From a virus: a stretch of 42,214 nucleotides of DNA. Of this stretch, positions 1-42,214 are shown in pieces; position 1 is the first letter of the stretch; each line of letters opens with the position of its first letter. The translations under genes were made by a program, and so were the position numbers. The notes under the pieces were generated by a model, which was not told the DNA's origin, did no database searches, and worked only from the letters and a program-made list of their open reading frames with translations. The DNA is taken from IMG/VR virus record IMGVR_UViG_3300046534_000997, positions 1-42,214 of that record. One strand, given 5' to 3'.

Positions 1-127
1 GTGAACGACAAATAGTGGCCTCTGTAGCGCGCGTAGTCGCTTTTCTGCTCTTGTCTGATGCTTGTAGGCATTGTCCGGTTCTCTCTATGTTAATGGTAGA
101 CAGCCACGGCGTTCACAGCCAATTAGG
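1..127. repeat. Terminal direct repeat, left copy (circular closure)
   Basis: These 127 bases are identical to 42088-42214. The contig therefore closes into a circle of about 42,087 bp. A length of exactly 127 equals a k-mer size commonly used in short-read assembly, so this is most simply an assembly overlap and not a packaged terminal repeat. Positions 1-71 are a second copy of the 5' end of the leftward gene at 41946-42158 and should not be counted as a separate gene. Confidence 0.9.
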
Positions 128-139
128 AACGCCGTGGCT
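102..139. other. Perfect 13-bp stem-loop between replication genes
   Basis: AGCCACGGCGTTC at 102-114 and its exact reverse complement at 127-139 enclose a 12-nt loop. The stem abuts the dispersed palindrome at 140-153. It lies in the leader between the putative ssDNA-binding gene (stop at 173) and the 70-aa gene starting at 71 (=42158). There is no T-run on either side, so it is not a standard intrinsic terminator. It may be an mRNA stability or processing element, a partial terminator, or a protein-binding site. Confidence 0.6.
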
Positions 140-153
140 CCCCGCTAGTGGGG
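140..153. repeat. Dispersed palindrome copy, intergenic
   Basis: Core CCCCGCTAGTGGGG, one base from the consensus CCCCAC(T/C)AGTGGGG. Other copies, by start: intergenic 1115, 2761, 6937, 7874, 9661, 10444, 10679, 10924, 11350, 11769, 13248, 13740, 14908, 15255, 26154, 27721, 30465, 41514; in genes 1702, 3861, 4521, 5095, 6019, 8336, 16476, 17105, 18355, 21135, 21941, 22319, 24181, 29698, 31131, 32138, 33257, 34996, 37364, 38367, 38681, 39297, 40341. Half sites occur near 7351 and 14742/14756. Confidence 0.85.
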
Positions 154-172
154 ACTCTGCCCCACCAACGGC

Positions 173-943
173 TTACTTAGTGGCAGGAGGGTTAGCGACC
201 CGCGCACGGCGACGGCCAACAGGCTTTGCAACAACAACAGGCTCGGGCTCGGGCTCGGGCTCTGGTGAGGCTTCTTCCTCTCCCTCTTCACCAAGCATGG
301 TATCAAGGTCAAGGTCGCCCGCAGCGTAAGCGGTGATCTGCTCAGTAGTCGCCCACGCCTGCACTACGAAGAGCGGCTTAGAGTTCTTGAACCCTTGCGC
401 CTCGAACTCTTCTGTGTCCAAGCACACGAGCGGCCAGCAAGGCTCGTCCTGAGAAGCGCGCTCCGAGAACTTCTCCATCAGGTCGGACATTTCACCGACA
501 CCGCTGACCGAGTTGATCTTGAAGTAGCCCTGCTCTTCTGTGTCAAAGGACTTCATAACGAGGCCCTTAGCCTGATACCAGCCGTCACCCTTCGCTGAGT
601 TGAACGGCCCAAGCTCTTCTGGGTCAGGTGCCGCTACCGGAACCCCGGTGTAGATGTTGGACATACGGTTTGCCGCAGGTCGTCCACCCTTCCAACACAC
701 CCAGCCCTCTTCAAACGAGGCCACATCAACCAGCCAAATCTCGTCGTTCTGGATGACCCGCCTGTCTTTTCCGATAGAGAAGATACCCTTCTTGCCGGAG
801 AAGTTCATAAACTCCGACCCGTTAGGGGCACCGCCGCCGCGAGGATTGTTGTCTGCTGCTGACTTGGCTTTCTGGGCCAAGGACTTCATGTCAGTGACAT
901 CGACCTTTCCGCCGAACACTGTTGCTGGTACGTTAGCTGTCAT
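173..943 (-). CDS. Putative ssDNA-binding / replication accessory protein
   Basis: 256 aa, beginning MTANVPATVF with a GGAAA ribosome site just upstream. I do not recognise a definite family. The body (about residues 45-205) is a mixed globular region with a WLVDVASFEEGWVCWKGG stretch. The C-terminus is a very acidic EEGEEEASPEPEPEPEP run ending in a short basic tail (VGRRRARVA). An acidic tail on a globular domain, in an operon with a Cas4-like nuclease, helicase, DNA polymerase and primase-helicase, fits a phage single-stranded DNA-binding protein. That assignment comes from context and tail composition and not from a recognised OB-fold signature. The EPEPEPEP repeat is encoded by a GGCTCG hexamer repeat, so its length may vary between strains. 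Confidence 0.5.
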   Translation of the reverse strand: MTANVPATVFGGKVDVTDMKSLAQKAKSAADNNPRGGGAPNGSEFMNFSGKKGIFSIGKDRRVIQNDEIWLVDVASFEEGWVCWKGGRPAANRMSNIYTGVPVAAPDPEELGPFNSAKGDGWYQAKGLVMKSFDTEEQGYFKINSVSGVGEMSDLMEKFSERASQDEPCWPLVCLDTEEFEAQGFKNSKPLFVVQAWATTEQITAYAAGDLDLDTMLGEEGEEEASPEPEPEPEPVVVAKPVGRRRARVANPPATK

Positions 944-958
944 TTTTCAGTTTCCATT

Positions 959-1132
959 TTACTTACGTTTGAAAAAGTCCGCCTTTCGGCGGTCGAAGCG
1001 CAGGCTCTTCATCTTACCGGCAGCGCGCCTGCTGCGCTGATTTCCGAGGTAGTAAGCGTCTGACTTATGGGTGAGACGCTGGCAATGGGCCAAGACTGCG
1101 GCCCACGCCGTAGTCCCCTTTAGTGGGGACAT
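959..1132 (-). CDS. Small basic protein, 57 aa, translationally coupled
   Basis: A short frame starting MSPLKGTTAWAAVLAH and ending RKADFFKRK. Its ATG overlaps the TGA of the preceding gene (TGATG at 1130-1134), the same coupling used by several neighbours, and it stops 15 nt before the next gene. The first seven codons are the dispersed palindrome itself (ATGTCCCCACTAAAGGGGAC), so the repeat supplies the start region. The product is strongly basic towards the C-terminus (RRAAGKMKSLRFDRRK), which suggests nucleic-acid or ribosome contact. No family is recognised. Without it, this operon would contain an unexplained gap of about 190 nt. Confidence 0.55.
   Translation of the reverse strand: MSPLKGTTAWAAVLAHCQRLTHKSDAYYLGNQRSRRAAGKMKSLRFDRRKADFFKRK
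1115..1128. repeat. Dispersed palindrome copy at a start codon
   Basis: CCCCTTTAGTGGGG, read on the minus strand as CCCCACTAAAGGGG directly after the ATG of the 57-aa gene. This is one of the few copies at the very N-terminus of a reading frame. Confidence 0.75.
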
Positions 1133-1470
1133 CAGATGTCGGTTACTTCCGCGATGGTGAAGCGTGACGAAGGTGCACCTGTTTTGGTGTACTCTTCGGC
1201 GTCGATCCCGTAGTCCTCCGCCATCTTCTTGTGGTCCACAGTATTACGACCAGCGGCCACGGTCACTTTGAAAGAGAACCCATCATGGATGATGGTTCCT
1301 AGGCCATCAAGCATAGGGCGCAAGTCGGCGTCAATCGCCTTGATCTGCTCTTCGATGTCTTTCTTTGCCATGTGCAGAGCGGCGCGCTCAGACATCAAAG
1401 GCTTGAAGTTATCCAAAGAGCTTTTTGCTTGCGGTGGCGTAACTGCTCGCTTGAGTGCTTTCGTTGACAT
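1132..1470 (-). CDS. Unknown replication-operon protein, 112 aa
   Basis: Begins MSTKALKRAVTPPQAK. The in-frame ATG six codons upstream is less likely because AGAGGAAAAACAA sits at the right distance for this start. Residues about 25-50 (SERAALHMAKKDIEEQIKAI) look like a helical, coiled-coil-prone segment, followed by a compact region (GFSFKVTVAAGRNTVDHKK). No enzyme motif is seen. The gene overlaps the 3' end of the Cas4-like nuclease by about 60 nt, an unusually long overlap, and its own stop is fused to the next start (TGATG). Position suggests a nuclease partner or a recombination accessory protein; this is inference only. Confidence 0.75.
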   Translation of the reverse strand: MSTKALKRAVTPPQAKSSLDNFKPLMSERAALHMAKKDIEEQIKAIDADLRPMLDGLGTIIHDGFSFKVTVAAGRNTVDHKKMAEDYGIDAEEYTKTGAPSSRFTIAEVTDI

Positions 1471-2269
1471 TTGTTTTTCCTCTTTCATTTTGCTCTTTCA
1501 TAACTAACGCACTGCATTGAGCGGTGTGGTTGCAGTACGTACAGCCCCTAACGTGGAGCCCTTCCGCCGGAAGATCGGCGGGGCTATCTGCTGCCATAAT
1601 CCATTCGGCACGAGCTTGGAGCCTGCCAGCCTCACTCTCGTCCCAGTCAATGGAAAAGGGGTAACGCTTCTTGTAGTCAGAAGCGTTTATGTAGATCAAA
1701 TCCCCACCAGCGGGGACTACGTTCAGGGTCTCAGCCACAAGATCTAGGTTCTGCATGACCTGTGTAACATGATCTTTCTTAGGTAGGTTGCGGATATTGG
1801 TACGAGGATCAATGGACTTGATCTCAAGAATCCTCATTGTAGAGGTAAGATTACCGGGGACCCCAAAAAGAAAAACACCGTCAGGTGTACCGCTCTGTTC
1901 GCCTGCAATAAAGGATCGCTGGTTCTCACCTGTGCAGATTAACGCAACGTCAAACCCTTGCGCTACTATCCCGTCGTGGATCATCTTAGCGGCCCACGCC
2001 TCCATAGTGTGCCCACGCTCAAAGAAGCCCCACTGGTCGCGGCTATGGTTCTTAGTCCCTACCTCTGGGTCGTAGCCACCAATGGTCATCGCCAGCTTAT
2101 TGAAAGCTATCTCACGGGCACACTTACCTATCTCAGAGGCGGTGACGTACTCGCGTCTGTCGAGCATCTGCTCAGTGCCATATATAGGCCACTCTTGCGC
2201 GTCCTTGGCGTCGTACCCTGCGTCCATGAGGCCGATAAGGTCGATAGGGCTGTCTGGCTTCTTAGTCAT
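1409..2269 (-). CDS. Cas4/RecB-like PD-(D/E)XK exonuclease with Fe-S cysteines
   Basis: 286 aa. A nuclease core is visible: D130 in GTPDGVF, E149 and K151 in ILEIKS, then a downstream H/Q helix (KKDHVTQVMQNLDL). Four cysteines are arranged as in Cas4, AddB and Dna2: C50 in SEIGKCAREIAF and C243, C246, C252 in GCTYCNHTAQC. In that family they bind a [4Fe-4S] cluster. The likely role is resection of DNA ends for recombination or replication, or host DNA breakdown. The start at 2269 is preferred over the ATG at 2275 because GGGAG is too close to the latter. One dispersed palindrome lies within the gene (1702-1715, coding V-P-A-G-G-D). The gene overlaps the preceding stop by 8 nt. Confidence 0.85.
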   Translation of the reverse strand: MTKKPDSPIDLIGLMDAGYDAKDAQEWPIYGTEQMLDRREYVTASEIGKCAREIAFNKLAMTIGGYDPEVGTKNHSRDQWGFFERGHTMEAWAAKMIHDGIVAQGFDVALICTGENQRSFIAGEQSGTPDGVFLFGVPGNLTSTMRILEIKSIDPRTNIRNLPKKDHVTQVMQNLDLVAETLNVVPAGGDLIYINASDYKKRYPFSIDWDESEAGRLQARAEWIMAADSPADLPAEGLHVRGCTYCNHTAQCSALVMKEQNERGKTNVNESTQASSYATASKKLFG

Positions 2270-2444
2270 GTCCATCTCCCTTGCCGTTGGTGAAAATCTC
2301 AGTCCAGCCGCCTGTGTATGGCTTAGGCGTTGTAAGCGGGTCCGTTGTCCAGTCGCTAGAAGGTCTGTCGTTGCTTCCCACCAACACCATGAGCGGTGTG
2401 TCGATAGGGGTGATGACTACAATCCCGTCTTTTTCTTGTGTCAT
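2262..2444 (-). CDS. Small unknown protein, 60 aa
   Basis: Starts MTQEKDGIVVITPIDTP with AAGGA nine bases upstream. The predicted product has a short beta-like N-terminal half (GIVVITPIDTPLMVLVG) and a polar C-terminal half, with no recognised motif. It lies between an acidic small protein and the Cas4-like nuclease in the replication operon, and its end overlaps the nuclease start. The good ribosome site and tight packing argue that it is real. Confidence 0.65.
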   Translation of the reverse strand: MTQEKDGIVVITPIDTPLMVLVGSNDRPSSDWTTDPLTTPKPYTGGWTEIFTNGKGDGHD

Positions 2445-2454
2445 GTCCGGTTCC

Positions 2455-2736
2455 TTAGTATGATACAGAGATCTTCATCAAGGGCTCAGCTTCAAGACGA
2501 TCCAGCATAGTTGAATACATCTCATGGTTGGTGAAGTCATTTTGACTAATAATTTTACGCCACGCAGAGAAGTCAGACGGGCGAACAATATAATCTTCTG
2601 GGCTCTCCGACATATACCGCACAGGTAGCTCCCGGCCCAACATCTTGAAAATGTCCTTTGCTCCACCGTTTATAGAGCAGTCCCAGTCGTCTAGCTCTTC
2701 TCCATCTTTACCGATCAGTGACAGATTAACTCCCAT
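2455..2736 (-). CDS. First gene of replication operon, unknown, 93 aa
   Basis: The start chosen is the ATG of MGVNLSLIGKDGEE, preceded by AAGAGGT. An upstream in-frame ATG at 2784 would read through the dispersed palindrome (2761-2774) and has no ribosome site, so I reject it. The product is acidic with a KDGEELDDWDCSINGG stretch. No family is recognised. As the first gene after the promoter at 2819-2847 it should be transcribed strongly and early. Its leader of about 75 nt contains the palindrome. Confidence 0.75.
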   Translation of the reverse strand: MGVNLSLIGKDGEELDDWDCSINGGAKDIFKMLGRELPVRYMSESPEDYIVRPSDFSAWRKIISQNDFTNHEMYSTMLDRLEAEPLMKISVSY

Positions 2737-2760
2737 AATGCTACCTCTTAAAAGTGGTGT

Positions 2761-2774
2761 CCCCACTGGTGGGG
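2761..2774. repeat. Dispersed palindrome copy in operon leader
   Basis: CCCCACTGGTGGGG, between the leftward promoter (2819-2847) and the ribosome site of the first replication-operon gene. Confidence 0.8.
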
Positions 2775-2818
2775 GTAGGGACACCTAGTTCGCTCTCTAA
2801 GTCGTAGTGACTTGACCC

Positions 2819-2847
2819 ACCATAGCACATGACAAAAGGTTTGTCAA
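2819..2847 (-). promoter_or_regulatory. Sigma70-like leftward promoter of replication operon
   Basis: On the minus strand TTGACA, a 17-nt spacer, then TATGGT. The -35 box and the CATGTGCTAT block before and across the -10 are shared with the early promoter at 11252-11280. The similarity continues upstream through CATGATAAA. Two copies with the same architecture suggest coordinated early transcription by host polymerase. Confidence 0.8.
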
Positions 2848-2870
2848 GGCCTATTTATCATGTATCTAGC

Positions 2871-3143
2871 TCAACCGCCTACACGGTCCCCTAGAATATA
2901 CTCGTCGGCTTCTAGTAGCTCAGAGGCAATCTTAGCTATATTCACCGCCTCCTCATAGAGGTTCCTTGGAGTGAGCGGTACGCCGCGAGCGACCAAAGTG
3001 TTAACAAGAAACGTGGTCGTCATAGACGATAGCGCGCAGTCCATGTTGTGCCCACCCGCCCGCACTTCTTCAACAAACGCACTGAAATGTTTGTGTACGT
3101 TTTCTGATGGTAAGTGGGTGTGTTCATCCGTTGATTTTGGCAT
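2871..3143 (-). CDS. Tandem paralogue A, unknown, 90 aa
   Basis: Starts MPKSTDEHTHLPSENV with AAGGAATGAGCA directly upstream. The C-terminal two thirds match the neighbouring gene at 3204-3464: both carry TT-x(2-3)-LVNTL-x(2)-RG-x-P-x-TPRNL followed by a helix ending near an acidic D/E-Y stretch. The leader and the first bases are also duplicated (30 identical bases at 3141-3170 and 3462-3491), so the pair arose by tandem duplication. The family and function are unknown to me. It is the last gene before the replication promoter. Confidence 0.75.
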   Translation of the reverse strand: MPKSTDEHTHLPSENVHKHFSAFVEEVRAGGHNMDCALSSMTTTFLVNTLVARGVPLTPRNLYEEAVNIAKIASELLEADEYILGDRVGG

Positions 3144-3170
3144 TGCTCATTCCTTTACTAAGTCTGACCC
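3141..3170 (-). repeat. 30-bp direct repeat, copy 1
   Basis: Thirty bases identical to 3462-3491, covering the ribosome site and start of the paralogue. In the other copy the same bases also encode the last residues of the helicase; here that helicase tail is a non-coding relic. Confidence 0.85.
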
Positions 3171-3203
3171 TTACTTTTGAGGGTCCTCCGGCTATCCGAC
3201 TGC

Positions 3204-3464
3204 CTACAGCATACTCAACAATCTGTAATACATCCATGCTCCCGTCGCTTTGGTTGAGTACCGCGCCTCTTGGATTAACTCCGAACGCAGCACATAGTCA
3301 TCTATCATCTCAGCAGAGGTCTTAACCATAGTCATCTTATCTAGGTGTAGGTTCCTCGGCGTGATGGGGGTGCCTCTATCGGTCAGAGTGTTTACGAGAC
3401 AAGGTGCTGTCGTTGACATCAACGCATAGGTAACGCTGTGGTCCCTAACCATTGATTTTGTCAT
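3204..3464 (-). CDS. Tandem paralogue B, unknown, 86 aa
   Basis: Starts MTKSMVRDHSVTYALM. It shares the LVNTL-x(2)-RG-x-P-x-TPRNL core with the gene at 2871-3143 but has a longer, unrelated C-terminus (YSTKATGAWMYYRLLSML). The start overlaps the helicase 3' end by 20 nt and uses the same AAGGAATGAGCA ribosome site. This copy keeps the original context next to the helicase, so copy A is probably the derived one. Function unknown. Confidence 0.75.
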   Translation of the reverse strand: MTKSMVRDHSVTYALMSTTAPCLVNTLTDRGTPITPRNLHLDKMTMVKTSAEMIDDYVLRSELIQEARYSTKATGAWMYYRLLSML

Positions 3465-4752
3465 TGCTCATTCCTTTACTAAGTCTGACCCCATCAAGTG
3501 CCTCGTCAATCGGGGTGTTTGACAAGATAATATCTACCTGCACCTCCTGTTTCTGTCCGTATCGGTAGACCCTTTTGTAGAACTGCTCTACCACCGCTGG
3601 GGAGGGGTAGGTCTCGGCTATGACCACATTCTTAGCGGCCTCTTGAAGGTTCCAGCTTACCCCCATCTTTCTCATTTGTCCAATCAGTACGTCGACCTCT
3701 CCTAAGTTAAAGGCTTGACGTATAGGTGACAACAGGCTATTAGACGTGCTGCCATGCACCTGCACTACCTTCTTGCCTAGCTTCTCAAGCTCGACTTGAT
3801 ACTCAGTCATAACGTCCCTGTGCCAGCAGCCTAATAGAACAGGACCGTCTCTGCTCAAGTCCCCTACGTAGGGGACTATCTCGGGCACCTTGGCTAGCCC
3901 GATGATCTTCCAAATCTTAGCCAGCACCTCGTCGTCACCCTCTGCGGTCAGCTTAGCTACGATCTCAGCAGCGGTTAGACCTGACATAGCTTTACGCACT
4001 TCACGCGTCAACTTGATAGGGATGTGAAGGTTGCGCATACGCAACTTAGGCAGGCCGGGTGCTTCCATGCGGCGGATAGCTCCAAGCTCTGTATAGATAA
4101 TGCGGTTTAGCTCGTCCTCGTACCTGTTACCGCTTATCTTCCACACAGGCTCCATCCATTTACTATACTGTTTCTTTTTCTTAAAGGTGTACCGCTTACA
4201 AAAGTCTTCGTAAGTGCTGATCCCGTATTTATCCCAGACCTCTGGGTGCAGTGTGCCTACCTGCGTCCACATATCGTTAGCATACCCTTCCATAGGTGTG
4301 CCGCTAAGAGGCCAGACAGTATCGAACTTAGATACCAGCCCACCAAACCCGTCTGCATCGTTACCAAACACCGCTTTAGTCCTTCCGGCGTCAGGGTTTC
4401 GGACGTAGTGGCTCTCGTCTAGCGCTAGCGCACCTCCGATGCTGTACTCAAACAGCCGCTCTCTCATGTTGCGGGCGATATCGTATGTCGTAATCATAAT
4501 GTCGCCCCCTAACTTAGTGTCCCCACTAGTGAGGACTTTGACGTCTGCGCCCAAGAACTCCTGAGCCTGCTCTGCCCACCAATCAAGCGCAATGCGCGGT
4601 GCCAGAACAGTCATGTGCTGCATCCCGGTGTTCTTGAACGCCTGCAACGTGGTGTGGGTCTTACCTGTCCCAGCCTTGGAAAAGTTGGGCAGGTCTTGGT
4701 TGTTCGCCATTAGCATGGCGTCTTCTTCTTGCTCTGCTGTCAGCTTAATCAC
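3445..4752 (-). CDS. SNF2/DEAD-type superfamily 2 helicase
   Basis: 435 aa from a GTG start that overlaps the previous TGA (GTGA). Motif I is SKAGTGKT (about residues 25-32), Ia is TVLAPRIALDWWAEQ, motif II is DESH (112-115), motif III is LSGTPMEG, and motif VI near residue 400 is QFYKRVYRYGQK, the SNF2-like YR-x-GQ form. These show an ATP-dependent DNA translocase or helicase of the kind many phages place in replication/recombination operons. The lysine-rich insertion FKKKKQYSKW may contact DNA. Two palindromes fall inside the gene: 3861-3874 (V-P-Y-V-G-D) and 4521-4534 (L-T-S-G-D, with the usual proline replaced). The C-terminal codons were copied in the paralogue duplication. Confidence 0.93.
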   Translation of the reverse strand: MIKLTAEQEEDAMLMANNQDLPNFSKAGTGKTHTTLQAFKNTGMQHMTVLAPRIALDWWAEQAQEFLGADVKVLTSGDTKLGGDIMITTYDIARNMRERLFEYSIGGALALDESHYVRNPDAGRTKAVFGNDADGFGGLVSKFDTVWPLSGTPMEGYANDMWTQVGTLHPEVWDKYGISTYEDFCKRYTFKKKKQYSKWMEPVWKISGNRYEDELNRIIYTELGAIRRMEAPGLPKLRMRNLHIPIKLTREVRKAMSGLTAAEIVAKLTAEGDDEVLAKIWKIIGLAKVPEIVPYVGDLSRDGPVLLGCWHRDVMTEYQVELEKLGKKVVQVHGSTSNSLLSPIRQAFNLGEVDVLIGQMRKMGVSWNLQEAAKNVVIAETYPSPAVVEQFYKRVYRYGQKQEVQVDIILSNTPIDEALDGVRLSKGMSNDKING

Positions 4753-5084
4753 CCCGGCTTCTCCCTGTTTCCCATAAAGCGCCCGGTCTTGGCCCCTCTT
4801 CTAGACACAAACTTGATCGCTCGTCCTAGATCGATGTCGTTTGCTACCTTGATGGCGTCAGGGACGGCGTTTGGGGACACCTTAAACACCTCAGCTATGT
4901 CTCGCAGCATCCAACCACACTCCCTGAAGTGCCGCCACACCCGCCCACGCTCGGCGGACTTTTCTCTAGAGCCAGTGTATCCAAAAAGATCTGACACCTC
5001 ATACCTACACTCTGGAGACATAGACTTTATGAGGACCTCACCTCGGGCAAGTAGCTCCTCTCTAGTTGGTTTTTTGTCTCTCAT
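4749..5084 (-). CDS. HTH-containing small protein, 111 aa
   Basis: Starts MRDKKPTREELLARGE and overlaps its neighbours by 4 nt on each side (ATGA upstream, GTGA downstream). Residues about 60-85 (GWMLRDIAEVFKVSPNAVPDAI) read as a helix-turn-helix of the resolvase/sigma-like kind. The C-terminus is basic (KFVSRRGAKTGRFMGNREK). It could be a small transcription regulator or a DNA-binding partner of the helicase; the tight coupling favours the second. Confidence 0.7.
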   Translation of the reverse strand: MRDKKPTREELLARGEVLIKSMSPECRYEVSDLFGYTGSREKSAERGRVWRHFRECGWMLRDIAEVFKVSPNAVPDAIKVANDIDLGRAIKFVSRRGAKTGRFMGNREKPG

Positions 5085-5308
5085 TCGGTTAACTCCCCAC
5101 CAGTGCGGACTAGTCGTAAGTCCTTAGTGTAAATTGTGTGTACGGTGCCTCTACGGTCAGCAACGTACTCGAACAGAGCTCCAAACGGTCCAAGGTGACG
5201 AACAACCATCTGTTTATAGTAAACCCCGCTAGCGGTGTGCGTCCAAAAGGTGTCCTTGATCCGAAGCTCGGTGCCCTCGGGCAGACTGTTTAACCGTTTT
5301 CTCCTCAT
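5081..5308 (-). CDS. Small basic beta-rich protein, 75 aa
   Basis: Starts MRRKRLNSLPEGTELR with ATGA overlaps on both sides. The sequence alternates hydrophobic and polar residues (VYYKQMVVRHLGPFGALFEYV, SH3-like in feel) and ends LRLVRTGGELTE. That end is encoded by a diverged palindrome (5095-5108). No family recognised. It is one of a chain of tightly coupled genes from 5.8 to 3.4 kb. Confidence 0.7.
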   Translation of the reverse strand: MRRKRLNSLPEGTELRIKDTFWTHTASGVYYKQMVVRHLGPFGALFEYVADRRGTVHTIYTKDLRLVRTGGELTE

Positions 5309-5769
5309 ACCGGGTCCTCCACGTAGTTACGCTGGGGTTCTGTGCGCCGCCCGTCCTCTAGCCCGTGCTCTACATTGTGAACAAGCACCGCTGCGTTCCA
5401 GAGTATCTGGTCGGTGTGCAGTAGCCCCGACGCCTTGTCTCTCTCTTCGCCCCGTAGATAAGCAAAAGTGTGGCGTAGCAGTGAGCAGAGCACTTGGACC
5501 CGTGGTAGCCCCTTGCTCCAATTCCACACGGCGTATTTCTCAGCTCCGTGTTCGGCTGCTCGGGCGAATGCCTCTGTGATCTCTTGAAACGGCACGAGGT
5601 CGTAAGGAAGTAGCTCCAGCTTCTCTCTCTGGGCTCCTGTTGACGTTTCTGGCATGGAGGCGGGCGCTGGTTCGGAAGCAAAACCCGACTTAGTACTTCG
5701 GTGTGCAGCATTATATGAGTCGTGCGAAGCGATAATCTGCGCATCTGTAGGAGTGCGGTTATTTTCCAT
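5305..5769 (-). CDS. dATP/dGTP diphosphohydrolase-like (MazG-like fold) protein
   Basis: 154 aa, starting MENNRTPTDAQ. From residue 50 it shows the pattern of the phage dATP/dGTP diphosphohydrolase N-terminal family (formerly DUF5664): LELLPYDLVPFQEITEAFARAAEHGAEKYAVWNW, then LLRHTFAYLRGEERDKASGLLHTDQILWNAAVL. The E/D and H residues of the last block (E-E-x-D, HTDQ) are the expected metal site. The predicted reaction is hydrolysis of purine dNTPs to dNMP plus pyrophosphate. The Z-genome enzyme MazZ is a relative, but I find no PurZ, so I infer nucleotide-pool control only. The N-terminal 45 residues are polar and probably disordered. Confidence 0.78.
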   Translation of the reverse strand: MENNRTPTDAQIIASHDSYNAAHRSTKSGFASEPAPASMPETSTGAQREKLELLPYDLVPFQEITEAFARAAEHGAEKYAVWNWSKGLPRVQVLCSLLRHTFAYLRGEERDKASGLLHTDQILWNAAVLVHNVEHGLEDGRRTEPQRNYVEDPV

Positions 5770-6379
5770 GCTTGTTGGTCCTTCTAGCTCTTATCCAAAG
5801 ATGGTAATCAAGGGCATAGTGCTCCTTGCTGTCCATCAGGTGATCGTAGACACGGTGGTTCATCATGCCTTCGACGGTGATCTTGCTGTGGCCGGGGTTT
5901 ACGTTCTCCCTAGGTGCAGCAGGGACGTCCTCTGTGCTGTCCCGAATTAACCGCCCTGTCATGCAGTGCGCGGCTGCGTCTATACGAGCCATGTCCCACA
6001 TACGAAGGTTGACCTTGTCCCCTTTAGTGGGGAGTTCGACAAACTTAAATTGAGGAGTGAACATGCGTTGGCGCTGTTCCCAAGCCTCTTTCATAAGATC
6101 GTCTAGAGATACGTCTACCTTCTCTCGTGACGCTTTGCACAGCAGACTGTATAGACGATCAGCCGGGCTACGGATCACCGCGAACGCCTCAACACCAGCA
6201 AACAAAGAGTGCTTGCTTACCTGAGTTGGGATCAGACTTTCGACCATGCTGACTAAGGTGTGGTGCCCGTAACAGGCCATCGCCTGCGCCCCGTGTACGT
6301 CTGTCGCCGCCTTGACCAGCGATTTGCTAGCGTTACCGGGTATCTCAACGGCGATGTAGTTCTGTTTGAAGTTATACAT
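5759..6379 (-). CDS. Sulfotransferase-like P-loop protein
   Basis: 206 aa. The start is the ATG in TGATG that overlaps the previous stop; a longer frame from 6454 has no ribosome site. Near the N-terminus VEIPGNASKSL resembles the 5'-phosphosulfate-binding loop of sulfotransferases, followed by a G-H-H pair. AFAVIRSPADRLYSL (about 69-83) resembles the 3'-phosphate-binding motif with its conserved R and S. The fold call is therefore a small sulfotransferase-type PAPS-binding protein. The substrate is unknown; phage and host surface sugars or a host protein are possible. A palindrome at 6019-6032 codes L-P-T-K-G-D. The 11-nt overlap with the next gene suggests coupled translation with the dNTP hydrolase. 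Confidence 0.6.
   Translation of the reverse strand: MYNFKQNYIAVEIPGNASKSLVKAATDVHGAQAMACYGHHTLVSMVESLIPTQVSKHSLFAGVEAFAVIRSPADRLYSLLCKASREKVDVSLDDLMKEAWEQRQRMFTPQFKFVELPTKGDKVNLRMWDMARIDAAAHCMTGRLIRDSTEDVPAAPRENVNPGHSKITVEGMMNHRVYDHLMDSKEHYALDYHLWIRARRTNKHGK
6019..6032. repeat. Dispersed palindrome copy inside a gene
   Basis: CCCCTTTAGTGGGG, read in the minus frame as L-P-T-K-G-D within the sulfotransferase-like protein. Confidence 0.75.
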
Positions 6380-6903
6380 CAGAGCTCTTTCTCCGCCCCG
6401 AACACAGTTGTGTTCTCTCCATCTGCTGCACGGACCTCGGCCATGTTGAACCACGCCGCCGACAGGTTCCCATACGCCACTTCCTTAGCATACAGCCGTT
6501 GCTTGACCTGCTCAGTGCCAGCGGACTCAATAGCGGTGCCGCAGTTTCGGAAGACCGTGTGCGCAGCACGGGCTTGCTCGATTGCGAACTCGATATCGGC
6601 CAGATTGTCTAGGCGCTTGCAAGAGACAAGGAACTCAGTCATCTTCTTTGGAGGTGTTGTCGGCGTAAGGTTGCGCCGTGCGATCTGGACGAGGAGGTTT
6701 ATGGATGACCCCTTGTCGGTGGCAATCGCCGCCAGCTTCACCGCCCGCTTGACCTCAAGCTCGGCAAGTACCTCGACCCGATCATCGTCGTGGATCAGGC
6801 CACTGACCATACGGTAGCCTAGCGCCTTCCACAGTTCGCGGTTATCGCGTGTATACTGACGCCGCCTCGTTGTCTTCTCGTCTGCTGTCATGCGGATGCT
6901 CAT
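6379..6903 (-). CDS. Unknown early protein, 174 aa
   Basis: Start chosen at MSIRMTADEKTTRRRQ, with AAGAAGAGAAG upstream. A longer frame from 6942 would begin inside the palindrome. The product is mainly helical, with basic residues at the N-terminus (TTRRRQYTRDNRELWKALGYR) and a central helix pair (LDNLADIEFAIEQARAAHTVF). No motif is recognised. Its stop overlaps the start of the sulfotransferase-like gene. Confidence 0.75.
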   Translation of the reverse strand: MSIRMTADEKTTRRRQYTRDNRELWKALGYRMVSGLIHDDDRVEVLAELEVKRAVKLAAIATDKGSSINLLVQIARRNLTPTTPPKKMTEFLVSCKRLDNLADIEFAIEQARAAHTVFRNCGTAIESAGTEQVKQRLYAKEVAYGNLSAAWFNMAEVRAADGENTTVFGAEKEL

Positions 6904-6936
6904 TGTGCTTCTCTTCTTGGTTAGTGGTGGTGCACT

Positions 6937-6950
6937 CCCCATCAGTGGGG
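6937..6950. repeat. Dispersed palindrome copy, intergenic
   Basis: CCCCATCAGTGGGG, just before the ribosome site of the leftward gene starting at 6903. The flanking ACT/AGT extends the stem to ACTCCCC...GGGGAGT. Confidence 0.85.
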
Positions 6951-6975
6951 AGTGCGGCTGGGCCTAAACGGTACC

Positions 6976-7332
6976 TTACTGGGGTAACGGGTAGAACACA
7001 GGCTTGGCGGCTTGCTTGGCTCGGATTTTATCAATCTTCGTCCAGCACCGTTCAACCTCAATTTCCCCCGCCTCAAGCATGTCAATGTCGTTGGCGGTAC
7101 AGAGGGCGGCTAGGGTGTTCATAACGCCGCCAACCTCCTGCACGATTTCGCCCACAGGTCGCCCATAGACATAATCGACAAGCTGCATAGCTTCACTTTC
7201 CGTGCAGCCAGCGGCTTGCACAAGCTCTAGGCTTTCTTCGAGAAAGCGATGGTTTCGCTCTACTTTGTTGCGTGCAATCTCAAGGCCTAAGCAGGCCAGC
7301 ACCCAACGGTTTACACTCTTTTGAAATTTCAT
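6976..7332 (-). CDS. MazG-like nucleotide pyrophosphohydrolase
   Basis: 118 aa. The stretch ERNHRFLEESLELVQAAG carries the E-E-x-x-E metal motif of the all-alpha NTP pyrophosphohydrolase (MazG-like) superfamily. It is followed by VDYVYGRPVGEIVQEVGGVMNTLAAL and a C-terminal helix with KIDKIRAKQ, which matches a common phage and proteobacterial form of the family. The predicted reaction is hydrolysis of NTPs or dNTPs to the monophosphate and PPi. Phage MazG-like proteins may also act on alarmones. With the dATP/dGTP hydrolase at 5305-5769 it gives the phage two nucleotide-clearing enzymes in one operon. Confidence 0.82.
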   Translation of the reverse strand: MKFQKSVNRWVLACLGLEIARNKVERNHRFLEESLELVQAAGCTESEAMQLVDYVYGRPVGEIVQEVGGVMNTLAALCTANDIDMLEAGEIEVERCWTKIDKIRAKQAAKPVFYPLPQ

Positions 7333-7366
7333 GGTTTTTCCTTAGTTTTGTCAGTGGGGGGTGCGG

Positions 7367-7573
7367 TTATCCGTTTGCGTGGTAGAATATGTTTAAGACT
7401 GAGTTGTGGCCAATTCCAAACTGGTCAGGGACGGCGCGAAATGCAGCGTCGTCGTGTGCGTGTGTGTAGTCATTAAGCTCCCTCTGTCTGTTTTCAGACT
7501 TCATGGCCTCAATCTCAGCAAGAGCGCAGGCTGTCTGAGCTTGCACGAAGGCGGCGGCTTGTTCGGGAGTCAT
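7367..7573 (-). CDS. Small unknown early protein, 68 aa
   Basis: Starts MTPEQAAAFVQAQTACALAEIEAMKSEN-like helix, with AAGGACTGATGAT as the ribosome site. The first half is one amphipathic helix; the second half (FGIGHNS) resembles a short tail motif seen in other alphaproteobacterial phage proteins. No function can be assigned. Confidence 0.65.
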   Translation of the reverse strand: MTPEQAAAFVQAQTACALAEIEAMKSENRQRELNDYTHAHDDAAFRAVPDQFGIGHNSVLNIFYHANG

Positions 7574-7577
7574 ATCA

Positions 7578-7841
7578 TCAGTCCTTACGTGGCTGGTTTC
7601 GGTTGGCGGTTGGTGGTTTCTGTTGGCGATTGAGGGCGTCGTAAAGCTTAGGGTGGATAACCAGTCCGAAAGAGGTGTGGTATGCCAGAGGGTTCATCCG
7701 ATCTAGCTGTCCGAACTTACCACGGGTGCGGCGCATCCGTCGCTTGGTCCTCGGCTTGTCGGGAAAGATCGGTACCATTTTATAAGCTTCATTTGACACA
7801 GTGATTTTCATACCTCCGAACGTCTGCGGTCTGTCGAACAT
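7578..7841 (-). CDS. Small basic protein, 87 aa
   Basis: Starts MFDRPQTFGGMKITVS with AAAGGACT at a good distance. The centre is very basic (KPRTKRRMRRTRGKFG) and the C-terminus is polar. Such early basic proteins often bind nucleic acid or a host enzyme; that is inference. No family is recognised. Confidence 0.65.
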   Translation of the reverse strand: MFDRPQTFGGMKITVSNEAYKMVPIFPDKPRTKRRMRRTRGKFGQLDRMNPLAYHTSFGLVIHPKLYDALNRQQKPPTANRNQPRKD

Positions 7842-7873
7842 ACCAGTAGTCCTTTGGTCAGTGGTGGTGCACT

Positions 7874-7887
7874 CCCCACTGGCGGGG
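7874..7887. repeat. Dispersed palindrome copy, intergenic
   Basis: CCCCACTGGCGGGG, in the spacer between the leftward genes starting at 8792 and 7841. Confidence 0.8.
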
Positions 7888-7901
7888 AGTGCTAGGGTTT
7901 C

Positions 7902-8792
7902 CTACAGGTCGCAGGTGACGGGGATGGTTGCCAGCTTGCGCCCCTTGAGGGTGGCGGTCGCTCGACGTGACTTGGTGTCAACAGCCACCACCTGCATCAT
8001 GCTGTCATACCCCTCAGCGATTACAATGTCGCCCACCTCTACCTGACCTTCGACGGACAGGTAGGAGTATTTGGGGCTGCTGCTGCCGCTGCCGATGAAG
8101 TTAATGTCCACAGTGTAGGGCAGTACCTCCTCAACAGCCGACTTTGGAACAGTGACGATTGATCCGTCTTTCAACTCCATAACAAACAGCCCAGCGCTGT
8201 TGGTTGCGAGCTTGAAGCCGTACTGCACGACGTCTGCGAGGGACCCATCGCTTTGAACTTCGGTGGGGGTAGTGATCTGGAAAAGAACCTTAGTCATGTC
8301 TATCTCGCTTTCAGTTTGGTTGGTAGTTTCGTTGTCCCCATCAGTGGGGAGTGGTACGCGGGGGTCTGGCATCCGCACTAAGCTGTTGAGCGGGAAAGCG
8401 GAGAATGAACCGCTTACCCAGTAGACAACGTGTGCTACCTTACACTGGATGCAGTACCCGTAAACTTGAAAAGTCATCTCACCTCGGGCAGTGCGCCAGA
8501 ACCCCTGTAGGTTTGGTGTAGCTAGCCTTATCTTGTCCCCTTTATAGCACCTATTACAGCGTCGAGACAAATGGTACTTAACCGCGTCTTCGCGTCGGCG
8601 CTGTTCCCCCACGTCCTTACCGCCCCATTTACCGGGGCCTTTAGGAGAAGGCAAGGCGGTATATAGGTTCGCCAGAACTCTAGCCTCAGCCTCCGAGAAG
8701 TCTGCTGCGTCCTCGAACGCATTGTCTAGCGCGGCGTTGTGCGCTATATGCGCTTCCATCGCTGCGTGGAATGACTCGTCGCCCATGCTCAT
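7902..8792 (-). CDS. Zinc-ribbon protein fused in frame to a second unit
   Basis: 296 aa from the ATG that overlaps the previous stop (ATGA). The first part (residues 1 to about 150) has two cysteine pairs, RRCNRCYKG and YCIQCKV, suggesting a zinc ribbon. Then comes a linker P-L-P-T-D-G-D-N-E encoded by the palindrome at 8336-8349. A second part of about 131 aa begins at an internal ATG (8297-8295, MTKVLFQITTP) that has its own plausible ribosome site (GCGAGATAGAC). Elsewhere in this operon palindromes separate two genes, so this looks like two formerly separate genes now joined without a stop. Either one fusion or two products could be made. Function unknown. Confidence 0.7.
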   Translation of the reverse strand: MSMGDESFHAAMEAHIAHNAALDNAFEDAADFSEAEARVLANLYTALPSPKGPGKWGGKDVGEQRRREDAVKYHLSRRCNRCYKGDKIRLATPNLQGFWRTARGEMTFQVYGYCIQCKVAHVVYWVSGSFSAFPLNSLVRMPDPRVPLPTDGDNETTNQTESEIDMTKVLFQITTPTEVQSDGSLADVVQYGFKLATNSAGLFVMELKDGSIVTVPKSAVEEVLPYTVDINFIGSGSSSPKYSYLSVEGQVEVGDIVIAEGYDSMMQVVAVDTKSRRATATLKGRKLATIPVTCDL

Positions 8793-9208
8793 TCTTCCCG
8801 CCCCTCTTTTACGATCTCTTTCCACAGAGGCCACCCGCCAGCAAGGCAGTTGGCTATGGCCTGCACTCCCATAGCTGGGGTAACAGTGGAGTAAAACTTG
8901 ATAGGAGGAAAACAGAGAGCGTAAGCTTGATCCCTGCCTAGGTCGCCTACTGCCATGACTGCATCTATTAGGTCCTCCTCTCGCAACTCTGGGTTAAGTG
9001 CTTGCACCCACCCGCCAATGCAACAGGCTGACTCGCACTCACCCTCGCCTTTCATAAGCTCACTTTGCCGATACTCGAAGCCGTTGCTCATATCGAACCC
9101 GACAGTCTCGTCAAGGTCTTCTACTCGCTGCGGCCCGTTGTTCTGGATATCGGTCAGAACGTCGGCTACATCTTGCAGGCCCTTCATCTTTTTCTCTACA
9201 GTGGTCAT
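8789..9208 (-). CDS. CCIGGW-family protein, copy 1
   Basis: 139 aa beginning MTTVEKKMKGLQDVADVL, with ATGA overlaps on both sides. It aligns with the next gene upstream (9205-9630) along its whole length. Shared blocks are KGLQDVAD-(V/I)-LT-x-IQNNGPQ, GFDM-x-N, ACCIGGW-(V/L)-x-ALNPE, DQA-x-(A/E)-LCFP and TPAMG-x-QAI-x-NCLA. The CIGGW box occurs in a wider set of phage and bacterial proteins of unknown role, typically followed by G-L/T-P-x-Q-A type text. This is a tandem duplication with about half of positions kept. Confidence 0.78.
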   Translation of the reverse strand: MTTVEKKMKGLQDVADVLTDIQNNGPQRVEDLDETVGFDMSNGFEYRQSELMKGEGECESACCIGGWVQALNPELREEDLIDAVMAVGDLGRDQAYALCFPPIKFYSTVTPAMGVQAIANCLAGGWPLWKEIVKEGREE

Positions 9209-9630
9209 TCTCCCCACCCCCCATTCATCACTTCATTCCACATCGGCCACCCGGCAGCAAGGCAGTTGGATATTGCCTGCGCTCCCATCGCTGGGGTAAT
9301 CCTGGCGTAGTCAACAGAAAAAGTGTTCGGAAAACAGAGCTCGTGAGCCTGATCCCTGCTTAGGCTGCTTACTGCCATAACTGCCCTCTCTAGTGTGTAG
9401 TCTGGCATTTCTGGGTTAAGCGCCTTAAGCCACCCGCCGATGCAGCAGGCTGCGCCACACTCTCCCTCGTCTTGTCTAGGTAGACAGGCTCTATCCTCAT
9501 AGTCGTTGCCCATATCGAACCCGATAATCTCGTCAAGTCCTTCTACTTGCTGCGGCCCGTTGTTCTGGATAGCGGTCAGAATATCGGCTACGTCTTGCAG
9601 ACCCTTAAACTTTTTCACTTCGGTATTCAT
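9205..9630 (-). CDS. CCIGGW-family protein, copy 2
   Basis: 141 aa beginning MNTEVKKFKGLQDVAD. The start is set by GAGAGGACCAAGAAA; a longer frame from 9666 would start inside the palindrome (ATGGGGAGTG) and is rejected. Paralogue of the gene at 8789-9208. It has four cysteines near the CCIGGW box (R-A-C, GECGAACC), which could form a metal or disulphide site. Function unknown. Confidence 0.78.
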   Translation of the reverse strand: MNTEVKKFKGLQDVADILTAIQNNGPQQVEGLDEIIGFDMGNDYEDRACLPRQDEGECGAACCIGGWLKALNPEMPDYTLERAVMAVSSLSRDQAHELCFPNTFSVDYARITPAMGAQAISNCLAAGWPMWNEVMNGGWGE

Positions 9631-9660
9631 TTTCTTGGTCCTCTCTATCCGGTGTGCACT

Positions 9661-9674
9661 CCCCACCAGTGGGG
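9661..9674. repeat. Dispersed palindrome copy, intergenic
   Basis: CCCCACCAGTGGGG, a consensus copy between the stop of the DUF2786-like gene and the ribosome site of the CCIGGW gene. Confidence 0.85.
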
Positions 9675-9687
9675 AGTGCGGTGTTCG

Positions 9688-10410
9688 TTAGTGGGCGATT
9701 GCCAGAGGCCCTTTGCCTACTCCACGGCCTACGCCTGCACTCTTCGCGGCCATGAGACCAGCGCCAGCGGCGGCGGTGTCTGCTCCTAGGTACGTGCTCC
9801 CTCGCCCTTTCTCTAGAGAGATACAACGACGGGCTAGCTCTGCCTCGACAAGCGTAGAGCGCTGCACAACTAAGGCGGTTCCGCCTGCTCCCTGCGCCGC
9901 GTCACGTTGCGCCGCAGTCCAGTTCTCAAGACGCTCTTTCATCTCGTCCGCAAAGGCGAGAGAGAATGACTGACGAGCCCGTGCCATGTCACTCAAACGG
10001 CGATTGTCGCTTTTGTAAATGTCCCAAGCCCGGTCAAAGTGAACTTTCCATGCGTCACGCAAGTGCAAGGCGAACTCTATATCGGAGCTGAGCCCGAAGT
10101 ATGAAGCGGTGACGCTGGCAGGATCTTCCCGGTCATTCCAGCGACGGCACCCTACAAACTTGGCGATGTAGTGCCCCAAGTAGCGGTCTACCGGATGAAA
10201 GACAGCGCCGTGTTTGGTCATGCGGGCTTTCTCGGTCCACTCGACAAAGGCGTCGGCACCCTTGGCCTTGATATCGGCCTCGGTAAGGTCATGCTTGCTC
10301 ATTAGCTTCTGAGCTAGCTGCATCGCCGCTTCGCTCTCTGGACCTGAGCAGGCTGGATCAGTGGCTTTCGCCATAAGGTCGCGGATGCGTTCTTCGATTG
10401 ATTTAGCCAC
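9688..10410 (-). CDS. DUF2786-like protein
   Basis: 240 aa. I choose the GTG at 10410 (VAKSIEERIRDLMAKA), preceded by TTGGAGACGACC. The ATG at 10449 lies inside the palindrome and lacks a ribosome site. The N-terminus (ERIRDLMAKATDPACSGPESEAAMQLAQKLMSKHDLTEADI) matches the DUF2786 pattern of a short helical domain with Q-K-L-M-x-K-H. The rest contains a region with H-P-V-D-R-Y-L and a glycine/alanine-rich C-terminus. DUF2786 proteins are common in phages and have no established activity. Confidence 0.8.
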   Translation of the reverse strand: MAKSIEERIRDLMAKATDPACSGPESEAAMQLAQKLMSKHDLTEADIKAKGADAFVEWTEKARMTKHGAVFHPVDRYLGHYIAKFVGCRRWNDREDPASVTASYFGLSSDIEFALHLRDAWKVHFDRAWDIYKSDNRRLSDMARARQSFSLAFADEMKERLENWTAAQRDAAQGAGGTALVVQRSTLVEAELARRCISLEKGRGSTYLGADTAAAGAGLMAAKSAGVGRGVGKGPLAIAH

Positions 10411-10443
10411 GGTCGTCTCCAATTTGTCCGGTGTCTTCGTTGT

Positions 10444-10457
10444 CCCCATCAGTGGGG
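10444..10457. repeat. Dispersed palindrome copy creating a false start
   Basis: CCCCATCAGTGGGG. Its minus-strand version CCCCACTGATGGGG contains an ATG in frame with the gene at 9688-10410, but without a ribosome site. Confidence 0.85.
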
Positions 10458-10459
10458 AG

Positions 10460-10651
10460 TTAGTCAGCGCCCAGCGGCAGCTCCGTCGTAATTATTTTAT
10501 ATCTACCCCAAGTTGGGGTATCTTTGTGGGTGACTATCACTCTGGAACGATTAAGGATTTGAATTACAAAAACTTCTGAGGCCCAAACATACCACCACTT
10601 ACCCGATAGAACTGTTGTCCCATTTGACCACGTGGCACTGCGGATAACCAT
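10460..10651 (-). CDS. Small unknown early protein, 63 aa
   Basis: Starts MVIRSATWSNGTTVLSGKWW with AAAGGAACTAAACT upstream. The pattern is short alternating beta strands (WWYVWASEVFVIQIL, SRVIVTH). It is flanked on both sides by dispersed palindromes (10444 and 10679), as are its operon neighbours. No family recognised. Confidence 0.62.
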   Translation of the reverse strand: MVIRSATWSNGTTVLSGKWWYVWASEVFVIQILNRSRVIVTHKDTPTWGRYKIITTELPLGAD

Positions 10652-10678
10652 AGTTTAGTTCCTTTTCTCAGTTGTTGT

Positions 10679-10692
10679 CCCCATCAGTGGGG
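10679..10692. repeat. Dispersed palindrome copy, intergenic
   Basis: CCCCATCAGTGGGG. The surrounding sequence TTGTTGTCCCCATCAGTGGG is nearly identical to the copies at 10444 and 10924. Confidence 0.85.
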
Positions 10693-10694
10693 AG

Positions 10695-10895
10695 TTACTT
10701 TTTGCGGGGGGCCATGCTGAACTCTTCGCGCAGGCTATCGGGCACCGCTTTGTCCTCGAAAGCTGAGCGGTTGAAGTTCGAGTAGTTGTTATCCATCTCG
10801 TTCATCATCACCCGCGCCGTCATAGGCTTGAGCTCGCCGTTCACGAGAACCAGATAAAAGGTGCGGGCCAGAAATTCAAAATCTTTACGTGTCAT
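10695..10895 (-). CDS. Small unknown early protein, 66 aa
   Basis: Starts MTRKDFEFLARTFYLVLV with GGAGTATGAGAC as ribosome site. The ending NFNRSAFEDKAVPDSLREEF recalls a widespread short phage/plasmid ORF type (K-x-F-x-x-L-A ... N-x-x-F-x-R-x-x-F) of unknown function. The resemblance is partial. Confidence 0.68.
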   Translation of the reverse strand: MTRKDFEFLARTFYLVLVNGELKPMTARVMMNEMDNNYSNFNRSAFEDKAVPDSLREEFSMAPRKK

Positions 10896-10923
10896 GTCTC
10901 ATACTCCATTTTTCAGTTGTTGT

Positions 10924-10937
10924 CCCCATCAGTGGGG
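10924..10937. repeat. Dispersed palindrome copy, intergenic
   Basis: CCCCATCAGTGGGG between the first and second genes of the early leftward operon. Confidence 0.85.
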
Positions 10938-10939
10938 AG

Positions 10940-11200
10940 TTAGTCGGCCATCACTTCCACTGCTCCATTCAGAGCCCACACATATAGCTCGCCTACCTTC
11001 TGAGCATGGTGAGCTTTTGTGGCTGCGGCACGGCCCATTGCCTCGTTACCGCTTTCCAGCGTTTGGTAGTTGCGCCCGTGAATAGTGACTTTCGCTAAGG
11101 CGTCCTCAAGTGCGCGGGCGGCGTCCATAACTGCCACGAACTCTGCTTTGATAGTCTCTTTTGTGTCGCCGTTGCTGTTGATTTTAAACTCGTGTGCCAT
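10940..11200 (-). CDS. First gene of early leftward operon, 86 aa
   Basis: Starts MAHEFKINSNGDTKETIKAE with an AGGGGG ribosome site. It is mostly helical (EFVAVMDAARALEDALAKV). It is the first gene after the promoter at 11252-11280, so it is likely among the earliest and strongest expressed proteins, where phages often keep host-takeover or anti-defence factors. No motif identifies it. Confidence 0.72.
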   Translation of the reverse strand: MAHEFKINSNGDTKETIKAEFVAVMDAARALEDALAKVTIHGRNYQTLESGNEAMGRAAATKAHHAQKVGELYVWALNGAVEVMAD

Positions 11201-11251
11201 GTTGGCCCCCTGCGTGTTCTGCGTGTCCGGTTGATCTTAACTTCTTCATAT

Positions 11252-11280
11252 ACAATAGCACATGATGAAAGGCTTGTCAA
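11252..11280 (-). promoter_or_regulatory. Sigma70-like early leftward promoter
   Basis: On the minus strand TTGACA, 17-nt spacer, TATTGT. It shares TTGACA, the spacer end CATGTGC and the upstream CATGATAAA block with the promoter at 2819-2847. The predicted start is about 45 nt before the ATG of the first early gene. Confidence 0.85.
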
Positions 11281-11472
11281 GAACTTTTTATCATGTATCC
11301 AATTATTGTCAAAATAATATAGACCCGATCAAAAAAGGTGTAGTCAGTCCCCCCGCAGTGGGGACTATAAATATCTCAGAATGTTTCAATTTCTTTGAAA
11401 AAAGGTGTAGTCGTTACCCCCGTGTATACGTGCGCGCGCGTCCACAATATATAAGGGGAAAATTTCGACAAT
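11281..11472. other. Non-coding spacer upstream of early promoter
   Basis: No convincing gene. It contains a 15-bp direct repeat (AAAAAAGGTGTAGTC at 11331-11345 and 11399-11413), a palindrome copy (11350-11363) and AT-rich text. A 21-nt stretch of strictly alternating pyrimidine-purine at 11422-11442 (ending GTGCGCGCGCGT) could adopt Z-DNA. It lies between the early promoter and the terminator of the cassette to its right, so it may hold upstream control sites for the early promoter. Confidence 0.6.
11350..11363. repeat. Dispersed palindrome copy upstream of early promoter
   Basis: CCCCCGCAGTGGGG, about 70 bp upstream of the -35 box of the leftward early promoter. Confidence 0.75.
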
Positions 11473-11529
11473 AAAAAACGCGCCGCCACTCGGAAAGGGG
11501 GGAGGAGTCCCAAACCGAGCGACGGCGCG
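11473..11529 (-). terminator. Strong intrinsic terminator ending the leftward cassette
   Basis: Read on the minus strand: a 15-bp stem (CGCGCCGTCGCTCGG at 11529-11515, pairing with 11493-11479, two G-U pairs) and a 21-nt loop, followed directly by six T residues (11478-11473). It follows the 38-aa membrane gene and insulates the cassette from the early promoter downstream. Confidence 0.85.
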
Positions 11530-11578
11530 CTTGCCCTCAAACCCTACGCCACCGGACAAGGGGCGCAGGGGAGGACGT

Positions 11579-11695
11579 TTAACTGATAACCTTAGTGAAG
11601 ACCCAAACGATAAACACAAGCGCCACCGCGTATGTTCCTGCGGCTGGCAAGGCGTGGCCTAGATAGTCCAAAAATGTCATGTCGATATTGTCCAT
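11579..11695 (-). CDS. Small single-span membrane protein, 38 aa
   Basis: A short frame starting MDNIDMTFLDYLGHALPA with AGGAAAAGCT as ribosome site. Residues about 19-35 (AGTYAVALVFIVWVF) form one hydrophobic span, ending T-K-V-I-S. It is the last gene of the cassette before the terminator at 11473-11529. Tiny membrane proteins in phage cassettes include exclusion proteins, holin-like peptides and toxins; which applies here is unknown. Too short to appear in many gene predictions. Confidence 0.6.
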   Translation of the reverse strand: MDNIDMTFLDYLGHALPAAGTYAVALVFIVWVFTKVIS

Positions 11696-11736
11696 AGCTT
11701 TTCCTATTCTCTTTTCTTTGTTTCGTTTTGTCCTTT

Positions 11737-11761
11737 GGAATTACCTTGTTCGCAGTGTTGC
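11737..11761 (+). repeat. 25-bp inverted repeat, left arm
   Basis: Begins GGAATTACCTTGTTCGCAG and is a perfect inverted copy of 13618-13642. The two arms enclose the 473-aa gene and the RMF/CrpP-like gene. The last bases (GTGTTGC) are followed by C/G-rich text similar to the flank of the other arm. Confidence 0.85.
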
Positions 11762-11768
11762 CCCTACC

Positions 11769-11782
11769 CCCCGCTAGTGGGG
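11769..11782. repeat. Dispersed palindrome copy at cassette left end
   Basis: CCCCGCTAGTGGGG, 8 nt inside the left 25-bp inverted repeat arm and 20 nt after the stop of the 473-aa gene. Confidence 0.8.
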
Positions 11783-11802
11783 GATAGGATAACGTTTAGG
11801 GC

Positions 11803-13224
11803 TTAGGCCGCGTCGGCTTCGCTTTCGGCGTCCTCTGCGGTGTCGGGCGTGTCTACCGCAACAAGGTCAGCCTTATCGGCTGACCCGTCGCGGAAGGCTT
11901 CAAGGTTTACAGCGATTGCATCAAGGATCGCGTCCACATCTGCCGCACTCACCTCCCGCGCCTCGTCATCAAGACGAGAAACAAGGATTGCCATAAGGTG
12001 ACGAGCGGCCACCTCGACCGACATAGACGAGAACGCAACACCCGTTTGAATGACCCTTGCGAGGTCCTTCACGGCTTTTGTGCCCTCGTCAGAGGAAACG
12101 GCTTCGATTGTCTTGGCCGCTTCGTAACCGTTGAACGCTTTGCAGATAGCGCCGACAAGCTCGTCGCCGCCTTCAATACCGAACAATGTAGTCGGTACGC
12201 CTTCAAGCTTTGAAGGAACGTAACGCGTTACGCCGTCCACCACCTCGATTGAGAAACAATCAAGCTCTACATCCAAGTTAGCAAGGTGCGCCGTTGCCAG
12301 CGCCTTGACCGCGTCCTGCATCGCCTGCTTGTTGTCAGGCAACTCGATACCGCTTGCGGCGATATCTTCAAGCAACGTTACGACGGCAACATCTGTTGAC
12401 ATAGTCGAGAGGGGTTCGCCAAAGGTCCAGCCCTCTTTCCCGTCAATTTCCACCGCGACCTCGTCCACAATCCCTGCGACGATGTTTGCAGCGATCATAC
12501 CGCGAACGATCCCAAGCTCTTTCTCGAACGTGCGAGGAGCTTGCAAGCGCTCAGGCATTGCGGCCCACAGATCAACGTTTTGCGCGGCGCGCGAAAAGTT
12601 GACCATGTAACCGACCGCATTTGCGTTAGTCAGCAACAAGGCTTTTGTTGGACCATCGGCCATCGGCGCAAGCTTCTCAGCTTTCACCGCCGTCCACATC
12701 TTTTTTGACGCATAACGCAACCGTAAGTCAGTCACGCTGTTAGCCGTATTAAGATGCTGCACACGCGTTGCCTTCTCAGACGACGCAAGCGCCGCTAGGT
12801 CGCTGCTAATCTTGATCAAATACGCGTCAATATCGGCTGCGTCTTGCTCGGTCAAAACAGCCTCAGGCGGATTGTTATCGCCCGCCTTTGGAGCCTGAGG
12901 GAAGAGGGTCTTGAGACCCAAATCAGCAGAGACCGCGCCGGGGGCCAATGCCCACAAAGCAAGCGCCTTCTTAAACGCCGCCGGGGCACTGCCCATGATT
13001 TCGGAGGTTTTCACATTCGTGTTCCCCTCCGTCTCGTCACCCAAACGCATTGCAACGCGATAGCCTGCATTGCCCCCCGTCTTGACGCCGCGTTCCATTG
13101 TAAAGGACACGACGTCATCGAACTGTGGGCCGTCTGGATTCTTGTCAGCGATAATGAACTCACCGCCTAAGGCAAATTCAGTCTCGCCGATGAATGCTGC
13201 AAGTACTTTTACAACTTTACTCAT
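11803..13224 (-). CDS. Large unknown protein of the IR-flanked cassette
   Basis: 473 aa. Start at MSKVVKVLAAFIGETEF, with AAGGAAC eight bases upstream of this ATG; nearer in-frame starts fit less well. It has an N-terminal beta-type region (EFIIADKNPDGPQFDDVVSF) and a long helical middle rich in alanine (NTANSVTDLRLRYASKKMW). Another mixed domain follows (LDVELDCFSIEVVDGVTRYV), then an acidic alanine/aspartate C-terminus (DTPDTAEDAESEADAA). I recognise no catalytic motif, membrane span or fold. It contains no internal palindromes, unlike most genes of its size here, and its codon choice looks different by eye, so it may have been acquired separately. It is not a structural gene by position. 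Confidence 0.8.
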   Translation of the reverse strand: MSKVVKVLAAFIGETEFALGGEFIIADKNPDGPQFDDVVSFTMERGVKTGGNAGYRVAMRLGDETEGNTNVKTSEIMGSAPAAFKKALALWALAPGAVSADLGLKTLFPQAPKAGDNNPPEAVLTEQDAADIDAYLIKISSDLAALASSEKATRVQHLNTANSVTDLRLRYASKKMWTAVKAEKLAPMADGPTKALLLTNANAVGYMVNFSRAAQNVDLWAAMPERLQAPRTFEKELGIVRGMIAANIVAGIVDEVAVEIDGKEGWTFGEPLSTMSTDVAVVTLLEDIAASGIELPDNKQAMQDAVKALATAHLANLDVELDCFSIEVVDGVTRYVPSKLEGVPTTLFGIEGGDELVGAICKAFNGYEAAKTIEAVSSDEGTKAVKDLARVIQTGVAFSSMSVEVAARHLMAILVSRLDDEAREVSAADVDAILDAIAVNLEAFRDGSADKADLVAVDTPDTAEDAESEADAA

Positions 13225-13247
13225 TTTCATGTTCCTTGTTTTACAAT

Positions 13248-13261
13248 CCCCCCTAGTGGGG
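13248..13261. repeat. Dispersed palindrome copy within cassette
   Basis: CCCCCCTAGTGGGG, upstream of the ribosome site of the 473-aa gene. Confidence 0.8.
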
Positions 13262-13272
13262 AGCTTGCGCAA

Positions 13273-13285
13273 TGTTGCGCCCTAG
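13273..13285 (+). repeat. 13-bp partner of the cassette inverted repeat
   Basis: TGTTGCGCCCTAG, perfectly inverted at 13611-13623, which overlaps the right 25-bp arm. The RMF/CrpP-like gene alone therefore sits between its own inverted pair, nested in the larger one. Confidence 0.7.
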
Positions 13286-13310
13286 GGCGTCAAGATTGTT
13301 TAGCGATGCA

Positions 13311-13332
13311 GGGCAGGCGTTACCGCCTGCCC
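13311..13332. other. Intercistronic stem-loop after RMF-like gene
   Basis: GGGCAGGCG, loop of 4, CGCCTGCCC: a perfect 9-bp GC-rich stem a few bases after the RMF/CrpP-like stop. No T-run follows on the minus strand, so it would attenuate or protect the transcript and not fully terminate it. Confidence 0.6.
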
Positions 13333-13338
13333 CGCGCC

Positions 13339-13548
13339 TCAGTCTTCTAGATCATATAGCGCTTGAGTTATTTCGTATCCGTCTAACCACAGCGCTTCAT
13401 TCATTGTGCCAACGGCATAGGGGCAAGCGCTAGGGGCAAGCCCTATGTTGAAAGCCTCTGCCCCCGCTTCCCCAATTACATCAACGTTAGTTGATGGGGC
13501 GGCGTAAGGCGTGACGTTCTCAATAGTATCTAATGTTTGAAAGATCAT
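13339..13548 (-). CDS. RMF/CrpP-fold-like small protein, 69 aa
   Basis: Start at MIFQTLDTIENVTPYA, with AAGGAAAC well placed; a longer frame to 13599 lacks support. The C-terminal half AFNIGLAPSACPYAVG-T-MNEALWLDGYE matches the ribosome modulation factor/CrpP pattern: G, then CPY, about eight residues, W-L-x-G-(W/Y). RMF dimerises and silences ribosomes in stationary phase; CrpP-type relatives have other proposed roles. The N-terminal extension is not part of that pattern. First gene of the IR-flanked cassette. It could modulate host translation, but that is inference from the motif. Confidence 0.65.
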   Translation of the reverse strand: MIFQTLDTIENVTPYAAPSTNVDVIGEAGAEAFNIGLAPSACPYAVGTMNEALWLDGYEITQALYDLED

Positions 13549-13617
13549 CGCGTTGTTTCCTTGTGTCCGGTTTTGTGACGCTACTGCATCGCAAAACAAT
13601 CTCGGACGAACTAGGGC

Positions 13618-13642
13618 GCAACACTGCGAACAAGGTAATTCC
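13618..13642 (-). repeat. 25-bp inverted repeat, right arm
   Basis: Perfect reverse complement of 11737-11761. It lies in the leader of the RMF/CrpP-like gene, between that gene and its promoter at 13732-13761. Confidence 0.85.
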
Positions 13643-13731
13643 CTGCAATTATCGGCGCAATGCGCCTATACAGTCTTATTGTGTCCGGTTAGCTTCAAAG
13701 AGCGGGGGGCAAGCTGGCCCCTACCCCTAGA

Positions 13732-13761
13732 GACATAGCACCCACTAGTGGGGACAGTCAA
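13732..13761 (-). promoter_or_regulatory. Probable cassette promoter with palindrome in the spacer
   Basis: On the minus strand TTGACT, 18-nt spacer, TATGTC, with TGC just before the -10 as in the other two leftward promoters. The spacer consists almost entirely of the dispersed palindrome (13740-13753). A protein bound there would block the promoter directly. The transcript would run through the RMF-like, 473-aa and 38-aa genes to the terminator. Confidence 0.6.
13740..13753. repeat. Dispersed palindrome copy between -35 and -10
   Basis: ACCCACTAGTGGGG within the spacer of the cassette promoter, the clearest operator-like placement of the family. Confidence 0.7.
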
Positions 13762-14150
13762 GTAGAATAAAACCCTTTAATATCAATGGGTTAGCAGGAC
13801 TCATGACTAAAGTGGAGTTAACTATTGACATGACGAGGAAAATATGTAATGATTACAGTATGTTAGACGGTAAAGTTGCTGCATGACAAGAACCTGCTGC
13901 GGCTTGTATCCAGAACTTGGCAATAATCTAGGAAAGAATATGTAATAGAATCAGTATGTTGTGCGGATACAGGTCAAGGGGCATAGTGTTCCTTGGCATG
14001 TTCACCAAATCGGGGAAATTTCCTTGACAAGACATCCGCTAAGTGTTTGATGTTAAAGGCTTTTCTGTTGTGTGCTGCATGACAAGGAGGGCACCCACCG
14101 AAATAGGGTTAAGTCATTGAAATCATTAGATAATATCAAGTCCTTTGTTT

Positions 14151-14199
14151 GCGGTTCGTGTCCCCCCTTAAAGGGGAGGGGAGGACACTCGGAACCCGC
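14151..14199. other. Long imperfect hairpin upstream of terS
   Basis: GCGGTTC-GTGTCC on the left pairs with GGACAC-TC-GGAACC-CGC on the right (14183-14199), with an inner CCCCTTAAAGGGG (14164-14176). It lies 40-90 bp before the small terminase start. It could be a packaging-recognition structure, a translational control hairpin, or a diverged member of the palindrome family. Confidence 0.5.
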
Positions 14200-14240
14200 C
14201 GCGCACTACAGGACCAATTTGTGCAAGCGGTGCGATTGTC

Positions 14241-14651
14241 ATGCGTGAGAATAAGCGATCACGCGGCGCGCATCTTATCGCCCCAAGCCCTCAGCCCGAC
14301 AGCGACACCACAGCCGATGCTGTGACCCTTATGGCGACCGAGGGGGGCGATATACCCGCGCATGTTTGGGAAGCGCTCCAGCAGGCCGGGGAGCTAGCCG
14401 CAGGACGTCTGCGAGAGATACTTGCCAGCCCCAAGTTTTCGCAGTTCGCTCCGACCGCCCAAGCGCGCCTTATCGAACTCGCCCTAACCCGCGCATATGG
14501 TCTACCGATCAAACGCTCTCTCTCTGTTAACCTGTCGAGTGGCGACACGGATGCTATCGCGGCCTCTCTTCTTGGGTTAGGTGACGCACTGCCCGAACGG
14601 GCAGAGAATGGAAGGTCGGTACCCTCCGAGACCGAGACCCCCGACGCATGA
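14241..14651 (+). CDS. terS: Terminase small subunit (putative)
   Basis: 136 aa starting MRENKRSRGAHLIAPS. Residues about 50-105 (AGELAAGRLREILASPKFSQF, ARLIELALTRAYGLPIKRSL, then SGDTDAIAASLLGL) are helical and match the look of small terminase subunits found just before terL. The N-terminus is basic and probably binds the packaging site. The ribosome site is poor (no clear GGAG), so expression may be low or coupled to a structured leader. The stop codon lies in a GCATGACAAG repeat. The assignment rests on pattern and position and is moderately sure. Confidence 0.65.
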   Translation: MRENKRSRGAHLIAPSPQPDSDTTADAVTLMATEGGDIPAHVWEALQQAGELAAGRLREILASPKFSQFAPTAQARLIELALTRAYGLPIKRSLSVNLSSGDTDAIAASLLGLGDALPERAENGRSVPSETETPDA

Positions 14652-14778
14652 CAAGGGGCCACAGCCTGCCCCCCAGCGCCTGATATAGCGTCAAGCGAAT
14701 ACTATCACTTGCAACATAGTTCACGGTAATGTGATGTAGATAGTGGGGACTACTAATCCCCACTGTCATTCCGCATTT

Positions 14779-14949
14779 GGTTCAACGTTAAACCATCTTC
14801 AAACAAAAGTAGTTCAACCATTAAACTACCTGCAATTTGTAGGTAGTTTAATGCTAAACCATTATTGGTTTAACATTAAACCATTATTGGTTTAACGTTG
14901 AACCAACTCCCGACTAGTGGGGACTGAGATAGTTTAACGTTGAACTATC
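14779..14949. repeat. Six-copy palindromic iteron array
   Basis: Copies: GGTTCAACGTTAAACC (14779-14794), TAGTTCAACCATTAAACTA (14810-14828), AGTTTAATGCTAAAC (about 14845-14859), GGTTTAACATTAAACC (14867-14882), GGTTTAACGTTGAACC (14889-14904), TAGTTTAACGTTGAACTA (14930-14947). Outer bases covary (GG/CC or TAG/CTA), which keeps the symmetry and suggests binding by a dimeric protein. Confidence 0.8.
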
Positions 14950-14971
14950 CACTAGATGTAGAGCAGAGGTG

Positions 14972-15042
14972 GTGTGATCACACAACATGTAGGGGATGGC
15001 ACTACATGTTGCGGCTGTGCCAAGGTGCGGCACTACATGTAG
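14972..15042. repeat. ACATGT palindrome cluster
   Basis: GTGTGATCACAC at 14972-14983, then CAACATGTA and its inverse TACATGTTG (14983-15011), then CTACATGTAG (15033-15042). GGCACTACATGT occurs twice. This is a second set of symmetric sites, distinct from the GTTTAAC array. Confidence 0.7.
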
Positions 15043-15138
15043 AGGCCCCCACCCCCCGCGGCCTTGGGACTCTAAATATATTTATATACCCCCACAGACA
15101 GAGAAAGGTCATTTGTTTGGAAATGGTCCGACACATGA

Positions 15139-15182
15139 CAAGGGACACCCTGTTCCTTGGCAAGTTTTAAAAATTATTTTTT
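15139..15182 (+). terminator. Possible intrinsic terminator before terL promoter
   Basis: CAAGGGACA, loop CCC, TGTTCCTTG (one G-U pair), followed by GGCAAG, a TTTT run and further on a TTTTTT run. The T-rich tract starts several bases after the stem, so termination may be weak. It would separate the terS transcript from terL. Confidence 0.35.
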
Positions 15183-15210
15183 CTGCTAATTTCTGGGTTT
15201 AAATGGACTC

Positions 15211-15239
15211 TTGACAAAGAGACCTATATCCTTTATCAA
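15211..15239 (+). promoter_or_regulatory. Sigma70-like promoter of terL
   Basis: TTGACA at 15211-15216, 17-nt spacer, TATCAA at 15234-15239. The palindrome at 15255-15270 lies in the first bases of the predicted transcript. terL starts at 15289. Confidence 0.75.
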
Positions 15240-15254
15240 GACAACTTGTACCAA

Positions 15255-15270
15255 CTCCCGACCAGTGGGG
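15255..15270. repeat. Dispersed palindrome copy in terL leader
   Basis: CTCCCGACCAGTGGGGAC, one mismatch in the left arm, about 10-25 nt downstream of the predicted transcription start. A twin with the same ACTCCCGAC left flank is at 14908. Confidence 0.7.
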
Positions 15271-15288
15271 ACTATAAGGTGGCCTAGA

Positions 15289-16731
15289 ATGGACCTGAGC
15301 TTTCTATCTCCTGCCCAGAGAGAAATGGCAAACCCTATCATAGAGCAATGCGCTCTGAGTAGAGTGTGGTTTATCAAAAACGTCCTACAAGTGGACCATC
15401 TTGAACCGTGGCAGCTTGAAGAGCTAACCGCCCTCGACAATGGGACCACAAAACTCAGCATTAGAAGCGGTCACGGGGTCGGAAAGACCTGTTTTTGTTC
15501 GTGGTTGGCCCTTCACTTCTTGTTATTCCGTAATGACGTCAAGGTAATCGTCACCAGCCCCTCACAAAAGCAGATGACAGACGGGCTTATCCCCGAAATC
15601 CAGAAATGGGTATCAAAACTCCCTCAATGGATGTCACGGCAGTTAGAAGTGACCTCTGAGAGGGTTACTCGCAGCCCAAACAATAAAAACAACTTCATAT
15701 CGTTCAGAACGGCCCGAAAAGAGAACCCAGAAGCGTTGGCAGGTGTCCACGCCGAGAGCGTCCTTATTATCGTGGACGAGGCAAGCGGTGTCGAGGAGCT
15801 TATCTACGAAACCGGGCAAGGCGCGCTCTCGACAAAGGGCGCTATAGCGGTGCTAATTGGGAACCCGACGAAGCCCAGCGGCTTTTTCTACAAAACACAT
15901 AACGAATTGAGCGATCTGTGGCGTACTCGTAAGGTGTCCTGCATGGATAGCGGGCGCGTGACGGAAGAGTATATCAAATCGCAGGAGCGGACCTATGGTC
16001 GGGACAGCAGAGAGTTCAAGGTCCGAGTACTCGGGGACTTCCCAGACAGCGGAGCGGACGCAGTTATCCCGAGAAGCTACGTTGAAAGCGCTCAGGGCCG
16101 CGACCTTACTAACGCACGGACAGGAAGGGTGTGGGGCATTGACCCCGGCAGAGGAGGAGACCCTAGCGGGTTTATTTGCCGCACCGACAACACGATTGAA
16201 GAGATCGAAGAGTACCGCCTAGACGATATCATGCGTTTGACGGGCGTTATCAAGAACCGCTGGGATACTACCCCAGATAGCAAGCGTCCGATATTTATCT
16301 ACGTTGACGCAATCGGTCTGGGGGCAGGTGTAGCTGACAGGCTGCTAGAGCTAGAGCTCCCGGTGGTGCACGTAAACGTGTCTGAGATGGCGTCTATGTC
16401 AGACAGATATGTGCGTCTGCGTGACGAGCTCTGGTTCGAGACCCGACACTGGTTTGAAACTAAGCTAGTTACAATCCCCACTAAAGGGGAGAACCCTTTA
16501 TCGGAGAAGCTGGCCCATGAGCTTAGTAGCGTAGCTGCTGAGTATATGAGCAACGGGAAGCTCATGGTTGAGAGCAAAGATAAGATGCGCCGCCGGGGGA
16601 TGAAGTCCCCTAACGTAGCTGACGCTCTGTGCCTCACGTTTGCGGGCGGTGGCGCTATCGTTAATGGTGCTTCTGGCGATAGCTGGGGTAAAGTTGACAT
16701 TAGCAAATATATGGCACCACATGTCGTATAA
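15289..16731 (+). CDS. terL: Terminase large subunit
   Basis: 480 aa from MDLSFLSPAQREMANP; the frame is open further upstream but only to a TTG that is the promoter -35 box. Walker A is SGHGVGKT (60-67) and Walker B is VLIIVDEA (158-165), giving the packaging ATPase. A C-terminal RNase H-like nuclease is shown by D285 (GIDPGRGGD), D340 (FIYVDAIGLG) and D445 (NVADAL). It cuts and pumps concatemeric DNA into proheads through the portal. A palindrome at 16476-16489 codes I-P-T-K-G-E-N just before the SEKLAHEL helix, in place of the usual short linker. Confidence 0.95.
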   Translation: MDLSFLSPAQREMANPIIEQCALSRVWFIKNVLQVDHLEPWQLEELTALDNGTTKLSIRSGHGVGKTCFCSWLALHFLLFRNDVKVIVTSPSQKQMTDGLIPEIQKWVSKLPQWMSRQLEVTSERVTRSPNNKNNFISFRTARKENPEALAGVHAESVLIIVDEASGVEELIYETGQGALSTKGAIAVLIGNPTKPSGFFYKTHNELSDLWRTRKVSCMDSGRVTEEYIKSQERTYGRDSREFKVRVLGDFPDSGADAVIPRSYVESAQGRDLTNARTGRVWGIDPGRGGDPSGFICRTDNTIEEIEEYRLDDIMRLTGVIKNRWDTTPDSKRPIFIYVDAIGLGAGVADRLLELELPVVHVNVSEMASMSDRYVRLRDELWFETRHWFETKLVTIPTKGENPLSEKLAHELSSVAAEYMSNGKLMVESKDKMRRRGMKSPNVADALCLTFAGGGAIVNGASGDSWGKVDISKYMAPHVV

Positions 16732-16739
16732 ACTAGCTG

Positions 16740-16768
16740 TTGACACGCTAGCGGTAGTATGCTACTAT
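16740..16768 (+). promoter_or_regulatory. Sigma70-like promoter before Acb2/Tad1-like gene
   Basis: TTGACA at 16740-16745, 17-nt spacer ending TATGC, TACTAT at 16763-16768. The predicted start lies about 30 nt before the ATG at 16807. It could also feed the following virion and tail fibre genes. Confidence 0.78.
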
Positions 16769-16806
16769 TTCGGCAGGTAAATCCGTCAACGCCGATGGGG
16801 TGTATA

Positions 16807-17013
16807 ATGAGCCAATCCAAACCTGCTGCTATACTACGGTATTTCAGCTATGTCCATTTAGCACCTCTGTTACGTGACGTGTCCGAGAAGTGCTACACTC
16901 TCGCTGACGACATGGACAATACGCTGCCAGAGTGCGCGGAAAAATCGGCAGGACTTCGGAAGCTTCTAGAAGCGAAAGACTGCTTCGTCCGCGCTCAACT
17001 GGAGAACAAGTGA
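16807..17013 (+). CDS. Acb2/Tad1-like hairpin protein (putative cyclic-nucleotide sponge)
   Basis: 68 aa, MSQSKPAAILRYFSYVHLAPLLRDVSEK-type sequence with a second helix ECAEKSAGLRKLLEAKDCFVRAQL. The pattern of an aromatic lead (FSYVHL), one helix, a turn with P-E-C-A-E, then R-K-L-L-E-A-K-D-x-x-V-R-A is that of the small helical-hairpin proteins grouped with Acb2 and Tad1. Those sequester CBASS cyclic dinucleotides or Thoeris gcADPR signals. It has its own sigma70-like promoter right upstream, so it can be made early although it sits among late genes, as expected of an anti-defence gene. The family call is by eye; ligand unknown. Confidence 0.6.
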   Translation: MSQSKPAAILRYFSYVHLAPLLRDVSEKCYTLADDMDNTLPECAEKSAGLRKLLEAKDCFVRAQLENK

Positions 17014-17198
17014 TGCCTTCCTCGTCCGGTACTAAAAACTACATGCCAACTCGGGGGGGTGCTCCTACGGGTATGTTCTCCTCTAAGGGGTCGCAGAAGA
17101 AAGACCCCACTGGTGGGGACTTCAAACCGTCCATGACGGCTAAAGCAATGGACAAACCACGCAAAGGCCCGCACAAGAACATGCGCGGCAAGAAATAG
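17013..17198 (+). CDS. Small basic glycine-rich protein, 61 aa
   Basis: Starts MPSSSGTKNYMPTRGGAP; the ATG overlaps the previous TGA and GGAG lies 9 nt upstream. It is polar and lysine-rich with no hydrophobic core (KGSQKKD, KPRKGPHKNMRGKK), so it is probably disordered or nucleic-acid binding. A palindrome (17105-17118) encodes D-P-T-G-G-D in the middle. Perhaps a minor virion or DNA-condensing protein; unproven. Confidence 0.62.
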   Translation: MPSSSGTKNYMPTRGGAPTGMFSSKGSQKKDPTGGDFKPSMTAKAMDKPRKGPHKNMRGKK

Positions 17199-17210
17199 GG
17201 TAGTTGACCA

Positions 17211-17570
17211 ATGGCCGTTATTCCAGCAGTATTCGCCTACACGAAAAACAACGACCTTCTTATCTCATGGTCAGCCGTCACTGAGGCAGACACCTGCGCT
17301 CGGTTCCCTGTCAAAGAAGCCGCTGACGAGATCAGCGTCCACTTTGCAGGCACGTTTGGTGGGGCTACGATTAGCTTTACCGGAGCTAACCACGACGCTG
17401 TAGGTGTTCCTATGACATCTATGGGCAGCGGTGCGACGTTAAACGCTATTGCTTCTGAGGCAATGCACTCAATTCTTGAGCGCCCGCTGTTTGTGACTCC
17501 AACCCTTACTGGGGGCACTTCTACGTCAATCGACATTTACATGGTTATCCGTAACCAAAACCGTAAATAA
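17211..17570 (+). CDS. Small beta-rich virion protein candidate, 119 aa
   Basis: Starts MAVIPAVFAYTKNNDLL. The sequence is Ser/Thr/Gly-rich with alternating hydrophobics (ISVHFAGTFGGATISFTGA; SIDIYMVIRNQNRK), typical of a compact beta-sandwich. It sits directly before the tail fibre gene with only 14 nt between them. A head-decoration or tail-fibre accessory protein is plausible. No exact family recognised. Confidence 0.65.
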   Translation: MAVIPAVFAYTKNNDLLISWSAVTEADTCARFPVKEAADEISVHFAGTFGGATISFTGANHDAVGVPMTSMGSGATLNAIASEAMHSILERPLFVTPTLTGGTSTSIDIYMVIRNQNRK

Positions 17571-17584
17571 AGGTAGGTCTAGGC

Positions 17585-19441
17585 ATGAGCGGGTATGTAA
17601 TGAGGCGGCGGCGTAGTATGTTCCTAGGGACTGCTGCGTTTATTTTATTTGGCATACGCCCGTATTTCGTCCTCGACACGCCGAAAAACAAATACCTGAC
17701 GAGTGGGCCTGAGGTGTCAGACAATCTGTCTGAGCTGATGACCAGCGTGGCGCTTGGTCCGGCCACCACGATTGACAAGGATGGGGTGCTGAAATGGGGG
17801 CTGCATAACTTCCTTGAGCAGAGTTCTGATTTCTCTGCGGCGGAGTGGACGGCAGACAATCTTGAGGACGCTCCGGCGCTGCAAGCAGATGGGTCGTACC
17901 TTATCGTGCCAGCCTCAAGCGGCGGGGCGCACAGAGTTGTTGCGGGTACAGGAAGCGTCACCACGACCGACCAAGTGACTGTGGTGATTGAGGTCAAGGC
18001 TGCGGGCTATGACTACATAGCAGTGGCGCTTGCGAATAGTCCTTTTGCTGGCGAAGTGGCAGCAGTTTGGAACGTCACTACTGGTGTTTTGGTCGCGGCG
18101 AGCGACGGTTCAGCTTCAACAGTTGAAGCTACGGCAATTAAGCGAACGGCGGACGGCTGGGGCTACGAAGTCACCCTGAAAAGCACGGCAGGGTCGGCAG
18201 GCGGTGCGGACGTCCGCGTCATAATCTCTGACGACGGGACGCTGGACAATTTTGAGGGTGACGGCACATCCGGCGTTTATATCCGCAAAGCTCGCGCTTA
18301 CTATTCAAGCCTCGGCGGAATGCAGCTCAACAGCAAGGACGGCACCGACTATCTCCCCACCAGTGGGGCTGCGGGCTACGCTCTGCGCCGGGATTACTCC
18401 CGCCTTCCCGTGAAGGGCCAAACACTTGGCGAGCCTGCGGGCGTGAACCTTGTGCCAAACTATGACCTTTCGGCAGGGTGGAATGCTGGCGGCGCGACAA
18501 TAACCCCAAACAACGCAGTGAGCATCTCCGGTCGGACAGACGCAGCTACCGTTGACCTGACTACAGTGTCATCGAGTTTTATCTACCAACTCTGCACAGT
18601 TACTGCTGGTGCGCTTCACACCGCCTCTTGGGACATAAAGGCGGGAACTGCGACGGCTTGGGTCTACGGGTTTTATGACGAAAGCAACGGCACTTGGATA
18701 GATAGGGCTGCGTACACCATAACCTCCGCTGTTCCTCTTGCAAATGGCTGGTATCGTTATTCGGTGCAGGTCACTACGCCGTCTGGCTGTACGTCTATGC
18801 GGGTTTACCCTTCTCGCAACGCCGACAGTGACGGTGCGGTTGCAGGTGCTCAGGGGACCACAGACTTTGCGTTTGTACAACTTGAAGCATACCATATTGA
18901 TACAAGCCGCATCCCCACCTACGGCTCGGCAGAGGCACGGGCCAAAGACGAGGCAACGTGCGTTATAGCGGACAAGATCCCCGGCTTTATCCAAGGCAGC
19001 GGGTCCATCGTGTTTGAGGGGTCAATGGACTATGAGACGGGCGGGAGTGCGTATCCCGACTTTATTAGAATAGACGACGGAACTAGCGATAACCGGGTTA
19101 TTGTGTGGTGCGCGGAGAGTTTGGGGCGATACTACTTTTCCTCCATAGTCTCAGGTGTAAGTCAAGGGTCCTTATCTGGGGCGGTCGCGGCCACTGGCGA
19201 GGCGGGGAAAATGGCAGTGCGCTTTGCTGATGACGATTTTACGTCCAGTTGGAATGGTGCTGCGGTGGTCACAGATACAAGCGGGAACATCCCGACTGCG
19301 GCGACAAGGATCAGTTTCGGGGGTTTGAACGGCGTCACTGTCCCTGTCCGCATCAGCCATTTCTCCCTTGGCCCCTACGCCAGCCCCGTATCGACGCCCG
19401 GCTGGTCTGACGCACAGCTTGCCGTTATTAGTGGATCATGA
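17585..19441 (+). CDS. Tail fibre / spike with carbohydrate-binding-like modules
   Basis: 618 aa. It has a short basic, partly hydrophobic N-terminus (MRRRRSMFLGTAAFILFG). A first beta module (about 80-230) contains NFLEQSSDFSAAEWT and RTADGWGYEVTL. A second similar module (about 285-440) contains NLVPNYDLSAGWNAGG, ANGWYRYSVQVTTPSG and IPTYGSAEARAKD. Both follow the pattern of carbohydrate-binding modules in alphaproteobacterial phage fibres. The C-terminal part (IVFEGSMDYETGG, RISHFSLGPY) is lectin/LamG-like and probably contacts the host surface. One palindrome (18355-18368) codes Y-L-P-T-S-G between the modules. This is the likely receptor-binding protein. The gene is GC-rich relative to its neighbours by eye, as often seen for exchanged fibre genes. 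Confidence 0.8.
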   Translation: MSGYVMRRRRSMFLGTAAFILFGIRPYFVLDTPKNKYLTSGPEVSDNLSELMTSVALGPATTIDKDGVLKWGLHNFLEQSSDFSAAEWTADNLEDAPALQADGSYLIVPASSGGAHRVVAGTGSVTTTDQVTVVIEVKAAGYDYIAVALANSPFAGEVAAVWNVTTGVLVAASDGSASTVEATAIKRTADGWGYEVTLKSTAGSAGGADVRVIISDDGTLDNFEGDGTSGVYIRKARAYYSSLGGMQLNSKDGTDYLPTSGAAGYALRRDYSRLPVKGQTLGEPAGVNLVPNYDLSAGWNAGGATITPNNAVSISGRTDAATVDLTTVSSSFIYQLCTVTAGALHTASWDIKAGTATAWVYGFYDESNGTWIDRAAYTITSAVPLANGWYRYSVQVTTPSGCTSMRVYPSRNADSDGAVAGAQGTTDFAFVQLEAYHIDTSRIPTYGSAEARAKDEATCVIADKIPGFIQGSGSIVFEGSMDYETGGSAYPDFIRIDDGTSDNRVIVWCAESLGRYYFSSIVSGVSQGSLSGAVAATGEAGKMAVRFADDDFTSSWNGAAVVTDTSGNIPTAATRISFGGLNGVTVPVRISHFSLGPYASPVSTPGWSDAQLAVISGS

Positions 19442-19773
19442 GCATGTTTAAACTATACCTCACCGCGCCAGACAGGCCCGCAATGACCTCCGCGCTTACG
19501 GCGTGGGGGTTTGTGACCGACGACGCACCCAACGGCATTAGCCTGACAAATGTGCACCCGGTCGGCACCATCTGGCGAACCGAGCCTATCCGAAACGCAG
19601 ACGGCGAAGTGGCCATCCCCGGCGTCACAGTGCTCGGTTATCACGTCAACATAACCTGCGCCAATCCTGACCTCGCAGACGCTTGCGAGGCGCTTGCGGT
19701 TGAGGCTGGGGAAAGCAAAACGGTCAACGGCGTTTACTCCTGCCGACCGAACAGCCCAACGCTGAGGATTTGA
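19438..19773 (+). CDS. Unknown protein coupled to the tail fibre, 111 aa
   Basis: Its ATG overlaps the fibre stop (ATGA). Starts MSMFKLYLTAPDRPAM and continues with strand-like segments (VTVLGYHVNITCANPDL) and three cysteines. Small genes in this position are often fibre chaperones or fibre-tip partners. It does not resemble a known fibre-assembly family to my eye, so the role is inferred from coupling only. Confidence 0.7.
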   Translation: MSMFKLYLTAPDRPAMTSALTAWGFVTDDAPNGISLTNVHPVGTIWRTEPIRNADGEVAIPGVTVLGYHVNITCANPDLADACEALAVEAGESKTVNGVYSCRPNSPTLRI

Positions 19774-19775
19774 CC

Positions 19776-20198
19776 GTGCGGGTGCTCGCCCTTGTCGTCT
19801 TCCACACCCTCGCGCTGCTCATGTGTACTGGTACAGCACTTGCTGAGCCCGACTGGGGCGGCAGTGTTATTGAGCGGCGTTTGGAGATTGGCGAGCTTAT
19901 CTTCACCGACGAGGTGATCCGACGAACAGAGGTTTGCGCCTCCGCCTGCACCATGTACCTCGTCCTTGGGCGGGATCGTGTCTGCACCCTGCCCACAACG
20001 GCTTGGGGCTTTCATAGCGCCTCCCACCCAGTCACGGGAGAGCTAGGGCAACAGGCAACTGAGATAATGGTGAGTATGTATCCACCTCCGCTTCAAACGT
20101 GGTTCTGGATGTTCGCCCACGGCAAAACTGGGGACGAGATGACTTGGGTTCCGGGTTTGGCAATCATAGTAAACGGTTGGGCGCACGAATGCCAATAA
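19776..20198 (+). CDS. Secreted ClpP-like periplasmic protein (COG3904-like)
   Basis: 140 aa from a GTG with GAGG upstream. A signal peptide is clear: VRVLALVVFHTLALLMC then TGTALA, cleaved before EPDWGG. The mature part contains TEVCASACTMYLVLG, GFHSASHP and YPPPLQTWFW, matching bacterial periplasmic proteins with a degenerate ClpP/crotonase fold (S/C-A-S-A-C-x3-L...G...GFH). A catalytic Ser position and the H of GFH are present, but activity is not assured. It lies between fibre and lysis genes, so it may act on the envelope during lysis or superinfection exclusion. Unusual cargo for a phage this size. Confidence 0.6.
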   Translation: MRVLALVVFHTLALLMCTGTALAEPDWGGSVIERRLEIGELIFTDEVIRRTEVCASACTMYLVLGRDRVCTLPTTAWGFHSASHPVTGELGQQATEIMVSMYPPPLQTWFWMFAHGKTGDEMTWVPGLAIIVNGWAHECQ

Positions 20199-20227
20199 CC
20201 CCTCACCACCATAAGAACGGAAGCTAG

Positions 20228-20503
20228 ATGGAAGAGTTTATCCAGAAGTATTGGACGCTAATAGCTACCGGGATTACCGTTGTTCTTGCGTTTGCTCGAT
20301 TAGAGTTCAGGAGCCGCCATGCCTTAGCAAAGGTGTACTCTGAAGAGACAGCAAGAATTGAGTCTATAAAAGAGGCCGAAAGGCGCTGGAAGGAAACACG
20401 CAACGAGGACAGGGAACAAGCCCGACGAGACTATGTGGACATCAAAGGTTTGCTGGGAGAGGTACGTACAGATATAAAAGAACTGTTACAGAAACGGGAT
20501 TAA
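20228..20503 (+). CDS. Membrane-anchored coiled-coil protein, 91 aa
   Basis: Starts MEEFIQKYWTLIATGITVVL with GGAAGC as ribosome site. One membrane span (about residues 9-26) is followed by a charged helix (SEETARIESIKEAERRWKETRNEDREQ). This is the shape of a type III-like holin, a pinholin regulator or a Rz-like protein. Because a better holin and a clear spanin pair lie downstream, I leave it as a lysis-cassette membrane protein. Confidence 0.68.
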   Translation: MEEFIQKYWTLIATGITVVLAFARLEFRSRHALAKVYSEETARIESIKEAERRWKETRNEDREQARRDYVDIKGLLGEVRTDIKELLQKRD

Positions 20504-20521
20504 ACAAAGAGGAGTAAGGGT

Positions 20522-21229
20522 GTGAAAACCAGTACTAAAGGGTTAATAGAGATAACCATAAGCGAAGGCTTAGTACCTGCCCCATACATTGACGCTGTCG
20601 GTGTGTGGACGTTTGGCACTGGTCATGCTGAAACTTCTGGGCTTGAGCCGAATCCACGGACTATGCCGCGTGGTATGCCTATAACAAAAACAGCGTTAGC
20701 CACCGCCATAGCTCTGTCGTTTACACTGTTTCGCACTCACCTAGAGGTGTATGAGAAGGGGGTAGATAAGGCCCTAAACGTCCCTGTCTCTCAGGCTCAG
20801 TACGACGCCTGCGTGTCTCTGTGCTTCAACATCGGCACAGGAGGGTTTGGTAAGTCCTCCGTTGCCCGCCACATCAACTCTGGAGACCTAGAACGTGCTG
20901 GTAAGTCGTTCCTTTTGTGGAATAAAGGGACGATAAACGGCAAGAAGACCGTCATAGCTGGTCTGTCTGCTCGTAGGGCCCGAGAGAAAGCCTTGTTCGA
21001 CACAGGCCGCTATCAAGGTGGAATGGTCCCTGTTTTTGGCCTCAACGGAGACAACACGCCAAACTACCGTCATCTGGTGCGGCAACTGTCCCCAACTGAC
21101 GTAGCAGAGCACCTTTTTCCTAAAAAAGCTGAGTCCCCTACAGTGGGGACAGTGGAGGCACCAAAAGGTCCCGGCCACCTGTCTATGATCTTGGCTCTTA
21201 TTTCTAAACTGTTTGGAGGAAAGACATGA
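20522..21229 (+). CDS. Endolysin, T4-type lysozyme (GH24)
   Basis: 235 aa from GTG with GAGGAG upstream. The E-8aa-D-5aa-T catalytic pattern of GH24 lysozymes is exact: E15 (SEGLVP), D24 (YIDAVG), T30 (VWTFGTGH). Further family text is QAQYDACVSLCFNIGTGGFGKSSVARHIN and the arginine-rich SARRAREKALF. It cleaves peptidoglycan between MurNAc and GlcNAc. There is no signal peptide at the N-terminus, so it needs a holin. The C-terminal extension (residues about 195-235) carries a palindrome-coded S-P-T-V-G-T (21135-21148, the rarer frame) and a hydrophobic end (SMILALISKLFGG) that could touch the membrane. Confidence 0.92.
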   Translation: MKTSTKGLIEITISEGLVPAPYIDAVGVWTFGTGHAETSGLEPNPRTMPRGMPITKTALATAIALSFTLFRTHLEVYEKGVDKALNVPVSQAQYDACVSLCFNIGTGGFGKSSVARHINSGDLERAGKSFLLWNKGTINGKKTVIAGLSARRAREKALFDTGRYQGGMVPVFGLNGDNTPNYRHLVRQLSPTDVAEHLFPKKAESPTVGTVEAPKGPGHLSMILALISKLFGGKT

Positions 21230-21423
21230 AAATGGTTCCTGACTGGAAAAAGGCTGGTAGCTGGCTCAGTGTTCAGCTATCGACCATAGGGGGGGTAGCT
21301 GCTGGTGCGTGGCTAGTCGTGCCTCCTGACCTACGAGACGCTGTCCCGCAAGAATGGCTAGCAAGCGGTGCCTGTGTAATGTTTGCGCTGGTCGTCCTCG
21401 GGCGTATAGTGGATCAATCATAA
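21226..21423 (+). CDS. Holin (putative), 65 aa
   Basis: Starts MKMVPDWKKAGSWLSVQL with GGAGG upstream and overlaps the endolysin by 4 nt (ATGA). Two hydrophobic segments, about 15-31 (LSVQLSTIGGVAAGAWLV) and 44-60 (LASGACVMFALVVLG), flank a short loop. This layout and the W-x-x-x-S-V-Q lead are common in a small two-span holin family. It would form membrane lesions that release the endolysin. The next gene begins inside its stop (TAATG). Confidence 0.78.
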   Translation: MKMVPDWKKAGSWLSVQLSTIGGVAAGAWLVVPPDLRDAVPQEWLASGACVMFALVVLGRIVDQS

Positions 21424-21650
21424 TGCTTGGTTGGTTCCTCACTTCTCGACTTGGTAGGGGAGTAGCTTACCTAGGGCTTGCTATAAGTCTTGCCTTGACA
21501 ATCTGGTTCGGAGGTGCTAAGTCTGAGCGCACACGGGCTAAAGCTAAACGGATGGAGAACTACCGTGAGACTCATAAACGTGCAGACAAAGCTGACGTTG
21601 GCGACGGTGATCCTGACGCTGACCGTGAGTGGCTGCGGAACAGGGAGTAG
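21423..21650 (+). CDS. Inner-membrane spanin (Rz-like)
   Basis: 75 aa. Starts MLGWFLTSRLGRGVAYLG; one N-terminal membrane span (about 13-31) then a charged periplasmic helix (KSERTRAKAKRMENYRETHKRADKAD). Its 3' part encloses the start of the o-spanin in another frame, the classic Rz/Rz1 nesting. It would link inner and outer membranes with the lipoprotein partner to complete lysis of a Gram-negative host. Confidence 0.78.
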   Translation: MLGWFLTSRLGRGVAYLGLAISLALTIWFGGAKSERTRAKAKRMENYRETHKRADKADVGDGDPDADREWLRNRE

Positions 21651-21795
21651 CTTTGAAGCTGCTAAGGATCGACTAGACCCTCTGGCAGACGCACATGCAG
21701 AGGCTCTAGCTGACGATGGTGGCCCAAAGAGCTTGTCTACGGGGCGAGCGTTTATAGCTACATACGACGCAATTTTTTCGGGTGATGTTACATGA
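21565..21795 (+). CDS. Outer-membrane spanin lipoprotein (Rz1-like)
   Basis: 76 aa from GTG, with GGAG 7 nt upstream, in the +1 frame inside the i-spanin gene. A lipoprotein signal is visible: VRLINVQTKLTLATVILTLT then the lipobox V-S-G-C. The mature chain starts C-G-T-G-S-S and is acidic/alanine-rich. It is longer than lambda Rz1 and not proline-rich. The end overlaps the portal start by 4 nt (ATGA). Confidence 0.75.
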   Translation: MRLINVQTKLTLATVILTLTVSGCGTGSSFEAAKDRLDPLADAHAEALADDGGPKSLSTGRAFIATYDAIFSGDVT

Positions 21796-23906
21796 AAACC
21801 TCTGACGACTTTGGTATAAGCCTAGAGCACGCTACAAGTGAGTTGTCTGAGCGTGTCGGAAGCGCTGTTGACTTCATGTCTAGCGAGTTCTCCAAAGAGT
21901 GGGAAACTGGAGAAGCATACTTCGCTGGGAAGAGCGACATCCCCACTGAGGAGGGGCGGTCTAGCATTGTCAAGACCGAGGTTCGTGATACAATCCGAGC
22001 ACTTATGCCTAGCGTTATGCGTACATTTCTCCACGCCCGTCTGCCTGTTCAGTACCTACCTACAAACATCCGTAATGCAGCGTTTGCTGAGCAGCAGTCT
22101 CACTGGGCTACTAACCTGTTTTACAGCAACGGGGGGTATATGACCCTCTATAGTGCCGTCCAAGAGTCCTTTAAGCTAAAGGCTGGCCCTGTCAAGACCT
22201 ATTGGTTAGAGAACCCTGAGCCTGAGCACATCGTCGTCACTGGTATCAGCGCCGCTGAGGTAGCTGAGTATGCAGAGCTCGAAGACGTTATTGTGGACAG
22301 TGTCGAAGAACGTGAAGTCCCCGTCAGTGGGGACATTGTTTATGACCTTCGAGCCACACGGTACTATGAGAATGGCAAAATCTGCAACGAAGCGTTCCCT
22401 ATCTATGAGTTTTTTGTTGAGCGTAAAGCCGACAACCTAGAGGACTTCGTACACGGACATCAGCGTACTGTCACTGTCTCAGAAGCTATGGAGATGGGCC
22501 TTGAATACGACGATTGGCGGTCTCTAAGTAACGATGATCCGAGAGAAAACCAAGCCTCCGGTGCTGACCAGCAGCGCAGAGGATACAATGCGTCCGACTC
22601 ACAAGAAGCCGACGCAGACATAATGAACCACGAGTTTTTGCTGACTGAGGCTTATTGCAAATACGATATGGACGGCGACGGCGTTTCAGAACGCTATGTC
22701 TTCTACATGGGAGGTGCAGAGAACATCTACCTGCACCACGAACGGATCGAAGACTTTGCGATTGACATTTTTTCTGTCGACCCTATCCCGTTTACAGTTA
22801 TTGGTAGGTCAATCACTGACGTAACAAAGGCCAGCCAAGACACGGAGACGTCACTGCTGCGATCTATAATCGATAACGCATTGATGGCGAACAACCCTCG
22901 ACCCGCCGCCGACCCAACAAAGGTAAACTTCCAAGACCTTATGAACAACGGGATTGGCGCACCCATCAGGACAAAAGGGCGGGCTGAAATTCAGTATGCT
23001 GACATTCCGTTTACTGCCCAAAACCTTATCCCTCTCTTACAGTACCTAGAGATGGATGCACAGACACGGGTAGGCGCGACAAAAGCCTCTCAGGGCCTAG
23101 ACCCCGACGCTATGCAGTCAACTGATAAAGACGCTGTTCGTAACACTATCCAACTGTCGCAGGGGCAAGTAGAGTTGATGGTCCGTAATCTCATTGAGAC
23201 TGGGCTAATCCCTATGTTTAAGCGTATGTTGCGCTTATCTATGCGTCATATGGACAAGAGGCAGATGATCCGCCTTCGTGGTGCGCTGGTTCCTGTTGAC
23301 ATCTCTAGCTTCGATCCAAACATGGTGGCAGAGCCCACAGTCGGCTTAGGAACCGCTAGCCCCGAGCAGAAGCTAGGGACTTTGCAGTTCATCTACGGGG
23401 AGCAGCAAAAGTACCTCCAGACTCTAGGCCTTGACAACCCGTTCACGTCCCTGTCACAGGTCTACAACACTATTGAGGACATGGTAGAGTTAGGTGGGGT
23501 AATCAACGTGGGGCGCTACTTTAACTACATCGACCGCCAGACCGAGGCGGAAGTTACTAAGCGCATGAAAGAAGACGCGGCCAAACAGGCTCAAGCAGCA
23601 CAAGAAAATCAGCCGATGGACCCCGGCAAGAGTCTCGTAATGATTGAGAGCATGAAATCCCGAGCCCGTATGCAAGAGCTTATGTCTGAAACTCGCTCCA
23701 AAGAGATGGAGCTACAGTTCAAGGCCCTCAATGCAGCAGAAGACAATGATATCCGACGTGACGAGTTGGTGCAGAAGCGTGAAATTGAGTTAGCCAAGAT
23801 AGGCCAAGGAGTTTTGAATGACACAATCAGGCAAGAGCAAGCGGCTACTGACCCATCCAGACCCGCAAGTGGACCGCGCTCTGTTGCGTCTGGCTCACAA
23901 TCCTGA
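21792..23906 (+). CDS. Portal protein (P22-like)
   Basis: 704 aa. It starts MKTSDDFGISLEHATSEL and contains stretches typical of P22-type portals of marine and alphaproteobacterial podoviruses: GRSSIVKTEVRDTIRALMPS, DTETSLLRSIIDNALMANNP, VGATKASQGLDPDAMQST, and a C-terminal helical region rich in K/Q/E. It forms the dodecameric channel at the head vertex, docks terminase and holds the adaptor. A consensus-like palindrome (22319-22332) codes V-P-V-S-G-D in a loop, and a diverged one (21941) codes D-I-P-T-E-E-G. The long overlap with the next gene (89 nt) is notable. Confidence 0.88.
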   Translation: MKTSDDFGISLEHATSELSERVGSAVDFMSSEFSKEWETGEAYFAGKSDIPTEEGRSSIVKTEVRDTIRALMPSVMRTFLHARLPVQYLPTNIRNAAFAEQQSHWATNLFYSNGGYMTLYSAVQESFKLKAGPVKTYWLENPEPEHIVVTGISAAEVAEYAELEDVIVDSVEEREVPVSGDIVYDLRATRYYENGKICNEAFPIYEFFVERKADNLEDFVHGHQRTVTVSEAMEMGLEYDDWRSLSNDDPRENQASGADQQRRGYNASDSQEADADIMNHEFLLTEAYCKYDMDGDGVSERYVFYMGGAENIYLHHERIEDFAIDIFSVDPIPFTVIGRSITDVTKASQDTETSLLRSIIDNALMANNPRPAADPTKVNFQDLMNNGIGAPIRTKGRAEIQYADIPFTAQNLIPLLQYLEMDAQTRVGATKASQGLDPDAMQSTDKDAVRNTIQLSQGQVELMVRNLIETGLIPMFKRMLRLSMRHMDKRQMIRLRGALVPVDISSFDPNMVAEPTVGLGTASPEQKLGTLQFIYGEQQKYLQTLGLDNPFTSLSQVYNTIEDMVELGGVINVGRYFNYIDRQTEAEVTKRMKEDAAKQAQAAQENQPMDPGKSLVMIESMKSRARMQELMSETRSKEMELQFKALNAAEDNDIRRDELVQKREIELAKIGQGVLNDTIRQEQAATDPSRPASGPRSVASGSQS

Positions 23907-24072
23907 CTTACATTTAGTCTTGACAACGCTAAAAAATATGTATATACAAGAGCTTATGGGGACAGCCCCCGAAGACCAACAAGTTAGAGAAGAGTGCTAC
24001 CAAAAAGTGATAGCTCTCACAGACACTCAACAATGGATTGATAATCATGGCTCGCAGCGCGAACAAAACTGA
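23818..24072 (+). CDS. Small helical protein overlapping portal 3' end, 84 aa
   Basis: Starts MTQSGKSKRLLTHPDPQVDR with AAGGAG upstream, so it is translated from within the portal gene in another frame for its first 89 nt. It is helical (ALLRLAHNPDLHLVLTTLKNMY) with an acidic/glutamine-rich end. Its end overlaps the open frame leading to the scaffold. A similar small protein after the portal occurs in related phages; the role is unknown, perhaps in head assembly. Confidence 0.72.
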   Translation: MTQSGKSKRLLTHPDPQVDRALLRLAHNPDLHLVLTTLKNMYIQELMGTAPEDQQVREECYQKVIALTDTQQWIDNHGSQREQN

Positions 24073-24085
24073 GGAAGGGGGCGAA

Positions 24086-25108
24086 ATGTCAAATACTGAC
24101 ATCGCCGCTATGCTCCTTACACCTGTAACCACATCAGATGACGACGTCAAGGATGACGAAGCTGTGGTTGTTGAGGAAGCCCCCACCAGTGGGGAGATCA
24201 TTGCCGACACCGATCCGGTAGGCGACGACCTAGAAGACGGCGAAGACGCCGATGAAGACCAGCAGGAAGAAGAGCCTGTTGAGGAAGAAGACGAGACTGG
24301 ATACGTTGACATCTACGACACTGACCTCACAACGGTCACTGTAGATGGCGAGGCAAGAGAAGTCTCTATCGCTGACCTCAAGAAAGCCTTTTCTGGCGAG
24401 GGCGCTATCGAAAAGCGCCTACAAGACGCGACTGAACTGCGACGTGACACTCACGCCGCTGCCACTCAGACGCTCGAAAAGTTGGCTGCCCAACAACAAA
24501 CTCTTGAGAGTGCTTTGTCGTCACTTGACGACTCAGTGTTCGCAGGGGTTATTCCTAAGCCCAACGAAGAAATGCGTCGGAGCAACCCAGAGCGGTATCT
24601 CCAGCACCAAGAAGCATACACCGCTGACCAGCAGCGCGTGACATCTGCCCGACAGGCGGTGGAGACTAAGATTGCGGAACTGTCAAAAGACCGTAATGAT
24701 CGGCTGGCCGCTTATCGTCAGGAGGCAGGGCAAGTTGTTGTCCGAGAGCTTCCAGACCTTGTTGACCCAGACAAAGCTCCAGCACTCCTGAAAAAGCTGT
24801 CCGCGACCGCGCAGTACTACGGTTATACTGAGCAAGAAATTCAGACAGCCCTCGACCCTCGCATGTTTATGTTGGTTCGGGATGCTATGAAGTACCGTGA
24901 TATGACCTCACGCACCCGTGAGAAAATTGATCCGCTCAACCTCGAAGGGCAGAACGTGAAAAAAGTACGCCGACTCCGCACCGGCTCAGCAGGGGCAAAG
25001 ACCCGTGTTCGTCAAGCCGATAAAACCCAGAAAGCAGCAACCGCGAAAGCTCGTTCAACTGGTAAGGCCAGTGACGTAGCGGCCACGTTGCTCGTACCAA
25101 GAGGCTAA
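24086..25108 (+). CDS. Scaffolding protein (putative)
   Basis: 340 aa. Start at MSNTDIAAMLLTPVTT with GGAAGGGGG upstream; earlier in-frame ATGs lie inside the preceding gene and are not needed. It has a very acidic N-terminal third (DLEDGEDADEDQQEEEPVEE), a helical/coiled middle (HAAATQTLEKLAAQQQTLESAL) and a basic C-terminus (KKVRRLRTGSAGAKTRVRQ). An acidic/coiled/basic layout directly before the capsid gene is typical of internal scaffolds whose basic tail binds coat protein. A consensus palindrome (24181-24194) codes A-P-T-S-G-E in the acidic part. Confidence 0.8.
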   Translation: MSNTDIAAMLLTPVTTSDDDVKDDEAVVVEEAPTSGEIIADTDPVGDDLEDGEDADEDQQEEEPVEEEDETGYVDIYDTDLTTVTVDGEAREVSIADLKKAFSGEGAIEKRLQDATELRRDTHAAATQTLEKLAAQQQTLESALSSLDDSVFAGVIPKPNEEMRRSNPERYLQHQEAYTADQQRVTSARQAVETKIAELSKDRNDRLAAYRQEAGQVVVRELPDLVDPDKAPALLKKLSATAQYYGYTEQEIQTALDPRMFMLVRDAMKYRDMTSRTREKIDPLNLEGQNVKKVRRLRTGSAGAKTRVRQADKTQKAATAKARSTGKASDVAATLLVPRG

Positions 25109-25112
25109 TCCA

Positions 25113-26132
25113 ATGGCTGTAGATAGCGCCACCAATGAAACCTACGACCAAGTTCTCATGCGCGAGGACTTGCAGGAAGCATTTACTATGCTTTCGCCAA
25201 CCGAAACCCCGTTCATCACTGCTGTACGCGAAGAGACTGCGTCCAACACCCTGTTTGAATGGCCCATTGTCGAACTCGCCGCCGTAGATGCCGCAAACCG
25301 CGTGATTGAAGGCGACGACGCTCCCGGCACTGACGCCTCAAACGTCGGTCTGCGCATGTCGAATTACACTCAGATTTCTGACAAGAAAGTCAAAGTGTCC
25401 TCAACCTCTCAGGCTGTTGATGTTGCCGCCCAAGACCTTGCGAAGCTGGCTACTCAGGTAACTCTGAAAATGCAAGAGCTGAAGCGCGATATGGAAAGCA
25501 TGTTGACCGACAACGTGGCCGCTGCCGCTGCCTCGTCCGGTAACGCCCGCTCGTCTGCTGGCCTCCCTGCGTTCCTCAGGACCAACTCGTCGTTTGAAAC
25601 TGGTGGTGTAGACCCTACCCTCTCAGGCACAACTGAGGGCTTCCCCAACGCTGCCGCTGCTGGCGCTTCTGAGGACTCAGGTGCCTCTGCTGTGTTTGCC
25701 GAAGCTGACCTGAACTCGGTCATCGAAGCGATCTGGAACGAGGGCGGCAACCCGTCGATCATCATGTGTAATGGTGGCAACAAACGTCGCATCTCTGCGG
25801 CCTTCACTGGCAACGCCACGGGCTACAAAGACGTGATCGACAAGAAGGTCGTCAATTCCGTTGAATTTTATGACAGCGACTTTGGCGAACTGACAGTGGT
25901 GCCAAACCGCTTCATGCGGACGAACAACCCTGACGACAACAACGACAGCTATAACGTGTTCATCCTGGACCCCGAGTACGCCGCCGTTGCCTACCTCGAC
26001 ACAACCAAGCAAAAAGACTTGGCAGAAACAGGCCACTCCAAAGGCAAGCTTCTGTGGTGCGAGTACGGTCTCCAAGTCGATAACGAGAAGGCGCACGGCA
26101 TCATCCGTGACACCACCAACGCCATCGCGTAA
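25113..26132 (+). CDS. Major capsid protein, SU10/DUF5309 type
   Basis: 339 aa. Starts MAVDSATNETYDQVLMRED with AAGAGG upstream. It shows LSPTETPFITAVREETASNTLFEWP, the paired LRMSNYTQISDKKVKVSSTSQAVD and QELKRDMESMLTDN, then GNKRRISAAFTGN and YNVFILDPEYAAVAYL. This is the pattern of the SU10-type major head protein (formerly DUF5309), an HK97-fold coat. It has no internal palindrome; one lies immediately after the gene (26154-26167). Confidence 0.88.
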   Translation: MAVDSATNETYDQVLMREDLQEAFTMLSPTETPFITAVREETASNTLFEWPIVELAAVDAANRVIEGDDAPGTDASNVGLRMSNYTQISDKKVKVSSTSQAVDVAAQDLAKLATQVTLKMQELKRDMESMLTDNVAAAAASSGNARSSAGLPAFLRTNSSFETGGVDPTLSGTTEGFPNAAAAGASEDSGASAVFAEADLNSVIEAIWNEGGNPSIIMCNGGNKRRISAAFTGNATGYKDVIDKKVVNSVEFYDSDFGELTVVPNRFMRTNNPDDNNDSYNVFILDPEYAAVAYLDTTKQKDLAETGHSKGKLLWCEYGLQVDNEKAHGIIRDTTNAIA

Positions 26133-26153
26133 GCGAGGCTAAACCCTAGCTCT

Positions 26154-26167
26154 CCCCACCAGTGGGG
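26154..26167. repeat. Dispersed palindrome copy after the capsid gene
   Basis: CCCCACCAGTGGGG, with CTCT/AGAG flanks extending the stem. It is the only consensus copy in an intergenic space among the head genes. As RNA it could stabilise the abundant capsid message. Confidence 0.85.
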
Positions 26168-26198
26168 AGAGCTTCTTACATGCACTAGGAGTGGCAAG

Positions 26199-26723
26199 AT
26201 GGCCCGATCTAACTGTGACCCTAACGCTATCCCTCCAAAAGGGATGCTGAAATTTCGTGTGGTTAAGTCCACCATCCGCGATAACCTAGGGCAGTACTGC
26301 GAGCCCGGCGACATGGCGGTGCTCAACAAGAAGACGGCTGAGGGGTACTTGAACCGAGACGTCATCAAAGTAGTGCTCCCAGACTTCGATCTTGACGATC
26401 CTGTTGAGGAGGCTGTCTACGACGCTCAAGACGCCCAAGACGCTCTAGACGAGAATGAGCGCCTTCTCGGCATCCGCACCTCTCTGGAAGCAGAGATTGA
26501 AGAACTCCGCGCCAAGCAGCGCACACAAGACGAGCTGAACTACGCTACCCAGATCAGCTCTGACGAGGACAAAGCAGATGCAGCAGACAGTTCAAGCACC
26601 GAAGAGGGCGTTCAAACCTCTTCCAATGACGCCACAACAGCAGATGCGGGTATCGGCGCAGCGGTTACGGCTCCTGCTGGCGCGAGCCCTCGTAAAGGTC
26701 GAAAACGGGCTGGCGCTGACTGA
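26199..26723 (+). CDS. Head-associated acidic protein, 174 aa
   Basis: Starts MARSNCDPNAIPPKGML with AGGAG upstream. The first 65 residues are a compact domain (LKFRVVKSTIRDNLGQYCEPGD). Then comes an acidic coiled-coil segment (DAQDALDENERLLGIRTSLEAEIEELRAK) and a low-complexity tail (SSSTEEGVQTSSNDATTADAG). The last 146 nt also encode the start of the next gene in another frame. Probably a head-completion or connector accessory protein; the family is not recognised. Confidence 0.72.
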   Translation: MARSNCDPNAIPPKGMLKFRVVKSTIRDNLGQYCEPGDMAVLNKKTAEGYLNRDVIKVVLPDFDLDDPVEEAVYDAQDAQDALDENERLLGIRTSLEAEIEELRAKQRTQDELNYATQISSDEDKADAADSSSTEEGVQTSSNDATTADAGIGAAVTAPAGASPRKGRKRAGAD

Positions 26724-27054
26724 GAAGGAAGAGCACCTTATCGCTGAGGTCTACCGACGCCGTTATGAACGGCGTCGGGAGGTAGTCACAGTAACCGCTG
26801 ACGGGACTGTGAACATCAAGAGGACTATCGACGCCTCTCCTATTATGGAGGCTATGCTAGCATATGGAAGCTTTGTGGACCGTCACACTCAAAGCAAGCT
26901 AGCTCAGCGGATGGTAGGCTCTATCGACCCTCTGACCGCAGACAGGTGGATGAAAGAGTGCGGGTTCGCTGTAGGGACTAAAGGCTTTGCTAATTTTGCA
27001 ATGAAGCGCATCAAGAGCGATATCGACTATCGCGGGTTTAGAGTGGGGCACTGA
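26578..27054 (+). CDS. Unknown head-tail region protein, 158 aa
   Basis: Starts MQQTVQAPKRAFKPLPMT; GAGG lies 9 nt upstream, inside the preceding gene. The first third (MRVSAQRLRLLLARALVKVENGLALTEKEEHLI) is encoded in the region shared with that gene. The C-terminal two thirds look globular (PIMEAMLAYGSFVDRHTQSK; GFAVGTKGFANFAMKRIKSD). Alternative starts at 26626 or 26644 would shorten the overlap. It joins directly to the adaptor gene. Possibly a head-completion protein. Confidence 0.7.
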   Translation: MQQTVQAPKRAFKPLPMTPQQQMRVSAQRLRLLLARALVKVENGLALTEKEEHLIAEVYRRRYERRREVVTVTADGTVNIKRTIDASPIMEAMLAYGSFVDRHTQSKLAQRMVGSIDPLTADRWMKECGFAVGTKGFANFAMKRIKSDIDYRGFRVGH

Positions 27055-27719
27055 TGGCTAAGAACTATGCAGACTTCAAGACCTATATTCTGACCGCCTT
27101 GTGGCGTCAGAATGACTCTGTTCTGGTCTCTAACCTCGACTACCTGATTGAGCAAGCAGACAACGAGCTAGACATCCTGACCCGCTCTTGGCAGCGCCGA
27201 CAGAAAACTGTGGTGATCGCTCCAGAGACACAAGACTTTAACCTCACTACCGGGGTCACTGACTACCAGTCTATGCACAGCTTGATTAACAACGCCCGCA
27301 CTTCAAGCACTCGTCCGATGAACAACACTACCTTGTCGTCTGTCTACTCAATGCGCTCAGCCTACTCTTCTGGTGCTCTGCGCAATGACTATGCCGTGGA
27401 CCGGGACGACGGGTCTTACTACCTCCGTCTTATTGGCGATCTGTCAGCGGACTCACCAGCGGACCTTACTATGGTTTACCGCATAGGTATCCCAAACTAT
27501 TCTGTGGCAGACGCATCATGGATGGAAGACGAGTATAAGCACTTGTATATCAACAGCGTGTTCAAAGCAGCCGCTGTTTTTCTTCGTGAAGATGACCGTA
27601 TCAAGTTGTATACTGACCTGCAACGTGAGGCCCTCGACCTAACGGACCAAGACGACAAGCATCACTTGCAGCACGGTGGGTCTCCTCTCGCTATGCAGGC
27701 ACACCATCACGTTCCTTAA
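27054..27719 (+). CDS. Head-tail adaptor (SU10/gp6-like)
   Basis: 221 aa starting MAKNYADFKTYILTALWRQN. The long N-terminal helix (LDYLIEQADNELDILTRSWQRRQ), the strand block with NTTLSSVYSMRS, and the C-terminal helical bundle with EYKHLYINSVFKAAAVFLRED follow the connector/adaptor pattern of SU10-like and P22-like podoviruses. Twelve copies would sit under the portal. The end is histidine-rich (HHLQHGG...AQAHHHVP-type), possibly metal-binding. Confidence 0.75.
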   Translation: MAKNYADFKTYILTALWRQNDSVLVSNLDYLIEQADNELDILTRSWQRRQKTVVIAPETQDFNLTTGVTDYQSMHSLINNARTSSTRPMNNTTLSSVYSMRSAYSSGALRNDYAVDRDDGSYYLRLIGDLSADSPADLTMVYRIGIPNYSVADASWMEDEYKHLYINSVFKAAAVFLREDDRIKLYTDLQREALDLTDQDDKHHLQHGGSPLAMQAHHHVP

Positions 27720-27744
27720 TCCACACCAGTGGGGAGTATAACTA

Positions 27745-28473
27745 ATGGCCGTAACAACAACCCATAGCTTCGACCTTCCTACCAAAGGTGGGGATACAAC
27801 TACGTGGGGCGACAAGCTAAACGCCAACTGGGGGAAGGTAGATGATCTCCTAGACGGAACCCTCCCTTTAGCCAACATAGACATCAACGGTGGTACTGTT
27901 GATGGCACTCCTGTAGGCGCAACCACTCCAGGGGCAGGGACGTTCACAGGCTTAGAGGCCGCAACCTTCACTATAGGCGGGGTATCAGTTGCCCCTGTGT
28001 TCCTAGTCCCGGCAGGTGGTATTATTATGTGGAGTGGCGCTGTCAGCGCCATCCCTACAGGGTGGGTAATTTGTGACGGGGCGAACAGCACACCAGACCT
28101 GACAGGTCGTTTTGTAATTCACGCGGATTCGGATGCCGCTGGGACCTACAATGTTGACGACACAGGCGGTGCTGCTACTGTTGCTCTGGCGGAAGGGGAT
28201 CTCCCAGCACACACCCACGCGGCGGGCGATATCGTTACTGCCAGCGCAGGTGCGCACACGCACGACATCGCCTTCACTTTCGCGTCGCGCGAGGTCAATC
28301 CAGATGCGTCTACCGTATCAAACGTAGGCTCTGGGCCCAGTTCTGGGTCTACAGAGTCAGCGGGCGCGCACACACACACTATGTCTGGAAATTCGGCGTC
28401 CACAGGCTCTGGCACAGCGCACGATAACCTCCCTCCTTACTACGCTCTTGCTTACATAATGAAAACGGCGTAA
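27745..28473 (+). CDS. Short tail fibre with collar domain
   Basis: 242 aa. The centre GGIIMWSGAVSAIPTGWVICDG followed by TPDLTGRFVIHAD is the phage tail collar domain (PF07484 type). After it come H-T-H motifs (LPAHTHAAGD, GAHTHDIAF, GAHTHTMSG) that usually bind metal in trimeric fibre tips, and the ending NLPPYYALAYIMK is typical of this class. It probably forms a short fibre or baseplate protrusion. A degenerate palindrome (27721-27734) precedes it. Confidence 0.88.
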   Translation: MAVTTTHSFDLPTKGGDTTTWGDKLNANWGKVDDLLDGTLPLANIDINGGTVDGTPVGATTPGAGTFTGLEAATFTIGGVSVAPVFLVPAGGIIMWSGAVSAIPTGWVICDGANSTPDLTGRFVIHADSDAAGTYNVDDTGGAATVALAEGDLPAHTHAAGDIVTASAGAHTHDIAFTFASREVNPDASTVSNVGSGPSSGSTESAGAHTHTMSGNSASTGSGTAHDNLPPYYALAYIMKTA

Positions 28474-28477
28474 AACT

Positions 28478-30001
28478 ATGGCCCTAGCACCCTTAAAGTT
28501 TCCTCCCGGCTTGTTTAAAAACGCAACGTCTTACGCTGGGCGTGGTCGATGGGTAGACGGCAATCTAGTCCGATACCGTGAAGGGTCGGTTCGTCCGGTA
28601 GGAGGGTGGGCCACCAGACAGGCGCTCGGCGTTGACATAGCCTCTGTGATAGCGGACGCCTCCCTAGAAGCAGTAAGGGACGTCTTTGCTTGGAGAGATA
28701 ATGACCAGACACAGAACTTTGTGTTAGGGTCCAACTTGGCTCTCTACTATATGACTGCTGGCGGCACTGTGACCGACGTAGCCCACGCGGACTACGAGGC
28801 TAACAACTCCTCTAAAGACGCAGTGATCCCCTTCGGATATGGCTATGGCCCATACGGCACTAGCCCTTATGGTGTCGCTGTTAACTCTGAGGGACAGGAC
28901 GCCCAGCCTCCAGACCGCTGGTATTTTGCTAACTTTGGTGAAATACTGCTCACAGGGGCTCGAAACAATGGAGCTCTGTATGAGCTAGATACTAGCGCAC
29001 CTGATCTTACCGCTGTAGCTAACGCTCCCACCGATTTACAGGATATCCTCGTCACTGAGCAGAGGCAGGTATTCGCTATTGGGGGAGGGGGGCAGTCTCG
29101 TCGTGTCCAGACCTCTGACGCAGAGGACCGTACAGATTGGACCCCCTCTATCAGTAACCAGTCTATTGACAGGACGCTAAGTGGTACTGGGAGACTCCTT
29201 TCTGTCGTCAACATCTTAAAGCAAGTTCTTATCTTAGGGGAAAACGACGTACACGCGGCTAGGTATATTGGCCCTCCTTACGTCTATAGCATAGAACAGA
29301 TAGGCGAGCAGTGCGGCCCACTATGCGCTCAAGCTATATCCAGCACCGACCGCCTTGCTTTCTGGTGGGGAGACAGAAAGTTTTGGATGTATGATGGTAC
29401 AGTTCAGACCATAGCTTGTGACGTTATTGACTTTTTATATAAAGACCTGTCTGAGCCACAAATCTCTAAGATTAGCTCCTTCACTAACACAGCCTTTTCA
29501 GAGATTTGGTGGCTGTACCAAAGCTTGTCTAGCGCCACCGGGGAGGTTGACAGCTACGTTGTGTATAACTACGTAACCCTTGCATGGCAGACAGGTAGGA
29601 TTGACAGGACCGCTGGAGTAGATCAAGGGGTGCTTGCCAATGTAACTATGACATCAAGCGCTGGTCTTGTTATTAACCATGAACTCGCAGATGTACTCCC
29701 CACTGAGGGGGACATCTTCATCCGTAGTGGCCCCATTGACATTGCAGAGGGTGCAGCAAACATAGCTATAGGTGACGTTTTTCCTGATACTGATGGTGTT
29801 GGTGGGCTGTCTATAAGCTTCATAGGAAAAGCAATGCCAGACGAGCCTGAGTTCACTTACGGTCCTTATGCGTATGCAAACCCTATAAACACCCGAGCGT
29901 TTGGCAGGGAACTAAGCCTTCGTGTTGACTTTACAGGAGCGAGCGCTGAATGGGGAAACTGTCGGATAGACGTTAAGGATATGGGGACGGGCACTAGGTG
30001 A
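28478..30001 (+). CDS. Tail hub / packaged-DNA stabilisation protein (gp10-like)
   Basis: 507 aa starting MALAPLKFPPGLFKNATSY. Features are the N-terminal GRWVDGNLVRYREGSVRPVGGW, the tyrosine/glycine run YGYGPYGTSPYG, and repeated beta-propeller-like strands (LAFWWGDRKFWMYDGTVQ; SYVVYNYVTLAWQTGRID). This layout recurs in podoviruses next to the adaptor and matches P22 gp10-type proteins that close the portal channel. A palindrome variant (29698-29711) codes V-L-P-T-E-G-D. Confidence 0.75.
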   Translation: MALAPLKFPPGLFKNATSYAGRGRWVDGNLVRYREGSVRPVGGWATRQALGVDIASVIADASLEAVRDVFAWRDNDQTQNFVLGSNLALYYMTAGGTVTDVAHADYEANNSSKDAVIPFGYGYGPYGTSPYGVAVNSEGQDAQPPDRWYFANFGEILLTGARNNGALYELDTSAPDLTAVANAPTDLQDILVTEQRQVFAIGGGGQSRRVQTSDAEDRTDWTPSISNQSIDRTLSGTGRLLSVVNILKQVLILGENDVHAARYIGPPYVYSIEQIGEQCGPLCAQAISSTDRLAFWWGDRKFWMYDGTVQTIACDVIDFLYKDLSEPQISKISSFTNTAFSEIWWLYQSLSSATGEVDSYVVYNYVTLAWQTGRIDRTAGVDQGVLANVTMTSSAGLVINHELADVLPTEGDIFIRSGPIDIAEGAANIAIGDVFPDTDGVGGLSISFIGKAMPDEPEFTYGPYAYANPINTRAFGRELSLRVDFTGASAEWGNCRIDVKDMGTGTR

Positions 30002-30372
30002 GCGACGGTCTTCCCCCAAACCCAAGCCGCTTCGGTAGGAATATTGACCAGTGGGCGCTGGCTTTGTATGAGTACATGACGTCTCAAACTAAGTTTGGAG
30101 AGGCCAACGACCCTGTGCCCTTACTTCCTGCACACCTAGTGACAGGGGGACTTGAGCGTGCCTCTGTTAACGGGATCGTGCTATATGACCCAGTAGAGAA
30201 AAACTTGGTCATATCAAAAGACGGACTTTTTATAAGTTCATCAAACGAGGTAGGGGCTCCTGCCAGCGCGTCGGCTAGCGGTGTAGCTGGGACATGGTCT
30301 AAGGACGCAGACTACTTTTACGCCTGCACGGCTACTGACACATGGAAGAGAGTTGCCATAAGTACGTGGTAA
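29998..30372 (+). CDS. Small tail-associated protein, 124 aa
   Basis: Starts at a GTG overlapping the previous TGA (GTGA). N-terminus GLPPNPSRFGRNIDQWALALYEYMTS is a helix after a P-rich lead; the rest is Ala/Ser-rich with a final strand (YFYACTATDTWKRVAISTW). The position after the hub suggests a tail needle, plug or fibre-attachment protein. No family signature. Confidence 0.68.
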   Translation: MSDGLPPNPSRFGRNIDQWALALYEYMTSQTKFGEANDPVPLLPAHLVTGGLERASVNGIVLYDPVEKNLVISKDGLFISSSNEVGAPASASASGVAGTWSKDADYFYACTATDTWKRVAISTW

Positions 30373-30381
30373 AGTAGAGAC

Positions 30382-30410
30382 TTGACAACCCGATAGGGAT
30401 GTGCTACTGT
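30382..30410 (+). promoter_or_regulatory. Sigma70-like promoter of ejection-protein genes
   Basis: TTGACA at 30382-30387, 17-nt spacer ending GATGTGC, TACTGT at 30405-30410. The TGTGCTA block matches the two leftward early promoters. The predicted transcript starts about 90 nt before the next gene. Confidence 0.8.
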
Positions 30411-30416
30411 GTGTTC

Positions 30417-30508
30417 GACAGTACGTGTCTCTCGGAACCAGTGATCTTACCACTGACGGAGAGTCCTCCCTAGAGGGGACTTTACGAAAACTGAGATAGG
30501 GCACAACT
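30417..30508 (+). other. Structured leader of the ejection operon
   Basis: The non-coding leader holds CTCTC...CAGTG-loop-CACTG...GAGAG (about 30428-30463). A diverged palindrome GTCCTCCCTAGAGGGGAC (30463-30480) lies just before the ribosome region. It could be a translation-control leader; no known riboswitch is recognised. Confidence 0.4.
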
Positions 30509-30922
30509 ATGAATGCAAGAGCTGATACGACTAACATGGCAGAGAAGGCTATCGACGTTTTGCGCTCGCTACTTAGCTGGCAGGAAAACATTGAGGAGGC
30601 ACTGCGTCATGCGGACTACTCTCACACGTTTGACGATATCACCGCTATGGTTATGCGCGGCGATCTTATGTTCCATAATTTTGAAGACTGTTTTTGCTTG
30701 ACGCAAATAACGGTCTTTCCTCAGTTCAAGACCTATCATTTTATGGTCGCTGGTGGTGAGCTAAACGGGATAATTAACCGTAAGTCCAAGTTTGAAGCCA
30801 TCGCCAAAGAGTGTGGCTGCAAGTACCTTTCCTTCTCTGGCCGTCCCGGCTGGCTGCGGGCGCTGAAGTCTAAAGGTTGGAAGCACAAGTTTACAACCAT
30901 GTGGTCGGAGATTGAGCAATGA
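30509..30922 (+). CDS. GNAT-fold-like virion protein
   Basis: 137 aa. The C-terminal two thirds (FEDCFCLTQITVFPQFKTYHFMVAGGELNG, then AIAKECGCKYLSFSGRPGWLRALKSKGW) match a phage protein group with a GNAT acetyltransferase-like fold encoded at the start of ejection-protein operons. A clear acetyl-CoA loop (Q/R-x-x-G-x-G/A) is not visible, so activity is doubtful. It may be an internal head protein or a modifier of one. Confidence 0.68.
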   Translation: MNARADTTNMAEKAIDVLRSLLSWQENIEEALRHADYSHTFDDITAMVMRGDLMFHNFEDCFCLTQITVFPQFKTYHFMVAGGELNGIINRKSKFEAIAKECGCKYLSFSGRPGWLRALKSKGWKHKFTTMWSEIEQ

Positions 30923-31350
30923 GCGGCGAAGGCGGAAAAGGTGGTACGCAAAACAATGAGGTCAAACTTGACCCTCGTATTGAGCAAGGTGCAGCTAGTG
31001 CTATTTCTGGTGCTCTTCGGTCTGCTGGTCTAGATATGGCCCCAAATCGGGGGGTCACGGCTGCTGCCTTCACTCCTCAACAGCAGGCAGCGTTCCAAGG
31101 AGCTGATGAAGCTGCCGCTGTATTCGGTCTCCCCACTGGTGGGGGGCCTGTTATGCCTGCTATGGAAACAGCAGCTAACGGTATTCAGGGATACAGCACT
31201 GGCGGGCTGTTCGATAGCAACGTAGACAAGAGCATGACGTCTGAGCAGCAGGACGAGAGAAAAGGTATTTTGGACTACTTCAAAGGCGAAGGAAACAAGA
31301 TTGCAGCTATGCCCGCAGCGGCCCAGCGCCCACAGCAGGGGGGAAAGTAA
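30919..31350 (+). CDS. Putative internal virion protein, 143 aa
   Basis: ATG overlaps the previous stop (ATGA). Starts MSGEGGKGGTQNNEVK; contains the recurring block NRGVTAAAFTPQQQAAFQGADEAA, common in small internal proteins of related podoviruses. Gly/Ala/Gln-rich, likely flexible. The palindrome at 31131-31144 codes G-L-P-T-G-G-G. Confidence 0.68.
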   Translation: MSGEGGKGGTQNNEVKLDPRIEQGAASAISGALRSAGLDMAPNRGVTAAAFTPQQQAAFQGADEAAAVFGLPTGGGPVMPAMETAANGIQGYSTGGLFDSNVDKSMTSEQQDERKGILDYFKGEGNKIAAMPAAAQRPQQGGK

Positions 31351-32007
31351 ATGCCACAGAACATCTTTGGACAGTCATCCGACGCCTTTACAGGCGGTAC
31401 TAACGGGCTAATGTTTGCGGCGGACCCTAACGCCATGTCGCAAACTATGAACCAGTTTCTCAACCCTTACCGCACTCAGGTCATGGACAACGCAATCAGC
31501 CGTGGGCGTGATCGTCGTGACTTAGAGATGAACAACTTGCAGGGACAAGCTGCGCAGGCGGGGGCGTTCGGCGGTGCCCGTCATGGCCTAGTTGAGTCTC
31601 AGCTTAATGACAACTTTGGCCAGCAAGAAAACGAGATGGTAGCTCGCCTCCTCCAAGACGGGTTCAACACTAGCGCTAACATGAGCGCCCAATCCCTCGG
31701 TCAGACGACCGCCGCTTCTCAAGGGCTGGTAGGTGCCTCTGCCACCGGGCTTAATATGGGCAACTCTGTTATGGGGCAGCAAGCCAACGCTGGTTCCCAG
31801 CAACAGTCCTTCTTGCAGGCGCTCCTTGGTCAGGGCGACCAGCAGTTTCAGCAGTTCGCTAATCAGCCTAACACCGCTCTTGCGACCGCTATGGGTGGTT
31901 TGCAAGGCAATCCTTTGGCAGCGGCCTCAACTACTACTAGTCAGTTCAAGCCTGGGCTGTTTAACTACATGCAGATGGGCGCTGGCCTAATGGGAGCAGG
32001 TAAATAA
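31351..32007 (+). CDS. Internal/ejection protein with GAFGGARH motif
   Basis: 218 aa. The stretch FLNPYRTQVMDNAISRGRDRRDLEMNN followed by QAGAFGGARHGLVESQLN and helical Q/A/N-rich repeats is a pattern frequent in ejection proteins of SU10-type and marine podoviruses. The many glutamines and asparagines suggest a protein that unfolds and passes through the tail. Good ribosome site (GGGGGAAAG). The stop overlaps the next start (TAATG). Confidence 0.75.
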   Translation: MPQNIFGQSSDAFTGGTNGLMFAADPNAMSQTMNQFLNPYRTQVMDNAISRGRDRRDLEMNNLQGQAAQAGAFGGARHGLVESQLNDNFGQQENEMVARLLQDGFNTSANMSAQSLGQTTAASQGLVGASATGLNMGNSVMGQQANAGSQQQSFLQALLGQGDQQFQQFANQPNTALATAMGGLQGNPLAAASTTTSQFKPGLFNYMQMGAGLMGAGK

Positions 32008-34805
32008 TGGCAAACCCTATAGAGCAGTTCCTAACGTCCGCAACCCGTGGCCTCTTTGGCCCCGGTGGGGCGCTTGACCCGCGTGAAGTACTAGGCGCGG
32101 CTCAGCCCACCACCCCTAACCCTCAACAGGCTCAACCCCCCTCTGGAGGGGACTTCCCTACTGGTACGCCTGTAGCTGCTGCCCCCCTGACTGCGGTTCA
32201 GCGGTACACAGCAGAAGTAGACAGACGCAATAATCCGCAAACTGGTAGTGGTAGCCGACCCGTCGATAACGGGGCTGGTACACGAGGCCAAAGCACAGGG
32301 CTCTATGACCGAAACGTGGCGCAGGAGATAATTCGTCAAGCACTAGAGTCTGGAAAAAGCCCTCAGTTTGCCGCCGGGCTAGCTGCAAATTCTATGATTG
32401 AGAGCGGCGGCAACCCTACGGCGTACAACAAAAGCGAGGGGGCCTTCGGTTTATTCCAGCACAGGCTAGACCGCCTCGACAACATGCGCGGGTACGCTGA
32501 CCGTCTAGGGCTTGACATCAACGATGTTAGCGCTCAAGTGAGTTTTGGTCTGCATGAAATGATGACACACGAACGTGTTGCGTATGACCGCATTATGGGC
32601 GGTGGTGGCGAAAGTGCGTCTGACTACGCTCGACTGATTGACAAGTATTGGGAGCGCTCTGACGGTCAGGCGCGTGACCGCCGCGCTAACCTTGCATCAA
32701 ACATCTATGGCGACTTCTTTAGCGATGGGGCTAACTTCTCTAGCCAGCTAGACGATCGTTACCCTGCTCGTGGAGACACGGTCAACAACGAGATTTTGTC
32801 CTTCGGTCGTGACATCGACCCTATGGGCGTTCAAGACAACATGCAGAGGGCTAACAGCCAAAACCCAGATCAGTACACTGACACGGGACGCCGCCCTAGC
32901 CCAATGGAGCAGATTGGCGAGTTTAAGCTAGGCGAGTTCTTGAACCAGATCGAAGCCCCAGAAGGGATGACCCCCGCCGACTTCGTGGATGCTGACCCAA
33001 ACTCGTTCATGCAGGCCGCAGCCCGTGGAGAGACAGCAGAGATCGTGGCCTCTGGTCTCAACGGCCCAGACGCCGAAGCAGGTGCACGGCAGAATGTCCA
33101 AGCTAGCGGTCTTAGCGGGCCCGACGCTAACCCGGCTACCGCCGACGACATTGACGCTAACCCGTCAGACTTCATGCAGGCTCCTGCCCCACAGGCTGAC
33201 CTTGTGGCGGCTAACCCTCAGTCAATGGGTGAGGCTGGTCAGTTTCCTTTGGGAGTCCCCATCAGTGGGGACACGCAGACCCGAGGCTCCCCTCCTGCAC
33301 CTAGCTCTGGTATTCGTGCAGCAGTTAACGCCGTCACTGATGACGAGGATGGCACTGGTGCGCGCACCCTTCTAGACCGCATCTTCCAGACTGAGGGGCT
33401 GTCAGACGAGCAACGCACCAACCGTAAGCGCAATCTGTGGCGGGGGCTGGCTGAGAGCCTTAACTACCTCACTAAAGGCTCTGCTGATATGAGCGGTGTC
33501 TATGCGGGTGCCGACCAAGACCGTCGTGAGATTGTGGAACGTGAGACTACTGAGCGGCGCGCTCAAGGGCTTGAGCGCATAGCTAACAACATGGGCTTGG
33601 GTCAGATCGCAGGGCTGGCGTACATGGGGGACGCTGCACAGTCGTCTCTTACAAGCGCTATGACTGCTGCTGTCTCTAGCGGTGGACGTGGCTCCAGTTA
33701 TAACCTTGATCCAGATCAGCGTGAAACTATGGCGTCAATGGTTGAGGCAACAAACCCCGGTATGGCTAGCGTCATTCGTTCCGGTTCAGGTAAGGCTCTC
33801 GAAGATGCAGTTCAGCAGGCTATGAAGTTCGAGACACCAAGCGCAAGCGGTGACGCTGAAGGGGGTCCTCTTGCGAACTCCGGCGCTATGGCCCAATCTC
33901 TAGCTGCTTTAGGTGCGTCACCTGAGATAGTTGAGTCGATGCGTCTTTCAGAGAACGCTGCGGGACAGAAAGCTGTTCTAGATGCTGCTGGGTACGGTAA
34001 AGACGACACAGGCCAAACAGAACGCATGGCTGCTGCTCTCGCTGACCCTAACGTGTCTCCAGAAGTTAAGGCGGCTATCCGTGAGGTGCTCGAACTACAG
34101 GCAGGAACTACTGGTACTTCGCTAGCGCAAGAAGCTGTTAGCGCCCGTGTAACTGCTGACACAGAGATGGCTGCTAAGGCCGCTGCTCCGCAGGACCAGT
34201 TGCGGGCGGCTGCTGCGCAACAGTTTCAGATCTTCGCTAATCCGTCGTATACCCCGAACGCCGCAGCAGAGCTGTTTAGACCTCTGGTACAGTTGCTAGG
34301 TCCGTTTGTCCCAGACGGGTTTTTCGATGGCGTAGTAGGGGACCCTGAGTTGTTCGCTAACCGCTTGATTGACGGTATCTCCAACAACCAGCTACCAAAC
34401 TTGGCTGCTGGCGTGTCTGGTCAGTTGTCCAACTTAGAAGGCCAGCGCTTGCTTGCAATTATGGCTCAGGCGGGGGACAACCGTATGCAGGGTCTAGCAC
34501 TGTCGCAGTACGTTACACGTCAAGTAGACCGTGCTCGCGCCGTGGAGGAGGCCCGTGTGGGCTATCTTAGTGGGCTGGGTGATGACGGCCAAATTCGCCT
34601 CACCGATTATCAAGGTGTTATGACTAAAGCCGCAGAGACTATCCCCGCCTTTAGGGAAATATCGTTAAACGACTTCCTAGAGGAAGCTGACGGTCTTAAC
34701 CTTGAAACTATGCCGCTGTCTCGCCGTGGCGAAGTCATCGCTCTACGCCTCCCTGACGGGGCGATAGAGTATCGGACATTTGGTGAATACTTAGAGGACG
34801 CATAG
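32007..34805 (+). CDS. Ejection protein with tail-lysozyme domain
   Basis: 932 aa. Residues about 105-235 form a lysozyme-like domain: NVAQEIIRQALESGKSPQFAAG, then MIESGGNPTAYNKSEGAFGLFQH (catalytic E after the helix, GLFQH core), then SFGLHEMMTHERVAYDRIM and DKYWERSD. This matches phage tail lysozyme/transglycosylase domains that open peptidoglycan locally for DNA entry. Repeated short motifs follow (ADFVDADPNSFMQAA; DIDANPSDFMQAP; LVAANPQSMGEA), then a long helical C-terminal half. Palindromes at 32138-32151 and 33257-33270 fall in low-complexity linkers, coding P-S-G-G-D and V-P-I-S-G-D. Confidence 0.85.
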   Translation: MANPIEQFLTSATRGLFGPGGALDPREVLGAAQPTTPNPQQAQPPSGGDFPTGTPVAAAPLTAVQRYTAEVDRRNNPQTGSGSRPVDNGAGTRGQSTGLYDRNVAQEIIRQALESGKSPQFAAGLAANSMIESGGNPTAYNKSEGAFGLFQHRLDRLDNMRGYADRLGLDINDVSAQVSFGLHEMMTHERVAYDRIMGGGGESASDYARLIDKYWERSDGQARDRRANLASNIYGDFFSDGANFSSQLDDRYPARGDTVNNEILSFGRDIDPMGVQDNMQRANSQNPDQYTDTGRRPSPMEQIGEFKLGEFLNQIEAPEGMTPADFVDADPNSFMQAAARGETAEIVASGLNGPDAEAGARQNVQASGLSGPDANPATADDIDANPSDFMQAPAPQADLVAANPQSMGEAGQFPLGVPISGDTQTRGSPPAPSSGIRAAVNAVTDDEDGTGARTLLDRIFQTEGLSDEQRTNRKRNLWRGLAESLNYLTKGSADMSGVYAGADQDRREIVERETTERRAQGLERIANNMGLGQIAGLAYMGDAAQSSLTSAMTAAVSSGGRGSSYNLDPDQRETMASMVEATNPGMASVIRSGSGKALEDAVQQAMKFETPSASGDAEGGPLANSGAMAQSLAALGASPEIVESMRLSENAAGQKAVLDAAGYGKDDTGQTERMAAALADPNVSPEVKAAIREVLELQAGTTGTSLAQEAVSARVTADTEMAAKAAAPQDQLRAAAAQQFQIFANPSYTPNAAAELFRPLVQLLGPFVPDGFFDGVVGDPELFANRLIDGISNNQLPNLAAGVSGQLSNLEGQRLLAIMAQAGDNRMQGLALSQYVTRQVDRARAVEEARVGYLSGLGDDGQIRLTDYQGVMTKAAETIPAFREISLNDFLEEADGLNLETMPLSRRGEVIALRLPDGAIEYRTFGEYLEDA

Positions 34806-34807
34806 AC

Positions 34808-42214: not shown

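Follow-up and report, generated by a model that had tools for sequence, protein, structure and literature searches.

Directly after the terminase large subunit gene of this phage lies a gene of 68 codons, and the question it raises is whether its product is a sponge of the Acb2/Tad1 kind, which soaks up bacterial alarm molecules, and whether it has a strong promoter of its own, as the original prediction held. We consider it probable that the product is a small helical-hairpin protein that has its ancestry in common with the Acb2/Tad1 hairpin and serves as a sponge for a nucleotide immune signal. The window that we analyzed is the whole virus record of 42,214 bases. Positions 1-127 are identical to positions 42088-42214 as a direct repeat, which suggests that the genome is complete, whether it is terminally redundant or was assembled from a circular form. 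One of the closest bacterial contigs, a 5.6-kb contig of a Rhodobacter MAG that could be misbinned, has a gene order matching that of the window, which points to a host in the Rhodobacterales. Of 41 genomes sampled from one host family, the one that includes Gemmobacter, 4 carry a SMODS nucleotidyltransferase, the signal maker of CBASS. Elsewhere in the window, two adjacent and similar genes (8789-9217 and 9205-9666, minus strand) form a tandem duplication, with DNA blocks that are 78-84% identical at a spacing of ~420 bases.

ORF analysis of the window places the hairpin gene at 16807-17013 on the plus strand, with an ATG at 16807 and a TGA at 17011-17013. A longer version starting at 16759 was rejected as unlikely, since this start is inside the promoter described below and overlaps its -10 element. 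The gene is the first one 3' of the terminase large subunit gene (TerL, 15289-16731, plus strand), for which we chose, in an open frame that starts at 15211, the Met matching the start of the homologue in relative L003. Portal, scaffold, and major capsid genes lie downstream on the same strand, so the predicted location between terminase and the structural genes is correct. The order TerL-hairpin-portal-capsid is common to five relatives (L001, L002, L003, L008, and L297), with 60-80% identity between the TerL of the window and those of these syntenic genomes. The next gene (17013-17198, plus strand) encodes a small basic protein for which we found no Pfam match; its ATG at 17013 overlaps the stop codon of the hairpin gene, and by tblastn L001, L003, and L008 have a homologue after their hairpin gene.

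A sigma-70-type promoter, TTGACA-N17-TACTAT with an extended -10 TG, is located at 16740-16768 on the plus strand. A generic sigma-70 scan of the 14-20 kb region returned 2 sites versus 4.0 expected by chance, i.e. no excess. The pattern TTGACA-N14-TGNTANNAT, allowing at most one mismatch, is present in 5 copies in the window versus 0.17 expected, a number that 0/100 shuffles reached, and the exact TTGACA-N17-TANTAT is found there once. The four further extended -10 promoters of this type are at 2847-2819 and 11280-11252 on the minus strand and at 13825-13853 and 30382-30410 on the plus strand; we noted that the minus-strand pair sits within a 48-nt repeat. All five syntenic relatives have TTGACA-N17-TA at most 60 nt from the TerL stop. 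The promoter after TerL is real and conserved. However, in three of the five (L002, L008, and L297) at least one small ORF lies between promoter and hairpin gene, and because another gene comes first in these genomes, the promoter looks like an operon promoter, with a transcription unit that begins after TerL and runs toward the genes for portal and capsid, which have the same orientation. The "own strong promoter" of the original prediction is thus retained as a promoter and weakened as the gene's own, since it heads the strand carrying the structural genes and in those three relatives precedes a different first gene. The 68-aa protein may be expressed at once after entry, as was proposed, but such a promoter does not by itself imply it. 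A palindrome over the -10, TAGTATGCTACTA, does not repeat in the window beyond chance. As a separate observation, a G+C-rich hairpin, roughly CTCCCCACYAGTGGGGAG, recurs in the window in ~20 copies (for example at 6931-6956, 7869-7892, 9655-9680, 26148-26173, and 41509-41532). Several of them are just 5' of ORF starts, where the GGGGA arm might contain a ribosome-binding site or hide one. In the relatives, similar G+C-rich hairpins occur after the TerL-distal promoter.

The helical hairpin fold that had been proposed agrees with the AlphaFold2 model, which was built from 67 sequences and has a mean pLDDT of 93. The model is all-helical (helices 8-13, 20-39, and 44-67), a short N-terminal helix followed by two long antiparallel helices, and this is the topology of the Acb2 protomer, a short N-terminal helix plus a hairpin (PMC12043709). 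When the model was searched against BFVD with Foldseek, its own family came first, and the named matches at ranks 8-31 were mostly Acb2/Tad1 hairpin proteins, with weak E-values (0.1 and up) and a high probability for the first few. Foldseek against the PDB, a weak search for hairpins this short, found no Acb2 and nothing significant.

The 68-aa protein belongs to a large family. It carries the signature EKSAGLRKLLEAKDC and matches PHROG 1761 (E 7e-23) and PHROG 5120 (E 4e-21), both listed as function unknown, and 67/67 aligned relatives match both profiles as well. Using tblastn at E<=0.01, we found family members in 345 phage records, where most are annotated as hypothetical proteins, including phages of Vibrio, Erwinia, Acinetobacter, Mycobacterium, Gordonia, Brevibacterium, and Rhodobacterales. 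In IMG/VR, 289/300 pattern-matched stretches were confirmed as family, and viral contigs hold hundreds of loci; on bacterial genome contigs 195 stretches were confirmed, and the best 80 of these 195 span many phyla. Pseudomonadota, Actinomycetota, Chloroflexota, Bacillota, and Cyanobacteriota are among the phyla with the family on bacterial contigs. The gene is therefore real, as predicted, being an ATG-initiated ORF with a conserved protein family behind it.

The alignment of 67 members has sixteen invariant columns, which include E45, A48, G49, R51, K52, E55, K57, D58, and R62. In a larger set of 249 members, the conservation is partly an artefact of the search patterns used to collect it. 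In a smaller and more diverse set, gathered mostly via tblastn, at least 90% of rows retain E45 and R51, and every row has L50, L53, E55, and A56. The genomic settings in other phages vary (early-region, lysis-cassette, or tail-adjacent), which is an accessory distribution, and the neighbors there include an AAA-ATPase/ligase region, DNA primase/polymerase, lysis genes, and ParB-like genes. In Mycobacterium phage prophi79-1, a member (L294:1384-1647) has a ParB-like nuclease gene on one side and an annotated nucleotidyltransferase on the other. Some members are fusions, in which the hairpin is joined to a C-terminal WDGH domain (L228:1001-1708; PF25311, 1e-40), to an N-terminal domain of ~130 aa with no assigned identity (L005:4623-5198), or, in jumbo-size genomes, to a P-loop-like N-terminal domain (L246:746-1177 and L258:755-1180).

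Does this family belong with Acb2 and Tad1? The 68-aa protein alone has no match among the Pfam, NCBIfam, and PADLOC models, including PF24729, the Acb2/Tad1 hairpin, where nothing was found at E<=1 (the curated cut-off is 27 bits). The PF24729 model works, since T4 Acb2 (Vs.4) scores 71 bits on it, and 12/67 relatives match it weakly, the best at 0.0086. On PHROG 1454, the 68-aa gene scored 0.006, a second hairpin gene in the window 1e-6, and T4 Acb2 7e-4. As a comparison set we collected short-type PF24729 proteins, ten of them certified above the Pfam cut-off. A family profile from the 249 members ranked 11/12 PF24729 proteins above all 599 decoys, which were composition-matched shuffles and reversals; the sole protein missed was the product of the window's own second hairpin gene. 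Against a background of 2,699 ORFs (59 family, ~2,640 non-family), the six best non-family matches were all PF24729 proteins. With hhalign, the family matched PF24729 short forms at 89%, and these short forms matched PaP2/T4 Acb2 at 93%; a direct comparison of the family with PaP2/T4 Acb2 gave no match. Searches of the PDB with the protein (phmmer) or the family profile returned only chance matches, and "Occludin" matches among relatives were likewise dismissed as chance.

Because PF24729 proteins top the non-family matches and PaP2/T4 Acb2 is in reach of their short forms, the profiles indicate a remote but real homology, in which the 68-aa family is a separately evolving sister family within the Acb2/Tad1 superfamily. 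The proposed resemblance to Acb2 and Tad1 thus survives at the level of the superfamily, with decoy-controlled profiles and a hairpin model in its favor, and the protein is not Acb2 or Tad1 proper. Comparison with Acb2 itself gave no match by direct hhalign or by Foldseek against the PDB, and the link runs through the PF24729 short forms.

The window also holds a second hairpin gene, absent from the original prediction, at 41711-41920 on the minus strand. It encodes 69 aa, lies on the early-gene side of the genome, and is a more typical Acb2/Tad1-hairpin, with 37.6 and 38 bits on PF24729 versus the cut-off of 27 (match region 41741-41887, minus strand, 38 bits). Its single-sequence model, with two helices and a pLDDT of 73, is poor, and Foldseek against the PDB again found no Acb2. 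The protein shares 40% identity with a portion of a Sulfitobacter phage phiCB2047-B protein (L204:2632-3198) in which a RyR domain (PF02026) is fused to a PF24729 hairpin. RyR-domain proteins of phages degrade or sequester cADPR signals (PMC13232231). The phiCB2047-B protein possibly combines in one polypeptide two different domains that act on ADPR-type signals. A search of viral contigs gave no homologues of this second gene, and 0/50 viral records carrying the 68-aa family had a PF24729 gene above the cut-off; many of these records are fragments, and we do not claim that the two families exclude each other.

The register of the C-terminal helix is clear, and it pairs T4 Acb2 Thr68, Lys69, Glu72, Arg79, and Phe82 with Arg51, Lys52, Glu55, Arg62, and Leu65, whereas around Tyr8, toward the N terminus, it is unsettled. 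In T4 Acb2, binding is reduced by T68M (PMC12657230), and Phe82 forms a stack with cyclic dinucleotides, whose binding is disrupted by Y8A (PMC12657218). Neither Thr68 nor Phe82 is kept in the 68-aa protein, and the Arg51 that stands in the place of Thr68 is near-invariant in the family. This replacement suggests that the family may have its own ligand choice or binding pose.

If the 68-aa protein is a sponge, several hairpins would assemble into an oligomer with pockets between its subunits, where a nucleotide second messenger from a host defence system would be bound and retained. The candidates are CBASS-type cyclic oligonucleotides and a TIR-made ADPR signal, and with the signal sequestered the defence effectors would stay inactive. 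Acb2 itself is a hexamer for cyclic di- and trinucleotides, and Tad1 acts against Thoeris and binds gcADPR. No sequence feature that we found in the protein points to Thoeris over CBASS. A more far-reaching version, which we put forward only tentatively and regard as doubtful, is that PHROG 1761/5120 forms a large unnamed sponge family in phages and prophages from many bacterial phyla, its pocket rebuilt around the near-invariant Arg for a non-Acb2 signal, and that it is paired here with an Acb2-type sponge so that two signals are covered. The protein may instead have a role in the phage cycle that has nothing to do with defence. A further alternative keeps the hairpin ancestry and gives up the sponge role. 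The charged face formed by E45, R51, K52, E55, K57, D58, and R62 would then serve to bind a host protein or a different small molecule. These residues vary far less than would be expected of an arms-race protein, Thr68 and Phe82, which matter for binding in T4, are lost, and the hairpin is sometimes joined to another domain, WDGH in L228 for example. Yet the characterised superfamily relatives that we found in the literature are all sponges (PMC12043709, PMC12657218), and related sponge families vary in ligand with the mechanism unchanged, which makes a change of role unlikely in our judgment.

The neighborhood could also be read as a sign of an accessory protein for packaging or head assembly, expressed with the structural genes, given the TerL-hairpin-portal-capsid order in the five relatives and a promoter that heads the structural-gene strand. 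We hold this to be quite improbable. The link to terminase is local, because in other phages the family adjoins the AAA-ATPase/ligase region, DNA primase/polymerase, and lysis or ParB-like genes, and a PF24729 protein, Bernal13 gp1, likewise adjoins a terminase gene, that of the small subunit. Least credible of all is convergence, by which the resemblance to Acb2/Tad1 would be that of a frequent two-helix hairpin that arose independently. Short helical hairpins are frequent and the protein alone matches no Acb2/Tad1 model and no solved Acb2, but chance resemblance does not sit well with PF24729 proteins in the first six non-family places, with their scores above those of shuffles and reversals, or with a motif, LPxGxEKSxxxxKLxEA, that aligns gaplessly.

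A sponge role, which we prefer, would mean that a very widespread family has been missed by the current Pfam, NCBIfam, and PADLOC models, and more phages would be expected to escape nucleotide-signalling immunity. In that case, the change from Thr to Arg makes ligand choice directly testable. We regard the novelty of the family as provisional, and recent sponge surveys may already cover PHROG 1761/5120.

Among the known systems, the PHROG 1761 profile is 148 positions long, of which the 68-aa protein covers only 77-140. With Tad1 it has in common the helical hairpin that PF24729 names, but Tad1 has in addition an N-terminal four-stranded beta-sheet (PMC12043709), whereas the 68-aa model consists of helices only, so the protein does not have the domain structure of Tad1. 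With the Acb2 of PaP2/PaMx33 (PDB 8H2J, 8IXZ) and T4 Vs.4 (PDB 7UQ2) there is no direct sequence or profile match and the 68-aa protein has no loop insertion, although T4 Glu72 and Arg79 align with its Glu55 and Arg62. A further comparison is with the PF24729 short forms (Bernal13 gp1, StellaBean gp101, and "Acb2 homolog 43" of PDB 9PTQ). In contrast to them, the 68-aa protein falls below the Pfam model, the Thr of their TKLEEA is Arg, and AKDCFVRAQL takes the place of their AMFWANAAIAR, while the LPxGxEKSxxxxKLxEA motif is common to all of them in the same gapless register.
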